From: Spirosomataceae bacterium TFI 002 | Lineage (GTDB): Bacteria; Bacteroidota; Bacteroidia; Cytophagales; Spirosomataceae | Length of the DNA: 64,000 nt | Direction: 5' to 3' | NCBI GenBank assembly: GCA_900230115.1 | Contig: LT907983.1 | Location: 4,107,001-4,171,000, forward strand | In this document: piece by piece, positions 1 to 64,000 of the stretch | Numbering within the stretch: the stretch's first letter is position 1 | How the letters are laid out: the number at the start of each line of letters is the position of its first letter | Notes under the pieces: generated by a model | The model's input: only the letters and a program-made list of their open reading frames with translations | Database searches by the model: none | What the model was told of the DNA's origin: nothing | Position numbers and translations under genes: made by a program

Positions 1-268
1 ATCTCATCTTGGGCGTACGTTTCCCTCTGTGAAAGACCATGTCATGCTAAATCGTGCTAATGAGCTAACCCAAGCTGCCGAAGAAATCAAAGCTGGACTG
101 ACCAAAGAAAAGATTCATGAAATTGTTGAGTTAATTCCGGAGGTTTGGCTAGATGAACCTTCAAATCCATTTACGCCAAGTGAATTACGAGTTGCATATA
201 TAGCATTTTTGGAGGCCAAAATAGCTAAGATTGACTTACTTTTAAAAGAAGCAAGCGATGCAAGATAA
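1..268 (+). CDS. HipA-family kinase, C-terminal end (5' part outside window)
   Basis: The reading frame is open to the left edge, so this is only the last ~88 residues. The visible end has the pattern I associate with the tail of HipA-like kinases found next to DUF3037 proteins: a helical stretch, the sequence WLDEPSNPFTPSELRVAYI, then a final helix. A GTG at 29 gives a nominal start but the frame continues upstream through residues that look coding, so it is not the real start. The catalytic kinase core is outside the window. The downstream DUF3037 gene starts inside the last 11 bases of this one, so the two are translationally coupled. The family call rests mainly on this pairing and is moderate. 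Confidence 0.6.
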   Translation, partial: SHLGRTFPSVKDHVMLNRANELTQAAEEIKAGLTKEKIHEIVELIPEVWLDEPSNPFTPSELRVAYIAFLEAKIAKIDLLLKEASDAR

Positions 269-641
269 GGTCATATACGAATATGCGATTTTGAGACTTG
301 TGCCGAAAGTGGAGCGAGAAGAATTCTTTAATATAGGCGTGATTGTATACGCCAGACAAAAGAGATTTTTGGAGTTAAAATTCTCAATTGACGCAATCAA
401 ATTGAAAGCAATGAGCTGCGATATTGATATTCAAACGCTCAATAGTTACCTTCATACTTGGGAGTTAATTTGCAAGGGAGGCTCTAAAGGTGGAGCAATT
501 GGCGAAATGGATATAGCTTCTAGATTTAGGTGGCTTGTAGCTACAAGAAGCACAGTCATACAAAGCTCAAAAACACACCCAGGACTCTGTGTAGATCCTA
601 AAGCTGAACTCGAAGAGCTTTTTGAGAAATATGTAATGTAG
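258..641 (+). CDS. DUF3037 domain protein
   Basis: A 127-residue protein of the DUF3037 family. The N-terminus (YAILRLVPKVEREEFFNIGV) is the family signature, and it is followed by a segment typical of the family (IVYARQKRFLELKF). Family members are regularly encoded next to HipA-like kinases; their biochemical role is not established. The ATG at 258 overlaps the kinase gene by 11 bp, so the pair forms one operon. No signal peptide or membrane segment is visible, so it should be cytoplasmic. It may be a partner or substrate of the kinase, but that is inference from the coupling only. Confidence 0.8.
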   Translation: MQDKVIYEYAILRLVPKVEREEFFNIGVIVYARQKRFLELKFSIDAIKLKAMSCDIDIQTLNSYLHTWELICKGGSKGGAIGEMDIASRFRWLVATRSTVIQSSKTHPGLCVDPKAELEELFEKYVM

Positions 642-862
642 TCTCGACCCTTTTATTTGAGGTTAGTTTTGATCAAATAATTCAAGTTTTAAACTCAATT
701 TTATAGAGTAGGCAACTGACGTTAAATTAATTGCTTAATATTTTGCAATTTAATTTCACAAAATGAAGTTCTGATTAATAATAAGGGTAACTATTTTTTC
801 CTTGCTCAGAACAAGTAACGAAATAGCCTTATATTTACTACTGAAATTTAAACAACAAGGCA

Positions 863-967
863 ATGGCAAAGAGTCAAGACGCAAAAAAAGCAACAAAAAA
901 AGAGGCACTTAAAACTCCAAAAGAAAAAAAAGAGGAGAAACGTTTGAAAAAACAAGGCCGTAATTAG
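863..967 (+). CDS. Small lysine-rich protein (34 aa)
   Basis: ATG at 863, stop TAG at 965-967. Of 34 residues 12 are lysine; the sequence begins MAKSQDAKKATKKEALKTP and is very basic, with no hydrophobic segment. Similar tiny Lys-rich proteins beginning MAKSQDAKK recur in Bacteroidota by my recollection, but I know of no function. The frame is followed after 10 bp by a strong intrinsic terminator, which supports a real, monocistronic transcript. Nucleic-acid binding is plausible from charge alone. No clear promoter was found in the 220 bp between the DUF3037 gene and this start. Confidence 0.6.
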   Translation: MAKSQDAKKATKKEALKTPKEKKEEKRLKKQGRN

Positions 968-977
968 TAATAACATA

Positions 978-1006
978 AATCCACTTTCGAGTGGATTGTT
1001 TTTTTT
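978..1006 (+). terminator. Rho-independent terminator after the 34-aa gene
   Basis: Perfect 8-bp stem AATCCACT/AGTGGATT closed by a TTCG tetraloop (986-989) and followed by G and eight T residues. It ends 16 bp before the GNAT start at 1023, so it separates that operon from the small gene. Confidence 0.9.
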
Positions 1007-1022
1007 ATAGTCATTCGATTAT

Positions 1023-1469
1023 ATGAGTTTTAATATAAGAGCAGTACAAGAAGCCGACTTTTCAAGATTGATAGCTTTGTTCAAAGAGTTTGCGATTTTT
1101 GAGAAAAGGCCAGATAAAATGAAGAATACCGTCGAGCAAATGAAGCTTGAAAAAGAGTATTTTAAAGCATTTGTTGCTACTGTTGACGATGAAATCGTTG
1201 GTTTTGCGAGTTACTTTATAAGTTACCATACTTGGTCAGGAAAATGTATTTACATGGATGATCTATATGTAACATCATCAGTAAGAGGTGCCGGAATTGG
1301 TAAAGCTTTATTGGATGAGGTGATTGATTTGGCAAAAAAGGAAAACTGCAAAAAAGTACGTTGGCAAGTGTCAGATTGGAATAAAAATGCCCAGGATTTT
1401 TATAAGTCCATAGGAGCAAGTATATATCAAGGAGAATATGTGTGTGATTTGGATTTAGGAAATACCTAA
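1023..1469 (+). CDS. GNAT family N-acetyltransferase
   Basis: A 148-residue single-domain GNAT acetyltransferase. The acetyl-CoA binding motif A is visible at about residues 84-99 (VTSSVRGAGIGKALLDEV), preceded by the YMDDLYV beta strand, and motif B follows (WNKNAQDFYKSIGA). The overall pattern resembles the diamine/spermidine acetyltransferase-like branch of small GNATs, but the substrate cannot be read from sequence. The gene is followed after 11 bp by mnmH and then selD, all on the same strand, so it is probably co-transcribed with them. Whether it has a link to tRNA modification or is simply a passenger is unknown. Confidence 0.85.
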   Translation: MSFNIRAVQEADFSRLIALFKEFAIFEKRPDKMKNTVEQMKLEKEYFKAFVATVDDEIVGFASYFISYHTWSGKCIYMDDLYVTSSVRGAGIGKALLDEVIDLAKKENCKKVRWQVSDWNKNAQDFYKSIGASIYQGEYVCDLDLGNT

Positions 1470-1480
1470 AAGAAAAGAAA

Positions 1481-2500
1481 TTGGAAAGAATAGGAATTGA
1501 GCGTTTTTTGGAGCTAAGAAATCAGACAGTTGTATTGGATGTACGCAGTCCGGGAGAGTACGCTCATGCTCATATTCCTGGGGCAGTCAGTTTGCCATTA
1601 TTCACAAACGAAGAAAGAAAAGTTGTAGGAACCGCTTACAAGCAAGCGAGTAGGGAAGAGGCAATCAAGATTGGACTAGAGTATTTTGGTCCTAGAATGC
1701 GACAAGTGGTAGAACAAGTGGAAGCACTAGGGGCCAAAGAAGTTTTGGTGCATTGCTGGAGAGGAGGAATGAGAAGTGGAGCAATTGCTTGGTTACTCGA
1801 TTTGTATGGTTTCAAAGTTTCACTTTTAGACGGTGGATATAAAGCATACCGAAATTGGGTTTTGCGACAAATAGAGCAAGAATATAGGTTCAAAATTGTT
1901 GGCGGTTATACAGGAACAGCCAAAACTGACCTTTTATACAATCTTATCAAAGAAGAATTTCCTGTCATTGATTTAGAAGGTTTGGCAAGTCATAAGGGCT
2001 CGGCATTGGGAGGAATAGGAATGCCACCTCAACCAAGTCAGGAGCATTTTGAGAATACCTTGGCAATGGAATTAGCGAGGCTAAAAACTGAGCCTTTTAT
2101 CATTCTTGAAGATGAAAGCCAGCGAATAGGAAATATTCAAATTCCTAATGCTATTTATCAAAAAATGAAGGGAAGTACGGTCTACTTTTTGGATGTTCCC
2201 GTAGAAGAAAGGCTAAATTACCTTGTGGTTGAATATGGAAAATTACCAATCGAAGAATTGAAAAATGCGATTTTGAGAATCCAAAAAAGACTAGGTGGTT
2301 TAGAGACTAAAAATGCTCTCTCTCACTTAGATGAAAATAACTTGAAAGCATGCTTTGAGATATTACTTAGGTATTATGACAAATGGTATTTAAAAGGACT
2401 TTTGTCCAAATCAAAATATTTAAAAATAGAAACGAAAAGTGTCGATATAGTGATAAACACGCAATTGTTGAAATCGAATTTTATAACTGAACAGGAATAG
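1481..2500 (+). CDS. mnmH: tRNA 2-selenouridine synthase MnmH (SelU)
   Basis: A 339-residue protein that replaces the sulfur of 2-thiouridine at the tRNA wobble position with selenium through a geranylated intermediate, using selenophosphate. Residues 1-125 are a rhodanese domain with the active-site Cys92 in VHCWRGGMRSG. Residues ~138-330 are the P-loop domain; its Walker A reads GYTGTAKT (142-149) where the family usually has GxTGSGKT, so one glycine is alanine. The start is a TTG; no ATG lies nearby and homologous sequence (IERFLELRNQTVVLDVRSP) begins at once. It sits 11 bp after the GNAT gene and 10 bp before selD, the selenophosphate supplier. Confidence 0.93.
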   Translation: MERIGIERFLELRNQTVVLDVRSPGEYAHAHIPGAVSLPLFTNEERKVVGTAYKQASREEAIKIGLEYFGPRMRQVVEQVEALGAKEVLVHCWRGGMRSGAIAWLLDLYGFKVSLLDGGYKAYRNWVLRQIEQEYRFKIVGGYTGTAKTDLLYNLIKEEFPVIDLEGLASHKGSALGGIGMPPQPSQEHFENTLAMELARLKTEPFIILEDESQRIGNIQIPNAIYQKMKGSTVYFLDVPVEERLNYLVVEYGKLPIEELKNAILRIQKRLGGLETKNALSHLDENNLKACFEILLRYYDKWYLKGLLSKSKYLKIETKSVDIVINTQLLKSNFITEQE

Positions 2501-2510
2501 GAAATATAGA

Positions 2511-3557
2511 ATGAAAGAAGAAATAAAATTGACCCAATACTCTCATGGAGCAGGTTGTGGATGCAAAATATCTCCCAAAGTGTTAGATGTGATATTGAAA
2601 GGCAACATTTCGATGCCCAATAATGAGCGATTAATTGTTGGAAATAGTAGTAAGGACGACGCTGCGGTACTCGACTTAGGAAATGGCACTGCACTCATCT
2701 CAACGACCGATTTTTTCATGCCAATTGTTGACGATCCTTATAATTTTGGAAGAATCGCCTCAGCCAATGCAATTTCGGATGTGTATGCTATGGGAGGAAA
2801 GCCGGTTTTAGCAATAGCTATTTTGGGCTGGCCTATTGATAAATTATCTCCAGAAGTTGCTCAGCGAGTAATAGACGGAAGTAGAAGTATTTGCTTAGAA
2901 GCAGGGATTTCGCTTGGCGGTGGTCATAGTATCGATTCTCCAGAGCCAATATTTGGCTTAGCCGTAAATGGGATTGTTGACATTAAAAACATAAAGCAAA
3001 ATAATAAAGCAGAAGAAGGTGATGTGCTTTTCTTAACAAAGCCAATAGGCGTAGGGATACTTACAACTGCGGAAAAGAAAGGTTTGTTGAAGCCTGAGCA
3101 TACGGAACTTGCTGCAAAGCAAATGATGCAACTCAATAAAATAGGAGAGGAACTAGGGAAATTAGAATCTGTAAATGCTATCACTGATGTAACCGGTTTC
3201 GGACTACTTGGTCATCTTACCGAAATGGCAGAAGGCAGTGAATTAAGTGCTGAAATTTATTCAAGCAGGGTTCCATTGATATGCGAAGAGCTTAAAGAAT
3301 ACATTTCTGCTGGAGCCGTTCCTGGTGGATCAAATAGAAACTGGGACAGTTATGGACATAAAATAGGTGAGTTGACTGATTTACAAAAAATCCTTTTTGC
3401 TGATCCCCAAACTAGCGGTGGCTTGTTAGTGTCGGTAAGTCCTGAAGCTGTTGATGAGGTTCAGGCTCTTTTTGCTGACAACAACTTGGAAGCCTTTCTT
3501 GAACCTATTGGAAAAATGGTTAAAAAGGGTGAAAATGTTGTGGAGATTTTGGCTTGA
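2511..3557 (+). CDS. selD: Selenide, water dikinase SelD (selenophosphate synthetase)
   Basis: A 348-residue enzyme making selenophosphate from selenide and ATP. The N-terminal catalytic loop HGAGCGCKISPKVL is intact: Cys16 and Lys19 match Cys17 and Lys20 of the E. coli enzyme, so this is the Cys form with no selenocysteine. The AIRS-type ATP-binding signature DDAAVLDLG and the C-terminal DPQTSGG motif are present. It lies 10 bp after mnmH, which points to selenouridine in tRNA as the use of selenium. No SelA, SelB or tRNA-Sec is visible in the window, though these could be elsewhere. Confidence 0.97.
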   Translation: MKEEIKLTQYSHGAGCGCKISPKVLDVILKGNISMPNNERLIVGNSSKDDAAVLDLGNGTALISTTDFFMPIVDDPYNFGRIASANAISDVYAMGGKPVLAIAILGWPIDKLSPEVAQRVIDGSRSICLEAGISLGGGHSIDSPEPIFGLAVNGIVDIKNIKQNNKAEEGDVLFLTKPIGVGILTTAEKKGLLKPEHTELAAKQMMQLNKIGEELGKLESVNAITDVTGFGLLGHLTEMAEGSELSAEIYSSRVPLICEELKEYISAGAVPGGSNRNWDSYGHKIGELTDLQKILFADPQTSGGLLVSVSPEAVDEVQALFADNNLEAFLEPIGKMVKKGENVVEILA

Positions 3558-3668
3558 CAGTTTAAAACTCAAAAGTTTTCAAAACCCGGTGAGGTTTGGG
3601 AACGTCTTAAGCCGGATTGCCTTGCCACAAGGCGTAATTTCGACTAATTATTTGCTTTAGCCGCAAAA

Positions 3669-3699
3669 TTTGAATCCCATAATTTTAAGAATATATTTG
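3669..3699 (+). promoter_or_regulatory. Bacteroidota-type promoter for the sugar-binding lipoprotein gene
   Basis: TTTG at 3669-3672, 19-bp spacer, then TATATTTG at 3692-3699. This matches the -33/-7 consensus (TTTG, N19-21, TAnnTTTG) of Bacteroidota. Transcription would start a few bases on, about 20 bp before the ATG at 3725. Confidence 0.7.
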
Positions 3700-3724
3700 T
3701 CCTCAATTTCAACCACCATATAAA

Positions 3725-4645
3725 ATGAAGTATATCTTATTAGTTTTAGCTACTTTTCTAGCTATAAGTTCCTGTCAAAATAGTTCTGAAAGTAATGCTG
3801 ATCAAATTACCATTGGCGTAACAATGCTCAGTATGCAAAATGAGTTTATTGTAAACGTTGCGGATGAGATGCAGAAAAAGGCAGACGAAATGGGCGTGAA
3901 ACTCATCATTGTTGATGCCGAAAGATCAGCCCTTAAGCAAATGGAACAAGTAGAAAGCTTTATCGCTCAACAAGTGGATGCGATCATCATGAATCCTTGT
4001 GAAGTGGAAGCTAGTTCGCCAGCGGTAGCAAGAGCAATTGCTGCAAAAATTCCGATTATCAATGTGAACTCAGAGACAAGTGCCACACCAACTGCATTTG
4101 TAGGTTCCAATGATGTTGAGTCTGCCAGAATTGCCATGAACTACATCGCCGAACGCTTGGGAGGAAAAGGAAAACTACTCATGATTCATGGGTTTATGGG
4201 ACAAGCGGCTCAAATTCAAAGGGAAGAAGGAGCTAAAGAAATACTGAAATCATATCCTGAAATTGAACTCATTGCAGAACAAACTGGTGAATGGGATCGA
4301 TCAAAAAGCATGGACCTCATGCAAAACTGGATTCAGTCTTACGGAGATGGTATTGATGCCGTTTTTGCTCATAATGATGAAATGGGCATGGGTGCAGTTA
4401 AGGCATTAGAAAATGCTGGGATGAAAGACAAAGTGATTGTAGTAAGTATAGATGCCATCAAAGATGCATTGCAAGCTGTACAAAAAGGAAGCTTAGATGC
4501 CACAGTTTTTCAAAACGCTCAGAAGCAAGGCTCCACTGCCATAGAAACGGCTTTGAAATTAATCAAAGGAGAAACTGTAGATCAGCAAACGCTCATACCA
4601 TTTGAACTTGTAACGAAAGAGAATGTTGATCAGTTTTTGAAATAA
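3725..4645 (+). CDS. Periplasmic sugar-binding lipoprotein (ribose-binding type)
   Basis: A 306-residue substrate-binding protein of the type 1 periplasmic binding fold (peripla_BP_4, D-ribose-binding family). The lipoprotein signal ends with the lipobox AISSC (Cys17). After it come ITIGVTMLSMQNEFIVNVAD, VDAIIMNP and GAVKALENAG, all characteristic of ribose/galactose binding proteins. In ABC systems this protein delivers sugar to a permease, but no permease or ATPase gene is adjacent: the gene is alone behind its own promoter and converges on the heparinase-like gene. It may work with a distant transporter or as a sensor. Substrate unknown. Confidence 0.88.
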   Translation: MKYILLVLATFLAISSCQNSSESNADQITIGVTMLSMQNEFIVNVADEMQKKADEMGVKLIIVDAERSALKQMEQVESFIAQQVDAIIMNPCEVEASSPAVARAIAAKIPIINVNSETSATPTAFVGSNDVESARIAMNYIAERLGGKGKLLMIHGFMGQAAQIQREEGAKEILKSYPEIELIAEQTGEWDRSKSMDLMQNWIQSYGDGIDAVFAHNDEMGMGAVKALENAGMKDKVIVVSIDAIKDALQAVQKGSLDATVFQNAQKQGSTAIETALKLIKGETVDQQTLIPFELVTKENVDQFLK

Positions 4646-4718
4646 GAAAGCAATTTTGCAAGAGGTATTGGGCAATAGGGTTTAGGTATTTGGTACATCT
4701 ATTTTCGCTTTGTATTTT

Positions 4719-6572
4719 TTAATCTCCCGATAAACGAACCTCCAATTTCCCTTTTCCATCTTTTACCGTATAAGCAGGGATTAAGATTTCAACTCTTTTA
4801 AGGTTTGGAATAATTTTGTCGATCTCAAGAGGAGGTGGGTCAAAGGATGTAACCGAAACTTGCAAATTACTTGGCGACTGAATACTCAACTTCAATTTTT
4901 TTCCACTTTGGCTCAGTATTGCCCCGTTTGCAGTGGTTTGGACTTCTGCAGTGGTCATCATCGCCCATCTTAGATATTTCGTACTTTCTAAGGTTTCAAA
5001 CTCATCAGTGATGATAAGAGAGCGGTCACTTTCTTTTGTAAATGTCCTTTTTAATGATTTTAATTGACCTTCTAAAGGAGGAGTCATGTCGATTTCAATT
5101 TTTGGGTTTTGCCCTTTCGTGAAATTGGTAATAGCTGCCCTTCCTTTTACATTGAAGCGTTCATCATTCACCGAAATTGTGCTATGAGTAACATTTCCTT
5201 TGGTCATAAGTGACCATCGAGGGCTGTTTTGTGACATGTCCGACAACGGAAATCCAATTTTATTCAATAAGTAATATTGTTGGTTACCGGGATCAATGGA
5301 CCAACGGACCCCATCAAGGTCAAATACAAAAGAACCAGCATCAATATTACCATGACTCAGTTGTGCCAATCCACCTTTTGCAGCAAGAAAGAAATCATTG
5401 GTCTCACCTCTCACTACAGCGATTGGGTTAATCCCGTCGCCAAACCATTGTTTTGGTATGTCTCCTTTTGTTTTAGGACTGTATTGAGATAACCAAATAA
5501 GGCCAGGGCCCATCATTCCGCCTTTTGTTTCGCCTGGGTTTTGGAAGAATTCTTTGTCCAGATAATTTGAATCTCCTGTTTTAGCTGCAAACCAAGATAA
5601 CAGAACTGAGCCTCTTCCATTTGGTAGTTCTTGTGAATCTGAAAAGTTAAAAAACTGACCTTGAGGAGAAAGTGTAAGCAATCTGAATGCTGCACTATTC
5701 ATAAAACCAGGGCTGGCAGATAAACCAAAGTCCTTACCCAAAGCTGTTGTTAGTACTTCTGATGCTACAACTCCGTAACTGGTTCCATATTCCCAATAGG
5801 ATGGGCCTTCGGGATAAACACCATCTGGAGCATATGCTTCTAGCGAACCTGTGATGTCGTTTAATGCTCGTGAAATGGTTTTAGCTGCTAAGTCGTAGTT
5901 GTCTTCTGCGATTGTTAGTGACGCGATAATCATTCCCGAATGGCAAATGGTATTCCAATTATTGTTGCCTTTGAGCCAAAACATTCTTTCTCCATTTTCA
6001 TTATAACTCGGCAGTATGGCTTTCTCAATTAAGGACTTTTTGGCAAGTTGAACTGTTTTTTTGGGAAGTACGTCTCCAGTCCAATCCACAGCCATGGCAA
6101 CCGCAAAGGACATTTCAGCTACGTCAAGAAAGTGTATGGGATTCCAGTCAATGAAATTGCAAACGGCATTCAGCTCTTCATCTATTCGCTGGAGCATTCT
6201 TTTGTCTTTATCTATTCTATATACAAGAGATAAAACGCTCATTCTTCGCATCATTTCGCGAGAAACAAACAGCAAGCGAAAGCCTTCTAACTCTCTTTTA
6301 ACCAAAGGCTCCTTTAAAATATCCTCGGCCTCCGCTTTCAGAAAACTGTAGTAGTTTGCAACTAGTGGGTCACTTTTTAGCTTGGCTTTAAGATTCTTTT
6401 CTATTGCTGGGTTTAAGATCAGTCTTGGATGTTGCTTAGAGAGATTTTGCTTTAAATATTCGGCAGTAATAGGATTCTCCAAAACCAATTTTTGCTTTTG
6501 AGCTTGCGAGCAAAAGCTAGCTAAACTCAAAAGCAAAGTTAGTAGTAGTCCTTTGATAGGAAACTGTGTCAT
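4719..6572 (-). CDS. Heparinase II/III-family polysaccharide lyase
   Basis: A 617-residue secreted protein. Residues 1-24 are a signal peptide (cleavage near SQA). An alpha/alpha-toroid domain covers about 45-330, with the family motifs NNNWNTICHSGM (203-214) and YPEGPSYWEYG (253-263); the latter contains the tyrosine expected for catalysis in heparinase II. The C-terminal beta-sandwich (heparinase II/III-like) contains QLSHGNIDAGSF and WSIDPGNQQYY, carrying the conserved metal or catalytic histidine. The substrate is probably an acidic polysaccharide but cannot be fixed. The CE7 esterase gene lies upstream on the same strand with a 168-bp gap; the two may be co-transcribed and act on the same acetylated glycan. 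Confidence 0.82.
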   Translation of the reverse strand: MTQFPIKGLLLTLLLSLASFCSQAQKQKLVLENPITAEYLKQNLSKQHPRLILNPAIEKNLKAKLKSDPLVANYYSFLKAEAEDILKEPLVKRELEGFRLLFVSREMMRRMSVLSLVYRIDKDKRMLQRIDEELNAVCNFIDWNPIHFLDVAEMSFAVAMAVDWTGDVLPKKTVQLAKKSLIEKAILPSYNENGERMFWLKGNNNWNTICHSGMIIASLTIAEDNYDLAAKTISRALNDITGSLEAYAPDGVYPEGPSYWEYGTSYGVVASEVLTTALGKDFGLSASPGFMNSAAFRLLTLSPQGQFFNFSDSQELPNGRGSVLLSWFAAKTGDSNYLDKEFFQNPGETKGGMMGPGLIWLSQYSPKTKGDIPKQWFGDGINPIAVVRGETNDFFLAAKGGLAQLSHGNIDAGSFVFDLDGVRWSIDPGNQQYYLLNKIGFPLSDMSQNSPRWSLMTKGNVTHSTISVNDERFNVKGRAAITNFTKGQNPKIEIDMTPPLEGQLKSLKRTFTKESDRSLIITDEFETLESTKYLRWAMMTTAEVQTTANGAILSQSGKKLKLSIQSPSNLQVSVTSFDPPPLEIDKIIPNLKRVEILIPAYTVKDGKGKLEVRLSGD

Positions 6573-6740
6573 TTTAATATTTTATGGTTCAATAAATGAG
6601 TCGCTTTTATGTTTAGAAATGCCTTTTTCTGTTAAAAAGATATATACTTACATAAAACTAGGATAAGCTAGCGAAGCTCCTTCATTCTTCCCATTTTTGA
6701 TCAATTTCGTATGCGAAAAGGATAGTTTTAATACTATTTC

Positions 6741-8033
6741 TTAGTTTTTTAACTTCCCAAATAGCCACTCATTTTTCAATTCCTGTTGCTCTGGGAATGT
6801 CCAATGCTGTGTTTCTTGAAAAATATGAAGCTCTTTTTTAGCATTGATGAGATTGTAAGCCGCAAACATTGAAGTAGGAGGGCATACGTTGTCATTGTAA
6901 CCCCAACTGTACCAGCCTTCTACTTTTACAAATCTTGCAAAATTGGCAACGTCATAATATTTAGAAGTCTCAATCTTCTCTGGTTTGTTTGTGAAATCAT
7001 CTTTGAAGATTTTAGGCCATCCACCTGCTCGCCCATTCAGAAAACCTGTCATGTCAGCCAATGCTGGGTAAAATGCCGCCAAGTAGTCAATTCTGCTATC
7101 TAAGCCGGCTGTAACAATGGATAATGCTCCTCCTTGGCTTCCACCAGTGACACCAATATTATTTCCGTCAAAACTATCGAGCGTGTATATAAAATCAACA
7201 GATCGAACACATCCTAAATATACTCTCTTGTAATAAGCCTTGTCTTTGTCATCTAAGTTAAAGGTCTGATAACCATTAAGAGCACCATATCGTAAGTTAT
7301 CATACACTTCTTGATCTAAGTTGACAGGTATGCCATGAATACCAATTGTGAACGAAACAAAACCATTTTCAGCTTCGGATACATCTCCGTAGTATGGGCG
7401 AACACCCGCTCCCGGTACGTGCAAAATTGCAGGGTATTTGCCCGGTGCTTTTGGCGTACAAAGTATACCATATATTTTACCAGAAATATTGTCAATGCTT
7501 ACATGGTATACATTTACTTTTGAAGTGCAACGCTCGGGTAGTAAGGTTAATACAGGATTAATGGGTACTTTGCTTAAGTCCGATTTCCCTTTGTTCCAAA
7601 AAGCCTCAAAATCGCTAGGTAGCGTTGTAGTAGGCTTTATTTTTTCGGGAGAAAATGCGGCTGTGGCGTAAGATGAATATGTTTTGCCATCAACTTCTAC
7701 ACTGGCAGTACAACGTAGGAAACCGGCTTCTTTGAACTTGTTTGATTTTACGCTTGCAACACCTTTTTTTAGAGTCAGTTTTCCTGTATCCCAAGCATCC
7801 ATTAATTCTGGTTGAATCACATAAGAAATCTCTATTCCTTCAACGGGTACATTATTTTTTAATACGGTGATGTTGAATTCTGCTTTATCACCTGACTGAT
7901 AATTCCAATCTGCATGATCAGGACTTACGATAACTTGAACTAGCTCTCGTTTTGGTTGAGCTAAAAGAATTGAGCTAGAGCTTAAAAAGCATACAAAGAG
8001 TAGGCAATAAAAATGTTTTACTGAAAATTTCAT
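6741..8033 (-). CDS. Acetylxylan esterase / cephalosporin-C deacetylase family protein (CE7)
   Basis: A 430-residue secreted esterase. Signal peptide to about residue 26, then an Ig-like N-terminal domain (about 30-130) and an alpha/beta-hydrolase domain of the AXE1 family. The nucleophile is Ser299 in GVTGGSQGGAL; the HVPGAG oxyanion region (205-210) and a C-terminal QETQHWTFPEQ with the catalytic His are visible. CE7 enzymes remove acetyl groups from xylo-oligosaccharides or other acetylated compounds. It is followed on the same strand by the heparinase-like gene, suggesting combined debranching and cleavage of a glycan. The extra N-terminal sandwich domain is common in Bacteroidota members. 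Confidence 0.87.
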   Translation of the reverse strand: MKFSVKHFYCLLFVCFLSSSSILLAQPKRELVQVIVSPDHADWNYQSGDKAEFNITVLKNNVPVEGIEISYVIQPELMDAWDTGKLTLKKGVASVKSNKFKEAGFLRCTASVEVDGKTYSSYATAAFSPEKIKPTTTLPSDFEAFWNKGKSDLSKVPINPVLTLLPERCTSKVNVYHVSIDNISGKIYGILCTPKAPGKYPAILHVPGAGVRPYYGDVSEAENGFVSFTIGIHGIPVNLDQEVYDNLRYGALNGYQTFNLDDKDKAYYKRVYLGCVRSVDFIYTLDSFDGNNIGVTGGSQGGALSIVTAGLDSRIDYLAAFYPALADMTGFLNGRAGGWPKIFKDDFTNKPEKIETSKYYDVANFARFVKVEGWYSWGYNDNVCPPTSMFAAYNLINAKKELHIFQETQHWTFPEQQELKNEWLFGKLKN

Positions 8034-8495
8034 TTATGAATTTGTTAGGGTTGAATTTACTGCAATGCAGTTAAACTTCAATTTAGCAAATCCAATTGGA
8101 TTAATAGGCACTCAGTTTCCTCATTTAGTAATACGAAACAAATGCTTTTAATGAAAAGTACTTTTTGCTAAAATTTATAAAAAGCTAGGGAGAAAACTCT
8201 TACGGTCAATAAAAATTAAACCACATCACTGTTTTCAAAAAACGTGGGTACGAATAGCTATTAGTCGAGCTAATTTTATGAAAAGCGGTTAGGAAAATGA
8301 TGTTCTAAATCTGCCTTTTTAGGCATGAGAAGGGTTTAGAAATGATGTGATCAAATACAATCCTTGGGGTATGCCTTTCCAGTCAAGCACTCAACAAATA
8401 CTGATGGTATCGGTTTGATAAGTGCTCATTGACAGTCACATAGCCCGAATAAAGAGCTAGCAAAGAATTAGGAAATTAGGTTTCTAGGATTGCAA
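8034..8495. other. Intergenic region without a recognised gene
   Basis: No credible coding frame. It holds the upstream region of the CE7 gene and an imperfect hairpin at 8303-8341 (outer arms TTCTAAA/TTTAGAA, inner TGCCT-TTTT-AGGCA) without a T-tract. Nothing else was recognised. Confidence 0.5.
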
Positions 8496-8618
8496 TCAAA
8501 CACTTACTTTTTCAGTCTTGGCTTTTTCAACACTTCCATATGCTGGACATTGTTTTTTCTGACAAGATGCAAAGATTGCGGAACCTATTATTAGTAAAGC
8601 GACAAGTTTCAATTTCAT
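8496..8618 (-). CDS. Small lipoprotein (40 aa)
   Basis: ATG at 8618, TGA at 8496-8498. The protein starts MKLKLVALLIIGSAIFASC, a textbook lipoprotein signal with lipobox IFASC (Cys19), and the mature part is only 22 residues (CQKKQCPAYGSVEKAKTEKV). The mature peptide has two cysteines. Tiny lipoproteins with a C-P-A-Y core recur in Bacteroidota by my recollection; function unknown. The gene lies 58 bp after the arginine decarboxylase gene on the same strand and may share its transcript. Codon use and the hydrophobic/charged pattern are those of a real gene despite its size. Confidence 0.7.
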   Translation of the reverse strand: MKLKLVALLIIGSAIFASCQKKQCPAYGSVEKAKTEKVSV

Positions 8619-8676
8619 TTGTTATTGAGTTTTTGAGTAGTCTAATTCAAAAAACGAACCAATTACCTACTTATTT

Positions 8677-10170
8677 TCAATTTGTTGTGATTTCTGTTTT
8701 ATCCTCTAGCAATTCATCAAGTGTATCCACCTTGGTAATCAATTGCTCAGGCTTTGCCCTGTCGTTTCTATAACCAAGTACTTGCATCATTGATTCCTCG
8801 TCTTGTTCCTCGGCAAATAGCTCGGTTGTAAGGTTTCCATTTTCGTCCATATCAACCAATACATGCTTTGGGGCTGGTATCAAGCAATGTTGAATTCCGC
8901 CATAGCCGCCAAGCGATTCTTGGTATGCACCAGTGTGGAAAAATCCTATAAACTGTTCTTGTGCCTCGTTCTCCTCAAACATCGGCATGTATAAATCTTC
9001 GGAGTGGGCTTCGGTATTGTAATAATCCGCTGAGTCGCACGTGAGCCCACCAAGATTCACCTTGGCATACGGAGCATCCCAGTTATTTATTGGCAACATG
9101 ATGTATTTTTGACCAATACCCCAAGAGTCAGGTAATTGAGTTATGAAAGAGCCATCAATCATGTACCAAAGCTCACGATCGTTTTGTTGCTTTTTGTCAA
9201 TTACTTTGTATATCGTCGCTCCACTTTCTCCCACAGTATAACTACCAAACTCAGTCAAAATATTAGGTACAGGAACACTGTTTTTGTTACAAATCCACTG
9301 AATGTTCTCAATGATTTCGTCAATCATAGACTGGTAGTCATAGTTAAATACTACCGAAGTTTGAATAGGTAAACCACCACCAATATCAATGCTATCTAGT
9401 TCGGGGCATATCTTCTTCAGCTCACAATACTTAAACATGAAACGAGTCAATTCCGACCAGTAATATGCCGTGTCTTTGATTCCCGAGTTTATGAAAAAGT
9501 GAAGCATTTTCAATTGAAACTGCTTGTTCGGCTTAATTTTATTTAAGTATAAATCATCTACATCCTTATACCTGATTCCAAGTCTAGAAGTATAAAAAGA
9601 GAAGTTTGGCTCTTCATCTGTTGCGATTCTTATCCCGAGTTTCACAGGCTGCTCTGCATCCACATGGTTGATATAGTGATCTACCTCTCTTAAGTTATCA
9701 AGTACTGGCACCACATTGGTAAAACCGTCATTGATCATTCCAGTAATATAATCGAGGTAGAGCGGTCTTTTGTGACCATTACACACGATATATGTGTTTT
9801 TGCTAACCTTCCCTTCTTTGAACATCGCACGAATAATCGGCATGTCAAATGCAGAAGATGTCTCTAAATGAACGTTGTTTTTCAGAGCTTCGTCGAGCAC
9901 ATATTTGAAATGAGAGCTCTTCGTACAGTAACAATAAGTGTATGTACCACTGTAATTGTACTTTTTCATAGCATTCTTAAACAACAACCTTGCATGGCTG
10001 ATATGCTCACTTATTTTTGGCAAATAAGTAAGTTTCAGTGGAGTCCCATATTTTTTAATAATATCCATAACAGGCACATTATTAAATAATAAGTTGTGGT
10101 TTACATCCACTCCAAACTCCCTTGTAGGAAATTCAAAAGTCTGTTGAATTAGGTCTATGTAACGTTTCAT
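8677..10170 (-). CDS. speA: Arginine decarboxylase (Bacteroidota type, PLP fold III)
   Basis: A 497-residue PLP enzyme of the alanine-racemase/DapDC fold. The N-terminal barrel carries YCYCTKSSHFKYVL, with the PLP lysine in CTKSSH, followed by HLETSSAFDM; the glycine-rich phosphate-binding motif DIGGGLP is at about 272-278, and LTEFGSYTVGESG follows. The C-terminal barrel has LTCDSADYY, the substrate and PLP-ring Cys-Asp motif. It should convert arginine to agmatine, feeding polyamine synthesis. Length and motifs match the enzyme annotated as arginine decarboxylase in Bacteroidota; no agmatinase or agmatine deiminase gene is adjacent. Confidence 0.88.
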   Translation of the reverse strand: MKRYIDLIQQTFEFPTREFGVDVNHNLLFNNVPVMDIIKKYGTPLKLTYLPKISEHISHARLLFKNAMKKYNYSGTYTYCYCTKSSHFKYVLDEALKNNVHLETSSAFDMPIIRAMFKEGKVSKNTYIVCNGHKRPLYLDYITGMINDGFTNVVPVLDNLREVDHYINHVDAEQPVKLGIRIATDEEPNFSFYTSRLGIRYKDVDDLYLNKIKPNKQFQLKMLHFFINSGIKDTAYYWSELTRFMFKYCELKKICPELDSIDIGGGLPIQTSVVFNYDYQSMIDEIIENIQWICNKNSVPVPNILTEFGSYTVGESGATIYKVIDKKQQNDRELWYMIDGSFITQLPDSWGIGQKYIMLPINNWDAPYAKVNLGGLTCDSADYYNTEAHSEDLYMPMFEENEAQEQFIGFFHTGAYQESLGGYGGIQHCLIPAPKHVLVDMDENGNLTTELFAEEQDEESMMQVLGYRNDRAKPEQLITKVDTLDELLEDKTEITTN

Positions 10171-10218
10171 CTAGTATAATTTCAATTCCTTAGTGCTATT
10201 TGAGCTTTTAGGCTAGTG

Positions 10219-10248
10219 CAAAAGTGATATAAAATTCACAAATTGCAA
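10219..10248 (-). promoter_or_regulatory. Putative promoter of speA
   Basis: Read on the minus strand: TTG (10248-10246), 19-bp spacer, CACTTTTG (10226-10219), one mismatch to TAnnTTTG. It lies about 50 bp upstream of the speA ATG. Confidence 0.45.
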
Positions 10249-10282
10249 CCCTAATTCCTGTGAAAATGCAGGTGTTTTTTTT

Positions 10283-10370
10283 GGGCAGCCCCACTTTGGT
10301 GTGGCCGGGCTTTCCGCTTTACTCCCTCTCCATTGCATGGCGAGCGGGTATCGCTGCAATCCCTTTTGCA
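10283..10370 (+). repeat. Bacteroidota intergenic palindromic element (GGGCTTTCCGCT type)
   Basis: A GC-rich island in an AT-rich gap. It contains an imperfect hairpin (GCCCCAC-TTTG-GTGTGGC), then CCGGGCTTTCCGCT, a second imperfect hairpin around CCAT-TGC-ATGG, and CGCTGCAATCCC. I recall this order (GGGCTTTCCGCT, hairpin, CGCTGCAATCCC) from many Bacteroidota intergenic regions; I cannot verify the copy number here. It may be a REP-like element or a structured RNA. Orientation is arbitrary. Confidence 0.4.
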
Positions 10371-10425
10371 CATTTCGCATCCCAAAATGTTAGATTTCGG
10401 ACTTATTTTAGATGTTAAATATTTT

Positions 10426-11865
10426 ATGAATAAAACTCGGGTTCATTTTATTGCAGTAGGTGGTGCCATCATGCACAACTTGGCATTGGCACTTCAAAGC
10501 AAAGGGTATATTGTTACCGGATCAGACGATGAAATCTACGATCCTGCAAAAAGCCGCCTCCAAAAAGCAGGTATTTTACCTGAAACAATTGGTTGGTTTC
10601 CAGAAAAAATATCTAGTGAGTTGGATGCCATTATACTTGGTATGCATGCTCGCAAAGAAAACCCAGAGTTACTAAAAGCTCAAGAACTTGGCCTCAAAGT
10701 GTATTCTTTTCCTGAGTATGTTTTTGAGCAAAGCGAACATAAACAAAGGGTAGTTATAGCTGGTAGTCATGGTAAAACCAGTATTACGAGCATCATTCTC
10801 CACGTACTGAAGTTTCATAATCGTAAGTTTGATTACCTCGTAGGTGCTCAGATAGAGGGTTTTGACCTCATGGTACAACTTACCGAAGACGCCCCTATCA
10901 TCATTATGGAAGGTGACGAATATTTGAGTTCAGCTTTAGAGATGAAATCCAAGTTTCTTTTTTATCATCCACATATCGTTTTGGTGTCTGGAGTGGCATG
11001 GGATCATTTCAATGTTTTTCCTAAGTTTGAAGACTACGTTGCTGCTTTTGAACAACTAGCAGATGGAATTCCAAAGGCGGGTTCTATCATTTATGACGAA
11101 ACAGATGATATTGTAAAAGTAATAGGGGATAAAGAACGAGAAGATGTTAATCGTTTTCCTTATAAAGCTCACCCATACACTGTCAAAGACGGAAAAGTTG
11201 CACTTAAAACTGATGACGGGGCAATTCCTGTAAAGATTTTTGGTGAGCATAACATGAAAAATCTCATGGGAGCTAAGCTTGTTTTGGATCGCTTAGGTAT
11301 CAATGAAAGCATGTTTTACCAAGCCATTAAGACTTTCGGAGGGGCCGCTAAGCGATTAGAAAAACTAGACGAAAACAAGCATACAGTTATTTATAGAGAT
11401 TTTGCTCATGCTCCATCTAAAGCAAAAGCAACTACCGAAGCTACAGCAGAGCTTTATGCCGATCGTAATTTGGTGGCATGTTACGAGTTGCACACATTTA
11501 GTAGCTTAAATAAAACGTTTTTGCCGCACTATGCAGACTCACTTAACGCTGCTGATACAGCAGTGGTATTCTATAGCCCACATACTATAGAAATGAAAAA
11601 GATGCCTGCACTCAACGAGGCCGAAGTAAAAGCTGCATTTGGAAGAGAAGACCTTAATGTTTTCACAGACCGAGCAGCATTAGAAAGCTTCCTAAAAGCT
11701 CAAAACTGGTACGAAAGTAATCTCTTACTTATGTCCTCTGGTACATTTGGTGGTATGGATTTCAAAGCCTTTGGTAAAGATATACTAGCATTACCAGTCA
11801 CTAAAACCAAACGTGAAAGGAAGGGTACCATGCTTGGGCGTTTTTTGAAAAAGAAAAGGAAGTGA
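10426..11865 (+). CDS. mpl: UDP-N-acetylmuramate:L-alanyl-gamma-D-glutamyl-meso-diaminopimelate ligase
   Basis: A 479-residue Mur-ligase family enzyme that attaches recycled murein tripeptide to UDP-MurNAc. The N-terminal Rossmann domain starts RVHFIAVGGAIMHNLALAL; the ATP site is IAGSHGKTSIT; the central domain has MEGDEYLSS and the sugar/ATP region VAWDHFNVFP; the C-terminal domain begins after FGGAAKRLEKL. The frame can be extended to an ATG at 10333, but that extension is not Mpl-like and overlaps the palindromic element, so I use the ATG at 10426 (another in-frame ATG at 10387 is possible). A cytoplasmic peptidoglycan recycling enzyme, probably transcribed with the CPBP protease gene 22 bp downstream. 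Confidence 0.93.
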   Translation: MNKTRVHFIAVGGAIMHNLALALQSKGYIVTGSDDEIYDPAKSRLQKAGILPETIGWFPEKISSELDAIILGMHARKENPELLKAQELGLKVYSFPEYVFEQSEHKQRVVIAGSHGKTSITSIILHVLKFHNRKFDYLVGAQIEGFDLMVQLTEDAPIIIMEGDEYLSSALEMKSKFLFYHPHIVLVSGVAWDHFNVFPKFEDYVAAFEQLADGIPKAGSIIYDETDDIVKVIGDKEREDVNRFPYKAHPYTVKDGKVALKTDDGAIPVKIFGEHNMKNLMGAKLVLDRLGINESMFYQAIKTFGGAAKRLEKLDENKHTVIYRDFAHAPSKAKATTEATAELYADRNLVACYELHTFSSLNKTFLPHYADSLNAADTAVVFYSPHTIEMKKMPALNEAEVKAAFGREDLNVFTDRAALESFLKAQNWYESNLLLMSSGTFGGMDFKAFGKDILALPVTKTKRERKGTMLGRFLKKKRK

Positions 11866-11887
11866 TTTCATTAATGAGTATAAATTC

Positions 11888-12631
11888 ATGAACAAGCTAT
11901 TTCGATTTAAGCATTTTAAGTTTAGTTGGCAGCTTGGATTGACACTCATTCTTTTATTCAGTATACCAAGGTTCTTTCTTGTTTTAAAAGCAAACAAAAC
12001 TGGTAACTACCAATTCACATCATTTGTGTTTTTGGTAATGATATTGAGTCCATTTTTACTACTAATGAAACAAGGTAGAAATGCAATTGGTATGAAAATG
12101 CCAGGGAGTATTAAGTGGCTAGCTTTATCATTTATACTTGGGGTATTGGCAAGTTCATTGGCTTTTTACTTGGGAAAACTTCTTTATCAAGATACCATTG
12201 AGAACTGGTTTGTATACATATCAAAATCATACAGCAGTATTCCTGCAAGTGAATTAAATGGAGATGGGAAATTCACCTTCTTTGCAATGTTTGCTTTGGT
12301 AGGGATGACCTTTAGCCCTATAGGTGAGGAGTTGATGTATCGAGGCTTAATCCACGAAAGTTTTGTTCCAAAATTTGGAGATAGAAAGGCTTCTATTCTT
12401 GACAGTTTAGCATTTGGATTAGTGCATTTAGCTCATTTTGGACTTATTTTCAGAAGTGGTTCTTGGGACTTGTTATTGATACCCGGCATGATTTGGGTAA
12501 CATTGATGTATCTCTCTAGTAGGCTTTTTTTCTTTTGTAAATCCAAAACGCAGTCAATTTTTGGAGCCATATTATGCCATGCTGGCTTTAACTTCGGAAT
12601 GACGTACTTTATATTTTACCATATCTTTTAG
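11888..12631 (+). CDS. CPBP family intramembrane glutamic endopeptidase
   Basis: A 247-residue membrane protein with about seven hydrophobic segments. The three motifs of the CPBP (Abi/Rce1) family are present: EELMYRG in the first motif, FGLVHLAHF in the second, and HAGFNFG near the C-terminus. Members cleave within the membrane or act in bacteriocin self-immunity; substrates are mostly unknown. It begins 22 bp after mpl, so co-transcription is likely, but I see no functional link. The start is the ATG at 11888; an upstream ATG is out of frame and closes at once. Confidence 0.88.
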   Translation: MNKLFRFKHFKFSWQLGLTLILLFSIPRFFLVLKANKTGNYQFTSFVFLVMILSPFLLLMKQGRNAIGMKMPGSIKWLALSFILGVLASSLAFYLGKLLYQDTIENWFVYISKSYSSIPASELNGDGKFTFFAMFALVGMTFSPIGEELMYRGLIHESFVPKFGDRKASILDSLAFGLVHLAHFGLIFRSGSWDLLLIPGMIWVTLMYLSSRLFFFCKSKTQSIFGAILCHAGFNFGMTYFIFYHIF

Positions 12632-12671
12632 TTAGTATTGAAATTAAGGTTTGAACTAAAATATCATAAAC

Positions 12672-13049
12672 ATGATAGACACAAGCCACCACGACGAGCG
12701 AATTGCAAAAATGACATTTGCATCTGTATATCCACATTATGTCACTAAAGTGGAGAGAAAGGGTAGGTCGGTAGCAGAATTACATCAAGTTATTGAGTGG
12801 CTTACTGGCTACGATGATTCTAAAATTCAAGAGCTTATTGATTCAAAAGTTACTTTCGAAGAATTCTTTCGGGATGCTCAACTGAACGTGAATGCAAATC
12901 TAATTACTGGGGTAATTTGTGGTTATAGAATAGAAGGAATTACCAATACTTTGACCCAGCAAGTGAGGTATATGGATAAGTTGGTAGATGAACTGGCCAA
13001 AGGCCGTAAAATGGAGAAGATATTACGAGTCCCAAAAGAGAAGCAGTAG
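12672..13049 (+). CDS. DUF2200 domain protein
   Basis: A 125-residue soluble protein matching the DUF2200 family over its whole length: KMTFASVYPHYVTKVERKGR at the N-terminus, then a core running from LHQVIEWLTGY to ITGVICGYRIE and a basic C-terminus. No catalytic motif is known for the family; structures are small alpha-helical folds. The gene stands 40 bp after the CPBP protease and 86 bp before a GNAT gene on the same strand. Confidence 0.88.
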   Translation: MIDTSHHDERIAKMTFASVYPHYVTKVERKGRSVAELHQVIEWLTGYDDSKIQELIDSKVTFEEFFRDAQLNVNANLITGVICGYRIEGITNTLTQQVRYMDKLVDELAKGRKMEKILRVPKEKQ

Positions 13050-13135
13050 AAATCTATCCCCAAAAACATTAGATTAGCGTATATTGGGGTATGCTACATG
13101 GCTGACTATTTTTAAAGTGTACGTAAAAATGAGAA

Positions 13136-13918
13136 GTGAAGTTTATAAAAACAGATATTAACGAAGAAATTAATAGCCTTAGAGTCAAGCACTATGAAAA
13201 TTTAAAGGCACCCATTGATGCGATGTGGGAATTGCTTTATATCGCCTCTTCTCAACATTATTTAATAGATCACAATGAAGGTCACATTGGTTATTGCTGC
13301 ATTGATGAAAATAATTCGCTCATTCAGATTTTCCTTTCGGAAGATTCAAGTTTTTTAATGGAAAAGGTGGTTTCTGAGCTTATAAGTTTGAAGCTTATCT
13401 CTTCTGCAAGCCTGAGTACAAATGAGCCAATTGGCTTCAATGCATGCTTATCTCATTCAAAATCAACTACGGTAAATACCTTCTGTTTCCAACATTTAAA
13501 TAAAGAAATGGAGGTGAATTCAACATTGGAAATAGAACTGGTTTCAGCTAAAGATATTCCAGCAATTAAGGTATTTCTAAAGGAACAAGTAGGTATGGAC
13601 GACTCATTTGGCTACACCGAAAACCTTGTTTCCAGAAAGGAGATCTTCATGGTTAAGGAATCACAAGTTATTATTGCAACTAGTGAGTGCCGAATGAGTG
13701 ATACTCAACCCGATTTTGCCGATTTGGGTATAATTGTAAAGAAAGGTTACGAAGGCAAAGGTATTGCTACAGAAGTAATGAGAATGCAAGTAAATCGAGT
13801 ATTAAAAGCCAGCAGAAAACCAATTTGCTCAACTACATTCGATAACATAGCTTCCAAGAGAACTATCGAAAAGGCAGGGTTTTATTGTTCCAATATAATT
13901 TTTGACATTAGATTTTAA
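13136..13918 (+). CDS. GNAT family N-acetyltransferase with N-terminal extension
   Basis: A 260-residue protein. The C-terminal half (about 135-260) is a GNAT domain: DLGIIVKKGYEGKGIATEVM contains the acetyl-CoA binding motif, and STTFDNIASKRTIEKAGFY is motif B. The N-terminal ~130 residues look like a degenerate second GNAT or an unrelated cover domain, as in other long GNATs. The start is GTG at 13136; an ATG seven bases upstream is in another frame and closes after 10 codons. Substrate unknown. It is followed after 35 bp by the dlgD-like gene. Confidence 0.82.
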   Translation: MKFIKTDINEEINSLRVKHYENLKAPIDAMWELLYIASSQHYLIDHNEGHIGYCCIDENNSLIQIFLSEDSSFLMEKVVSELISLKLISSASLSTNEPIGFNACLSHSKSTTVNTFCFQHLNKEMEVNSTLEIELVSAKDIPAIKVFLKEQVGMDDSFGYTENLVSRKEIFMVKESQVIIATSECRMSDTQPDFADLGIIVKKGYEGKGIATEVMRMQVNRVLKASRKPICSTTFDNIASKRTIEKAGFYCSNIIFDIRF

Positions 13919-13953
13919 TACACAAGGTAGAGTGTACAATTGCTAAAAAAAAC

Positions 13954-14973
13954 ATGCCAACTAAAACTATTTTAGTCACTTCTGAAATAATGCAAACTGC
14001 TCTTTTTAGCCTGTTTGTGAAATATGAATTCAGTAAAGAAAAGGCTGAATTGTTGGCTAAAGTGTACACAGAGAGTACGCTTTCAGGAGTAAACTCCCAT
14101 GGAATAAATCGAGTGCCTTTATTCATTGATTATGTAGAAAAAGGCTTGGTTAAAGTTAATGCTGAGGCCATCAAAGCCGAAACCTTCGGCAGTATTGAAA
14201 GGTGGGACGGTAATCAAGGACCTGGAATTATCAACGCAGAGATCTGTACGAATAGAGCCATAGAATTGGCGAAGCAGCATGGCATGGGAATGGTCGCTTT
14301 GCGAAACACCAACCATTGGATGAGGGGTGGAGCTTATGGTTGGCAAGCAGCTGATGCTGGTTGCATTTCTATACTATTTACTAATACGCAACCCAATATG
14401 CCGCCTTGGGGTGGAAAAGAAAGTCGAATTGGTAACAATCCGTTTGTTGTATCTATTCCGCGAGATAATGGTCATGTGGTATTGGATATGTCACTTTCGC
14501 AATTTGCCTTTGGCAAAATCAACGAATATAGATTGAAGGGTGAAAATTTGCCATTTCCTGGAGGATGGGATGATAAGAATGAGCTCTCAAATGACCCAGA
14601 AAAGATTTTGGCAAAAGAACGCGGATTACCGATCGGTTACTGGAAAGGCTCAGCTTTGTCAATAATCCTTGATATGTTAGCTACACTTTTGTCTGCCGGT
14701 GATTCTACGTTCAGAATTAGTGAAAAGGAATTTGAAACTGGTATTTCGCAGGTTTATCTTTGTATTTACCCCAAGCTGTTCAATGATAGGGACTTACAAG
14801 AAAAACTCATCAACGAAATTATAGCTTATACTCACGATGTGCCACCAATGCATACGGGAGATCGAACTTATTTTCCTGGAGAAAGAAGTGCTATGACTAA
14901 ATCTCGAAACCTGAAAAATGGTATGCAAGTAAGCGATAGTGTATGGCAAAAGGTATTGGAGCTTTTGGGCTAA
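13954..14973 (+). CDS. dlgD: 3-dehydro-L-gulonate 2-dehydrogenase (2,3-diketo-L-gulonate reductase, DlgD/YiaK)
   Basis: A 339-residue NAD(P)-dependent enzyme of the malate/L-lactate/sulfolactate dehydrogenase-like family. Long stretches match E. coli YiaK as I recall it: SGVNSHGINRVP with the catalytic His, VALRNTNHWMRGGAYGWQAA, MPPWGGKESRIGNNP and PIGYWKGSALSIILDM. YiaK reduces 2,3-diketo-L-gulonate in the catabolism of L-ascorbate and related compounds. Neighbours are not ascorbate or L-xylulose genes, so the physiological substrate here is inferred from sequence only; a related 2-keto acid from uronate breakdown is possible. Confidence 0.85.
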   Translation: MPTKTILVTSEIMQTALFSLFVKYEFSKEKAELLAKVYTESTLSGVNSHGINRVPLFIDYVEKGLVKVNAEAIKAETFGSIERWDGNQGPGIINAEICTNRAIELAKQHGMGMVALRNTNHWMRGGAYGWQAADAGCISILFTNTQPNMPPWGGKESRIGNNPFVVSIPRDNGHVVLDMSLSQFAFGKINEYRLKGENLPFPGGWDDKNELSNDPEKILAKERGLPIGYWKGSALSIILDMLATLLSAGDSTFRISEKEFETGISQVYLCIYPKLFNDRDLQEKLINEIIAYTHDVPPMHTGDRTYFPGERSAMTKSRNLKNGMQVSDSVWQKVLELLG

Positions 14974-15094
14974 AACTTATTTCAAGTTTAGGCTTTTACA
15001 TTGTAAATGGTTTTTATGTAGCGATATGTCCTCCAAACAAGTATAATCTCGGCAAAACAACACACTACAAGGTTTTTCTCCATTACTTTGCAAA

Positions 15095-16453
15095 ATGATT
15101 ACTTTCGATGATTTCAAGATCAAAAAACAATTACGCAATGCCATTGACGATTTAGGCTTTGAGAAACCTACGTCTATTCAGCAGGAGTCTTATTCTCCTA
15201 TTCTGGCTGGCTCCGATTTTGTAGGAATTGCTCAAACCGGAACTGGTAAAACTTTTGCCTATTTGCTACCAATTTTGCAGGATTTGAAGTACTCGGAGCA
15301 AACTCATCCAAGGGTTTTAATCCTCGCACCTACGAGAGAGTTGGTCATTCAAATTGTAGAACAAATAGAAAAACTGACGCCTTATCTCACTGTTAGAGTT
15401 TTGGGTGTATATGGTGGTACAAACAATATCAACCCACAAAAGCAAGCCGTAGTAGAGGGATTAGATATCATCGTGGGAACTCCAAGAAGGTTATATGACC
15501 TTGCTGTTTCTAATGTTTTGCGATTAAAAGCAATTAAAAAACTTGTTATTGACGAAGTCGATATCATGTTAGATTTTGGTTACAAAACACAGTTGAAAAA
15601 CATTTTTGACCATCTTCCTGTTAAGCGACAAAATATCCTTTTTTCGGCTACCATGACTAATTACGTGGATGATCTAATCGATGACTTTTTGATTAGTCCG
15701 GTAAAGAAAACCATTTCTATTAGCGGTACGCCATTGGAGACGATCAGTCAAGAAACCTATGCTGTGCCTAATTTTTATACCAAGGCAAACTTGTTGAATT
15801 ACTTACTAGAAGACAAGGAGGAATTTAGTAAAGTATTAATTTTTGTAGGTACCAAAGTGAATGCAGATCGTCTTTCTGAGACATTAGAGTTTGGGTCGCA
15901 AGTAGCCGTAATACATTCTAGCAAAGAACAAAATCATAGAACAAACTCAATTGAGAAGTTTGAAAATGGAGATTGTAGAATTCTCATTGCCACAGACGTA
16001 ATTGCTCGTGGTATAGATATTGAAAAAATCTCTCATGTTATCAGTTTTGATGTTCCTTTTTATCCCGAAAACTACATCCACAGAATAGGACGTACTGGTC
16101 GAGCTGAAGAAAGTGGGAAGGCGATTCTACTATATACAGAGAAAGAAATAGAGCTAAAAGAGGCCGTTGAAAGCTTAATGAACTATACGATTCCACTAAG
16201 CGAAATTCCTGAAGAAGTAGAGAGGTCTCACCAACTCACACCAGAAGAAAAAGACAAGCCTGTAGATGAACTCGCTGACAATCACAAAAACACAACGATA
16301 GAAGTTGGTGCTGCTTTTCACGAGAAATCTGCAAAGAATAACAAAGAAAAGGTTGAAAGGATAAGCTACGAAAAGCAACTTAAAAATAGATACAAGAAAC
16401 CAATAAGAAAGGGGGATAAAATCCAGAATTTGAAAAAGAAGAATAAGAAATAA
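15095..16453 (+). CDS. DEAD-box family RNA helicase (DEVD variant)
   Basis: A 452-residue ATP-dependent RNA helicase. Motifs in order: Q motif (GFEKPTSIQ, 21-29), Walker A AQTGTGKT (46-53), PTRELV (79-84), motif II reading DEVD (153-156) instead of DEAD, SAT, then in RecA domain 2 RGIDI and HRIGRTGRA. The C-terminus (about 375-452) is lysine-rich and ends KKKNKK, probably an RNA-binding tail. DEVD keeps both acidic residues needed for Mg-ATP. It probably acts in ribosome assembly or mRNA remodelling; which family member it is cannot be decided. Confidence 0.92.
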   Translation: MITFDDFKIKKQLRNAIDDLGFEKPTSIQQESYSPILAGSDFVGIAQTGTGKTFAYLLPILQDLKYSEQTHPRVLILAPTRELVIQIVEQIEKLTPYLTVRVLGVYGGTNNINPQKQAVVEGLDIIVGTPRRLYDLAVSNVLRLKAIKKLVIDEVDIMLDFGYKTQLKNIFDHLPVKRQNILFSATMTNYVDDLIDDFLISPVKKTISISGTPLETISQETYAVPNFYTKANLLNYLLEDKEEFSKVLIFVGTKVNADRLSETLEFGSQVAVIHSSKEQNHRTNSIEKFENGDCRILIATDVIARGIDIEKISHVISFDVPFYPENYIHRIGRTGRAEESGKAILLYTEKEIELKEAVESLMNYTIPLSEIPEEVERSHQLTPEEKDKPVDELADNHKNTTIEVGAAFHEKSAKNNKEKVERISYEKQLKNRYKKPIRKGDKIQNLKKKNKK

Positions 16454-16574
16454 TACTTCTTTTAAAAGGAAAATTTCCTCCAAGATTGGTAGCTTTTAGA
16501 TCATTTAAGTCTTGGTTATGCTATTGTTTCAGAAAGGCTTATTTCGTAACTTATGAAGATAAACGGACAAGCAA

Positions 16575-17492
16575 TTGATAGATAATATTAATGATTGGAT
16601 TTCCCAACATCCAACTACTACCAATATCATAAAGTATTTGGTATGGATACTCGTGATCCTCCTCATAGTTTCATGGATCAGGCAATATTTAAAGAAAACG
16701 CTTCCTGATAATTCAGTAAAGTATAAAACTCAAAAAGGTGTTGAAATTATCGGTTACTTCTTAGTGGTGATTGTCACTGTTTCCTACTTCACGGGTAGCA
16801 TAAAAGATTTTGGGTTGGCAGTGGGTTTTCTTACGGCTGGCATCACAATTACTTTACAGGAGTTGATTTTGAGTATTGCTGGCTCCTTTTATATCTTTTT
16901 TGTGCGAGTATATAAACCCGGGGATAGAATTGAAATCAACGGAATTAAAGGGGATGTAATCGATATTGATAGTATTTATACCACCATGATGGAGATAGGA
17001 GAGTGGGTTTCTAGCGATAATTATAGTGGAAGAATTGTGAAGTTGAGCAATGCATTTGTATTCAAAGGGCCTGTGTACAATTATTCTCAAGACTTTCCTT
17101 TTGTGTGGGACGAATTTAACCTGCCCATTAGGTATGGATCCGACTTGGAGTTAGCAAAGTCCATTGTGATCTCTGTTGCTCAAGAAAAACTGTCGGACTA
17201 TGTGAATGCTTCGGTAGAGGAATGGAAAGCCGTGGTAGCAAAATATTACATAGAAGACGCAGTTGTAGAACCAACTTTGGCAATTACATTGACAGACAAT
17301 TGGGTTCAGTTTAATCTCAGGTACATCGTTGACTATAAAAAAAGAAGGATCGTCAAAAACGAATTGAATCAAGAAATAGGAAAGAGAATAGAGCTAACCA
17401 AAGGAAAGGTTATTCTTGCATCTGCAACTTTCGAAGTCGTGAATATACCTACTGTCAAATGGAGCGAAGATAAAGGAGCTGGGAAGCAGTAA
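16575..17492 (+). CDS. MscS-family mechanosensitive channel
   Basis: A 305-residue membrane protein. Three hydrophobic segments (about 20-42, 55-75 and 85-115) lead into the MscS pore-lining region (AVGFLTAGITITLQELILSIAGSFYIFFVRVYKPGDRI) and a cytoplasmic beta domain (INGIKGDVIDIDSIYTTMME). It should open under membrane tension to release osmolytes. The start is a TTG at 16575; no in-frame ATG lies nearby and the ATG at 16553 is in another frame and closes early, so the start is uncertain by some residues. A second MscS homologue is at 61994. Confidence 0.88.
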   Translation: MIDNINDWISQHPTTTNIIKYLVWILVILLIVSWIRQYLKKTLPDNSVKYKTQKGVEIIGYFLVVIVTVSYFTGSIKDFGLAVGFLTAGITITLQELILSIAGSFYIFFVRVYKPGDRIEINGIKGDVIDIDSIYTTMMEIGEWVSSDNYSGRIVKLSNAFVFKGPVYNYSQDFPFVWDEFNLPIRYGSDLELAKSIVISVAQEKLSDYVNASVEEWKAVVAKYYIEDAVVEPTLAITLTDNWVQFNLRYIVDYKKRRIVKNELNQEIGKRIELTKGKVILASATFEVVNIPTVKWSEDKGAGKQ

Positions 17493-17538
17493 ATCCTTTA
17501 AATCTAATGGGTAAATGTTAATTTGAGTATTTGGAAAA

Positions 17539-18333
17539 ATGAAGAAAAGCTATACCTACTTTTTATTTGCATGCGTGATCCTCGTTATGTTTTCTTGTCA
17601 AAAAGGGTATAATCAAAAGTCTGCAATCGTGAAAACGAAGCTGTTATTTGAAGATAGTGGTTCCAAAAACTGGAAAGATAAATGGATGCTGGATGGTGAG
17701 AAATCCGAAGTCATTAATTCTCGAAATGGAATGGAACTCATTGCTGGCCCCGAACATGGAAATGACTCCTCTCATACTGTGCTTTGGACCAAACAAATTT
17801 TTGAAGGTAACATCTTGATTGAGTACGATTACACAAGGACAGATACTACAACGAGATGCGTGAATATTCTCTATTTTCATGCTACGGGTAAAGGTGATTC
17901 TGAATACCCAAGCGATATAGCCTTGTGGAACGAAAAACGGAATGTACCACACATGAGCACCTATTTTAATAACATGAAAACATATCACATCAGTTATGCT
18001 GCATTTGCGGCTAAAGAGTATTCTGGTGATAATGACTACATACGATTGAGAAGGTACAACCCTACAAAAGAAGGACTAGGTGGGACAGATATCGCTGGGG
18101 ATCATTTCGTTACGGGACTTTTCAAAACTGGAGTGACTTATCGTATAAAAGTTCTGAAGTATCAAAATCAAATTGAAATGCATATTGAGAACAAAAGAAA
18201 TGTATCTGATCACTTGATTTGCAAATGGGATGTGTCAGCTTATCCCTCGTATGAGTTAGGTAGAATTGGCTTGCGACATATGTATACACGCAATGCTATT
18301 TATAAGAACTTTAAAGTTTGGGAGATTAAATGA
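17539..18333 (+). CDS. DUF1961 family lipoprotein (LamG-like fold)
   Basis: A 264-residue lipoprotein: signal to lipobox VMFSC (Cys20). The mature part matches the DUF1961/YesU family, with motifs ILYFHATGKGDSEYPSD, YHISYAAF, DYIRLRRYNP, and a C-terminal GRIGLRHMYTRNAIYKNFKVWE typical of concanavalin-like beta sandwiches. Family members occur with polysaccharide-utilisation genes; B. subtilis YesU lies in the rhamnogalacturonan cluster. A carbohydrate-binding or lyase-like role at the cell surface is likely but no catalytic residues can be named. Confidence 0.8.
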   Translation: MKKSYTYFLFACVILVMFSCQKGYNQKSAIVKTKLLFEDSGSKNWKDKWMLDGEKSEVINSRNGMELIAGPEHGNDSSHTVLWTKQIFEGNILIEYDYTRTDTTTRCVNILYFHATGKGDSEYPSDIALWNEKRNVPHMSTYFNNMKTYHISYAAFAAKEYSGDNDYIRLRRYNPTKEGLGGTDIAGDHFVTGLFKTGVTYRIKVLKYQNQIEMHIENKRNVSDHLICKWDVSAYPSYELGRIGLRHMYTRNAIYKNFKVWEIK

Positions 18334-18462
18334 TAACTCTAATACGATGTTATCAAAATCAAAGTCGCAGTGTATATGAAATTTGATTTAAGCCTTGAAA
18401 GCCTTATTTTAGAATTAGGATAGGCCACTATCTGTAATATTTTCATCAAAAAGCATTGAATA

Positions 18463-19005
18463 ATGGAGCCAGCACTTAAAACAATGATTGATAACATGCC
18501 TGCAAAAACAGGTAAATCATTAGAAGAATGGAAAAAGATTTTGAAAACGAAATCTTTTGAAAAGCATTCTGAAGGAGTTAAGTTTTTGAAGTCCGAATAT
18601 AATGTTACACATGGTTTTGCCAATACGATTGTGACTCTTTCCAAAGAAGAAAAGAGTTCATCGCAAGATCTTGTGCATTCGCAATACAATGGGAAAGAGA
18701 ACCTTTTTCCTATTTATGAGGAACTCATAAAGTTTGTGAAAACTTTGGGATCAGATGTGATAATTACACCCAAAAAAGAAAGCGTAAGTATAATCCGTAA
18801 ACGACAGTTTGTGTTGATTAAACCTGCTACAAAAACAAGAATCGATTTAGGTTTTAAATTGCCAGATAAACCTACTACTTCGAGGTTAGAAAACTCAGGT
18901 CCTTTTGGTACGATGTGTACGCATCGAGTGAAGGTTTCGGCAATAACCGACATCGATAGTGAATTAAAAGGTTGGATAGCAGAGGCATACGAAGTATCAA
19001 AGTAA
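18463..19005 (+). CDS. DUF4287 and DUF5655 domain protein
   Basis: A 180-residue soluble protein with two small conserved domains. DUF4287 spans about residues 5-50 (MPAKTGKSLEEWKKIL, then a YNVTHGFANTI core), and DUF5655 covers about 70-175 (SVSIIRKRQFVLIKPATKTRIDLG, followed by the conserved SGPFGTMCTHRVKV). The pair of domains is common in Bacteroidota and Actinobacteria; DUF5655 is distantly related to proteins that transport or modify small molecules, but no role is demonstrated. It stands alone between the DUF1961 and DUF3500 genes. Confidence 0.85.
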   Translation: MEPALKTMIDNMPAKTGKSLEEWKKILKTKSFEKHSEGVKFLKSEYNVTHGFANTIVTLSKEEKSSSQDLVHSQYNGKENLFPIYEELIKFVKTLGSDVIITPKKESVSIIRKRQFVLIKPATKTRIDLGFKLPDKPTTSRLENSGPFGTMCTHRVKVSAITDIDSELKGWIAEAYEVSK

Positions 19006-19064
19006 ATTTCCTTGATAAAAAATCCCTTTTTGGAATAGTGAGCTAACACATTGTAAGCATTAAA

Positions 19065-20084
19065 ATGAATATGACAAAAAGTAAATTAATTGCTCTTACA
19101 GTACTAGTCTCGCTATTGCTAGCTTTTGTATTTTTTAAAGATAAACCGGCTGTTAAATTTCTAAAGGCATTAAATAAAGAACAGAGAGCCCAAGCTCAAC
19201 TTACTTTTGAGGACCAATCGAAGTTCAAATGGCATTACATTCCATCGAGTATGTATCCAAGGGCAGGCATTCAATTGGCCGAATTAGATGAAAATCAGAA
19301 AGTACTACTTCACGATTTTCTTAAAACGTCACTTTCTGAAACTGGATATGCAAAAACCATCAAAATTATAGGCTTAGAAAATGTACTCCTAGAACTTACG
19401 GGGGATTCAGTAATGAGAGATACTGAAAAGTACTCAGTAGCTTTTTATGGAAACCCAGAAGTTGATAGCCTATGGGCTTGGTCATTTGGAGGGCATCATC
19501 TTTCCTTAAATTTCACAGTATTGAATGGTGTAGCTTCTATTGCTCCCAGGTTTTTGGGGGCAAATCCTGCAATGATTCTGAGTGGAAGTAGAAAGGGAGA
19601 ACGAGTTCTTGAAAAAGAAGAAGACCTAGGTTTTAGCTTGATAAACGCACTGAATGAGGAACAAAAGGGAATAGCGATTTTTAGGCAAAAAGCTTTTAAT
19701 GATATTGTAACGAGGAACTCTGCAGAAGTAGAACCACTTGAAATAGTTGGGATTAAATTCGAAAAACTTGATAAAAGCCAACAGCTTATTTTCTTGAAGA
19801 TTATAGAAGAGTACCTTTCTACTTTACCTGATGCACAAGCCAGTGAAAAAATGGTAAGCATAAAGAAAGAGGAAGTAAATGAATTGAGGTTTGCCTGGGC
19901 AGGTTCGACCGTTCCCGGCATAGGTCATTACTACAGAATTCAGGGGAAAACGTTTTTAATCGAATTTGATAATACGCAAGGAAACGCAAATCATATCCAC
20001 ACAGTATGGAGAGATTTTAATGGCGATTTTGGACGTGATTTAATAAGGGAACACTATAATAATTCGGATCATCATAAGCATTGA
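19065..20084 (+). CDS. DUF3500 domain protein
   Basis: A 339-residue exported protein. A hydrophobic N-terminal segment (about 8-24) acts as signal or anchor. The rest is DUF3500: ALNKEQRAQAQLTFED, the conserved aromatic stretch WHYIPSSMYPRAGI, LWAWSFGGHHLSLNFTV, and a C-terminal HHHHxH-like end region with IEFDNTQGNANHIHTVWRDF. The many conserved His and Asp residues suggest a metal site, but function is unknown. The ORF starts MNMTKSK; either Met could be used. Confidence 0.87.
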   Translation: MNMTKSKLIALTVLVSLLLAFVFFKDKPAVKFLKALNKEQRAQAQLTFEDQSKFKWHYIPSSMYPRAGIQLAELDENQKVLLHDFLKTSLSETGYAKTIKIIGLENVLLELTGDSVMRDTEKYSVAFYGNPEVDSLWAWSFGGHHLSLNFTVLNGVASIAPRFLGANPAMILSGSRKGERVLEKEEDLGFSLINALNEEQKGIAIFRQKAFNDIVTRNSAEVEPLEIVGIKFEKLDKSQQLIFLKIIEEYLSTLPDAQASEKMVSIKKEEVNELRFAWAGSTVPGIGHYYRIQGKTFLIEFDNTQGNANHIHTVWRDFNGDFGRDLIREHYNNSDHHKH

Positions 20085-20136
20085 TGCTTTAACCCACTTT
20101 ATGTATTAGAAAACCTATTCTGTAGCCAAATTTCTT

Positions 20137-20250
20137 CCCATCGACATTGCTCAGGGTATCACAAAACAGTTCTTTTCGACTTGCTAAATTCAGGCTACAA
20201 CCCATTTAAACTCAATCACTCTATCCCTTCGAGAAAAAGCTCAGGGTAAA
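20137..20250. repeat. Two degenerate CTCAGGGT-type intergenic repeats
   Basis: The 312-bp gap before the TonB receptor gene holds no coding frame but two related words: 20137-20163 (CCCATCGACATTGCTCAGGG) and 20224-20250 (CCCTTCGAG, AAAAAG, CTCAGGGTAAA). Both resemble the CCCTTCGACAAGCTCAGGGT repeat scattered through intergenic regions of many bacteria, including Bacteroidota, by my recollection. Confidence 0.35.
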
Positions 20251-20396
20251 CTGCTATGCTAATTTCGTTTAAATGTCTGATTTGTTGTACTTTAACTACT
20301 CATAACGATTCTGCCATGCATAAGCTGGGTTAAATTCCTCCTTTTTCGAAATACACCAAGCAATTATTCGTTTTCTTTGCAAGTCAAATCTACCGA

Positions 20397-22817
20397 ATGC
20401 AAAGACTATTACTGTTACTAATTTTTGGTATTGCAACTATTTGTGAAGCACAACAAACTGTCTCGCTGAGTGGATATGTGACTGAAACAGGCAGCAGAGA
20501 GCAGTTGCCGGGTGTAAATGTGTACATTGATGGTACTGCTTACAGCACCTCTACCAACAATTATGGTTTCTATTCTTTACAGATTCCCAAAGGTGAAAAA
20601 GTGATCGTTCGCTATTCTTTTGTAGGTTTCAAAATCGTTGAAAGAAGCTTAACAATAAGCCAAGAAACAACACTCAATGTTGAACTGGAACTAAGCAATA
20701 ACTTGGATGAAGTAGAGGTATCTGCGAAGCGATTAAATGACCGAGTGAGTGATACAGAGCAAATGAGCCAAATCTCATTGCCAATTCAACAGATCAAGAA
20801 AATTCCAGCATTGCTTGGTGAAAAAGATGTTTTAAAAGTACTCCAACTAATGCCCGGAGTACAAAAAGGCTCAGAGGGACAAAGTGGAATTTATGTTCGC
20901 GGAGGTGGTCCAGATCAAAATTTACTTATTCTTGATGAAGCACCGGTATATAATGCCAATCACCTTTTTGGATTTTTCTCGGTTTTCAACGGTGATGCTA
21001 TCAAAAGTGTAGAGCTAACAAAAGGAGGCTTTCCTGCACGATACGGAGGAAGGCTTTCGTCGGTAATTGAGCTTCAAATGAAAGACGGAAACAAAGAAGA
21101 GTTTCACGGCGAAGGAGGCATCGGGATTATATCTTCTAGACTAACGCTTGAAGGGCCTATTCAAAAAGGTAAATCTTCTTTTCTTGTATCTGGAAGAAGG
21201 ACCTACATAGATGTGCTGGCTAAACCTATCATTAAAAAAATTGCACGACAAGAGGATGGGGTAGATGCCAATGTGGGGTATTATTTCTATGATCTCAATG
21301 CTAAGTTCAATCATGAATTTAGTGAAAAAGACAAAGTCTATCTCAGTGGCTATTTTGGGAAAGATGTATTTTATGCCGACATAAAAGAAGTGGATAGTGG
21401 TGAAAACTCAGGACTAGATTGGGGAAATGCAACGGCTACTGCGAGGTGGAATCACCTTTTTAGTTCCAAATTATTTGCCAATACTTCGCTCATTTTCAGT
21501 AAGTTCAACTTTGGTGTAGGTTCTGTTTTGTCGGAACGAAATACGAGTACAAATGAATTTGAAGATCAATTCAGTCTTCGTTACGATTCCAGAATTCGAG
21601 ACATTGGGCTTAAGGTTGATTTTGACTATTTTCCCAGTAATCAGCATGCAGTCAAATTTGGAGTAAACCTTATTCGTCACCGTTTTGAACCTAGTGCAAT
21701 TGCTGTAGAAGGTGGTTTTGGAGAAGAGTCTATTGATTTTGAAGAAAAGCCATCCAACTCATTAGAATCTGCGATTTATGTAGAAGACGTATGGCAACCT
21801 TTGCCCAAATTGAAAATAAATGGAGGGCTAAGAATCAGTGGTTTTCAAGCCATCAATAAGTACTATGTAAATCCAGAGCCGCGTCTTGCTTTGGCATATA
21901 AACTGAATAAAGACTTATCCGTGAAAGGTTCGTATGCGATAATGAACCAATACATCCACTTACTCTCCAACACAGGAATAGGTTTACCTACAGATTTGTG
22001 GGTTCCTACTACGTCGATAGTAAAACCTCAACAATCTCAGCAAGTGGCTATTGGCTTGGCTAGGGATTTCGAAAATCAGGGCCTTACACTTACCGTTGAA
22101 GGCTATTACAAAAAGATGGACAACATTGTAAGTTATAAAGAAGGGGCGACTTTCCTTTCTTTCAATGGCGAAGGTGCTGGTAGCTCCACATTTGAAGATC
22201 GTGTCACACAAGGCCAAGGTTGGTCTTATGGAGGAGAATTTATGTTACAAAAGAAGGTAGGAAAGTTTTCGGGCTGGGTTGGTTACACACTTTCTTGGAC
22301 TCAGTGGCAATTTGACCTGCTCAACTTTGGAGAAAAGTTTTATCCTAGATACGACCGACGACATGACTTATCCTTGGTAGGAATTTACGAGTTGTCAAAA
22401 CGAGTTTCACTTTCGGCAACTTGGGTTTATGGAACTGGAAATGCTTTGACCCTACCGCTGAGTAACTACAACTCTGCAAGAGATGATATTATAAGGCCAA
22501 ATGACAATGTCCAATTTACTAATCAAAGTCAGTTTAACTTCTTTTCAGTGTCTGAATATGGTGAGCGAAATTCATTTAGGGCAGAGGCTTTTCATCGCTT
22601 AGATGTGGCTGTTCAAATCCGTAAACAAAAGAAACATTGGGAACGAACTTGGGAATTTGGATTGTATAATGCCTATAATCGCCGTAACCCTTTCTTTTAT
22701 ATCACAGATGTGCAGCAACCAACTCAACAAAATCAAGGGCAAGAACCTAAAACAGTTTTAAAGAGAGTTTCGCTTTTTCCAGTGATACCGTCTGTAAGCT
22801 ATAGTTTTAAATTTTGA
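20397..22817 (+). CDS. TonB-dependent receptor with carboxypeptidase-like regulatory domain
   Basis: An 806-residue outer-membrane transporter. Signal peptide to about residue 18 (CEA|QQ), then a carboxypeptidase-D regulatory-like domain (about 22-105; VTETGSREQLPGVNVYIDGT), a plug domain (about 130-230; GVQKGSEGQSGIYVRGGGPDQNLLILDEAPVY is family-typical), and a 22-strand beta barrel ending VSYSFKF with the terminal Phe expected of outer-membrane barrels. It should import a large ligand using TonB/ExbBD energy. The partner is the DUF4249 lipoprotein gene that starts 2 bp downstream, the standard arrangement for this receptor subclass. The substrate is not predictable. Confidence 0.95.
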   Translation: MQRLLLLLIFGIATICEAQQTVSLSGYVTETGSREQLPGVNVYIDGTAYSTSTNNYGFYSLQIPKGEKVIVRYSFVGFKIVERSLTISQETTLNVELELSNNLDEVEVSAKRLNDRVSDTEQMSQISLPIQQIKKIPALLGEKDVLKVLQLMPGVQKGSEGQSGIYVRGGGPDQNLLILDEAPVYNANHLFGFFSVFNGDAIKSVELTKGGFPARYGGRLSSVIELQMKDGNKEEFHGEGGIGIISSRLTLEGPIQKGKSSFLVSGRRTYIDVLAKPIIKKIARQEDGVDANVGYYFYDLNAKFNHEFSEKDKVYLSGYFGKDVFYADIKEVDSGENSGLDWGNATATARWNHLFSSKLFANTSLIFSKFNFGVGSVLSERNTSTNEFEDQFSLRYDSRIRDIGLKVDFDYFPSNQHAVKFGVNLIRHRFEPSAIAVEGGFGEESIDFEEKPSNSLESAIYVEDVWQPLPKLKINGGLRISGFQAINKYYVNPEPRLALAYKLNKDLSVKGSYAIMNQYIHLLSNTGIGLPTDLWVPTTSIVKPQQSQQVAIGLARDFENQGLTLTVEGYYKKMDNIVSYKEGATFLSFNGEGAGSSTFEDRVTQGQGWSYGGEFMLQKKVGKFSGWVGYTLSWTQWQFDLLNFGEKFYPRYDRRHDLSLVGIYELSKRVSLSATWVYGTGNALTLPLSNYNSARDDIIRPNDNVQFTNQSQFNFFSVSEYGERNSFRAEAFHRLDVAVQIRKQKKHWERTWEFGLYNAYNRRNPFFYITDVQQPTQQNQGQEPKTVLKRVSLFPVIPSVSYSFKF

Positions 22818-22819
22818 TC

Positions 22820-23842
22820 ATGAAAAAAACTAAATATCTATACATTATTTGGGGGTTTGCAATGGTTGCGAGTATGCTAAGCTGCGAAACTTTGCTAGGA
22901 GAAGTATCACCAGATAAGCTGCCCAAAATTGAAGAAAAGCTAGTAGTAAACTCTTTTATATCTCCTCAAGATACCTTGGTGAGGGTAGTGGTAACTACCT
23001 CAAGTCCAATTTTTACTCCTGCAAAAAGTACAGGTTTCTCAATACTTAATGGCGACACTTTCTTTATCGGACAAGATGCTCATGTTAAAAATGCAAAAGT
23101 TGTGATGGGCAATAGTGATAAAGAAATTGAGCTAAAGTTCAATAGCACAGGAAATTGGTATGAGTTTAAGCCGAGTATCAATACGTTTAGAATTGAGAGC
23201 GGAAAGACTTACTTCCTGACTGTAAGCCATGAGAATAGAGTGGCAAAAGCCACTTGTACAGTGCCTGAGCCACAAGAGTCATTCATGCAAATTGTATCAA
23301 AAATTGAAAGCAATACTTTTTCATTTGCTGGGCAACAAGATCAAGTAAATGTTCAAATATCGGCTAGGGTGACATTTGAGCTTGGTAAAAGTAATAATTC
23401 TTATTTCAGAATGAGGGGAGATGCCAAAGCAGAATTGGAAGTGCTGGTGGTAGAGGAAGATAAAGAACCTGAGTACGTTCCTTATATCGACTTTAGGAGA
23501 ATACGTTTTGAAAATCAAGGCATCATTGATGGTTCTGGACTTGGTACTGGAATTACAAGGACACTTAGCGGAAATGCTTTCTTTGCAAATCCAAGCTCTA
23601 ATATCGAAGGTGGAGCTTACACGTCGGATAAAATTCCAAATATCACAAACTTGTACATTGAGCTCATGGCTATTGACGAGGCCTACTATCGTTATTATAA
23701 ATCAATCCTTAGTTATAGCGAGAGTCCATTTGTGGAACCAACTCCGGTTTACTCTAATGTGGAAGGAGGATTAGGTGTTTTTGCAGCAAGCGTAAGAAAA
23801 GGGCAATCCGTCTCATTTAAAGACAATAAGCCAATTTTTTAA
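22820..23842 (+). CDS. DUF4249 lipoprotein partner of the TonB receptor
   Basis: A 340-residue lipoprotein with signal MKKTKYLYIIWGFAMVASMLSC (Cys22). DUF4249 covers the mature part: KLVVNSFISPQDTLVRVVVT near the N-terminus, a Fn3-like region with YFLTVSH, and a C-terminal LYIELMAIDEAYYRYYKSI motif conserved in the family. The frame could start at a TTG at 22814, overlapping the receptor stop, but the ATG at 22820 gives a normal lipoprotein signal. Members sit on the cell surface as partners of TonB receptors, analogous to SusD proteins though unrelated in sequence. Confidence 0.92.
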   Translation: MKKTKYLYIIWGFAMVASMLSCETLLGEVSPDKLPKIEEKLVVNSFISPQDTLVRVVVTTSSPIFTPAKSTGFSILNGDTFFIGQDAHVKNAKVVMGNSDKEIELKFNSTGNWYEFKPSINTFRIESGKTYFLTVSHENRVAKATCTVPEPQESFMQIVSKIESNTFSFAGQQDQVNVQISARVTFELGKSNNSYFRMRGDAKAELEVLVVEEDKEPEYVPYIDFRRIRFENQGIIDGSGLGTGITRTLSGNAFFANPSSNIEGGAYTSDKIPNITNLYIELMAIDEAYYRYYKSILSYSESPFVEPTPVYSNVEGGLGVFAASVRKGQSVSFKDNKPIF

Positions 23843-23907
23843 AGAATTTTGATCAAAACTCAACTCATTTAGTGGTTTTACGGTTAGTTCTATAATAAAA
23901 TTGAATT

Positions 23908-25041
23908 ATGCATTACAACTTCGATGAGCCGGTAATAAGAAAAAATACAAATTCTTTCAAATGGGATAAATTCGACAAATCTGTTTTACCAATGTGGATA
24001 GCAGATATGGACTTTCAATCACCACCAGAAGTACAAACAGCTTTACAGCAGTTGGTTAATCACGGTGTTTTTGGATATACCCATGAACCTGCTGAGTTAA
24101 TCGAAGTAGTTATTGATCGGCTTGAAAAGTTACATAACTGGAAAGTAAAAAAAGAGTGGATTGTATTGCTACCTGGTCTGGTGCCAGGGATCCATGCTAG
24201 TACTCAATTATTGGGTGGTGAATTCAATAGCGTCATGACTTCTACGCCAGTTTATTATCCATTTATGCAAGCGGCTGATTCGGGCCCACGACAACTCCAA
24301 GCCGTTCAGTTTCTTAAGAAAGGAAACAAATGGGCGATGGACTTTGATGAGATGAAAGCAAAGGCAACTCTAGATACAAAGATGTATTTGCTCTGCAATC
24401 CTCATAACCCTAATGGACGGGTTTTCAGTCGAACTGAGTTAGAAGAACTAGCTTCATTCTGCTTGGAAAGAGATCTTCTAATTATGTCCGATGAAATTCA
24501 TTGCGACTTGATTTTGGATGAAAGTAAATCTCACATTTCCATAGCAAGTATTTCACCTGAAATTGCGGATAAAACAATCACTTTACTCGCTCCTAGTAAG
24601 ACATTTAATATTGCTGGTTTAGGTTGTTCTATGGCTGTAATACCAAACTTAGAATTAAGAAATGCATTCAGGAAAGCAACTTATGGGATTTTGCCTCACC
24701 CTACTGCTTTTGCATATGAAGCGGCTCTAGCTGCCTATAAATATGGCGAAGAATGGAGGAAAGAATTGATAGCTTACCTAAAGCAAAATCATGATTTCTT
24801 GCTTGAAGAAGTTAACAAAATCAAAGGTTTAGAAATGCTCCCATTGGATGCAACTTATTTGGCTTGGATCAAGTACGAGGGGAATTTTGAGGGTGGGATT
24901 GAGAAATACCTTGCATCTCATGGATTAGGTGTATCTCCTGGAGAGCAATTTGCTGGAGATGGCTTTTTTAGATTGAATTTTGGTACTCAAAAAGCTAATG
25001 TAGAGCAAGCCGTAGAGATTCTGAAAAAGGCTTTTGCTTGA
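23908..25041 (+). CDS. patB: MalY/PatB family cystathionine beta-lyase / C-S lyase
   Basis: A 377-residue PLP enzyme of the MalY/PatB branch of fold-type I aminotransferases. The family N-terminus MWIADMDFQSPPEVQTAL is intact; the PLP lysine is Lys231 in APSKTFNIAGLG; NPHNPNGRV and SDEIHCDLIL bind the cofactor. It should cleave C-S bonds such as cystathionine, giving homocysteine, ammonia and pyruvate. The gene is monocistronic, between the DUF4249 and DoxX-like genes. Substrate range (cystathionine or other cysteine conjugates) cannot be set from sequence. Confidence 0.88.
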   Translation: MHYNFDEPVIRKNTNSFKWDKFDKSVLPMWIADMDFQSPPEVQTALQQLVNHGVFGYTHEPAELIEVVIDRLEKLHNWKVKKEWIVLLPGLVPGIHASTQLLGGEFNSVMTSTPVYYPFMQAADSGPRQLQAVQFLKKGNKWAMDFDEMKAKATLDTKMYLLCNPHNPNGRVFSRTELEELASFCLERDLLIMSDEIHCDLILDESKSHISIASISPEIADKTITLLAPSKTFNIAGLGCSMAVIPNLELRNAFRKATYGILPHPTAFAYEAALAAYKYGEEWRKELIAYLKQNHDFLLEEVNKIKGLEMLPLDATYLAWIKYEGNFEGGIEKYLASHGLGVSPGEQFAGDGFFRLNFGTQKANVEQAVEILKKAFA

Positions 25042-25192
25042 AAAGCATTTGGCAGTTTATTTCTCCTTTTATCCATGATTTTTTTCTAATTATTAAAAAT
25101 ATCCTTTGTAGAATGGTGGTTCGGGCAGTGACAATTGAGTGAACCTTTTGTATTTGTGTGTTGTAACATATAAAATCAAAACCACTATTTGA

Positions 25193-25549
25193 ATGAATAA
25201 AAAACTATTGTATTGGGTACCAACGGTACTTTTGAGTGCCATGATGTTGATGTCGGCAGGCATGTATGTTTTTAATTACGAAGAAATATCTCTTGCTTTT
25301 CCTAAACTTGGATTTCCCGCTTTTGTAATTTATCCATTGGCAGTTTTAAAAGTGTTAGGTGTAATTGCACTTTTGACCAACAAGTCAAAGTTCTTGAGTG
25401 AATGGGCATATGCTGGATTCTTCTTCGATTTTTTGTTGGCTGCTTCAGGTCATTTAAATGCAGGAGATGGTGAAGCCATGGGTGCTTTTGTTGCCTTGGC
25501 TCTTTTGACTACTTCTCGGTATTTCTGGCAGTTACGAACTGCTGAGTAG
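25193..25549 (+). CDS. DoxX-like membrane protein
   Basis: A 118-residue protein with four transmembrane helices (about 5-27, 43-62, 70-88, 93-112) and the DoxX_2 pattern: SAGMYVFNYEEI after helix 1 and FPAFVIYPLAVLKVLGVIAL in helix 2. Proteins of this type are linked to redox or thiosulfate/quinone chemistry in some species, but most are uncharacterised. An intrinsic terminator follows 22 bp after the stop. Confidence 0.82.
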   Translation: MNKKLLYWVPTVLLSAMMLMSAGMYVFNYEEISLAFPKLGFPAFVIYPLAVLKVLGVIALLTNKSKFLSEWAYAGFFFDFLLAASGHLNAGDGEAMGAFVALALLTTSRYFWQLRTAE

Positions 25550-25570
25550 ATATGCACATTGAAATTTACA

Positions 25571-25598
25571 AGCGATTCTTAGCGGAGTCGCTTTTTTT
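25571..25598 (+). terminator. Rho-independent terminator after the DoxX-like gene
   Basis: Stem AGCGATTC / GAGTCGCT (8 bp with one G-T pair), 6-base loop, then a run of T residues to 25598. Confidence 0.85.
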
Positions 25599-25625
25599 AT
25601 GCTTTTTTGGTAAAAAATAGTTTTA

Positions 25626-25651
25626 CGCCCTTGTCTGTGTCCCCACAGACA
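25626..25651 (+). repeat. REP-like palindrome, left copy
   Basis: CGCCCT followed by the hairpin TGTCTGTG-TCCC-CACAGACA. Reverse complement of the right copy with one mismatch in the loop. Confidence 0.8.
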
Positions 25652-25795
25652 GCCGTGATAATGTTATTGCCATATATTCTACATCCCTTTTCCTGAGTCT
25701 GTGTTTTCAGTATAGCCTTGTTTTAATGAAGCTCCCAATGTTTTTAAAAAGTTAATCAAAAAACATATCTTCGATATACAAAATGGGGAATATTA

Positions 25796-26362
25796 ATGAT
25801 GTTACACGCGATGGAAATTGGGGAAGTTTATTTTTATACTTCTACCATTTATAAGTGGAAACAGCTTTTGCAACAAGATGAATATAAGGACATAATTATT
25901 CAATCTCTAAAGCACTTAGTAGATAGAAATTTGATTCAAATATATGCTTTAGTCCTAATGCGGTAGGCCGCCCCGCGGAAGGCCGCCCCGCCAAACCATG
26001 TTCATCTCATTTGGGAATTAAAAAGAAAGAATGGAAAAGAAATGCCTCACGCTAGCTTTTCTAAGTTTACTGCACATGAGTTCTTAAAGAAGCTACGTAA
26101 AGAAGATCCTACCTTACTTAATGAGTTTAATGTTGATAATATTACGCGAAAATACCATTTATGGCAACGAAATAGCCTGCCATTTGAATTGACTAATGAA
26201 GAAACTTTACTTCATAAGCTTCATTATATACATAACAACCCGCTTCAAAAGCATTGGAGATTGGTAGATGCTCCTGAAAAATACAGGTACTCCTCAGCCG
26301 AGTTTTATTATGAAGGAATGGATAGGTTTAAGATTCTTACGCATTGGAATGAAAGAGAATAA
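25796..26362 (+). pseudogene. REP-associated tyrosine transposase (RAYT, Y1_Tnp), interrupted
   Basis: Read through one stop, the frame encodes a full-length (~188 aa) Bacteroidota-type RAYT. The first part gives VYFYTSTIYKWKQLLQ, then DIIIQSLKHLVDRNLIQIYA and LVLM; the catalytic HUH motif is PNHVHLIW; later KYHLWQRNSLPFELTNEET and YIHNNPLQKHW and YRYSSAEFY are family-typical. A 30-bp in-frame insertion at 25962-25991 separates VLM from PNHVHLIW and creates TAG at 25964-25966. Otherwise the frame is intact, so the damage looks recent. Start at 25796 or 25811. A shorter product from ATG 26042 would lack the HUH site. Confidence 0.85.
25962..25991 (+). repeat. GC-rich 2 x 15-bp tandem repeat inside the RAYT gene
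   Basis: Units GGTAGGCCGCCCCGC and GGAAGGCCGCCCCGC, identical at 14 of 15 positions, 26 of 30 bases G or C, in a very AT-rich region. Removing the 30 bp restores ATG-CCA-AAC-CAT, that is M-P-N-H, exactly at the catalytic histidine motif. The inserted T creates the TAG stop. Confidence 0.85.
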
Positions 26363-26376
26363 TTATTGGTGTTAAT

Positions 26377-26402
26377 TGTCTGTGTGGACACAGACAAGGG
26401 CG
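26377..26402 (-). repeat. REP-like palindrome, right copy
   Basis: Inverted copy of the left element: hairpin TGTCTGTG-TGGA-CACAGACA followed by AGGGCG. It lies 14 bp after the RAYT stop and 7 bp before the next frame. Confidence 0.8.
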
Positions 26403-26409
26403 AAGAGCG

Positions 26410-26673
26410 GTGCCGCCAAATAATTTTGCCGAGCAGTTTATAAAGGACCTAAACAATCCAGATATCTCTAGCCTTGATAATTTAAAATGGTATTTTGATG
26501 TAGACAAAAACCCAGCTAAGTTTGTCGACAATTTGGAAACTGCAATTGATGGTTTGGATTTGTCAACCAATAAAGTCTCTTTAACTGTTTTAGGTAAATT
26601 CGGTGTAACAAATGAAGCAGGTCTTAGACAATTGATTAACAATAAATTTTCATCGATATTCTCTCTAAAATAA
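26410..26673 (+). CDS. Hypothetical protein, possibly a 5'-truncated toxin tail
   Basis: Frame of 87 residues from a GTG at 26410. The same frame is open back to 26353 through the right REP copy, with no ATG, so the real 5' part may have been lost when the REP element arrived. The sequence (NNFAEQFIKDLNNPDISSLD, then FVDNLETAIDGLDLSTNKV) is soluble and ends KFSSIFSLK. I do not recognise it. Its stop is directly followed by the ATG of a 353-residue protein. The arrangement of a short C-terminal-like fragment before a larger partner resembles polymorphic toxin tips with immunity genes, but this is inference. Confidence 0.45.
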   Translation: MPPNNFAEQFIKDLNNPDISSLDNLKWYFDVDKNPAKFVDNLETAIDGLDLSTNKVSLTVLGKFGVTNEAGLRQLINNKFSSIFSLK

Positions 26674-27735
26674 ATGATAAACACTGAATTTTACCAAGAA
26701 GTATTTGATTGTTTCATATTGAATGAACAAGTCATTTTTTTTAATCATTCTGAGTTCATTCTTCAAAATGTAAATAATAATTTGAAGATTGAAAATTTAA
26801 GTCAATGTAGGTATTTACGATATAGGAATTATTTAAATTTAATTCAGTTAGGAAAGATAGAAGTTTTAGATTCTTCATTTGATATTCTATTTACAATTGA
26901 AAATGAATTGATTCGAAGCGATGGTTCTTCAATTTTTTATTTCGACGAAAACAATTTTTTTATTGAGAACAACTTCTATGATAAATTAAATAGAAAACTA
27001 GTCACATCGTGTATAATAACATTGAAAAGTAAGTCTGTAACTCAGGTTGGTTTTTTTGGAAAAGTATTAAACGAGAACTTTCGATTAAATTTTGCTTCTG
27101 AAACCATTTCTAACCCTTTAACATTTCGATGCAGTAATTTACTAGATACCGAAACCTATTGGGAATTTGATTGTGCCGAAGGCGAACAAGTAAGAGGTAG
27201 TTTTACAGTATATGGGGAAAAACTTTTGTTTTACACCTTCAGCGAACCTACACCTTATGATTACCATTATTGGGTTAACGTCATAGATCTTCGTTCAGGA
27301 GAAGTTCTTTTTAAAATTCCCTCTAGGCATGTAAACTGTCATTTTGATAAAGATAGTGGCTTATTCGTAACCGTAAGTGGCACAATCATGAATCAACAAG
27401 ATTATAAAATATATGAAATCATCAATGTAAACACTGGAGAACAGGAAGTAGGCGATGTTATTTGCGATGACACTTTTGTGACTGTGGGTGCGGCAATGCA
27501 ATATATTTATAACAATCGCCTATATTTTATTGATAACTTCATTACCATCGGGGGCAAGAAATATTGTGAAAATCCCAAAATTGGCTGTTTTGACTTTATT
27601 AAAAAGGAACTTATCTACTTCAAAGAAATTCCAAAGTTCAAAAAGAAAACAGTTGCTCAACTAATTTGTAATGACAATAAAATCTATATCCGAACTCAGC
27701 ATTTTGAGCTTTTTGTATTTGAGGAAGAAGTATAA
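26674..27735 (+). CDS. Hypothetical beta-propeller-like protein (possible immunity protein)
   Basis: A 353-residue protein without signal peptide or membrane segment. It is rich in aromatic residues and repeated beta-strand patterns of the kind GEKLLFYTFSEPTPYDYHYW, VIDLRSGEVLFKI, YEIINVNTGEQEVGD and CFDFIKKELIYFKEI; each pairs a strand with a turn and a following strand, as in a beta propeller. No known catalytic motif. Its ATG directly follows the stop of the 87-residue frame, so the two are coupled. Very AT-rich, even for this genome, consistent with accessory origin. Function unknown; an immunity role is a guess from context. Confidence 0.65.
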   Translation: MINTEFYQEVFDCFILNEQVIFFNHSEFILQNVNNNLKIENLSQCRYLRYRNYLNLIQLGKIEVLDSSFDILFTIENELIRSDGSSIFYFDENNFFIENNFYDKLNRKLVTSCIITLKSKSVTQVGFFGKVLNENFRLNFASETISNPLTFRCSNLLDTETYWEFDCAEGEQVRGSFTVYGEKLLFYTFSEPTPYDYHYWVNVIDLRSGEVLFKIPSRHVNCHFDKDSGLFVTVSGTIMNQQDYKIYEIINVNTGEQEVGDVICDDTFVTVGAAMQYIYNNRLYFIDNFITIGGKKYCENPKIGCFDFIKKELIYFKEIPKFKKKTVAQLICNDNKIYIRTQHFELFVFEEEV

Positions 27736-27806
27736 TTATTCTTGGTCTTTGAAAAATATCTGTGACCGGTAGGTTATGTTCATAGCTCTTTGCGTATTAC
27801 AAATCT

Positions 27807-27832
27807 CGCCAATTTCTGTGTCCCCTCAGACA
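27807..27832 (+). repeat. REP-like palindrome, degenerate third copy
   Basis: Aligns without gaps to the left REP copy at 22 of 26 positions and lies in the same orientation (CGCC, then TCTGTGTCCCC, then CAGACA). It lies 71 bp after the stop of the 353-residue gene. Confidence 0.6.
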
Positions 27833-28155
27833 TATCATCTAGGAAATGTTTTCTTTAGATTTTAACCTACTCCAAAGTCTTTTTTACTTCGTAACCGCGT
27901 TTCTAGGTTTTCCACATTGTCCCAACAAGATTCAGCTAGACATTTTCCTACTTCATAATCTCCATTTCGCAACTCTAAACCTGACAATTTGCAAATTTGC
28001 ATTAAGTGTTACGGGGGACGCAAGTAGAACTTGAACTTACTGTAAATCCTGAGCCTCCGGAATTAGTGAAGTTTGCGGGTTGAATAAAGAGGATAAGATT
28101 TTAATTTTGACTTAGTGTAGTGTTACTGTATATTTACTGTAGTAATTAAGATAGA
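27833..28155. other. Intergenic region with possible gene remnant
   Basis: No supportable gene. A short frame ending at 28083 reads GTQVELELTVNPEPPELVK and has protein-like composition, which suggests the tail of a decayed gene, but it has no proper start. The 62-residue frame at 27846-28034 has no recognisable features and is not called. Confidence 0.35.
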
Positions 28156-28434
28156 ATGGCAAGAATTGATATCAACAAACCTTACGAAGAATTTCTTAAA
28201 AGTCAGGTAGAAGCTGGTTTGTTTCGTTCCATAACAGCCGCCGCTGAAGATGCCATAAGAAGGCAAATGGAAGACTACGAAAATAGAAGAATTAATAGCG
28301 TTTTAGCCGAAATTGCTAAAGGAGAGGCTGATGTTTTGGATGGTAAAACGCAAGTTTACTCCGCTGAATTAATGAGCGATATTGTTAAGTCTAGCCGAGA
28401 AGAAGTACGGAAAAAGTCTCAAGCGAGTGTGTAA
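28156..28434 (+). CDS. ParD-family antitoxin
   Basis: A 92-residue protein. The N-terminal part (MARIDINKPYEEFLKSQVEAGLFRS) is the ribbon-helix-helix DNA-binding region of CopG/ParD antitoxins, and the C-terminal half (ISAEL-like, with YSAELMSDIVKSSREEVRKK) is the charged toxin-binding tail. It should neutralise the ParE toxin encoded next and repress their promoter. Its stop overlaps the toxin start (TAATG), the usual coupling in such modules. A type II addiction module next to a mobile-element region is typical. Confidence 0.88.
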   Translation: MARIDINKPYEEFLKSQVEAGLFRSITAAAEDAIRRQMEDYENRRINSVLAEIAKGEADVLDGKTQVYSAELMSDIVKSSREEVRKKSQASV

Positions 28435-28724
28435 TGTATGAATTAAGAGTTACTCAAAGTGCTATACAAGACATCACGGAAATTCTCATCTACACTTTGT
28501 TGGAATTTGGTGAAAACCAAAGCAAGAAGTATGAAAACCAAATTGATGAACACATCAGGAGCATTGGAATAAATCCTTTTATTGGACATTCTAGAATTGA
28601 TATTCCAAAAGAATGTTTGGCTTTGCCTTTTGGAGGTCATGTATTAGTTTACAAAATCGAAAATTCAACAATATTTATACTCAGAGTTTTAAATCAAAGG
28701 ATGGATTTTTTGAATTTGTTTTAA
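28434..28724 (+). CDS. ParE/RelE-family toxin
   Basis: A 96-residue protein of the ParE/RelE superfamily: YELRVTQSAIQDITEI at the N-terminus, central helices with GENQSKKYENQI, then the conserved basic strand region FIGHSRIDIP and VLVYKIENSTIFILRVL near the end. ParE toxins inhibit DNA gyrase; RelE-type members cut mRNA, and the two cannot be separated with confidence here, though pairing with a ParD-like antitoxin favours ParE. The stop abuts the convergent L,D-transpeptidase stop with no gap. Confidence 0.88.
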   Translation: MYELRVTQSAIQDITEILIYTLLEFGENQSKKYENQIDEHIRSIGINPFIGHSRIDIPKECLALPFGGHVLVYKIENSTIFILRVLNQRMDFLNLF

Positions 28725-29798
28725 TCACTCCTGCAATCCATAAACATCATCAAGCTCTACATACTCTCCATTTTCATCATAATATTCCGTAAAGTACATC
28801 AAGAAAACTGGCACTTTTTGTTTTAGAAAAACTACTTCAGGTTTTTGATTTAGCAGGCATTTATCCATTAATCCTTGATCAATAGTTGTTTTGGGATCAA
28901 GCCAATTTGCTAGTTCTAGTGGCTTTTCAAGTCTAATGCAGCCATGGCTAAAGAAACGCTTCTCTCTGTCAAACAAACCCTTATTGTACGTCGTGTGGGG
29001 AGTGTCATGCATGTAAATACTATGAGGGTTCTGAATGTTAATCTTAAGTAAACCAAGTGAGTTGTCGCAACCTGTTCCTTGTCTTATTTTGTAAGGGAAG
29101 TTTTTCCTGTTAAAACTATTCCAATCTAGGTCTGTGGGGTCAACCAATTGTCCTTTGTTATTCAAAACTTCAAAATTATTTCTAGACAAATAACTCATGT
29201 CCTTTTTGACTTTGGGAATAATTTCATTGTGAATGATATTGGCTGTTGGTGTCCAATAAGGGTAAAGCATAACAGCATCAGCATAAGTGGCCATCACTGG
29301 AGTTTTGTTCTTTCTTGTGCCTACAATCACTTTCATTTTAAGGGCAATGCTGTCATTTTCAAATGCCGTAAGTTCGTTGCTTGCAATATTGACAAGTACG
29401 TAATTAGTTATATCGAATTGCTGTTTCCATAATTTGAAGTTTTCTAATTCACCAATTGGCCTTGACTGAATCGGTAGTGCTTTTGTGAGTGGCATATTCA
29501 TGAACTCATTAACCCAAGTTGAGCATATTTGCTTTCCTTTTGAGTTGTCTAAGCCATTGAATGTTAGATTTTTGGGTTTTTCGCCAAAGTGATATTTTTG
29601 AATGAATTCGTAAGCCAGTTTTTCCAATTTTGCACTGTCCAAACTTACTGGAATGTTAATGGAAATATCATGAAGCGATGCTAGCTGAGCCAAATCATTT
29701 GCTTTTGCTTCAATTCCCCATTGACCATTTACGAGAAATGGGAAGCATATAAAAAGTAGAATTAGTCTCTTCAAAGTAATATTTTTTAGATCATCCAA
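28725..29798 (-). CDS. L,D-transpeptidase (YkuD domain, YcbB-like)
   Basis: A 357-residue exported enzyme. A hydrophobic signal lies at about residues 10-26 (LKRLILLFICFPFLVNGQ). The YkuD catalytic domain is C-terminal, with YMHDTPHTTYNKGLF and the nucleophile motif RFFSHGCIRLEKP. It should form 3-3 cross-links in peptidoglycan or attach proteins to it. The preceding VGTRKNKTPVMATYADAVML and the conserved catalytic loop are as in YcbB-like enzymes, but it is shorter and the usual N-terminal peptidoglycan-binding domain is not evident. The start could also be at the TTG before KRLILL. Confidence 0.88.
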   Translation of the reverse strand: MDDLKNITLKRLILLFICFPFLVNGQWGIEAKANDLAQLASLHDISINIPVSLDSAKLEKLAYEFIQKYHFGEKPKNLTFNGLDNSKGKQICSTWVNEFMNMPLTKALPIQSRPIGELENFKLWKQQFDITNYVLVNIASNELTAFENDSIALKMKVIVGTRKNKTPVMATYADAVMLYPYWTPTANIIHNEIIPKVKKDMSYLSRNNFEVLNNKGQLVDPTDLDWNSFNRKNFPYKIRQGTGCDNSLGLLKINIQNPHSIYMHDTPHTTYNKGLFDREKRFFSHGCIRLEKPLELANWLDPKTTIDQGLMDKCLLNQKPEVVFLKQKVPVFLMYFTEYYDENGEYVELDDVYGLQE

Positions 29799-30044
29799 AA
29801 ATCAATAAAAAATAAAAGTGGAGCTATGAGGTCAATCATATTTCGATCAATCAAAACTGCTTGAAGTCATAATAATTAAGACCATTAAATATGGAATTTG
29901 ATAGGAGGAGGTGGTAAGGATTTTTATACTAAAACACATTTTTTACTTGGGATTGGGGTAGTCTGTGAAGTTAAAAAAGCGATTATATATCACATATGCA
30001 TGGGGATAGCGTGTTTTATTGGTGAGGTTGTCTTTCCTTTTAAG

Positions 30045-30052
30045 TACTTTTG
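30045..30052 (+). promoter_or_regulatory. Putative -7 box of the VIT-family gene
   Basis: TACTTTTG matches TAnnTTTG. A good -33 at the ideal distance was not found. The box overlaps the upstream in-frame ATG at 30050, which argues that translation starts at 30110. Confidence 0.4.
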
Positions 30053-30109
30053 ATGGCCTTGGATGGAGATTCAATTTTTACATTAATTCCGAAGTTTGAG
30101 GTTGAAACT

Positions 30110-30823
30110 ATGAACAGAGAAAAGAACGATTTAGAAGAGTACATGCACAAGCATTACATCCATAGAAGTGGATGGTTAAGGGCAGCTGTATTAGGAGCAA
30201 ACGATGGAATTTTATCTACCGCTAGTTTGGCAATTGGAGTTGCTGCGGCAAGTGCGAGTAGAGAACCAATCGTCTTGGCTACTTTAGCTGGGCTTGTGGC
30301 AGGGGCTTTGTCTATGGCGGCAGGAGAATACGTTTCGGTGAGTTCTCAGGCAGATGTTGAACACGCGGATATTGAGCGAGAGAAAGAAGAATTGGCTGAT
30401 ATGCCAGAAATAGAATTGCTTCGCCTTGCCGAAATATATGAAAACCGCGGCTTGAAAAAAGAAACGGCTCTAGTTGTTGCCAAAGAACTTACGGCTAAGG
30501 ACGCATTGGAGGCTCACGTTAGGGATGAGCTCGGAATTACAGATCAAAGCCAAGCTCAACCAATTCAGGCTGCTTTGGCTTCTGGGGCGGCTTTTTCCTT
30601 GGGTGGAGGTTTACCTTTTTTGGTTGCTCTATTTTTTCCATTGGACCATATTGAATATGCTCTGTATGCTTCGGCTATAATGTTTTTGATTATTCTGGGT
30701 GCGGTGGCTGCAAAAGCAGGAGGTTCAAGTGTATTAAAAGCTGTTGTTCGAGTTACTTTTTGGGGAACCATCGCAATGGGGCTTACAGCATTAGTGGGGT
30801 CTTTTTTTAATGTGAGCATATAG
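30110..30823 (+). CDS. VIT1/CCC1-family iron/manganese transporter
   Basis: A 237-residue membrane protein of the vacuolar iron transporter family. The N-terminal signature HRSGWLRAAVLGANDGILSTASL is intact, as is the second conserved helix LVAGALSMAAGEYVSVSSQ; the amphipathic middle (DVEHADIEREKEELADMPE) holds the acidic metal-binding helices, and three C-terminal helices follow. It should move Fe2+ or Mn2+ out of the cytoplasm. The open frame extends to an ATG at 30050, but family members begin shortly before HRSGW and a -7 box overlaps that ATG, so I use 30110. Confidence 0.9.
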   Translation: MNREKNDLEEYMHKHYIHRSGWLRAAVLGANDGILSTASLAIGVAAASASREPIVLATLAGLVAGALSMAAGEYVSVSSQADVEHADIEREKEELADMPEIELLRLAEIYENRGLKKETALVVAKELTAKDALEAHVRDELGITDQSQAQPIQAALASGAAFSLGGGLPFLVALFFPLDHIEYALYASAIMFLIILGAVAAKAGGSSVLKAVVRVTFWGTIAMGLTALVGSFFNVSI

Positions 30824-30825
30824 TT

Positions 30826-30900
30826 GTTTAAGGTTGAATGTTTTGATTTTAAATATCAAAATCAATATCTCATTTCATCAAGGCTTTAATTTAGGTTTTG
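30826..30900 (+). repeat. 75-bp direct repeat, copy 1
   Basis: Matches 33987-34061 at 72 of 75 positions. It begins 3 bp after the VIT gene stop and contains a hairpin TTGATTTT-N7-AAAATCAA (30843-30865). Weaker similarity between the copies extends about 15-20 bp upstream. Confidence 0.9.
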
Positions 30901-30981
30901 TGTCCTCTTATAGACTCTGAAGCGACGGGGAATCTGTAAATGTTCTTTACTTTTTTGCCTAAAAAGGAGTCTTAATACTTT

Positions 30982-31027
30982 AAAAACAATAAAAGTAGAA
31001 CTGAACTTTAGATCTTCAATTCTACTT
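30982..31027 (-). terminator. Intrinsic terminator after the LytTR gene
   Basis: Read on the minus strand: arms AAGTAGAA and TTCTACTT with an inner TGAA/TTCA extension, followed by TTTTATTGTTTTT. It closes the DUF4114-LytTR operon. Confidence 0.7.
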
Positions 31028-31053
31028 CAAATAAAACGCTACTCAGCCTCGCC

Positions 31054-31347
31054 TCAAAGGGCTGCCTTGAAAGGATTTCTCCTTCTAGATACATGGGTTT
31101 CTACGCCATTTGACATCAATATTCGTGTTACTTTGTCTTTGGTTTTTAGTTTTTTGATGTGTTCGGGATTTAGTAGGTGCGACCTATTTACCCGAATAAA
31201 GCTTTTAAGTTCTTCTTTTTCTTCATGAATTTTTAGAGTAAATCCCGATATATATTTTTCTCCGTTTTTAAAATAATAGACAGTATAGTTTGCCTCTGCC
31301 TTTAACATCACGATGTCGTGAGGATCAGCATTTATACATTTTTTCAT
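31054..31347 (-). CDS. Stand-alone LytTR DNA-binding domain protein
   Basis: A 97-residue protein consisting only of a LytTR DNA-binding domain: DIVMLKAEANYTVYYFKNGEKY, then SFIRVNRSHLLNPEHIK, the recognisable core of LytTR regulators. There is no receiver domain, so no phosphorylation input is visible. It starts 13 bp after the stop of the DUF4114 gene, so both are on one transcript; an autoregulatory role for the operon is plausible. Members without a receiver are frequent in Bacteroidota. Confidence 0.87.
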   Translation of the reverse strand: MKKCINADPHDIVMLKAEANYTVYYFKNGEKYISGFTLKIHEEKEELKSFIRVNRSHLLNPEHIKKLKTKDKVTRILMSNGVETHVSRRRNPFKAAL

Positions 31348-31360
31348 TTTTTGTTCTGTT

Positions 31361-33739
31361 TTAGTTGTTTCCGCAACCTTTAATTTCGGCTTTCAGTACT
31401 GCACCTGTAGCCGCTTCAAAACCCGGAAGGAGTTCTATGGTATTGGCCGCCGAAAGCTGAATGTTCGCGTTGGTTTTATTTTTATTTGTTACTTCTAATT
31501 TTCCACTTGACTCGTATTTTTCTTTTGAATAAGCCGAGGCCACCACTTGTTGGTTGCTTTGGCAGGCTCCTACTTTACTAAATGCCAATTGATTGATTTT
31601 TACATTGAAGGGCAGGTAGTTTTGATCAGGACTAATCACCGAGAATGTCACCGCGTTTATATCGGTTTTGTTAAGTGCTTGGCTTTGGTTGTTAATAAAT
31701 TGAGCCAAATCGATGTAGTATTTCTTTACATCAGGTGTTAGCGATACGAATATCCGTGCTTGGTCATTCCAATTTATAATGCCCTTTCTACTTACTACTA
31801 TTTCCACGGTATTAGTACCCGAGGCCGTAAACGTAAGGTAGTTGTAGGCACTCAGGTCTTGAGGCTTTAGTCCTAATCGAAGCGGACGGTGAATCGAATA
31901 GTAGTTTTTTGTGCTACCTGAGGCTTCGATGGCCCTTTCTATCCAAAAGTGGTTGTTTTCTATCGGTAGTTTGTCTTGTGGGAAAGTCACCATATTAGAA
32001 TTCATTACATTTTCGGGTTCGTAGTTAGCCACCCATGCACCGTCTGCCAGATAGAGGCCGTCAGACTCAAGCGAGTCTGCATCGTAGATAAACAAACCGG
32101 CATCAAAAACCCCAGGGGCATCGAGTGTAAAGGTCTGATTTACTAAGCCGTTTAGTGTAATTTGTTTCAGATATGGCAATGAGGTTTCATTTTCGGCCAC
32201 TTTATAGGCACCGCCCACATTTAGGGTTTTAACCAGCTTGTTTCTATTCAAAATATTAATATTGAATTTGCCCTGACTGTATGAACCTGACCCAGCCAAT
32301 ATAGCGGGAGGAGCCGTGAACTTGATTTCATTGGTTAAATGATATACGGTGTCTAGTTTTGCTAATATACTTTCGGCCATATAAAACACACTACCCGGGT
32401 ATTTGCCCCAAAGCTGAAAACTTAGGTAGTCTGATCCCGTAGCGTATTCTTGTACAATCCAATGGGAGTTATATTCAAAAGTAGAGTCAGCCACTATGCG
32501 AGCCGAAAAACTCAAGCCATATTCGATAGATTCATCTGTTTTTTTGAATGTAATCAACGTAGATGGGTACTGATTTCTAATAAGTACAGTCTTGGTAGAT
32601 AATATGGAAGCTCCTCCTACCCGGTCACAGATGTTTTTGGTATGGCTGTAGACTTCATTTATTGTTTTTATGACGAGCCCAACTGCGTTAAGTGTACTGC
32701 CATTAAAATAATCGTATGATAGTAGCTGGCTCGCGTTTGTAATGCCCACCAAGTCAGTAGGCGTAGACACATAGGCAGTAGATGAGTCAGGGCCGATATT
32801 TGGAAAAAAGTCTGCTAAACCTGTGCTAACGGTGTTTATGCTCGTTTGGGCACTGGCTTTTATCATCGATTTTGGACTGTTCCTGTCCGCTTTGTTATTT
32901 TTTAGTTCTTTGTTTACGTTTCGTTTCGTTATTGCGGTGGCCAATGAACCGTCGCTTTCTAGACCGCCGTCGTTTCCTGATGATACCTCACCTACCACAT
33001 TGGCGGTTTCAAGAAAAGTGGCCGCTTGTAGGGCAGTATTTGGAGATGCTGTGATATAAAATAAGGCATCATTAAAGTCATTGTCGCAGTTGCCGTAATC
33101 TCTTCTGATATCTTCAAAACCCATCACCAATCTGTCTGTTTGTGAATCGTAAAGGATTACATTGTGGTATCTAAGTAGTGGATTTGCTTCGGGGTTTAGG
33201 TTTGGATGAGAATACAGTTTCCAAAGTCCGTTGGTAACTGTAGAGCCGTTATATCCATTGGCCAAAAGCACCCAGCCGATTCCAGTGTTGGCGGGAAAAG
33301 TGCCCAGTTTTACCTTGTCTCCGGCTATAAGACCACCGCCACTGCCGCTTGCCGAAACATTGGGGAAAACTATAGTGATTTCACTATTAGTAGGGGCTTC
33401 AGTAGGAGGGTTGCTTGGGTCAAAAGTATAAAACCCCAAAACGTTTTTATAACCAGCTCCTTCCGAGACGAATGTAACCCAAACATCTGCATCTTCGTAT
33501 ACGATAATGTTTGACTTTGAGTCTGTAACGATATACTCAGGATTATAGCTTGGTACCGGGTATCCTTCTGGGAAAGAGGCCTTTACTCGTTGTAAAAAAG
33601 TACTTGTAACTACATCACGGGGTTCCATTATGCTGGGTACTCCATCGCTGTTATATGAACTCAAAAATGTATATCCCTGAGAATAACTCAGGGATGTGTA
33701 AGCACCAAAAAAAAGGAGTAAAAAAATACGGTTAAGCAT
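31361..33739 (-). CDS. Secreted DUF4114 protein with C-terminal beta-stack domain
   Basis: A 792-residue exported protein. Signal peptide to about residue 20. The DUF4114 domain lies at about 85-235 (WVTFVSEGAGYKNVLGFYTF, then GFEDIRRDYGNCDNDFNDAL with the Asp-rich, calcium-type loop). A long central region of beta type follows (about 290-720), and the C-terminus has the repeated pattern NIQLSAANTIELLPGFEAATG seen in many Bacteroidota surface proteins. Probably a cell-surface or secreted adhesion-type protein; no enzyme motif. Operon with the LytTR gene. The whole operon is bracketed by 75-bp direct repeats. Confidence 0.85.
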   Translation of the reverse strand: MLNRIFLLLFFGAYTSLSYSQGYTFLSSYNSDGVPSIMEPRDVVTSTFLQRVKASFPEGYPVPSYNPEYIVTDSKSNIIVYEDADVWVTFVSEGAGYKNVLGFYTFDPSNPPTEAPTNSEITIVFPNVSASGSGGGLIAGDKVKLGTFPANTGIGWVLLANGYNGSTVTNGLWKLYSHPNLNPEANPLLRYHNVILYDSQTDRLVMGFEDIRRDYGNCDNDFNDALFYITASPNTALQAATFLETANVVGEVSSGNDGGLESDGSLATAITKRNVNKELKNNKADRNSPKSMIKASAQTSINTVSTGLADFFPNIGPDSSTAYVSTPTDLVGITNASQLLSYDYFNGSTLNAVGLVIKTINEVYSHTKNICDRVGGASILSTKTVLIRNQYPSTLITFKKTDESIEYGLSFSARIVADSTFEYNSHWIVQEYATGSDYLSFQLWGKYPGSVFYMAESILAKLDTVYHLTNEIKFTAPPAILAGSGSYSQGKFNINILNRNKLVKTLNVGGAYKVAENETSLPYLKQITLNGLVNQTFTLDAPGVFDAGLFIYDADSLESDGLYLADGAWVANYEPENVMNSNMVTFPQDKLPIENNHFWIERAIEASGSTKNYYSIHRPLRLGLKPQDLSAYNYLTFTASGTNTVEIVVSRKGIINWNDQARIFVSLTPDVKKYYIDLAQFINNQSQALNKTDINAVTFSVISPDQNYLPFNVKINQLAFSKVGACQSNQQVVASAYSKEKYESSGKLEVTNKNKTNANIQLSAANTIELLPGFEAATGAVLKAEIKGCGNN

Positions 33740-33986
33740 GGCTTAGAATTATTGAAAGTGATTAAAGTATTCCCTGTTTTTTTGTTGGGATTTTGTTTAT
33801 TTCCAATCAATTATGCAGCCAAATAAGAGCATAGAAATGAAAAGTAATTAAGCGGATATAAAATCCATGAAATCTTATATTTCGAAGTTTAAATTGTGAC
33901 TGAGGAAGTTAAAAACAAGCTAATTTTTCTGTTTTTTTTTTAGGTGTTTTATAAAACAGTACCCTTTTTTTTGTGAGTGTCTAGGG

Positions 33987-34061
33987 GTTTAAGGTTGAAT
34001 GTTTTGATTTTAAATATAAAAATCAATATCTCATTTCAACAAGGCTTTAATTTAGTTTTTG
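33987..34061 (+). repeat. 75-bp direct repeat, copy 2
   Basis: Second copy of the repeat at 30826-30900, same orientation, three mismatches, with the same hairpin (loop one base different). It lies upstream of the DUF4114 gene start. Confidence 0.9.
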
Positions 34062-34099
34062 AACATTATTAATGGTTTTAATTAACGGGCCTGTCAACT

Positions 34100-34130
34100 T
34101 TTGACCTTCAACTTTTTAACTTTATCTTTC
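34100..34130 (+). promoter_or_regulatory. Putative promoter of the alpha/beta hydrolase gene
   Basis: TTTG (34100-34103), 19-bp spacer, TATCTTTC (34123-34130), one mismatch to TAnnTTTG. The predicted start of transcription falls at or next to the ATG at 34135, so the mRNA could be leaderless. Confidence 0.5.
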
Positions 34131-34134
34131 CATA

Positions 34135-35073
34135 ATGAAAAAAATCTCCAAAATCCTTCTGATTTTAATTTTAGTCGCGATTGCTTTCGTTTTTATTTTC
34201 TTTGGTAAAAGCGATCTTGATTTAGATTACCTCAAAAGTAAATATGCCACAAGCCCCTCACAATTTGTGGAAATAGAAGGCATGAATGTGCATTTTCGTG
34301 ATGAGGGTGTAATGCAAGATAGCCTGCCTATTGTATTAATCCATGGTACTGGTGCAAGCCTTCATACTTTTGAAGCATGGACGAAAGAGCTGAAAAAGAC
34401 TAGGAGAGTTTTAAGGATGGACTTACCAGCATTTGGACTTACTGGGCCATTTCAAAACACTGATTATTCCATTGATCATTATGTTGATTTTATACAAAAG
34501 TTTTTAACAGCAAATGGAGTTGAAAAATGTGTACTTGGAGGGAATTCTTTAGGCGGAAACATTGCTTGGCAATTTACACTGGAACACCCTGAGCGAGTAG
34601 AAAAGTTAATTTTGATTGATGCAGCGGGTTATCCATTTCAATCTACAAGTGTGCCTTTGGCGTTTAGAATGGGTAAAATACCAATAATTAATAAAGTTTT
34701 TACTTACATAACTCCTCGTTCTGTAATTCAAAGAAGTGTTGAAAATGTATATTCTGATAAATCAAAAGTTACAGAAACTCTTGTTGATCAGTATTTTGAA
34801 TTAACGCTTCGTGCAGGAAATAGGCAAGCCTTTGTTGATAGAATGTCTATGGAAAAAGATGTGAGTCCTTTTGAACGAATTTCGGAGATAAAGCAATCAA
34901 CCTTAGTGCTTTGGGGAGAAGATGACTTTCTTATTCCAGTTTCAAGTGCCGAAAGGTTTCATGAAGATTTACCAAACGACACTTTGGTGATAATGAAAAA
35001 CCTTGGACATGTTCCTATGGAAGAAGACCCTGCTACTAGCTTAGCTGTGGTGATGGAGTTTTTGAAAAAATGA
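34135..35073 (+). CDS. Alpha/beta hydrolase with N-terminal membrane anchor
   Basis: A 312-residue protein. A single hydrophobic segment (about 5-24) is a signal anchor. The hydrolase fold follows: HGTGASLHTFEAW (70-82) for the oxyanion region, nucleophile Ser138 in LGGNSLGGN, acid in LWGEDDFLIP, and His in NLGHVPMEEDP. Catalytic triad complete. It belongs to the general esterase/epoxide hydrolase/haloperoxidase group; the substrate cannot be stated. Stands alone, between the repeat copy 2 and truA. Confidence 0.88.
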   Translation: MKKISKILLILILVAIAFVFIFFGKSDLDLDYLKSKYATSPSQFVEIEGMNVHFRDEGVMQDSLPIVLIHGTGASLHTFEAWTKELKKTRRVLRMDLPAFGLTGPFQNTDYSIDHYVDFIQKFLTANGVEKCVLGGNSLGGNIAWQFTLEHPERVEKLILIDAAGYPFQSTSVPLAFRMGKIPIINKVFTYITPRSVIQRSVENVYSDKSKVTETLVDQYFELTLRAGNRQAFVDRMSMEKDVSPFERISEIKQSTLVLWGEDDFLIPVSSAERFHEDLPNDTLVIMKNLGHVPMEEDPATSLAVVMEFLKK

Positions 35074-35378
35074 TTCAATGTTAAAAGCCTCTGAAATTGC
35101 CAAAGAACCCTTGGGGTTGATGTGAAATTGGCATAAAAATAAAGTTTCTTTAAAGCACTGATTAGTAAATATGATTTAATCAAAAACTTCGACTTGATTG
35201 GCTAACTTTCGATTTTTTGCCGACCCTTCAACTTAATCTCACAGGGCAAGCAAAGATTCAAAGCTTTTAAATCAATTCGCTACTAATATTGCTAAATGAA
35301 TACTCCTTTTTTAAGAAATACCAAACCCGCCCTCTAAAACTGAGAATCGATAATTGCACGATGCTCTCCGAACCAAAA

Positions 35379-35413
35379 ACTGTCCACTGTTTACTGAGAA
35401 CTGGAAACTCCTT
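35379..35413 (+). repeat. Heptad tandem repeat (ACTGnnn)5
   Basis: Five consecutive 7-bp units: ACTGTCC, ACTGTTT, ACTGAGA, ACTGGAA, ACTCCTT. The last unit is degenerate. The rest of the 389-bp gap between the hydrolase and truA holds only the truA promoter and no gene that I can see. Confidence 0.6.
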
Positions 35414-35442
35414 GTTCCTTTCTTCAAAACGCCCTAGCTTCG
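35412..35442 (+). promoter_or_regulatory. Putative truA promoter
   Basis: TTG (35412-35414), 20-bp spacer, TAGCTTCG (35435-35442), one mismatch to TAnnTTTG. About 20 bp upstream of the truA ATG; the -33 element overlaps the end of the heptad repeat. Confidence 0.5.
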
Positions 35443-35462
35443 TGACTCAATTAAATGCTTAA

Positions 35463-36263
35463 ATGACCTATTTTCTTCATATTGCATATGACGGCAGCAA
35501 ATACAGCGGTTGGCAAAGGCAAGAGCGTGTCCCTTCTATTCAGGAGCGAATGGAAATCGACTTGAGTAGGATTCTCGGTGAAGAAGTTACTGTAAACGGC
35601 TGTGGAAGAACCGATGCTGGAGTTCATGCTTCACAATATTTCTGCCATATTGATTTATACAAAGCACCTAAAAGTGACTTCTTATTTGTCCTCAACAAAA
35701 ACTTACCATTAGAGATCCGCGTTTTCGATGTGATTCCAATGAGCGATAAATGTAATGCTCGGTTTGACGTAGTTTCTCGCTCTTATGACTACTATTTGCA
35801 TTTTTACGAAGACCCATTTTTAGATAGCCATAGCTCGTATTTTAACCTAAATGATTTGGATATTGAAAGCATGAAAACGGCTGTTTCAATATTGACAAAG
35901 TATCAAGACTTTAGATCGCTTTGTCGTCGTTCACACCTTTTTCCTGACACGGTTTGTGATGTTTCATTTGCGAAACTATATGTAAGTGAAGATGAGCGTA
36001 GAATGAGGTTTAGCATAACTTCTAACCGCTTTTTACAAGGGATGATCAGAATCTTTGTTCATTTTTTAATTCAAATTGGAAAAGGAAAGCTTACCGCAGA
36101 GGCATTCGAAAACATGCTAGCAAACAGAGATGAAGTTAAAGTAAAAAGGCTAGCGAACCCTGAAGGTCTTTACTTATCCAGAGTGATTTATCCATACCTT
36201 GATTTGCCAGTTAAGCCCTCATTTGCCAATATGCTAAACCATGGTTTACATGAGTTGGAATAG
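35463..36263 (+). CDS. truA: tRNA pseudouridine synthase TruA
   Basis: A 266-residue enzyme that makes pseudouridine at positions 38-40 of the tRNA anticodon arm. The catalytic aspartate is Asp51 in NGCGRTDAGVHASQ, the family signature. Further motifs: YDGSKYSGWQRQ near the N-terminus, and RFLQGMIRIFVHFLIQIGKG in the second half. Length is normal for bacterial TruA (about 245-270). The gene has its own promoter and is followed by a small unknown gene. Confidence 0.95.
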   Translation: MTYFLHIAYDGSKYSGWQRQERVPSIQERMEIDLSRILGEEVTVNGCGRTDAGVHASQYFCHIDLYKAPKSDFLFVLNKNLPLEIRVFDVIPMSDKCNARFDVVSRSYDYYLHFYEDPFLDSHSSYFNLNDLDIESMKTAVSILTKYQDFRSLCRRSHLFPDTVCDVSFAKLYVSEDERRMRFSITSNRFLQGMIRIFVHFLIQIGKGKLTAEAFENMLANRDEVKVKRLANPEGLYLSRVIYPYLDLPVKPSFANMLNHGLHELE

Positions 36264-36363
36264 AGTTACAATTCTCGACTAATAAGTTTGGGTTAAAAAT
36301 TTACTTCTCAAGCATCGTTTTTGTGTCAAACTTCGTATAGAAAAGTAACAGAACATTGAATAA

Positions 36364-36558
36364 ATGCTTATCGAAATAGAAGTAAAAGACCGGAAAGTTG
36401 CAGTAGAATTTATAAAAGATTACAATGAATCACGAGCTTCTGCTTTTGAAATAAAGTCCAAAGTAGGAGAAAAGAAACTTAATGTTTCTACAAAAGAATC
36501 TCAATACGATATAATAGCTTTTGCAATTGAGCTAGGCCTTAAAGGATCTCAATCATGA
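36364..36558 (+). CDS. Small hypothetical protein (64 aa)
   Basis: ATG at 36364 after an A-rich leader. The predicted protein (MLIEIEVKDRKVAVEFIKDY start) is charged and has a beta-alpha-beta-like pattern, with no membrane segment. I do not recognise a family. It lies 100 bp after truA and ends 4 bp before the convergent DedA-like stop. Composition is coding-like, but with no homologue in mind the call is moderate. Confidence 0.5.
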   Translation: MLIEIEVKDRKVAVEFIKDYNESRASAFEIKSKVGEKKLNVSTKESQYDIIAFAIELGLKGSQS

Positions 36559-36562
36559 AACT

Positions 36563-37165
36563 TTACCAAACATTGAATATTACTACCGCGTAGATGAAAA
36601 AACGGAGGAATCTAAATAATGCCCAAAGCAGGTAGTGACCGAAGTTGAACCTAACCAGTCCACATGCCATACTTACAATAGAGTGGGGTAATGGGAGCAG
36701 GGCTCCAATTACAATAAATATCCCTCCCCACTTACGGAGCATGTCAATATGTTTTGCGAGTTTGATTTCAATATTTGCTCTTACTTTAGGAATGGAGTAA
36801 ATAGCTTTTCCGATAAAGTAAGCAACAATTCCTCCAGCGTAAGAGATACTCGCTAGTCCCAATAAGGTGAGCCAAGGCATTGACATTTTGGAACTCCAAG
36901 CGATAAAAATTTCGGGTGGAATTAGACCAAAAATGGTTTCTGAGGCAAAGAAAATAACAAAAATGCTAAGCGTACTAAACTCAGTAACAATAGAATTGAA
37001 AATTGCCCTAGTGTCAAGTAGGTAATAGTCAACAAACAAAAATATTACGAGAAAAATGGCAATAGCCGTTCCTCCTTTGATTGCAGTAGCTTTAAGGAAA
37101 TCATAGAATTTTGTCATTCTATAATACCTATTCATCGCAAGAACTTTGTTTTTCTTTTTGGTCAT
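36563..37165 (-). CDS. VTT/DedA-like membrane protein
   Basis: A 200-residue membrane protein with about five hydrophobic segments. The VTT (SNARE-associated/DedA) domain is recognised by the re-entrant segments SETIFGLIPPEIFIAW and GALLPLPHSIVSMACGLVRFN; the proline pair and the G-x-x-P pattern are typical. DedA proteins act as lipid scramblases or flippases, for example for undecaprenyl phosphate. The start could also be Met11 or Met17, since MNRYYRMTKFYDF precedes the first helix. Confidence 0.8.
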   Translation of the reverse strand: MTKKKNKVLAMNRYYRMTKFYDFLKATAIKGGTAIAIFLVIFLFVDYYLLDTRAIFNSIVTEFSTLSIFVIFFASETIFGLIPPEIFIAWSSKMSMPWLTLLGLASISYAGGIVAYFIGKAIYSIPKVRANIEIKLAKHIDMLRKWGGIFIVIGALLPLPHSIVSMACGLVRFNFGHYLLWALFRFLRFFIYAVVIFNVW

Positions 37166-37387
37166 TAATTATCCTTCCTAAGTTTTATGTTGTGTTTCTA
37201 CTATTGTAATCTTTATTTCAACTAATAAATTCAATATTTATTTAAAATGAAGTAAAGTAAATTTTCAATCTAGCTTTGGGCTGCTAAAATAACTGGTTTA
37301 TTGATTAACATATTTCAACTTTGAAATAATCTCAGGATCATCAAAATTAGTTTTGAATTCAATTATTTTGATCGCCTTATTTACCCA

Positions 37388-39421
37388 TCACTCCGGAGAA
37401 TAAACCCGTTCAGCGGTTTTTAGAATTTCTTCTTTTACCAAAGTCATTTTCTTGGTTTTTTTATTTACAAAAAGCTCCATTTGGTCATCGTAATGTGGAC
37501 TATCAGGGTGATTAGAAGCTCCGTAACAATTTACAGATTCTATTTGTGGTAGTTTACCTTTTTCGTATTTCACTAGTTGGATGTAGGAATCTCCCGCAAC
37601 TCCTTTGGCAACTCCACCTTTCCATTCTTGAGAGTACATAGCTGCCAATACATCTGGTAAGTTTGGTAACGGTATAGCTTTATCGCCACGCACAAGCTTT
37701 TGAACTTCGCCAAGTGGTTTTTCGGTGGTGCCAAAATGCACCATCATGAATGATTTTGTTTTTTCAATCAATCCTACAATCTCTGCTTCACTTACTATCA
37801 TTTCCTTTGATCCATATGATTTGTAGACCTCATGAGCAAAAAGAGAAAAGAACCCAGCTCCTATATTTTCAATTCCCGATTTACGATCCCAGTTTTTAAG
37901 TAATTCTATTTCTTTGCTGATCGAGGGATAAGCCTTTGAATCTAGTTGCATCAATGCATTGATATCGGTGGGGAAGTAGAATTTCGATGGATACTGACCG
38001 TCGTATTTGATTCTTTTGAAATCTTCATAATCTACTTTGTCGTATTGAGCTATTAATTCAGCAAAACGCACACTTCGGTTATTGTTATTAGTAGGATAAC
38101 CCATTGTTGGGTCAAAGTCTTCGGGCTTTAAGTTCTCTTCTGGTGCAGTGGCTCGAAAAACTGTATTGTTGGAATTGTACAAATATCCAGCTTTGGGGTT
38201 GAAGTATTGTGGAAGGTCTTTTAGAGGGTGAAAGTCACTCCATAGAGTTGCAGAAGTATCTCCAGGAACAACTCCTTTCCAATCGTATGCAGGATTACGG
38301 AAAGGAATTTTACCATTATCAACATAAAATATATTGTCATTGTTATCGGCGTAAACGGTATTGAATCCTGGGATCGCAACCATCTCCATGGCTTCGTAAA
38401 ACTCATCAAAGTTGCTGGCTTTGTTCATTCTATACCATTGTTCTATTCCTCTTACGTCTTGATTTGCCCCAAGTCTCACAGAGAATACACCATTGTCAGT
38501 TTTTAAGGTGGCTCCGTATTTGCTCCAATAAGCTTTTTTAGAAAAAGGAATTTTCAGAAATCCCATTTTTACTTTCATTTTTACCTTTCTTTCTTCCAGT
38601 TCAAGCCAGTCTCCATCGAATTTGTAAAGGTTTGACTTTGTGTCTTTCATTGTAAGCTGGAACACATCGATCTTATCTTGATGGTTGACCGTATGCCCCC
38701 ATCCTAAGTTTTCATTTGTACCAACAAAAACGGTGCATCCGCCAGGAAATAAACCGCCAAGCATATTCCAACCTTCTTCGCTCGATAGATGTGCCTCATA
38801 CCACGCAACAGGCCCTTCGAGGGGTTGATGAGAGTTAATGTTTAGGTATGTCGCACCGTCTTTGGTTTTGAGCGAAGAAAAAGCAAATGCATTGGAGCCT
38901 TTTGGAATTGATGTTCCGGGCATTTCGCCCTTAAATATTTTAGACAAAACCCCGTCAACACCAGAAATGACAGATAAAGAAAGTAAAACCGAAGAAAGGT
39001 AATCTTCTACCTTTATAGGATATGTGTTTTTGACCAAAATCTCTTCAGGATGTTTGGCGGCATAGGCATTGATTCCAGCGACATAGCCTTCCACTACTTT
39101 CAAGAAGTCGGGGGAAAGCGTTGAAATTTTCTCTTTCGCTGTTTGCTGTGTTCGTAATAAGCCAACTACATAGTCTATCGTTGCTCCGTCTTTCCCATTT
39201 AATTGAGCAAGCATTCCTTTACCAGCAAGCGTTGGGAACTGAAGTGTCTTAAAATCATCTTCTGCATGTGCCCAAGCTAAACCGTATGCCACTTGAGCAT
39301 CAGTGGGAGCGAAAATGTGTGGAACTCCATAATTATCACGGGCGATTTTGATCTCACTGGTATTTATTTGTGCACTACTGATTATAGGGAAGAAAAGGAT
39401 AATGAATAGCAATTTTTTCAT
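37388..39421 (-). CDS. Penicillin acylase family Ntn-hydrolase (acylase)
   Basis: A 677-residue exported N-terminal-nucleophile hydrolase. Signal peptide to about residue 18. The alpha-chain region begins RDNYGVPHIFAPT and contains AYGLAWAHAEDDF. The autoprocessing site is before Ser176 in PKGSNAFAFS, which becomes the catalytic N-terminal serine of the beta chain; FVGTNENLGWGHTVNHQDKID is the conserved oxyanion region. Family members hydrolyse acyl amides: penicillins, aculeacin or acyl-homoserine lactones. Which of these is used cannot be told. Monocistronic. Confidence 0.87.
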   Translation of the reverse strand: MKKLLFIILFFPIISSAQINTSEIKIARDNYGVPHIFAPTDAQVAYGLAWAHAEDDFKTLQFPTLAGKGMLAQLNGKDGATIDYVVGLLRTQQTAKEKISTLSPDFLKVVEGYVAGINAYAAKHPEEILVKNTYPIKVEDYLSSVLLSLSVISGVDGVLSKIFKGEMPGTSIPKGSNAFAFSSLKTKDGATYLNINSHQPLEGPVAWYEAHLSSEEGWNMLGGLFPGGCTVFVGTNENLGWGHTVNHQDKIDVFQLTMKDTKSNLYKFDGDWLELEERKVKMKVKMGFLKIPFSKKAYWSKYGATLKTDNGVFSVRLGANQDVRGIEQWYRMNKASNFDEFYEAMEMVAIPGFNTVYADNNDNIFYVDNGKIPFRNPAYDWKGVVPGDTSATLWSDFHPLKDLPQYFNPKAGYLYNSNNTVFRATAPEENLKPEDFDPTMGYPTNNNNRSVRFAELIAQYDKVDYEDFKRIKYDGQYPSKFYFPTDINALMQLDSKAYPSISKEIELLKNWDRKSGIENIGAGFFSLFAHEVYKSYGSKEMIVSEAEIVGLIEKTKSFMMVHFGTTEKPLGEVQKLVRGDKAIPLPNLPDVLAAMYSQEWKGGVAKGVAGDSYIQLVKYEKGKLPQIESVNCYGASNHPDSPHYDDQMELFVNKKTKKMTLVKEEILKTAERVYSPE

Positions 39422-39696
39422 GCGATGAATGTAGTTTATTTCGAGTGAATAAACTGTGAAATGATCTTAAAGTTTAGTTAGATGTTATTTCATTTAGCTA
39501 TGATCTTTTGTAACGAACAAAGTACCTAGGGGTAAATTCTTTTGCCATTTTATAAATCAACCATAGTATGCTTGAAACAGCTTGTATTACCTGATTTTAG
39601 CAACTCTTCATACAATTCATTTCTTCTTTCATTTTCTACGCTAAAATTGCGACATTGTAAGAAATTCAACCATCCTATAATTTAAATCAAAAATTG

Positions 39697-41376
39697 ATGA
39701 ATCTCTTCAAGAAAAGACTTCTCGTTTTATTCTTATTCCTTGGCTATACTTTTGTGTCAAATGGACAAGCGAAAACTGCACTAGAAAATGCACCCCATGA
39801 AACCGTAATAATCACTTCGAAAAATGGGAAAATTGAGGTAAAAACGAATCAAAAGGGTGAGCTTACCCTAAATGTGCCTTCCAAAGTGGCTAAAAGTATG
39901 AAATCTCTTGGCGTAGTGGGCTACAAAGCATTTGGTGCCATAGGAGATGGTAAAACCGATGATATGAATGCCATTGCGGCGGCACATGCTTTCGCAAATC
40001 AAAACGAACTGATGGTGAAAGCCGACGAAGGTGCAACTTTCTACATCAGTGGAAAAGAGCGAACTGCCATTGTGCAGACCGATACGGATTTTGGTAACGC
40101 GAACTTTTTGATTGACGATAGAGACGTTGAAAACCGAAATACATCTGTTTTTAAAGTAAGTTCTAACCTACAACCACTTAAACTTGAAGGGGTAACTTCA
40201 TTGAAAAGAAATCAAAAAAAGATTGACGTTTCTTTACCTCAAAACTGTCTTATAACTGTTTATGATTCTAATGTTAAACGTTATATCCGATACGGATTGA
40301 ATCAAAATAACGGTGCACAGCAAACTGATATTTTCTTAGTTGACAAAGACGGAAACGTAGATATGGATGCTCCAATTATTTGGGATTTTGATCAAATAAC
40401 CGAAATAACAGCACTTCCAATCGATGATAAAACCCTGAATATAAGAGGAGGGAGGTTTACCACAATTGCTAATCAAGCTGAATCAAAATACACGTATTAC
40501 AGCCGCAACATTGCTATAAAACGTTCTAATGTGACTGTTGACGGTCTTGAGCATCGCATCACAGGAGAAGGAGATCATGGAGCACCGTATGGTGGTTTTT
40601 TGAATATTGGAGAATGTGCTTTTGTATTGGTGAAAAATACAATCTTAACTGGTCACAAAACCTACAGCACCATCGGAGCTGCGGGTAAGGCTGTAACTAT
40701 GGGAACTTACGACTTATCGGTAGGTCGAGCATTGAATGTATCGTTTGTGAATTGTACTCAAACCAACGACATCAATGACCGTACTTATTGGGGGATTTTA
40801 GGCTCCAATTATTGTAAAAACTTACTTTACGACAATTGTACCCTTTCTCGTTTTGATGCTCACATGGGTGTGGCAAACGCTACCATTCGTAATTCAACAC
40901 TTGGGCATATGGGAATCAATGCAATAGGAAGCGGCACTTTTACATTAGAAAATTCTACCATTCAGGGCTGGAGTCTTATTAATTTACGATCGGACTATGG
41001 AAGTACTTGGCAGGGGAAATTTATTATTCGAAACTGTACTTTTAAGCCAAGAAACGGTGGAGGGACTAATTTAAGTCTAATTGGTGGCTCGTATTCTGGA
41101 CAACATGATTTTGGTTATACTTGCTATATGCCCGAAGAAATTTTGATTGAAAACCTTCGTATAGAGGATGGCAATCATGCAGCTGAATATGAAGGCCCAG
41201 TAATTTTTTCGAATTTCAATTCTGCTAATACAGATGCCAGTTACCAACAAGCTTACCCAAATGTAATCACTAAGAAAGTAATACTGAAAAATGTAACTAC
41301 AGAAAGCGGAAAGGCTTTGAGAGTAAGTGACAATACGTACATGTTCCGAAATGTGAAGGTTGAGCAAGTAAATTAA
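39697..41376 (+). CDS. Secreted right-handed beta-helix protein, copy 1
   Basis: A 559-residue exported protein of the pectate-lyase-3 type. Signal peptide to about residue 23, a small region ETVIITSKNGKIEVKTNQKG, then YKAFGAIGDGKTDDMNAIAAA, the start typical of pectate lyase superfamily helices, followed by parallel beta-helix coils (for example TLSRFDAHMGVANATIRNST and HMGINAIGSGTFTLENS). No lyase catalytic motif could be assigned. The frame could start at a TTG at 39694, but ATG 39697 is matched at the same relative position in the paralogue downstream. Part of a tandem duplication. Confidence 0.85.
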   Translation: MNLFKKRLLVLFLFLGYTFVSNGQAKTALENAPHETVIITSKNGKIEVKTNQKGELTLNVPSKVAKSMKSLGVVGYKAFGAIGDGKTDDMNAIAAAHAFANQNELMVKADEGATFYISGKERTAIVQTDTDFGNANFLIDDRDVENRNTSVFKVSSNLQPLKLEGVTSLKRNQKKIDVSLPQNCLITVYDSNVKRYIRYGLNQNNGAQQTDIFLVDKDGNVDMDAPIIWDFDQITEITALPIDDKTLNIRGGRFTTIANQAESKYTYYSRNIAIKRSNVTVDGLEHRITGEGDHGAPYGGFLNIGECAFVLVKNTILTGHKTYSTIGAAGKAVTMGTYDLSVGRALNVSFVNCTQTNDINDRTYWGILGSNYCKNLLYDNCTLSRFDAHMGVANATIRNSTLGHMGINAIGSGTFTLENSTIQGWSLINLRSDYGSTWQGKFIIRNCTFKPRNGGGTNLSLIGGSYSGQHDFGYTCYMPEEILIENLRIEDGNHAAEYEGPVIFSNFNSANTDASYQQAYPNVITKKVILKNVTTESGKALRVSDNTYMFRNVKVEQVN

Positions 41377-41482
41377 GGAATACATAAAGCAGGGTGATTC
41401 TCATTCTGTTTTTTTCTTTAAAGCTAAAACCTGACGAACATTAATGAAAATTCAATCATTCTATAAAATCATCCCCAAATTG

Positions 41483-43141
41483 ATGAATCTAAACTTAAAT
41501 AATATCCTTTTTTTGTTGCTTGCAATGAGTTGTGTGAGTGTGTTTGCCCAAAACTCAGAACCTCAAGAGACGGTTATAATTACAGCTCAAAAAGGCAAGA
41601 CAGAGGTAAGTACAAATGCTAAAGGTGAATTAGTATTAAACATCTCTCCCCAAACTGCTCGCAAACTTAAAGCTCAAGGTTCTGTAAGCTATGGTGATTT
41701 CGGGGCAAAAGGTGATGGTAAAACAGATGACATAAATGCCATTGCAGCTGCTCATGCATTTGCAAATCAAAATGGCTTAAAGGTAAAAGCTGGCCAAGGT
41801 GCGACTTACTATATAGGTGGCGGAGCACGTGTTGTAATCGTACAAACCGACACTGACTTTGGTAATGCTAGTTATATCATTGATGATTCTGAGGTAGAAG
41901 ATCAAAATGAACCAGTTTTTAAAGTTACTTCCAACCTACAGCCATTGAAAGTTGATGGGATAACTTCCTTAAAAAGGAATCAGTCAAAAATTGATGTAAG
42001 CCTACCACAAAGTTGTCTTATTACAGTTAGTAACTCAAATGTAATGCATTACATTCGTTATGGATTGAACCAAAATAATGGTGCCGAACAGACTGATATT
42101 TTTCTAGTAGACAAAAATGGAAACGTAGATATGGATGCTCCAATTATTTGGGATTTTGACCAAATAACTGAAATAACTGCTCTACCAGTAGATGAGAAAG
42201 AATTAAAAATAACAGGGGGACGCTTCACAACAATTGCGAATAGAGAAGGTGATACTCACGGGTATTATCAGAGAAACCTTGCAATAAGACGTTCCAATGT
42301 AACAGTAGATGGATTGGAACATCATATCACCGGAGAGGGAGATTTGGGTTCTCCATATGGAGGTTTCATTAATATTGCAGATTGCTGCTTTGTGTTGGTC
42401 AAAAACACCGTCCTAACTGGTCACAAAACTTACATTAAAATTGGGAGTGCAGGTAAGCCAGTATCTATGGGAACATATGACATTCTTGTTACACGAGCTC
42501 TCAATATATCATTTGTGAATTGCACACAAACCAATGACATTAACGACCGTGTATATTGGGGGATTTTGGGTACCAATTATTGTAAAAACCTGCTTTATGA
42601 TAAATGCATCCTTTCTCGTTTTGATGCACACAAGGGCGTTGCCAATGCCACCATTAGAAACTCTACACTGGGTCACATGGGAATCAACGCGATCGGTAGC
42701 GGTACTTTTACGCTAGAAAATAGCACAATCCACGGCGGAACTTTGGTGAATTTACGCTCGGATTATGGTAGCACATGGCAAGGTGAATTCATTATTCGCA
42801 ACTGTATTTTTAAGCCAAGAGGCGGAACTGGAAGTAAGCTTAGTCTCATAGGAGGGGCATATTCTGGGCAGCATGACTTCGGGTATACTTCTTATATGCC
42901 AGAGAAAATCACCATAGAAAACCTTCATATTGATGATTCAGATGCACCTGCTAATTATGAAGGGCCAGCAATTTTTATGGATTTTAATCGTGAAAATACT
43001 AACGCGTCTTATAAGCAAGCTTACCCAAATGTCATAACCGAAAAAGTAATTCTAAAGAATGTAACCACTGCAAGCGGTAAGGCTTTGAGAGTGAGTGATA
43101 ATGAGTATATGTTTAGAAGTGTAGATGTGGTTGTGGAGTAA
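41483..43141 (+). CDS. Secreted right-handed beta-helix protein, copy 2
   Basis: A 552-residue paralogue of the preceding protein; the two align over nearly their whole length, including FGAKGDGKTDDINAIAAAHA and QPLKVDGITSLKRNQSKIDV. Signal peptide MNLNLNNILFLLLAMSCVS, then Ala-Gln. The open frame begins at ATG 41444, but the 30 bp before both genes are also similar and the shared word AAATTGATGAATCT places both starts at the same ATG, so I use 41483. Same possible function: a surface polysaccharide-active or glycan-binding beta helix. Confidence 0.85.
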   Translation: MNLNLNNILFLLLAMSCVSVFAQNSEPQETVIITAQKGKTEVSTNAKGELVLNISPQTARKLKAQGSVSYGDFGAKGDGKTDDINAIAAAHAFANQNGLKVKAGQGATYYIGGGARVVIVQTDTDFGNASYIIDDSEVEDQNEPVFKVTSNLQPLKVDGITSLKRNQSKIDVSLPQSCLITVSNSNVMHYIRYGLNQNNGAEQTDIFLVDKNGNVDMDAPIIWDFDQITEITALPVDEKELKITGGRFTTIANREGDTHGYYQRNLAIRRSNVTVDGLEHHITGEGDLGSPYGGFINIADCCFVLVKNTVLTGHKTYIKIGSAGKPVSMGTYDILVTRALNISFVNCTQTNDINDRVYWGILGTNYCKNLLYDKCILSRFDAHKGVANATIRNSTLGHMGINAIGSGTFTLENSTIHGGTLVNLRSDYGSTWQGEFIIRNCIFKPRGGTGSKLSLIGGAYSGQHDFGYTSYMPEKITIENLHIDDSDAPANYEGPAIFMDFNRENTNASYKQAYPNVITEKVILKNVTTASGKALRVSDNEYMFRSVDVVVE

Positions 43142-43173
43142 ATGAATACCATAAGGCTTAAAATTGAGTTGTA

Positions 43174-43671
43174 ATGAAAACAGTAATTGACAAAATAATA
43201 AGTACCAAAATGAGAGTAATTGCTTTGTTATTTATTTGCAGCTTGTTTTTAAATGCTTGCATAAGTAAGAACGAGAATAGTAGTTTAAATCCGCTAGAGG
43301 GAACGTGGAAATTGATTAGCGGGACAAGCATAAAAGGCCTCGATACGCTGGTAACAGATTATACTCAAAATCAAGAAATGATTAAAATTATCAATGACAC
43401 ACATTTTTCGTTTTTAAGACATGATTTAAACAAAGGTTTAGATAGTAATGCAGTTTTTGTAGCCGGAGGAGGAAGATATACTTTGAAAGGAAACTTATAT
43501 ACGGAATACCTCGATTACTTTAACTCAAGAGAATGGGAAGGAAATAGCTTTGAATTGGAATTTAATATTTCGGGTGATACTTTAATCACAAGTGGCCGTG
43601 AAAAGGTTGAAGAGTTGAATATTGATTACATAAATATTGAGAAATACATCAAAGTAATTAGTAAGGATTAA
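43174..43671 (+). CDS. Lipocalin-like lipoprotein
   Basis: A 165-residue lipoprotein. Lipobox FLNAC places the mature N-terminal cysteine at residue 29 of this start; starting at Met13 (43210) would give a shorter, more usual signal. The mature domain has the pattern PLEGTWKLISGTSIKG, INDTHFSFLRHD, VAGGGRYTLKGN and a C-terminal EKYIKVISK, which matches lipocalin-like lipoproteins of Bacteroidota. It lies 32 bp after the second beta-helix gene and 49 bp before the sulfatase gene, so it probably belongs to the same transcription unit. Ligand unknown. Confidence 0.72.
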   Translation: MKTVIDKIISTKMRVIALLFICSLFLNACISKNENSSLNPLEGTWKLISGTSIKGLDTLVTDYTQNQEMIKIINDTHFSFLRHDLNKGLDSNAVFVAGGGRYTLKGNLYTEYLDYFNSREWEGNSFELEFNISGDTLITSGREKVEELNIDYINIEKYIKVISKD

Positions 43672-43720
43672 TGAAAAAAAGTTTTCTTCAACCTTTCTAA
43701 AAGCCATTCTTTGCCCGCAA

Positions 43721-45160
43721 ATGCCCAAGTTATATAAGATTTTAATTCTCTTAATCCTCACCTCCTGTATCCCCGCAAAGGATTCAAAGAAATCAATTGG
43801 TCAAAAGCAAAATCTCAAGCCAAATATCATCCTTATCATGACAGATGACCAAGGCTGGTTTGATGTTGGGTTTAATGGGAATGATGAGATCAAAACTCCA
43901 AACCTTGATGCTTTGGCTGCTAAAGGAATCATTTTAGATCGTTTTTATGCTGCTTCGGCGGTGTGTTCTCCTACTCGGGCAAGCTTGATCACAGGCAGAA
44001 ATCCGCTTCGCATGGATATTCCTTATGCCAATAATGGCCACATGAAAACCGAGGAAATTACCATTCCTGAGCTTTTGAAAAAAGAAGGTTATACGACAGG
44101 ACACTTTGGGAAGTGGCACTTAGGTACATTGAGTAAAACGGTACTGGATGCCAACAGAGGTGGAAAACCCCAATTCGAAAAGGATTATTCTATTCCTAGC
44201 CAGCATGGCTATGACCAGTTTTTTTGTACTGAATCCAAAGTGCCAACTTTTGACCCATTGATTCAACCTGCGAATTTTAAAGAAGGTGAAAGCTTACGAT
44301 ATGGCTGGAGAGCAGTTGAGGAAAATGAAGCTAGTAAAGCTTACGGCACTGCTTTTTGGAATAAGGAAAAGGAAAGTGAAACCAATAATCTAGAAGGAGA
44401 TGATTCCCGTGTGATCATGGATAGAGTCATTCCTTTCATTGAAAATGCCGACAAGCCATTCTTTTCTACTTTGTGGTTTCATACACCACATTTACCAGTG
44501 GTGAGTGATAAAACTCACCGCAATATTTACAAAAAATTAGATATAGAAAAGCAGTTGTATTACGGCACCATTACGGCAATGGATGAGCAAATGGGGAGGT
44601 TGTGGAATAAGCTCGAAGAATTGGGGGTTGCGGAAAATACCATTATCTTTTTCTGTAGTGATAACGGGCCAGAGCGAGATACTCCAGGAAGTGCGGGCAT
44701 TTTTAGAGAACGCAAAAGAAGTTTGTACGAAGGAGGAGTAAGGGTGCCTGCTTTTGTGGTTTGGAAGGGAAACTTTAGTAGCGGACAAAGAATCGATTTC
44801 CCTATGTCAACTTCCGATTATTTACCAACAATAGTTGATTTACTAGCAATCAAATACCCGGATACTCGCCCAATTGATGGCATAAGTATCTTGGATGCAT
44901 TGGAAGGAAAAGAACGCCAACGAACTAAACCTATGGGCTTTATTTGTACACCACAAATCTCCTGGGTCACACAGCAATATAAACTCATCACAGATGAAAA
45001 ACTTACAAAATTTGAACTGTATGATTTATTCAGCGATAAATCTGAAAAGCATAATGTAATAAGTGACTTTCCTGAAGTAGCGGCAAACATGAAAACTGAC
45101 TTACTACTTTGGCTTAAATCGGTAGAAAGAAGTAGTGAAGGGCTCGATTATAATAATTGA
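43721..45160 (+). CDS. Type I sulfatase (lipoprotein)
   Basis: A 479-residue arylsulfatase-family lipoprotein (lipobox LTSC, Cys16). The active-site signature is CSPTRASLITGR with Cys82, which is oxidised to formylglycine; the metal site starts with Asp42-Asp43 in MTDDQGWFDVG; the second signature is GHFGKWHLG. C-terminal region has WFHTPHLPVV and SDNGPERDTPG with further metal and sulfate ligands. It removes sulfate from a carbohydrate, probably of algal or animal type, at the cell surface. The maturation enzyme is not in this window. It lies with beta-helix and lipocalin-like genes. Confidence 0.9.
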   Translation: MPKLYKILILLILTSCIPAKDSKKSIGQKQNLKPNIILIMTDDQGWFDVGFNGNDEIKTPNLDALAAKGIILDRFYAASAVCSPTRASLITGRNPLRMDIPYANNGHMKTEEITIPELLKKEGYTTGHFGKWHLGTLSKTVLDANRGGKPQFEKDYSIPSQHGYDQFFCTESKVPTFDPLIQPANFKEGESLRYGWRAVEENEASKAYGTAFWNKEKESETNNLEGDDSRVIMDRVIPFIENADKPFFSTLWFHTPHLPVVSDKTHRNIYKKLDIEKQLYYGTITAMDEQMGRLWNKLEELGVAENTIIFFCSDNGPERDTPGSAGIFRERKRSLYEGGVRVPAFVVWKGNFSSGQRIDFPMSTSDYLPTIVDLLAIKYPDTRPIDGISILDALEGKERQRTKPMGFICTPQISWVTQQYKLITDEKLTKFELYDLFSDKSEKHNVISDFPEVAANMKTDLLLWLKSVERSSEGLDYNN

Positions 45161-45162
45161 AT

Positions 45163-46002
45163 TTAGAAATCGTATTCAAACCCAATTGTCACTGTTCCAA
45201 AATTCAGCCAGTTTTTGACATAACCATCGCCAGGACCTTTATTGTCATTTGATGTTCCTACAGCTCCTCCACCTAGGTAACGCAAATTAATAAACGACTT
45301 CACTGGCTCACTCAATTTTACACCAGTTCTTAAACTTGCGTCTAATATTGCACCTACGATTTCGGTGTCACTTCCATTTAAATAGCTTACTGGAGCATAA
45401 ATTCCGTCGGATTCTAATTCCATGTAAACATTTTTGTTCAATTCGAGCTTACTTCTAATTTTCAAAGCAGGTACGGGGCCAAGGTCTCTATTTGTTCTAA
45501 ATTTACTTCCATCCGTAGATTCGAAAGTAATGGTTGCATTACGTAATTGTAGAGTTCCTCCAATCGCAAATTTGAATTTGTCTGGATTTTTGATCAACTC
45601 ACGTAAGTAACTTACACGATAAAAAGGGAAGTTATAGAGCAAGTTTACGCTTGAGGAGGCAGGGAAAACCAAATCATCAACTATCAAATCTTCGTTAAGT
45701 AAGACTTGCGATTCAATTTTTAACGGCTGATATAAGAAAACCAATGTATTGCGTTCGTTCCATTCAAATTCTAATGACATCCGATTGACAGGAAAAAGTA
45801 CATCTTGCCCTCCATCACGCTTATAATCGAAGTATGTTCCGTTTTGACCGAATTGAACGTTATGACCTAAAACGCCTAAGTACCCTATTTCGGCAACGGC
45901 TCTAACCTTGTATTTTTTATCAGCATCTTTTTCGTTTTGGGCAGATACGGTCAGACTGATTATTAGAAAAAATGTAAGCGTTATTATTTCTCTAAGTTTC
46001 AT
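45163..46002 (-). CDS. Outer-membrane beta-barrel protein
   Basis: A 279-residue protein starting MKLREIITLTFFLIISLTVS, then Ala-Gln: a signal peptide. The mature part alternates polar and hydrophobic residues in short beta strands (RVAEIGYLGVL-like, FYRVSYLREL, FINLRYLGGG) and ends VTIGFEYDF with the terminal Phe of outer-membrane barrels. The frame is open to an ATG at 46050, but the signal starts at 46002. Function unknown; converges on the sulfatase with 2 bp between the stops. Confidence 0.75.
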   Translation of the reverse strand: MKLREIITLTFFLIISLTVSAQNEKDADKKYKVRAVAEIGYLGVLGHNVQFGQNGTYFDYKRDGGQDVLFPVNRMSLEFEWNERNTLVFLYQPLKIESQVLLNEDLIVDDLVFPASSSVNLLYNFPFYRVSYLRELIKNPDKFKFAIGGTLQLRNATITFESTDGSKFRTNRDLGPVPALKIRSKLELNKNVYMELESDGIYAPVSYLNGSDTEIVGAILDASLRTGVKLSEPVKSFINLRYLGGGAVGTSNDNKGPGDGYVKNWLNFGTVTIGFEYDF

Positions 46003-46264
46003 GTATAATTTGTTTGGATATTTAATATTGAAACTGATAAACGTCTTCAATGTTCGGCAATGGGTGTTTACTTTTTTTAATCACCTTAGTAGTTAATAAA
46101 CACTTTTTCCTTTATCGAATACTTGCTTTTTTTTTGACTCAAAGCTTCAATCATTAAGTGAACAGCAATTTTAGTAGCTTGTTTTTAGTCAAAATAGGTA
46201 TTTATACCCTGTTTTCAATTGAATTAGTTTTTGAGGTTTGTAAACCAGAAAACTAATAACAATT

Positions 46265-47677
46265 ATGAAAACTGATAAATCAAATAATGAAAAGGACTTG
46301 TTAAACGCTTCTATGAGTATAAAAGATATTCATGCAGAAATGGAAAACAATCCAGTTTACCCTTTCAATCTACAGAGTGGATGGTTGCCAAAGCCCGGGA
46401 GTAAAAGTATGCAAATGTATTTTGAACAAATACTAAGTACAGAACCTTCTGATTGGGCTCCTTGTATTCAAGCTTTGAGTGACTTTATAGACAGCAATGA
46501 AGTAGTTTCATACCTTGTTCAAAATGCTTGTAAGGAAAATCAAAATATTAGAGATGCCCATTTAGCGTCTGCTCAAGGTGTGATAATTCCACCGATCAGA
46601 GATAAAAACGACATTTTGAATGCTTTTAACGCAATTTTAAGTCAAGCACCTGCATTTCTTGATGATGCTCTGGTGGGGCTTCCATTTTCGGCATTTGTTG
46701 TTGGAATTGACCCCACAATGAGCGGTGTTACTCTTTTCAGTATTCCAATGTTCAATGAGAAAATGGCGGCGATTTTAGACCATTGGAACAAGTTCTTAGA
46801 TGCAGAGGCTTCTAATGTTGGATTTAGGATAGATGGTCAGCAATGGCTTTCTCCTGCCGCTAAAAAGCAATATGATTTTCCTATTTGGGCAAAAGATTCA
46901 CAGATATTGCCATATTGGAATTCTTGGAATTCTTTTTTTACACGTCAGTTTTTAGACCGCGAAGCCTCTCGACCAGTTGCTGATCCTACTTCCAATAAAA
47001 CTGTTATTTGTCCGAATGATGGTTCTTTATTTAGATGGAGGGCAAATATTTCGAGAAATGATGTTTTTTGGTTTAAAGATATGGAATATTCTCTTTCGGA
47101 TATTCTTAGCTCTCCTGTTCAAAAAGATCAAGATACGATCGATCAATATGATTTAGTGAATATTTTTGAGGGAGGTTATATCTTTCAAACCTACCTTAAT
47201 CCGTACAATTTTCATAGATGGTGGGTTCCAGTAAATGCGAAGGTAATGTTTGACCCAATTGTGGTACCCGGTTACTTTTTTAACAAGTTGGTTATTCCAG
47301 ACTTTGGTGGAGCTTCAACTGCTTCTTTACCGTACTTAGCACAAGTAAATGCAAGAGGAATAATAGTATTTGAAACAGAAGATTATGGGCGAGTATGTTG
47401 TATACCTTTGGGGATGAGTGAAGTTTCTAGTATTTCTTTTGACCCTGCAATGGTAGCAGGTGCAACAGTAACAAAAGGACAAGAAATGGGAACGTTCAAT
47501 TATGGAGGCTCATCATTTGCCATTATTTACGAAAAGTTGCCAGGTAAGGATCTTGTCTTTATGAATGACCAAGGAATACAATACCCTCAAGATCCAGTTT
47601 TGCCAAGTGGAAGCTCAAGTACTGGCGGGGCAGTTACAAAGATCGCTTCGAAAATAGGAATTTGGGTCGATTTTTAA
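46265..47677 (+). CDS. Phosphatidylserine decarboxylase-like protein (PSD-like, PsiD-type architecture)
   Basis: A 470-residue soluble protein with an N-terminal PSDC domain (about 20-180) and a C-terminal PS-decarboxylase domain. Expected residues: Asp251 in CPNDGSL and the cleavage-site serine 416 in NYGGSSFAIIYEK (GGSS) are present. The HRxH motif reads HRWW (His317, Trp320), so the second His, part of the triad in E. coli PSD, is missing. The two-domain layout is that of PSD-like enzymes including fungal tryptophan decarboxylase PsiD; it lacks the membrane segment of lipid PSDs. Substrate may be an amino acid, but the altered motif makes activity uncertain. Monocistronic, with a strong terminator. 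Confidence 0.8.
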   Translation: MKTDKSNNEKDLLNASMSIKDIHAEMENNPVYPFNLQSGWLPKPGSKSMQMYFEQILSTEPSDWAPCIQALSDFIDSNEVVSYLVQNACKENQNIRDAHLASAQGVIIPPIRDKNDILNAFNAILSQAPAFLDDALVGLPFSAFVVGIDPTMSGVTLFSIPMFNEKMAAILDHWNKFLDAEASNVGFRIDGQQWLSPAAKKQYDFPIWAKDSQILPYWNSWNSFFTRQFLDREASRPVADPTSNKTVICPNDGSLFRWRANISRNDVFWFKDMEYSLSDILSSPVQKDQDTIDQYDLVNIFEGGYIFQTYLNPYNFHRWWVPVNAKVMFDPIVVPGYFFNKLVIPDFGGASTASLPYLAQVNARGIIVFETEDYGRVCCIPLGMSEVSSISFDPAMVAGATVTKGQEMGTFNYGGSSFAIIYEKLPGKDLVFMNDQGIQYPQDPVLPSGSSSTGGAVTKIASKIGIWVDF

Positions 47678-47733
47678 TTGAGAAATTGATTAATACTCTT
47701 CTTGCTGAAAATCTGAAATAGTATAATAAAATA

Positions 47734-47777
47734 ATACCCTCTTTTATGTTTGAGTATAAAAGAGGGTATAGTTTTTT
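47734..47777 (+). terminator. Strong rho-independent terminator of the PSD-like gene
   Basis: Perfect 14-bp stem ATACCCTCTTTTAT / ATAAAAGAGGGTAT (47734-47747 and 47756-47769), 8-base loop, then a T run to 47777. Confidence 0.9.
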
Positions 47778-47779
47778 CC

Positions 47780-47816
47780 AAAAAAAAGTGTACCCTCCTA
47801 GAAGGAAGGCACACTT
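47780..47816 (-). terminator. Rho-independent terminator of the second CstB-like gene
   Basis: Read on the minus strand: arms AAGTGT/ACACTT (47786-47816) with inner pairing including TCCT/AGGA, followed by a run of T residues (47785-47780). It faces the terminator of the PSD-like gene. Confidence 0.85.
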
Positions 47817-47841
47817 CAGCCACTAATCAAAAAAATACAAT

Positions 47842-49254
47842 TTATAACAGCGTGCTAGGGCACACGTAATTGGTTATTTCAAAACTTTCCGATTTTTTAA
47901 TCGCATCAAAACCTCCCTTAATATCTACCAAATTGCGGTAACCTCTCGATTGCAATATGGAAATGAAGGCAAGCGACCTATATCCACCAGCACAGTGAAT
48001 ATAATGTGTATTATCGGTTACAATCTTTTTCATGCTTTCGTTGATGTAATCCAATGGGGCATTGGTAGCTTCTACCATGTGCTCACTTTCGAATTCACTA
48101 TTCTTGCGAACATCCACAATTTCCGGAGCATTAATTTCTATTAGCTCTGCTACGCTTACAGACTTAATAGTGTCAACTTCTTTTCCTGCTGCTTTCCAAG
48201 CTTCAAAACCGCCTTTCAAGAAACCTTGTGCATTGTCGTAACCTACTCTAGCAAGTCTCGTAAGTATTTCTTCTAGTCGGTCTTCTTCTGCTACAATTAG
48301 TAACTCTTGTTTTACATCAGGAACGAGTGTTCCCACCCACGTGGCGAAGCTGCCATCGATACCAATAAAAATTGAATTGGGTACAAATCCGTCTCTGAAT
48401 TTATCCTTGTCTCGTGTGTCAATAATCACTGCATTGGTCTCATTGGCAACAACCTCAAACTCAGTAGGACTAAGTGCTCTTGTTCCTTTTTCTATCACAT
48501 TATCAAGTGAGTCGTAACCTTGAATATTGATAAGGACATTTTGAGGGAAATAGGATGGAGGTGGAGTTAGTCCGTTTAATACCTCTGCAACAAATTCCTC
48601 TTTAGTCATATCTGGTCTAAGAGCATAATTTGTCTTTTTCTGATTGCCAAGTGTGTCCGTAGTTTCGGAACTCATGTTTTTACCACAAGCACTGCCTTGA
48701 CCGTGATTTGGATATACAATGATATCGTCGTTCAACGGCATTATTTTGTTTCTCAGCGAATCGTACAAGTGAGCAGCTAGCTTTTCTTGGGTAAGTTCTG
48801 CAATTACTTTTTGAGCTAAATCAGGACGACCTACATCGCCAATGAATAAGGTATCACCAGAGAATAATCCCACCTCTTTGCCTTCTTCATTGCGAAGCAA
48901 TAGGCAAGAACTTTCCATGGTATGGCCAGGAGTGTGCAAGAGTTCAAGTGTTACATCTCCAAGTTTGAATATCTGTCCGTCAGTTGCGACTGTTTTTTTG
49001 AATCCAGTTTCCATCTCAGTGGGGCCATATACGATTTGAGCACCTGTTTTTTGTGCCAAATCAATGTGACCAGATACAAAGTCAGCATGGAAATGAGTTT
49101 CGAAAATGTATTTAATTTTTGCCCCATCTTTCTCCGCTCTTTCAAGGTAAGGTTGTGACTCTCTTAATGGGTCAATGATTGCAACTTCACCGTTTGATTC
49201 TATGTAATAGGCGGCTTCAGCTAAGCAACCAGTATATATTTGTTCAATTTTCAT
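47842..49254 (-). CDS. CstB-like persulfide dioxygenase-rhodanese fusion, second copy
   Basis: A 470-residue fusion. Residues 1-240 are an ETHE1-like metallo-beta-lactamase domain with THFHADFVSGH and HTPGHTMES, the Fe ligands of persulfide dioxygenases, and FSGDTLFIGDVGRPDL. A first rhodanese domain (about 255-365) lacks the catalytic Cys; the second (about 370-460) has it: Cys421 in HCAGGYRS. A further Cys is at 465 near the end. It should oxidise a persulfide to sulfite and pass sulfur to an acceptor. It is a paralogue of the 466-residue protein at 54864 and shares the same operator upstream. Confidence 0.87.
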   Translation of the reverse strand: MKIEQIYTGCLAEAAYYIESNGEVAIIDPLRESQPYLERAEKDGAKIKYIFETHFHADFVSGHIDLAQKTGAQIVYGPTEMETGFKKTVATDGQIFKLGDVTLELLHTPGHTMESSCLLLRNEEGKEVGLFSGDTLFIGDVGRPDLAQKVIAELTQEKLAAHLYDSLRNKIMPLNDDIIVYPNHGQGSACGKNMSSETTDTLGNQKKTNYALRPDMTKEEFVAEVLNGLTPPPSYFPQNVLINIQGYDSLDNVIEKGTRALSPTEFEVVANETNAVIIDTRDKDKFRDGFVPNSIFIGIDGSFATWVGTLVPDVKQELLIVAEEDRLEEILTRLARVGYDNAQGFLKGGFEAWKAAGKEVDTIKSVSVAELIEINAPEIVDVRKNSEFESEHMVEATNAPLDYINESMKKIVTDNTHYIHCAGGYRSLAFISILQSRGYRNLVDIKGGFDAIKKSESFEITNYVCPSTLL

Positions 49255-49369
49255 TTTAATGTTATTTATGTGATATAATTTATTTCTCCATTGGTGTCAT
49301 CAAAAACTACTCAGGGACACCTTGTTTTGCAATTAGAATAACTGTTCATATCTCTTAAATTTCTTAATG

Positions 49370-49413
49370 TAAAATTAGTGATTGAATTATTGTTGGAGCG
49401 TAACTATAGTTAC
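49370..49413 (-). promoter_or_regulatory. Operator and promoter of the second CstB-like gene
   Basis: Palindrome GTAAC-TATA-GTTAC at 49400-49413; -7 box TAATTTTA at 49377-49370 on the minus strand. The centre of the palindrome is 36.5 bp upstream of the box end, the same as in the other two sulfur promoters. Predicted 5' leader of about 110 bases. Confidence 0.7.
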
Positions 49414-49549
49414 AATTGGATATGATCAATGTCATTGTTTTCTAATAAATCATTTCTTTCCTTTTGGTACAATTCGCTAGCATACTGATACTGCATCATT
49501 CTCTTTAGGACTTAGCCGTTTAATCCTTTATTACTTACTACCAATTGAT

Positions 49550-49557
49550 TATTTTTG
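49550..49557 (+). promoter_or_regulatory. Putative -7 box of the second sulfatase gene
   Basis: TATTTTTG matches TAnnTTTG; the leader to the ATG at 49576 would be about 15 bases. It overlaps the TTG at 49555 that would be an alternative start, which supports 49576. The -33 region is weak. Confidence 0.45.
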
Positions 49558-49575
49558 GTAAAACTCAAAAAGTAT

Positions 49576-50994
49576 ATGAAGCGATTGGTTATTAAATTAG
49601 CTTGTGTTCTAGGACTTATTTTTATCAATGCCTGCGATAAACCTCACAAACAAAGACCTAATATCATTTACATTTTTACAGATCAGCAATATGCAGGAAT
49701 GATGTCCTGTGCTGGCAATGAATGGGTAAATACTCCTGCAATGGATTACATTGCTAACAATGGAATTAGGTTTACAAAAGCTTATACAACTAATCCCGTA
49801 TGTACTCCAGCTAGAATGAGTATGATCACCGGAAGATTTCCGTCTTACTTTAATGATAAAAATGGTAACGCAGTTCGAGAAAACTGGGGTGCAACTAGGG
49901 TTGAAGATATTCCTGCGGAGGTATTTACAACTAACATTGCACATTTTGCCAAAGAAGCTGGCTACGAACTTATTTTTGGTGGTAAAGAACATTTGCCCAA
50001 GGGCTTGCTCCCAGATTCACTTGGCTTTACCTATATCAGTGACAACGAAAGGGGAATATTAGCACAAGAAGCTGCAAAGGTGATTCGAAAGGAACACGAT
50101 AAGCCTTATATCATGATTGTATCGCTTATTAACCCTCATGATATTTGCTATATGGCAATAAGAGATTTTGCCGAAACACCACTTGATTCTATTTTACTTG
50201 CCAAAGGACAAACAGAACTCTCAGAGCTTGATAGGGCTTTGAATACACCAGAAGGGGTTACGGAAGAGGAGTTCTTCAAAAATTATTGTCCTCCATTACC
50301 ACCAAACTTTGAGAAACAAAAAGGAGAGCCAAAGGCCGTTGAGAAATTGTTATCCAATAGGTCGTTTAGAGAGAAAGCAAGAGGACAATACAGTGAAAAG
50401 CAATGGAGAATGCATAGGTGGGCATATGCTAGACTAACCGAAGTTGTGGATAAAGAAATTCAAGTAATTCTCGACGCTTTGAAAGAATCCAATGGTGAAG
50501 AGAATACTCTAGTAATGCTTTCGAGTGATCATGGTGATATGGATGCCTCTCATAGAATGGAGCACAAAAGTACCATGTACGAGGAAGCTACGAACATACC
50601 GTTTTTGGCCATGTGGAAAGGTAAAATAATGTCAGGTAAAGTTGATGATTCACACCTAATTTCCAACGGATTAGATTTCTTACCAACGCTGTGTGACTAT
50701 ATGGATGTGGAAGGTATGTCGGATCCTAGAGGAATGAGCCTAAGGCCATTGTTTGAGGGAAAATCAACCAAGTGGAGGAAAAACTTGGGTGTAGAAAGTG
50801 AGATAGGGAAAATGGTCGTAAGTGAGGATGGTTTTAAATACATTAGGTATGATTTCGCGGGAAATGAAGAACAACTTTTGGATCTCAACTTGGATCCGTT
50901 TGAAACTACGCATTTTACAGATTCACAAAACCATAAAGGCAAGTTGGAAGAGCTAAAAAAGATATATGACACAACTTGGTTTCCTGTCAATTAA
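49576..50994 (+). CDS. Type I sulfatase-like lipoprotein, second copy
   Basis: A 472-residue sulfatase-family lipoprotein (lipobox FINAC, Cys20). The formylglycine motif is CTPARMSMITGR with Cys76; metal-binding starts with IFTDQQYAGM, where a TDQ replaces TDD; SSDHGDMDASHRMEHKST is the C-terminal metal loop. The TDQQ and CTPAR forms resemble choline-sulfatase or phosphonate hydrolase-like branches, so the substrate may differ from that of the gene at 43721. The start TTG at 49555 overlaps the -7 box; the ATG at 49576 gives a proper lipoprotein signal. Lies between sulfide genes but on the opposite strand. Confidence 0.87.
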   Translation: MKRLVIKLACVLGLIFINACDKPHKQRPNIIYIFTDQQYAGMMSCAGNEWVNTPAMDYIANNGIRFTKAYTTNPVCTPARMSMITGRFPSYFNDKNGNAVRENWGATRVEDIPAEVFTTNIAHFAKEAGYELIFGGKEHLPKGLLPDSLGFTYISDNERGILAQEAAKVIRKEHDKPYIMIVSLINPHDICYMAIRDFAETPLDSILLAKGQTELSELDRALNTPEGVTEEEFFKNYCPPLPPNFEKQKGEPKAVEKLLSNRSFREKARGQYSEKQWRMHRWAYARLTEVVDKEIQVILDALKESNGEENTLVMLSSDHGDMDASHRMEHKSTMYEEATNIPFLAMWKGKIMSGKVDDSHLISNGLDFLPTLCDYMDVEGMSDPRGMSLRPLFEGKSTKWRKNLGVESEIGKMVVSEDGFKYIRYDFAGNEEQLLDLNLDPFETTHFTDSQNHKGKLEELKKIYDTTWFPVN

Positions 50995-51009
50995 TTAGAG
51001 GTATTAAAC

Positions 51010-51038
51010 AAAAAAAAGAGCACCATTTCGGTACTCTT
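51010..51038 (-). terminator. Rho-independent terminator after sqr
   Basis: Read on the minus strand: AAGAGTACC-N5-GGTGCTCTT (9-bp stem with one mismatch), then seven or more T residues (51015-51010). It closes the cydAB-sqr unit and separates it from the convergent sulfatase. Confidence 0.85.
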
Positions 51039-51061
51039 CTCGCTGATGTTTAAATCATAGG

Positions 51062-52324
51062 CTATACTTTTTCGCCTTTCATCATTTTATTCCAATACAA
51101 GTATGGAAGACCATATTTTTTAAGCATCCAGAGTCTCCAATGTTCCTTGGAGCTATCAAAAACAAGCATTTGTTTCAATTTTGGATCTGGAGTGAAGTTG
51201 TTTTTGTAATCAAATTCGGCTAAAACCATTTTGCCATATCCAGTTACAAGAGGACAAGAAGAATAGCCATTGTAACTTGAATTGGCAGGTGCCTGACCAT
51301 TAATCATAGCAACTAAGTTTTCTACCACAATTGGTACTTGCTTTCTGATCGCAGCTCCAGTTTTGGCAGTAGGTAATGCCGCTACATCTCCTAGCCCAAA
51401 GATATTAGGGTATTTATTGTGTTGCATGCTATTGTGGTCTACATCTAGCCAACCAGCATCATTTACCAAGCTAGATTCTTTGACAAACTTTGGGGCTGTT
51501 TGTGGTGGAGCTAGATGCAAGAAATCAAAAGGTACTTCAATAACAGATTCACCTGTCATTTTTTCGCCAATATCGTTTCCTTCATTTATGACACACATAT
51601 TTTCTCCAGTAGCGGTGTGTTTGAAATAAACGATTTTCTTTTCAGAGTCAATTTTAAACGGTGCGTAAAATGGTTTGAAGTGTATTCCATAGCGGTCGAT
51701 TACTTGATGAAGTGTATCTGCGACTTGCTTAACTCCAAATATCACGCTACCGGGCGTTGCAAATATTACGTTGGATTTATCTAAAATACCTCTCTTTCGA
51801 AAACTATCAGCGGCGAGGTAGGCTATTTTTTGAGGAGCTCCTCCACACTTGATAGGAGTAGTGGGTTGTGTAAAAACTGCATTTCCACCCTTGAATTTTT
51901 GCAACTGTTCCCAAGTGTATTGAGGATCAGTATAGTTGCTACACACAACTCCTTTTTCTAAAGCTTCCGGTAGGCCTTCTATCAATTCAGGTGCCATTAC
52001 TAAGCCCGGAGCAACAACTAAGAAATCATAGCTTATTACACTTCCTTTTTCAGTTGTTACATTGTTATTTTCTGGATCAAAACTTTTGGCATATTCCTTA
52101 ATCCAAGTAACACCTTTTGGCATTACATCCGCCATAGGTTTACTAGTTTTTCTGTAGTCATATGCCCCCGCACCCACCAGTGTCCAAGCTGGTTGATAAT
52201 AATGCTTGTCTGCGGGCTCTATGATCGCAATGTCAAGGTTTGAATTAATTTTCAATAATTGGGCACCTACCATAATGCCAGCAGTTCCACCACCAATTAT
52301 GAGTACCGTATGTTTCTTTTCCAT
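51062..52324 (-). CDS. sqr: Sulfide:quinone oxidoreductase, type II/SQOR-like
   Basis: A 420-residue FAD enzyme that oxidises sulfide and passes electrons to quinone. N-terminal FAD motif IIGGGTAGIMVG (9-20). The redox cysteines are Cys160 in TTPIKCGGAPQK and Cys357 in SSCPLVTGYGK, both in the context seen in human SQOR; a third Cys128 is at the position used by the A. ferrooxidans enzyme. C-terminal hydrophobic helices (WRLWMLKKYGLPYLYWN) anchor it to the membrane. Persulfide product would be taken by the CstB-like enzymes. Last gene of the cydAB-sqr group, with its own operator-bearing promoter. Confidence 0.9.
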   Translation of the reverse strand: MEKKHTVLIIGGGTAGIMVGAQLLKINSNLDIAIIEPADKHYYQPAWTLVGAGAYDYRKTSKPMADVMPKGVTWIKEYAKSFDPENNNVTTEKGSVISYDFLVVAPGLVMAPELIEGLPEALEKGVVCSNYTDPQYTWEQLQKFKGGNAVFTQPTTPIKCGGAPQKIAYLAADSFRKRGILDKSNVIFATPGSVIFGVKQVADTLHQVIDRYGIHFKPFYAPFKIDSEKKIVYFKHTATGENMCVINEGNDIGEKMTGESVIEVPFDFLHLAPPQTAPKFVKESSLVNDAGWLDVDHNSMQHNKYPNIFGLGDVAALPTAKTGAAIRKQVPIVVENLVAMINGQAPANSSYNGYSSCPLVTGYGKMVLAEFDYKNNFTPDPKLKQMLVFDSSKEHWRLWMLKKYGLPYLYWNKMMKGEKV

Positions 52325-52346
52325 GCTAGGGTTTAATTATTTCTTC

Positions 52347-52390
52347 GAAAAGTAACAATTATAGAAACAAGAAAATGTAACATGGGTTAC
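52347..52390 (-). promoter_or_regulatory. Operator and promoter of sqr
   Basis: Palindrome GTAAC-ATGG-GTTAC at 52377-52390; -7 box TACTTTTC at 52354-52347 on the minus strand. The spacing from the palindrome centre to the box end is 36.5 bp. It lies in the 75-bp gap between the cydB stop and the sqr start. Confidence 0.72.
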
Positions 52391-52399
52391 TTTGACCAG

Positions 52400-53437
52400 T
52401 TAGTAACTGGTCTCATCGAGCCTTACTTTTCCTTTAAATGTTTTATAAACAAAAATGGTGTAAGTAAGAATTATAGGTGTGCCTATGGCTGCCATAAATA
52501 ACATGATTCCCAATGTTTTTTCAGAAGAAGCTGCATCGTAAATACTGATATCATAAGATGGGTCTATTGATGATATAAGAATAGAAGGGTACAGCTCTAT
52601 CGCCACTACAAACAGAAAAAGTGCGATCGAAATGGCAGAAAAAATGAATGCCCTGAAAAAATTCTTTTTGCTCAAAAGCCGTGGAATATTCGCAATACTA
52701 AGCATACCTAGAAAAGGGATGATAGATAAAACTGGGTTTTCTTTAAAGCCATTGGATAAGTGAGGTATATACAAAAGCACATATGTTGTACTTACTGCAA
52801 ATAATGCTACAAATATCCATACAGATCTTTTTGTTAGGATTCCTATTTTAGCAAAGAGCCTTCCTTCGGTTTTCATGATTAAATAAATACCTCCGTGCAT
52901 CATGAACAGAGCTAAAGTTGTAATTCCGATGACGATTGAAAATGGGTTAAGAACCTCAAAAAGGCTCATTTGTAGTTGTCCATCTTTACCTATTGGGAGA
53001 CCTTGTAATACATTTCCTAGTACTACTCCTAGCAATGTAGCCAGTAAAATACTTGAAATAGAGTAGGAGATATCCCATGTTTTTCTCCACCACAGCATGG
53101 TTTCTTTACTTCTGAATTCTATTGAAATAGCTCTAAAAATCAGACTGAAAATGAATAGCATGAAAGGCACATACAGCCCCGAAAACAGTGTGGCGTACAC
53201 TATGGGAAAGCCTGCAAATAGTGCTCCTCCACCAATTACAAGCCAAACTTCATTACCGTCCCACACTGGACCTACAGCATTGAGTGCAATTCTGCGGCTT
53301 TCTTCTTTTTTGAAAAATAAATGCCATGCACCAGCTCCAAAGTCGAAACCGTCAAGTATGGCATAACCTGCAAATAATCCACCCACAACAAGGAACCAAA
53401 GAGTGGGGTAATCCAATCCTAAAATTGTAGCTTCCAT
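52400..53437 (-). CDS. cydB: Cytochrome bd oxidase subunit II (CydB)
   Basis: A 345-residue membrane protein with about eight or nine helices; CydB family. The first helix region reads LDYPTLWFLVVGGLFAGYAI and then LDGFDFGAGAW, the quinol-oxidase subunit II signature, and VWDGNEVWLVIGGGALFAGFP follows. CydB stabilises the haem-bearing CydA and shapes oxygen access. It starts 2 bp after cydA. Cytochrome bd is much less sensitive to sulfide than haem-copper oxidases in other bacteria, which makes sense next to sqr. Confidence 0.95.
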   Translation of the reverse strand: MEATILGLDYPTLWFLVVGGLFAGYAILDGFDFGAGAWHLFFKKEESRRIALNAVGPVWDGNEVWLVIGGGALFAGFPIVYATLFSGLYVPFMLFIFSLIFRAISIEFRSKETMLWWRKTWDISYSISSILLATLLGVVLGNVLQGLPIGKDGQLQMSLFEVLNPFSIVIGITTLALFMMHGGIYLIMKTEGRLFAKIGILTKRSVWIFVALFAVSTTYVLLYIPHLSNGFKENPVLSIIPFLGMLSIANIPRLLSKKNFFRAFIFSAISIALFLFVVAIELYPSILISSIDPSYDISIYDAASSEKTLGIMLFMAAIGTPIILTYTIFVYKTFKGKVRLDETSY

Positions 53438-53439
53438 TG

Positions 53440-54819
53440 TTAGTTTTTAGTTATGGTGTTTGTTATTTGTTTTTGTAAAGTCCCTTCCATATCGTCCTGT
53501 TCATTGTATGGGCCAGTTTTGATTTTCTTGTTCAAAAGGTAAATGAACAGCACAAATAAAATAGAATAAATAATGAAGAACATTATAAGCGACCATAGCA
53601 CTTGATTGGCCGTTACAACTGCCGAAAAGGCATCTGATGTACGTAAAAGTCCATAGACTACCCATGGTTGTCGACCCATTTCGGCGGCAAACCAACCAAA
53701 CTGATTTGCCAATTGGGGTAAAATAGCGGCAAAAACGAATGTGATTAACAGCCACTTTTTGTCAAAGAGAGAGCCTTTCCACCAGAAGTATATTCCCAAA
53801 ATCGTAAGTAAAATAAGTGCCATGCCAATTGCAACCATAAGATGGTAAAACTGGAATACTGCATTCACTTGACCGGGCTGATCTTCTTTTGCAAATGCAT
53901 CCAAACCTGTTACATGTTTTTGGAAATCACCGTAAATTAAATACGATAGTCCTCCTGGGACTTTCATGCCGTAGGTTTTTTTGTTGTCTTTATCAATCCA
54001 TCCCAAAAGATACATGTCACCCGGTGCACTTTTTTCAAAATGCCCTTCAAAAGCTGCAAGTTTAGCTGGTTGATTTACGGCTACACCGTTTGCTGAGTGA
54101 TGGCCAGTAACTAATTGTGAAAGTGAAAACACAGTAGCAACTACCAAAGCGATTTTGAATGCTTTTTTCGAAATTTCTAAATACCTGCCTTTGATTATAT
54201 AGTAAGCATGCACACTCATCACTAAAAACGCTCCTGACAAGAATGCACCAAGCCATGTGTGTGTAAGCCGATCAACACTTGATGGGTTAAACACCATCGC
54301 CCAAAAGTCAATGATTTCGGCCCTTGCATTAATTCCTTCTCCAACAATGTGAAATCCCGCCGGAGTTTGTTGCCAACTGTTAGCAACTACAATCCAAACA
54401 GCACTGAACATAGAGCCAAGAAAAACACCAATGGTTGCTATTAAGTGGACTTTGGGAGAAACTCTATTCCAACCGAAAAGCAGAATCCCTAAAAAACCAC
54501 TTTCTAGTGCAAAAGCAAAGATACCTTCAGCTGCCAAAGCACTTCCAAATACATCGCCGACATACTTAGAATAGGTAGCCCAGTTGGTTCCAAATTCGAA
54601 TTCCATAACAATACCGGTCGCTACGCCAATACCAAAGGTTAAAGCAAATATCTTGGTCCAAAACTTGGCTAGTATTTCGTATTCTTTATTTCCTGTCCGA
54701 ATATAATTGCCTTCAAAAATTACCATTAATAGACCCAGTCCTATACTTAAAGGAGGATAGATGTAATGGAATGCAATGGTGAATGCGAATTGAATTCTTG
54801 CTAAAATTTCAACTTCCAT
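53440..54819 (-). CDS. cydA: Cytochrome bd oxidase subunit I (CydA)
   Basis: A 459-residue membrane protein. Haem ligand His17 lies in [17 protein letters not shown] near the N-terminus; the quinol-binding region has [39 protein letters not shown] is the conserved loop between later helices. The Q-loop is of the short type. It reduces O2 to water with quinol. No CydX-like gene was found. The ATG is 15 bp past the T run of a terminator that follows the upstream CstB-like gene, so cydAB may depend on read-through or on a promoter inside that gene. Confidence 0.95.
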
Positions 54820-54833
54820 GATAGTATTAAGAT

Positions 54834-54857
54834 AAAAAAAGAGGCCGAAGCCTCTTT
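54834..54857 (-). terminator. Rho-independent terminator between the CstB-like gene and cydA
   Basis: Read on the minus strand: AAAGAGGC-TTCG-GCCTCTTT (8-bp perfect stem, UUCG-type loop) followed by a T run to 54834. It lies 7 bp after the CstB-like stop and 15 bp before the cydA start. Confidence 0.9.
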
Positions 54858-54863
54858 AGAAAT

Positions 54864-56264
54864 TTATAATGTTGAAGGACAAACGTAATTGCTTACTGGT
54901 ATTTCAGTGCCTTTAATAGCGGCAAAGCCACCAGCTACATCAATTAAGTTGTGTATACCTCGAGACTTTAGAATACTACTAGCGATCATAGAGCGATAAC
55001 CCCCTGCACAATGAACATAAAACTCTTCGCTTGGGATACTTGCCAAATGATTATTTAAATCAGATAAAGGAAAGTTTTCTGCTCCTAAAACGTGTTCCGA
55101 TAGATATTCAGATTCTTTTCTAACATCAATTACTTTTGCAGCTTTAATGTTTTCAGCTAATTCACTTGCTGGAATTGAAGTTACACTGTCTGTGTCAAAT
55201 CCTGCCTTTTCCCAAGCTTCAACTCCTCCTTTCAAGAATCCTATTGTATTATCAAAACCTACTCTCGATAATCTAGTAACAGCTTCTTCCACTCTATCTT
55301 CATCTGCAATAAGCAAGATTGGCTGTAAAGTATCTTTGATCAAATCTCCAACCCAAGGGGCAAAACCACCATCTAGTCCAATAAAAATTGATCGGGGAAT
55401 GTGTTTTTCTGCAAACTCAGCAGGTTTTCTTACGTCCAGTACCACTGCTCCAGTTTCGTTCGCTGCTGCTTCGAATGCCTTTGGAGATAGTGCCACATTA
55501 CCTTTGGCCAAGACTTTATCGAAAGATTCGTACCCTTCTTTGTTCATTTGAACATTCAGTGGGAAATAGGCTGGTGGGGGTAGTAAGCCATCTGTAACTT
55601 CTTTGATGAATTCATCTTTAGTCATATCGGCTCTAAGGGCATAGTTCATGGCTTTTTGATTACCAAGTGTATCCACTGTTTCCTTCATCATATTTTTACC
55701 ACATGCAGATCCTGCTCCGTGAGCTGGGTATACTGTAATGTCATCTGCCAGTGGCATGATCTTATTTCTTAAGCTGTCAAAAAGTAAACCAGCTAAGTCT
55801 TCTTGCGTCATGCTAGCTGCTTTTTGTGCAAGATCGGGTCTACCCACATCTCCTAAGAAAAGTGTATCTCCAGAGAAAATTGCGTGGTCTTTGCCATTTT
55901 CATCTTTTAGCAAATAGGTTGTACTTTCCATAGTATGTCCAGGAGTATGAAGCACAATGAAAGTCAATTTTCCGAGCTTGAACTCTTGATTGTCTTTCGC
56001 AATAATGGCTTCGAAACTTGGATTTGCGTTTGGTCCATAGATAATAGGTGCTCCTGTTTCTTGAGAAAGTGTAACATGACCGCTCACAAAGTCAGCATGG
56101 AAATGAGTTTCAAAGATATATTTGATTTTAGCTCCTGCTTTCTCAGCCTTTTCTATGTATGGGCCCACTTCGCGTAGCGGATCTATGATTGCAACCTCAC
56201 CTTCACTTTCAATGTAATACGCTCCTTGAGCAAGACAACCGGTATATATTTGTTCTATTTTCAT
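54864..56264 (-). CDS. CstB-like persulfide dioxygenase-rhodanese fusion, first copy
   Basis: A 466-residue fusion with the same layout as the protein at 47842. ETHE1-like domain: His54, His56, Asp58 in THFHADFVSGH, HTPGHTMES, and FSGDTLFLGDVGRPDLA. First rhodanese domain (about 250-360) has IADEDR in place of the catalytic Cys loop, so it is a pseudo-rhodanese; the second carries Cys419 in HCAGGYRS and a last Cys462 close to the C-terminus. This three-domain plan is that of S. aureus CstB, which oxidises persulfide to sulfite/thiosulfate. Second gene of the tauE-led unit, 31 bp after tauE. Confidence 0.88.
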   Translation of the reverse strand: MKIEQIYTGCLAQGAYYIESEGEVAIIDPLREVGPYIEKAEKAGAKIKYIFETHFHADFVSGHVTLSQETGAPIIYGPNANPSFEAIIAKDNQEFKLGKLTFIVLHTPGHTMESTTYLLKDENGKDHAIFSGDTLFLGDVGRPDLAQKAASMTQEDLAGLLFDSLRNKIMPLADDITVYPAHGAGSACGKNMMKETVDTLGNQKAMNYALRADMTKDEFIKEVTDGLLPPPAYFPLNVQMNKEGYESFDKVLAKGNVALSPKAFEAAANETGAVVLDVRKPAEFAEKHIPRSIFIGLDGGFAPWVGDLIKDTLQPILLIADEDRVEEAVTRLSRVGFDNTIGFLKGGVEAWEKAGFDTDSVTSIPASELAENIKAAKVIDVRKESEYLSEHVLGAENFPLSDLNNHLASIPSEEFYVHCAGGYRSMIASSILKSRGIHNLIDVAGGFAAIKGTEIPVSNYVCPSTL

Positions 56265-56295
56265 TTTTATTTCCTTTAATTTTTTAACACAAATT

Positions 56296-57108
56296 TTAAG
56301 ACATCAATTCCTTGTACATGATATAAACAGCCATTACTAAAACGAACCATGCGAACCCTTTCTTGAGGCTACTACCATTGATAAACTTACTTAACCATAT
56401 ACCTACAAATATTCCAATAATTGAAATGGCTGTAAATGGTAGCAAGAAAGCCCAATCAATAGTTAGGTTTTGGACGTCTCCAATGAAACCTATTAATGAT
56501 TTTACTGCTATAATAAGTAGAGAAGTAGCAACTGCCTTTTTCATTGGTAGTTTTGCCAATAACACTAATGCTGGGATGATAAGAAAACCTCCGCCGGCAC
56601 CTACCAGACCAGTAAGTGCTCCTACAACTGTTCCTTCTAAAACTACTAATCCATAATTCAACTTTATTTTTTCTTGCATTGCGACTTCGTCACAATCTTT
56701 ACATTGAGCTTGCCTTAGCATTGAAATCGCGGCGGCAAACATTATGAATGCAAAAAATAACATGATTGCTAGGTCCTTGGTAATGAGCAAACTTCCAATG
56801 CTAAAAAGCTCGTCAGGAATTGCAGGAATTGCATATCTCCTTGTAAGATAAACAGCAATAAACGCTGGAATCATAAAGACAATAGCAGTTTTTATTTCAA
56901 CCAAACCCTTAGTCATGTTTCGTATTGCCCCTACTAATGAAGTTGACCCTACTACAAATAATGAGTAGGCCGTTGACACTACTGGACTAATACCTAATAA
57001 ATACACCAAAATGGGCACTGTGAGGATGGAGCCTCCTCCGCCAATAAGGCCAAGTGTAATTCCTATTAACAAAGCTCCTCCAAATCCTATAAGTTCTACT
57101 GTTTGCAA
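56296..57108 (-). CDS. TauE/SafE-family sulfite exporter
   Basis: A 270-residue membrane protein with about eight helices, PF01925 family. The first helix GGALLIGITLGLIGGGGSIL and the repeat LTGLVGAGGGFLIIPALVLL are family motifs. Family members export sulfite, sulfoacetate or other sulfur anions; in the S. aureus cst operon a TauE protein occurs with CstB and SQR. The open frame begins with a TTG at 57156 with no ATG. I use the TTG at 57108, because it directly precedes the usual N-terminus and lies downstream of the predicted -7 box at 57132. Confidence 0.85.
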   Translation of the reverse strand: MQTVELIGFGGALLIGITLGLIGGGGSILTVPILVYLLGISPVVSTAYSLFVVGSTSLVGAIRNMTKGLVEIKTAIVFMIPAFIAVYLTRRYAIPAIPDELFSIGSLLITKDLAIMLFFAFIMFAAAISMLRQAQCKDCDEVAMQEKIKLNYGLVVLEGTVVGALTGLVGAGGGFLIIPALVLLAKLPMKKAVATSLLIIAVKSLIGFIGDVQNLTIDWAFLLPFTAISIIGIFVGIWLSKFINGSSLKKGFAWFVLVMAVYIMYKELMS

Positions 57109-57131
57109 CGAATTGTTATTTTGATTGAGTA

Positions 57132-57175
57132 CAAAGGTGACATATGCAGTGAACAAGTGGTGTAACTTGAGTTAC
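57132..57175 (-). promoter_or_regulatory. Operator and promoter of the tauE-CstB-like unit
   Basis: Palindrome GTAAC-TTGA-GTTAC at 57162-57175; -7 box CACCTTTG at 57139-57132 on the minus strand (one mismatch to TAnnTTTG). Centre to box end is 36.5 bp, as in the other two sulfur promoters. Confidence 0.7.
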
Positions 57176-57353
57176 GTAGGGTGTTTAAATAACTGACTTG
57201 CAGTTATGGGGAGACTTGATTTAGGCCCTATTTTGGTCATTATTGTCTTAATGTAAATTAATATATTATTTCAGTTATGGTAATAAGAATGGACTTAACA
57301 ACTAATACCAACAATCGGAATAAATAGTACTAGCTGAATTCAAAAGTAAAAGT

Positions 57354-57361
57354 TAGTTTTG
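57354..57361 (+). promoter_or_regulatory. Putative -7 box of the DUF5060 gene
   Basis: TAGTTTTG matches TAnnTTTG, giving a leader of about 25 bases to the ATG at 57390. The -33 is weak. Confidence 0.4.
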
Positions 57362-57389
57362 TATACAGTATTCAAAAAAGTATACCCTA

Positions 57390-59255
57390 ATGAAAAAAAT
57401 AAGCTTACTTTTTTTACTATGTTTCTCAGTTATAAGTTCGAGCATATATGCACAAGGTGTTGTGGATGGAGAACTTAAAAAATGGCATCGAGTTGCTCTT
57501 ACTTTTAATGGTCCATTGACCAGTGAGACAGCACAACCAAATCCATTTACTTATTATAGAATGGATGTTAGGTTCACACATGAGAGTGGATTTCCTATTT
57601 ATGATGTGCCTGGCTTTTATGCAACTGATGGAAACTCGGCTGAGACTTCCTCTACCAAAGGAGATAAGTGGAGAGTTTATTTTTCACCTGATAAAACAGG
57701 AAAATGGACGTACGAGGTGAGTTTCAAGGCTGGAGAAGGCATTGCACTTAAAGAAGGAGGAGTATCTGCTGGTTATTTTGATGGTGAAAAAGGAAGCATA
57801 GTCATAAGTGGCACAGATAAGTCATTGCCAGACAATAGAGCACAAGGGAGATTAAATTATGTGGGAAAGCATTACCTGCAATTTGCCGAAACAGAGAAGT
57901 ACTTTATAAAAGCTGGGGCTGACTCACCTGAGAATATGCTTCATTATTCAGACTTTGATGGTACGCTAAATGGCTATGGTAAATTGGGGAAAAATTACCT
58001 TCAACTGATGAAAGATTGGCAGCCACATGCTCAAGATTTTGAGTCAAGGGGAAATGCTTATACTTGGCAAAATGGAAAAGGTAAAAACATCATGGGTGCT
58101 ATTAATTACTTGTATACCAAAGGCATGAACTCTATTAGTTTCCTCACTTTTTCTGCTGATGGTGACGATGGCTGTGTATATCCCTATCTTGTAAAAAGCG
58201 ATTCATTATTCTTAGAAGCTTCTCAAAGGTCAAAGGCTTGGAACGAGGCATTGGAGCAAGATAGATTTGATGTTTCAAAACTGGACCAATGGGAAAGAGT
58301 ATTGACCTATGCTGAAACAAAAGGAATGTTCTTACACTTCAAAACCTTTGAAGCGGAGAGTATTTGGTTGATGGGTAGAAAGGACTTAACAGACGAAAGG
58401 AAACTTTATTACCGAGAATTAATCGCTCGATTTGGTCATCACCTTTCTATGAACTGGAACCTGTCAGAGGAAACGAATGTAGAAGTTTCTTTGGTAAAAA
58501 ATACTGCTGCTTTCATAGCAAACTTAGATCCTTATAAGCACCATTTGGTACAGCATACTTATCCGCTTGGACATGGTAAAGGAGTTGATATGCCCAACTA
58601 CGATTATTACTATTTAAACCTTCTGGGTGACCAGTCAGTACTTACAGGTGCATCACTGCAATTACAAAAAGATGATATTCATAACGAAATGAAACGTTGG
58701 TATGAGCTTTCCGAAAAGTCGGGAAGAATATGGGCGATAGCAAATGATGAGCAGGGAAATGCACAAATAGGAGTTACTGTAGATGCTGCACATCCAAGTT
58801 ATAAGGCAATGAAGCCAGACAACAGAGAGGAAGTGCGTAAAAAGGTGCTTTGGGGTACGCTCATGGCAGGTGGTTTCGGAGTAGAATACTATTATGGGTA
58901 TGCTACCGAATCAAATGATCTAAATAATGAAGACCATAGATCACGAGCTACCAAGTACGAAGATGCTAAAGTGGCAATTGACTTTTTCGAAAACCATATT
59001 GAGTTCATTAATATGAAACCAGCCGATGAGATCACAACATCATTGGATGATTACGTTCTCGCTGGGGATAGCCAAATTGCTGTTTATTTGCCAAATGGAG
59101 GTAATACAGGTATTACTTTGCCGAGTGGAAAATGGACCGTTTCATGGTATGACCCAATAAAAGGCGGTGAACTAAAAGGAAAAAGCAAAGTTGCTAAAAC
59201 AATATCGGCTCCTGATGCTAGTCAGGACTGGGTAGCAGTTTTAGTGAAAAATTAA
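57390..59255 (+). CDS. Secreted DUF5060 glycoside hydrolase-like protein
   Basis: A 621-residue exported protein. Signal peptide to about residue 22. DUF5060 covers about 30-115 (RVALTFNGPL, then DVPGFYATDG and KTGKWTYEVSF), a beta-sandwich that precedes a TIM-barrel hydrolase domain (about 130-530; WNLSEETNVE carries a candidate acid, and HTYPLGHGKG, VEYYYGYATE follow). The C-terminus is a small beta domain of the type of PF12904 (about 545-620). DUF5060 proteins are putative glycoside hydrolases acting on plant or algal glycans; the substrate is unknown. Converges on the ceramidase-like gene. Confidence 0.82.
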   Translation: MKKISLLFLLCFSVISSSIYAQGVVDGELKKWHRVALTFNGPLTSETAQPNPFTYYRMDVRFTHESGFPIYDVPGFYATDGNSAETSSTKGDKWRVYFSPDKTGKWTYEVSFKAGEGIALKEGGVSAGYFDGEKGSIVISGTDKSLPDNRAQGRLNYVGKHYLQFAETEKYFIKAGADSPENMLHYSDFDGTLNGYGKLGKNYLQLMKDWQPHAQDFESRGNAYTWQNGKGKNIMGAINYLYTKGMNSISFLTFSADGDDGCVYPYLVKSDSLFLEASQRSKAWNEALEQDRFDVSKLDQWERVLTYAETKGMFLHFKTFEAESIWLMGRKDLTDERKLYYRELIARFGHHLSMNWNLSEETNVEVSLVKNTAAFIANLDPYKHHLVQHTYPLGHGKGVDMPNYDYYYLNLLGDQSVLTGASLQLQKDDIHNEMKRWYELSEKSGRIWAIANDEQGNAQIGVTVDAAHPSYKAMKPDNREEVRKKVLWGTLMAGGFGVEYYYGYATESNDLNNEDHRSRATKYEDAKVAIDFFENHIEFINMKPADEITTSLDDYVLAGDSQIAVYLPNGGNTGITLPSGKWTVSWYDPIKGGELKGKSKVAKTISAPDASQDWVAVLVKN

Positions 59256-59266
59256 TCTGAAAATTA

Positions 59267-59305
59267 TCAAACTTGGATTGGCGATAAAGGTCAATCCAAG
59301 TTTGA
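59267..59305. terminator. Bidirectional terminator-like hairpin
   Basis: Perfect 14-bp inverted repeat TCAAACTTGGATTG / CAATCCAAGTTTGA with an 11-base loop between the convergent DUF5060 and ceramidase-like genes. T-tracts are weak on both strands. Confidence 0.7.
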
Positions 59306-59321
59306 TTTCAAATAGAAAAGA

Positions 59322-60659
59322 TCACTTCATTTCATCCACAATGTTTCTAATTGCTTCACTGAAATAAGCACCGTTTTCGGGACCATACCAATTCATGGTT
59401 ACGGTTTCATAATTATCCATATCGAAGTATTGATCTGCAGTAATATAACCTGCATAAGCCCCATTAAATGATGTAACTATGAGTTGAAGACCATTCTTTG
59501 CAGCATAGTTATCCAAGTCTTTCATCAACTCGCCAGAGAAATCACAAGGCATACCCACCAATAGGATATTTCCAATTCTCATCGATTTTAGAAATGGTGG
59601 GTAATCGCCAAATAGCCAATTGAAAACCCAAGGTCTCATGGCTATTGTAGGAGTTACTTTTGGAGAAGGTTTTCTTAAAGGTAAAGTGGCATAAAAACTT
59701 TTTAAAATCTCCTGCTTACCAAATAATTCTGTTTTTTCGGGTATGGAAATTACTTCGTTTTTTACGTTTATACCTTGGTTTTCAACTTGTTCAAAGTCTG
59801 TATCTCCAACTTGTACCGGCCCCATGCTTCCTACAGCACCAGCCATAAAGGAGGCAAATGCATAGCCACTTCCTTCTAGTTGATCTACCAAAACGCCAGG
59901 GTAGTCGCGTGACAACTCCATGGTTGCGGCGTCAAGTATGGTAGAGTGTGCGGCATATGTTGTCAAAATAATGCTGTCTTGAGCTCCTACAAATTTGATA
60001 GATCTGATTTCGGGGTCAATAGTTCCTTTTTCTCTTACCAACCTATTGTAAATGTGCATACTATCAATGTTTTCCTCATAGGTTACTTTCGCAAGCATCA
60101 TGTTCATTTCTGCTGCTTTCATGCTTTTGAGAACATTTTCTCCTACCATTTTCTCAATGTTTGGATCGTACTTACCTGCAAATAGTTTTCCTACTAAAGT
60201 ATTGTACCAGCCACCAATGCTGTTGTGTGAATGTGTTGCCGACAGGTAAATATTTTCGAATGGTACTTGTGTTCCGTTTTTTACAATTTCAGTTATGGAA
60301 GGAGGAACAATCAACATGTCTAGTGAGATAAGAAATTGTTTATGACCAGCAAGGTCTATACATATTGTTCTTACAAATATAGAATCATGAACAGCAGTGA
60401 AATGTTCACCTTTACGCTTGCCATATCCTGCCATTGGTGTTGCATAGTCAGGTGTGATATTTACTTTGCTCCAACCAACTTTCATACTATCTCCACTTGT
60501 GGAGCTACCCGCATATTCTTTTTGTGTAATGGTATTTTCCCAAGTTTTGTAGTAATCCATTTCTTGGTAAGGAGTTCTGTCAATTCCTGTTAATAGACTG
60601 AAAAGCAAAACGAGAATAAATAGAGCAATGATTCCAATAATTTTAAGAAAAGTTTTCAT
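59322..60659 (-). CDS. Neutral/alkaline ceramidase-like protein
   Basis: A 445-residue protein with an N-terminal membrane anchor (about 5-24). It matches the neutral/alkaline non-lysosomal ceramidase N-terminal domain: GWSKVNITPDYATPMAGYG, LSATHSHNSIGGWY with two zinc-binding His, and TYAAHSTILD with another. The C-terminal domain of full ceramidases (about 650 residues) is absent. The family hydrolyses ceramides, though short bacterial members have varied or unknown substrates. The ATG is 3 bp after the stop of a PLP decarboxylase gene, so the two are one operon. Confidence 0.85.
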   Translation of the reverse strand: MKTFLKIIGIIALFILVLLFSLLTGIDRTPYQEMDYYKTWENTITQKEYAGSSTSGDSMKVGWSKVNITPDYATPMAGYGKRKGEHFTAVHDSIFVRTICIDLAGHKQFLISLDMLIVPPSITEIVKNGTQVPFENIYLSATHSHNSIGGWYNTLVGKLFAGKYDPNIEKMVGENVLKSMKAAEMNMMLAKVTYEENIDSMHIYNRLVREKGTIDPEIRSIKFVGAQDSIILTTYAAHSTILDAATMELSRDYPGVLVDQLEGSGYAFASFMAGAVGSMGPVQVGDTDFEQVENQGINVKNEVISIPEKTELFGKQEILKSFYATLPLRKPSPKVTPTIAMRPWVFNWLFGDYPPFLKSMRIGNILLVGMPCDFSGELMKDLDNYAAKNGLQLIVTSFNGAYAGYITADQYFDMDNYETVTMNWYGPENGAYFSEAIRNIVDEMK

Positions 60660-60662
60660 TTG

Positions 60663-61892
60663 TTAGGCTGGGATAGTGATGTCGTCTAAAAATAACTCTA
60701 GGTGTTCAATTCCTACATGTTCCATTACGATGATCTTGTACCATTTAGGATTGTGGTGATTGTCTGGAACTATATAATATTTTGCAGCTAAATCTTGGTC
60801 TATGTACTCGGCTCTAATAGTAACAATATTGGAATCTGGGTGTCGAAAATATTCGATATTGAGTTTGTCAAGTTTGTTACACAGCCAATCAGTTCTTTTT
60901 TTCAAAACAAAGTTTTTTTCTGCCCACCCATAGCTGCCGTATGAACTCAAAATCATCCAAACTGCAATGGCATTTGCTCCTGATCTACTTCCAACAAGGG
61001 TATAATCTTCGCCTTTTACATATGAAGCATCTTTGCTATGCGTGTACTTCATGAAACCCTTTCGAATTAAGAAAATGCCTGTTCCGTATGGGGCTTGCAC
61101 CATTTTGTGTGCATCCACAGTAATGCTGCTGACTTCTGGGTTTTCAAAATTTAGAATGCTTTCTTCTTGTGCAAAAGGATAGAAGAAACCACCATAAGCT
61201 CCATCAATATGAATTTTATATTCAAGTTCAGATTCTTTCAGGCATTTGGCAATCATGTCAATATCATCAACGCTGCCAAACATCGTCGTCATCATATTTG
61301 AAGTGAAAATAATATACTTTTTACCTTCGCTTTTTGCTCTATCCAAAGTCGCTGAAATTGATTCAGGGCTCATTTCTCTAGTGTCATCGTCTACTTGAAT
61401 TTTGTAAAGATCAAGGCTGAGCACATTGCAGGCTTTTGGTAAACTGTAGTGCGTGTCGGTAGAACAAAATACAGCTATTTCGCTTTGTTTTGCACCTTTT
61501 TCTTTCTTGAAATATTCTCGATAAATCCATACTGCTTGCATATTGGCTTCTGTACCACCAGAGGCAACATAACCGTCGTATTCATTTTCGTTGGCTTTGA
61601 ATATATCACAAGCTATTATATTTAATAGCTGTTTTTCTATTTCTTGCGTTCCAGCAAAAGTGGATTCGGATTGAGCAATGGTGTGGCAACCAATGTGGTT
61701 TGGATTGTTTATTAGTGTTTGCAGAAAAGGGGCATCCTTCAGTATTGGATTATTATTGGGGAATATTTTGGAATCCAAATGGGAAGCAGGCATTCCTAAT
61801 ATTGGTTCGTCGTAAAAACTACGGTTTTCACTTAGAGCTTTCGAAATTCTATCTTGAATTTCTTTGCTTGATTTCTTTTTCCAGAATTTCAT
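60663..61892 (-). CDS. PLP-dependent group II decarboxylase family protein
   Basis: A 409-residue enzyme with fold-type I PLP motifs: SGGTEANMQAVW (111-122), the PLP-pyridine aspartate Asp230 in HIDGAYGG, and Lys263 in TVDAHKMVQAPYGTG. Glutamate/aromatic amino acid decarboxylases and sphingosine-1-phosphate lyase belong to this group; the substrate is not readable. The frame extends to 61976, but the segment before MKFWKKKSSKE is not conserved-looking and a -7 box (61923-61916) lies inside it, so I use 61892. It leads a two-gene operon with the ceramidase-like gene. Confidence 0.85.
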   Translation of the reverse strand: MKFWKKKSSKEIQDRISKALSENRSFYDEPILGMPASHLDSKIFPNNNPILKDAPFLQTLINNPNHIGCHTIAQSESTFAGTQEIEKQLLNIIACDIFKANENEYDGYVASGGTEANMQAVWIYREYFKKEKGAKQSEIAVFCSTDTHYSLPKACNVLSLDLYKIQVDDDTREMSPESISATLDRAKSEGKKYIIFTSNMMTTMFGSVDDIDMIAKCLKESELEYKIHIDGAYGGFFYPFAQEESILNFENPEVSSITVDAHKMVQAPYGTGIFLIRKGFMKYTHSKDASYVKGEDYTLVGSRSGANAIAVWMILSSYGSYGWAEKNFVLKKRTDWLCNKLDKLNIEYFRHPDSNIVTIRAEYIDQDLAAKYYIVPDNHHNPKWYKIIVMEHVGIEHLELFLDDITIPA

Positions 61893-61915
61893 TATTTGTT
61901 GAAGTAGTGTTATTC

Positions 61916-61923
61916 CAAAATTA
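61916..61923 (-). promoter_or_regulatory. Putative -7 box of the PLP decarboxylase operon
   Basis: TAATTTTG on the minus strand, a full match to TAnnTTTG, about 24 bp upstream of the chosen ATG at 61892. Confidence 0.5.
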
Positions 61924-61964
61924 CAAATTTGAGGACGAATAGAGTGCCATTTTTTAGAAAAAGC

Positions 61965-61972
61965 TATCTTTG
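61965..61972 (+). promoter_or_regulatory. Putative -7 box of the second MscS gene
   Basis: TATCTTTG, a full match to TAnnTTTG, about 21 bp before the ATG at 61994. It overlaps the alternative TTG start at 61970, which supports the later ATG. The -33 is not clear. Confidence 0.5.
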
Positions 61973-61993
61973 ACAAAACCTAAACCCACTATA

Positions 61994-62815
61994 ATGGAAA
62001 TTGATTTTACTAAATATGCTACAATGGCTACCGATGCGGTTGTAACTTTTGCCCCCAAACTACTCGGATCGATAGCAGTTTTAATTATCGGATTTTGGAT
62101 CATTAAAAAGCTTTCTGTAATTACTCAAAATGGTCTTAAAAAATCGAGCCTATCACCTGAGATTACGACTTTTTTGATCTCGATGTTTGATATTATTTTG
62201 AAGCTATCGGTAGTGCTTTTTGCAGCGGGTTTCATAGGATTCGATATTTCGGCGATCATTGGATTACTTGCAGCTGCAGGTTTTGCTGTTGGGTTAGCCT
62301 TACAAGGCGGCCTAGGTAATTTTGCCTCAGGAATTATCATTTTAGTCTTTAAGCCTTATCAAGTTGGTGATTGGATTCAGTTGGATGACAAATTTGGACA
62401 AGTTGAAGAAATCCAGATTTTTAATACGTTATTGGGAACCCCAGGCTTTAAAACGCTCATAATTCCAAATGGTCAAATTACAGAAAACGTAGTTACTAAT
62501 TATTCTAAGAAGGGGAAGATCAGACTGGAGCTTGAAATAGCGATGCCATACGAAGAGAGTTTCCCAAAGGTTAGAGAGGTGCTTTTAGGGGTTTTGAAAA
62601 ATAACGCCTTTGCACTAGATGAACCACAGCCTTTGGTTGGAATTGAAAAATACGATTCGCACAATATAATAGTAGGTGTAAAGCCATTTGTAATACCAGA
62701 AAACTATTGGGATGCCGTGTACCAAATTAATGCTGAAATAAAAGCTGCATTGAGTGCCAACGGAATTTCAATGGCCTACAGCGAAGGAGTAGAGCTAGGT
62801 AAGATTGGTGGATAA
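61994..62815 (+). CDS. MscS-family mechanosensitive channel, small
   Basis: A 273-residue protein with three hydrophobic segments (about 17-40, 55-77, 80-105). The pore motif AGFAVGLALQGGLGNFASGI and the following FKPYQVGDWIQL are the hallmark of MscS. The cytoplasmic part has NGQITENVVTNYSKKGKIRL. Size and pattern equal small E. coli-like MscS. The open frame extends to a TTG at 61970, which overlaps the -7 box; ATG 61994 is chosen. Divergent from the PLP decarboxylase operon. Confidence 0.93.
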   Translation: MEIDFTKYATMATDAVVTFAPKLLGSIAVLIIGFWIIKKLSVITQNGLKKSSLSPEITTFLISMFDIILKLSVVLFAAGFIGFDISAIIGLLAAAGFAVGLALQGGLGNFASGIIILVFKPYQVGDWIQLDDKFGQVEEIQIFNTLLGTPGFKTLIIPNGQITENVVTNYSKKGKIRLELEIAMPYEESFPKVREVLLGVLKNNAFALDEPQPLVGIEKYDSHNIIVGVKPFVIPENYWDAVYQINAEIKAALSANGISMAYSEGVELGKIGG

Positions 62816-62835
62816 CTTAAATCATAACTTACTTT

Positions 62836-62961
62836 ATGAAAGGATGGGTAAACATACTAGAGTGCTCTGATGGATCCTATTATACAGGAAGTACCAAAGA
62901 TGTGCAGATAAGGTTGATTGACCATTAGAATGGAAAAGGAGCATATCAGCCTACCCATTAA
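62836..62961 (+). pseudogene. GIY-YIG endonuclease-like fragment
   Basis: The frame from ATG 62836 reads MKGWVNILECSDGSYYTGST, the start of a UPF0213/GIY-YIG domain protein, then stops at TAG 62926-62928, where homologues usually have a glutamine codon. Beyond it the frame continues NGKGAYQPTH and ends at TAA 62959-62961. The rest of the ~85-residue domain is gone, so it is a decayed remnant with both a nonsense mutation and a 3' deletion. Confidence 0.75.
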
Positions 62962-63025
62962 TTTTATTTATTTTGAAGCGTTTGACAGAATTGACACGGC
63001 ATTTTGCCATTAACCATACAACTAA

Positions 63026-63958
63026 TCAACCCAAAACCCTAGGTCCGTTTTGGTTCACTTTAGAGACAAAATGGTTGGTGTTGATATCTATTGCGTTAAA
63101 AGCTTCGCACATGGCTTGAGCAGTTTTGTCTGCTTGGGCCTGCCCTTCGGAGAATGCAAAAATTGATGGTCCAGCTCCTGAAATACTACATCCTAAAGCT
63201 CCTGACGCAATAGCTGCCGCTTTTACTTCGGCAAAGCCTGGTATGAGAATAGACCTTTTTGGTTCAATGAGGTAATCAGTCATAGACCTGCCTATGAGTG
63301 CATAATTGGAGGTTGTTAGTCCGGCGATCATGCCAGCTACATTTCCCATTTGTGCAATTGCTTTTCCAAATTCCACTTCTTGACGAAGAATGAATCTCGC
63401 ATCCTTGGTATTTACTTCCACATCTGGGTGAACAATGCTTACCCAGAGGTTGTCTGGAGTAGAGATTTTGACAACATCCAGCGGATCGTAGCTTCGGATC
63501 AAAACAAAGCCACCGAGTAGGGCAGGAGCAACGTTGTCGGCATGAGCACTACCACATGCAATACGTTCACCTTCCATAGAAAAAGGTAGAAGTTTCTCTG
63601 TTTCTAAAGGTTTTCCCAGTAATTCATTGGCGGCAAAAACTCCAGCAACAGCACTGGCAGAAGAACTGCCTAATCCACTGCCTAAAGGCATTTTTTTGTG
63701 TAATTTAATATCAAAACCTTGCTGAGAGCCAATTTTTTCTAAAAACTTGATGACAGGAACACTGACTGTATTTTGAAATGGATCAAGTGTTAATTTCCCT
63801 TCGTCTCCCGTGATTTTTGTAATGACAATTTTGGAGTCATTTCTTTTACTAACAATTACCTCGTCGCCGGGTGAATCCACAGCAAGGCCGAAGATGTCAA
63901 AACCACAAGCCACGTTTGCAACTGTTGCAGGGGCGAATATGTGAATGCTATCGCTCAT
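63026..63958 (-). CDS. thrB: Homoserine kinase ThrB
   Basis: A 310-residue GHMP kinase that phosphorylates homoserine in threonine synthesis. N-terminal APATVANVACGFDIFG and the ATP-binding motif PLGSGLGSSSASAVAG (about 93-108) are diagnostic; the C-terminal GHMP motif GCSISGAGPSIFAF is present. Its ATG overlaps the stop of the upstream partial gene, which looks like the end of ThrA, so a thrA-thrB(-thrC) operon runs leftwards; thrC is not found downstream to 62816. Length normal (about 300-320). Confidence 0.95.
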   Translation of the reverse strand: MSDSIHIFAPATVANVACGFDIFGLAVDSPGDEVIVSKRNDSKIVITKITGDEGKLTLDPFQNTVSVPVIKFLEKIGSQQGFDIKLHKKMPLGSGLGSSSASAVAGVFAANELLGKPLETEKLLPFSMEGERIACGSAHADNVAPALLGGFVLIRSYDPLDVVKISTPDNLWVSIVHPDVEVNTKDARFILRQEVEFGKAIAQMGNVAGMIAGLTTSNYALIGRSMTDYLIEPKRSILIPGFAEVKAAAIASGALGCSISGAGPSIFAFSEGQAQADKTAQAMCEAFNAIDINTNHFVSKVNQNGPRVLG

Positions 63959-64000
63959 TAATTCAACAAACTACTCAAGCTTATGATATCTGCAAATACA
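63958..64000 (-). CDS. thrA: Probable ThrA (aspartokinase/homoserine dehydrogenase) C-terminus, partial
   Basis: Only 14 codons, stop included, are in the window. Reading left from 64000 they give VFADIISLSSLLN and TAA (63960-63958). The ending VFADI plus a short helix is as in bifunctional ThrA, and the stop overlaps the thrB start as TAATG. The call depends on this short tail and the operon order. Confidence 0.5.
   Translation of the reverse strand, partial: VFADIISLSSLLN

Follow-up and report, generated by a model that had tools for sequence, protein, structure and literature searches.

GTAAC-N4-GTTAC palindromes upstream of sulfur genes in Spirosomataceae bacterium TFI 002: probable operators of a Crp/Fnr-superfamily class II activator

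The analyses described here lead us to propose that the palindrome GTAAC-N4-GTTAC is very probably the operator of a single class II activator of the Crp/Fnr superfamily, in this genome the protein P0001, which would control a sulfur regulon. The operator, its promoter spacing, its association with a regulator family and the content of the genes downstream were demonstrated computationally; P0001 is the most likely regulator acting at the palindromes in the window (the whole stretch analysed, 64,000 nt of Spirosomataceae bacterium TFI 002, LT907983.1, assembly GCA_900230115.1, positions 4,107,001–4,171,000), and we infer its binding and activation.

Three exact copies of the palindrome are found in the window against 0.01 expected, a triple copy arose in none of 100 shuffles, and a one-mismatch scan of the window gave no further copies. 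All serve predicted promoters on the minus strand: the operator GTAACTATAGTTAC (49400–49413) precedes the second CstB-like gene, GTAACCCATGTTAC (52377–52390, 9 nt past the cydB stop) precedes sqr, and GTAACTCAAGTTAC (57162–57175) precedes tauE. Read towards the sulfur gene, each is followed by a putative -7 box, TAATTTTA (49370–49377), TACTTTTC (52347–52354) and CACCTTTG (57132–57139) respectively, that ends 30 nt past the last base of the site, 36.5 bp from its centre; the tauE box has one mismatch to TAnnTTT. The initial annotation had given these three positions, this distance at all three and the absence of other copies in the window, and each of these points is confirmed.

The predicted targets, likewise on the minus strand, are sulfide-detoxifying genes. 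The second CstB-like gene (47842–49254), with metallo-beta-lactamase and rhodanese domains, has its start codon 115 nt past the box, and sqr (51062–52324), by domain and structure matches, encodes a sulfide:quinone oxidoreductase whose best solved match is the mitochondrial SQR 6mp5 (E 1.8e-98). The tauE gene (TauE/SafE family by domain matches, 56296–57108) opens a predicted operon in which it is followed, after a 31-nt gap, by the first CstB-like gene (54864–56264) and then by cydA (53440–54819) and cydB (52400–53437), for cytochrome bd subunits I and II. From the sequence, TTG at 57108 fits better as the tauE start than the listed TTG at 57156, which would sit ahead of the point where transcription is predicted to begin.

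Many copies in coding sequence had been named in advance as a finding that would refute this reading, and the whole-genome scan leaves it standing: of eight exact copies, four fall within ORFs, close to the number expected by chance (for each alternative spacing of these arms, 0–2 copies were counted across 1.46 Mb of related contigs, a mean of approximately 4 per 5.5 Mb). The fourth intergenic site, outside the window, has the identical box spacing and lies upstream of an SQR-like operon. A list of operator-plus-box matches in this genome with up to two mismatches is mostly noise (31 matches against 70 in the reversed control), and from it only exact and single-mismatch matches were retained; a Dps-like ferritin gene lies downstream of a listed operator-plus-box, and the promoters of DUF6132-rhodanese and OsmC-like genes are two-mismatch matches and weak candidates.

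In 80 contigs fetched solely through relatives of P0001, GTAAC ranks first of 1024 N4 palindromes with 122 copies, against 0–2 copies each for the same arms at spacings of 2, 3 and 5–9. At least one exact copy is present in 57 of these contigs and none in 23, and a TAnnTTTN box ends exactly 30 nt past 91 of 121 copies (one of the 122 sites, with less than 100 nt of flank, was left out). In the survey of downstream genes, for which spacers of 21 or 22 nt were accepted and sites boxed on both sides were counted twice, 103 operator-plus-box promoters gave 102 ORFs (one yielded none), and 68 of these 102, typed by best BLAST hit or Pfam, were of the CstB/rhodanese, TauE, SQR/FCSD, SulP, Mo-oxidoreductase, YedE or YgaP types. 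A domain scan of 100 of them (two ORFs of 51 and 53 aa being left out) found the regulator itself in six cases and AhpC/TSA genes in four.

Across the order, exact operator-plus-box promoters (here, as in the mismatch list for this genome and the spacer-element count below, with the 22-nt spacer only) were found in 28 of 194 genomes, namely in 28 of the 94 with a P0001 homologue (E 1e-20) and in none of the 100 without (hypergeometric 1.4e-10); the window's own genome is among the 28, and leaving it out gives 27 of 93. The scan made 38 real matches against nine in the reversed control, three of the latter in homologue-free genomes. The bare 14-mer was discarded as a marker: since some copy is present in 141 of 150 genomes of the family, the box spacing is needed for specificity. 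Taken as sequence evidence, these distributions indicate that the palindromes may be landing sites of a Crp-type activator of sulfur metabolism in many Bacteroidota.

The initial annotation had seen no regulator gene in the window, where indeed no profile match to Crp HTH or cNMP-binding domains exists (E 0.001), and the search for Crp/Fnr genes that it had suggested leads outside, to P0001 as the most likely regulator (G000:C1:747813-748475; L010:985-1647), approximately 3.4 Mb from the window sites in genome coordinates. P0001 belongs to the Crp/Fnr superfamily, with an N-terminal cNMP-type domain and a C-terminal Crp HTH (PF00027, 34.6 bits against a cut-off of 27.5; PF13545, 37.2 against 27; PF00325, 27.3 against 21), and a model of its homologue L096 has the Crp fold (pLDDT 88.8, pTM 0.65; best Foldseek match Thermus thermophilus CAP, E 1.6e-15, TM 0.68). 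It stays below the cut-offs of the profiles for cAMP-CRP (NF008732, 57.9 bits against 266), NtcA (TIGR03697, 41.4 against 244.95) and FNR (NF008365, 23.5 against 228), and as to FNR-type N-terminal Fe–S cysteines, its Cys10 and Cys31 are not conserved among relatives. It is the sole homologue at E 1e-20 in its own genome, where two Crp HTH matches, P0001 among them, exceed the cut-off. No sulfur genes adjoin it there, whereas the regulator gene is linked to tauE, cstB and sqr in Maribacter sp. 1_MG-2023 (L125) and to tauE in Christiangramia echinicola (L119). Autoregulation in this genome was discarded: neither an exact palindrome nor an operator-plus-box, even when three mismatches were allowed, lies at the P0001 gene.

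The former nucleotide pocket of P0001 carries the sequence CAVTLNCC. Cys86 is present in all 79 readable rows of the alignment (P0001 and 78 of its 80 relatives, the truncated L118 and L146 being unreadable) and in 113 of 114 members of the order-wide regulator set, the remaining one being unreadable, and it lies where the helix of that pocket begins. The structure alignment comprised 36 of the 80 regulators. Cys92 (74/79) and Cys93 (73/79) are often absent in more distant relatives, with CGG in 16 Val-type members; because several genomes of CGG-type regulators still have operators upstream of rhodanese-type genes, Cys86 is the only one of the three that could serve as a sensor throughout. 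We hypothesize that it responds to a reactive sulfur species. A quite possible, though not favoured, alternative shares the operator, the regulator and class II activation and differs in the signal step only, which would be NO, oxygen, peroxide or a pocket ligand. Crp/Fnr proteins sense diverse cues, the cNMP-type domain is kept and Cys92/93 are missing in many members, and some targets are of peroxidase type (AhpC/TSA as above, the Dps-like ferritin and, weakly, the two-mismatch OsmC-like gene); against it stand the dominance of sulfur genes downstream and the invariance of Cys86, at its position in the pocket, among readable members.

That another protein binds the palindrome, such as a response-regulator/Crp fusion at 4771 kb or a Crp-like protein with a divergent HTH, we consider improbable. 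The fusion scores best for Crp HTH in the genome, and P0001 is unlinked to the sites; however, the palindrome was recovered blind around P0001 relatives, and among the 194 genomes of the order the exact operator-plus-box was found solely in those that have such relatives. The fusion itself was dropped as the binder, its recognition helix (SLETAIRT) being different.

The recognition helix also offers a link to the operator base. Val192 of P0001 aligns with Glu181 of CRP, mutants of which have altered DNA specificity; CRP residues contacting DNA are named in a passage of the published literature. Order-wide, in counts uncorrected for relatedness, 20 of 37 Val-only genomes have the GTAAC operator-plus-box and none of the 37 the GTGAC form, whereas five of 50 Glu-only genomes have the former and 11 the latter, so that Glu192 regulators appear to tend to accompany GTGAC operators, with exceptions. 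A strict helix/operator rule is ruled out by those five Glu-only genomes, in one of which (G162) the GTAAC form lies directly upstream of its own Glu-type regulator gene (L231), and 17 of the 37 Val-only genomes have no exact operator-plus-box. Near the regulators themselves (12 RVV against 16 or 18 REV loci, out of 30 loci), no GTAA-N6-TTAC was found within approximately 1.5 kb on each side of the 12 Val-type loci, and two of 13 GTGA-N6-TCAC sites near Glu-type genes had an exact box at +30; GTGA-N6-TCAC was also mildly enriched in Val-type contigs (22 copies, compared with 3–14 at other spacings).

The published position of the TAnnTTTG box, -12 to -5 in another genus (Flavobacterium psychrophilum; PMC9723704), predicts an operator centre at -41.5; the transcription starts in the window would then fall near 49365, 52342 and 57127, each 5 nt past its box. 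In the spacer of 95 promoters no -33 element emerged (TTG in at most six of the 95 at any position, TTTG in at most three), and these promoters share a trait of class II promoters, a poor or absent -33/-35 element. The earlier proposal of an operator near -41 in class II Crp/Fnr geometry thus gains support from the fourth site, the boxes at 91 of 121 copies, the lack of a -33 element and the predicted centre. We suggest that a dimer of the P0001 type would bind GTAAC-N4-GTTAC centred at -41.5, in place of a -33 element, and, once bound, would recruit RNA polymerase to the TAnnTTT -7 box. Its regulon may comprise, for sulfide oxidation, sqr, an SQR/FCSD-like gene and the two persulfide dioxygenase–rhodanese genes, together with tauE (export) and the cytochrome bd oxidase, while GTAAC-N4-GTCAC variants may bring in a thiosulfate cluster (SoxA/TsdA-DsrE-SoxB-YedE) and a small YgaP–rhodanese pair. 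Within the degenerate pocket for cyclic nucleotides, Cys86 would be the hypothesized target of persulfide or polysulfide, joined by Cys92/93 in members that retain them. It is slightly less probable even than a different binder that the protein is a repressor or dual regulator, with sulfide relieving repression, as the ArsR-family SqrR and SoxR repress (PMC10451225), given that the predicted -41.5 centre, the absent -33 element and a -7 box left free of overlap denote an activator position; the six operator-bearing regulator genes among 100 were chosen by that very spacing. Chance palindromes near promoters, a negligible possibility despite the four copies in ORFs, are refuted by the 0.01 expected in the window, the N4 excess (122 against 0–2), the fixed box offset and the restriction to genomes with a homologue.

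Bacteroidota are common in sediments and coastal waters, and we know of none for which a regulator of the genes that oxidize sulfide and thiosulfate has been described; a literature search, with subscription journals mostly outside its coverage, gave no such regulator, operator or system in Bacteroidota among the matches listed. One operator with fixed promoter spacing may make a sulfur regulon readable from sequence alone, genomes gain a named candidate sulfur regulator, and the regulators and operators form a natural series in which to test how one recognition-helix residue sets a base. A broader proposition, that a sulfur activator widespread in Bacteroidota has turned its nucleotide pocket into a cysteine-based reactive-sulfur sensor, acts in class II fashion at TAnnTTT promoters and has had its operator change over evolution between GTGAC and GTAAC along with one contact residue, Glu/Val192, seems to us evenly balanced.

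Among known systems, the persulfide or sulfane-sulfur regulators SqrR, BigR, SoxR, CstR and FisR have as their targets sqr and the genes for persulfide dioxygenase, rhodanese and TauE-type proteins. These regulators belong to families unrelated to P0001, and SqrR and SoxR are repressors whereas P0001 is placed as an activator; cysteine-based sensing of reactive sulfur is described for all five (SqrR, BigR and SoxR being of the ArsR family; PMC10451225, PMC7315123). The closest solved sequence to P0001 is 3dv8 (E 1.5e-32), a structural-genomics Crp/Fnr protein of Eubacterium rectale, from another phylum; its corresponding loop also contains cysteines (CLLSASC) and, as far as we are aware, no function has been described for it. 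HcpR of Porphyromonas gingivalis (9day), a Crp/Fnr regulator from Bacteroidota that responds to NO, matches in sequence and fold, at only E 2.2e-8. The Crp-like A1S_1182 of Acinetobacter baumannii, 50% identical to E. coli Crp, is tied by its authors to biofilm and, unlike P0001, is given no sulfur regulon in the part of the source available. NtcA of cyanobacteria, structures of which are among the sequence and fold matches of P0001, is likewise a Crp/Fnr activator, with an R-V recognition helix that reads GTA-N8-TAC, a pattern satisfied by GTAAC-N4-GTTAC, but it controls a nitrogen rather than a sulfur regulon. E. coli CRP shares with the P0001 system the fold, the HTH and, at class II promoters, a dyad at -41.5 (here predicted), and the GTGAC-N4-GTCAC of Glu-type relatives is the core of its site TGTGA-N6-TCACA (PMC4868304); P0001 differs from it in the pocket cysteines, the Bacteroidota TAnnTTT promoter and the sulfur genes that take the place of carbon genes.

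The analyses presented here demonstrate that fixed-spacing palindromes in front of the sulfur genes are real. As the initial annotation claimed, the window holds three exact copies of the operator GTAAC-N4-GTTAC and no further copy (0.01 expected), on the minus strand at 49400-49413, 52377-52390 and 57162-57175; a palindrome scan of the window allowing one mismatch gave no extra site. Behind them lie the second CstB-like gene, sqr and the operon tauE-cstB-cydA-cydB, respectively. The constant box spacing was likewise borne out, a TAnnTTT-type 8-mer in the sulfur-gene direction (TAATTTTA, TACTTTTC and CACCTTTG, the third with one mismatch to TAnnTTT) ending exactly 30 nt past the operator's last base (+30) at all three sites. 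The nearest solved structures are mitochondrial SQR for the SQR (E 1.8e-98) and the MBL-rhodanese proteins 3tp9 and 3r2u for the CstB-like protein. Two sulfatase-like ORFs (by eye; window 43721-45160 and 49555-50994) lie near the sulfur genes, and the operator at 49400 is also upstream of the second, on the plus strand, where there is no exact TAnnTTT box at +30 (the site is listed with two mismatches).

Genome-wide (5.46 Mb, one contig), the exact palindrome occurs eight times. The scan for many coding copies, proposed with the original reading, placed four of the eight inside ORFs, about the number expected by chance. A fourth intergenic copy, at 4084702 (outside the window), has the same spacing, its box TAGCTTTA ending at +30. 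It precedes an operon (L029:4782-7371) whose products are a protein of 137 aa with no Pfam hit, a Tll0287-like protein and an SQR/FCSD-like flavoprotein. The initial annotation was made without knowledge of this site, which independently bears out its prediction. The palindrome within the coding sequence of a second tauE-like gene (L002:826-1683) is taken as chance. Allowing one mismatch in operator-plus-box gave six additional matches: the window's tauE, one inside an ORF (odhB-like by eye), and four that are all GTAAC-N4-GTCAC, upstream of a YgaP-TM/rhodanese pair, a Dps-like ferritin, a SoxA/TsdA cytochrome-DsrE-SoxB-like-YedE cluster (NCBIfam SoxA, SoxB and TsuA matches all under their cut-offs) and a gene for a protein of 165 aa that matches no Pfam family. 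With up to two mismatches allowed, the reversed control exceeded the real pattern (70 vs 31), so weaker matches were not relied on.

Good, if indirect, evidence points to P0001 (221 aa; 747813-748475, L010:985-1647, ~3.4 Mb from the window) as the regulator of these operators. It is one of three Crp-HTH matches in this genome at E 0.001, the others being a response-regulator/Crp fusion and a match below cut-off in an ORF that is Lrp-like by eye; the remaining cNMP-domain proteins have, by eye, a divergent HTH region or none. P0001 carries DTCAVTLNCC in its cNMP domain and the helix SSRVVISR. Of 194 genomes from the order, 94 have a homologue (E 1e-20 or better), and sqr, cstB, tauE or cydA lies within ~1.5 kb at 10 of 30 loci listed. 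The exact operator-plus-box was found in 28 of the 194 genomes, all within those 94 (hypergeometric 1.4e-10); with the window's genome excluded, the counts are 27/93 with a homologue vs 0/100 without. Since the reversed control gave 9 matches (three in genomes without homologue), a few of the 38 real matches may have arisen by chance. For the sister pattern, GTGAC-N4-GTCAC plus box, 13 of the 194 genomes were positive (21 matches vs 3 control), and these too all belong to the 94. First downstream genes, by eye, encode rhodanese, YgaP-TM, TauE, CstB, SQR, SulP, peroxiredoxin and efflux proteins, together with some others, and some sides have no ORF. The interval separating the P0001 gene from a BlaI-like gene (by eye) contains several TACGAA...TTCGTA palindromes (L010:740-830; ~747.55-747.64 kb), which may serve as operator for the BlaI-like repressor.

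In 80 named contigs fetched by regulator alignment only (the best 80 of 586 confirmed; mostly Flavobacteriaceae by title), GTAAC, with 122 copies over 1.46 Mb, outnumbered every other one of the 1024 pentamer palindromes with an N4 gap, and the same arms occurred 0-2 times at spacings 2, 3 and 5-9. The operator was present in 57 contigs and absent from 23. TAnnTTTN ended at +30 at 91 of 121 sites with enough flank; with both orientations counted together, +30 had 94 matches, +29 had 8, other offsets between +8 and +77 had 0-5, and the maximum past +77 was 8, at +87. No conserved -33 element was seen in the operator-box spacer of these promoters. As the Flavobacterium psychrophilum TAnnTTTG box is placed at -12 to -5 in the excerpted text of PMC9723704, the operator centre would be -41.5. 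A predicted start codon lay 15-26 nt past the box in 64 of 102 cases. The single change tolerated most often lay in the promoter-proximal arm, where T12 was replaced by C in 9 cases (0.06 at control offsets); its replacement by A came next, with 6. The T12-to-C change is also the one that this genome's four additional sites carry.

Across 54 contigs there were 103 operator-plus-box promoters. A downstream ORF was present for 102 of them, and 68 of these ORFs were sulfur genes, as judged from the best BLAST match to this genome's sulfur genes and, for the SulP, Mo-oxidoreductase, YedE and YgaP types, from Pfam. The Pfam tally, covering 100 of these ORFs and, among matches listed, 25 of 43 families, included rhodanese (29), metallo-beta-lactamase (25), TauE (18), sulfate permease, Pyr_redox_2 and regulator (6 each), Tll0287-like and fatty-acid hydroxylase (5 each), AhpC/TSA (4), molybdopterin oxidoreductase, outer-membrane efflux, YgaP-TM, DUF983 and cytochrome c (3 each), and cytochrome bd and Sulf_transp (2 each); thus for part of the targets a link to sulfur is not obvious.

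The recognition helix of relatives is mostly SR-V-V or SR-E-V, the Val or Glu standing at position 192 of P0001, which aligns to CRP Glu181. Changing CRP Glu181 to Val shifts the TGTGA preference towards TGTAA. We typed 114 homologues from the order set at this position (one unreadable): GTAAC and GTGAC occurred in 20/37 and 0/37 Val-only genomes, 5/50 and 11/50 Glu-only genomes, and 3/6 and 2/6 genomes with both types (Fisher P 1e-5 and 0.002, relatedness ignored), with exceptions to the pairing, notably genome G162 (locus L231). Near 18 REV-type genes there were 13 copies of GTGA-N6-TCAC, against 0-2 for spacings other than 6, and 2 of the 13 had an exact box at +30; at 12 RVV loci neither GTGA-N6-TCAC nor GTAA-N6-TTAC was found at spacing 6. 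Glu181 is one of three DNA-contacting helix residues of CRP (residues 13, 14 and 18 in the HTH numbering of the excerpts of PMC2633013).

Readable alignment rows were available for P0001 and for 78 of the 80 regulators; of these 79 rows, Cys86 was conserved in 79, Cys92 in 74 and Cys93 in 73, the latter two being variable in the more distant homologue set. When aligned with CRP, Cys86 opens the stretch holding the nucleotide-binding cassette, and in a structure model of the L096 homologue it lies just ahead of helix 87-94. Two Val-type subgroups, CIMSFLGG (L302, L309, L310, L315, L317, L320, L322, L325 and L326) and CMMSLLSC (L331-L334), miss the full CX5CC motif; their genomes keep the GTAAC operator-plus-box, several (L206-L211) ahead of rhodanese-type genes. 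In Lutibacter contigs L106, L108 and L110 the regulator is without the CX5CC pattern and there is no exact operator; L106 and L108 have a second paralogue nearby. Excerpts of two reports give persulfides a role in other regulators (PMC10451225, PMC7315123), and those of the latter describe an Acinetobacter baumannii Crp-like protein as persulfidated, with effect unknown. By analogy, we suggest that reactive sulfur may be the signal for P0001, which fits the gene content.

Finally, the class II Crp/Fnr reading of the initial annotation is well supported by the fourth site, the same +30 box, the lack of a -33 element and the predicted -41.5 centre, and from this geometry P0001 would act as an activator. 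The excerpts of the literature searched held no description of this Crp/Fnr subfamily, its operator or its Bacteroidota sulfur regulon; a Crp/Fnr activator at a class II promoter is itself a known kind of system.
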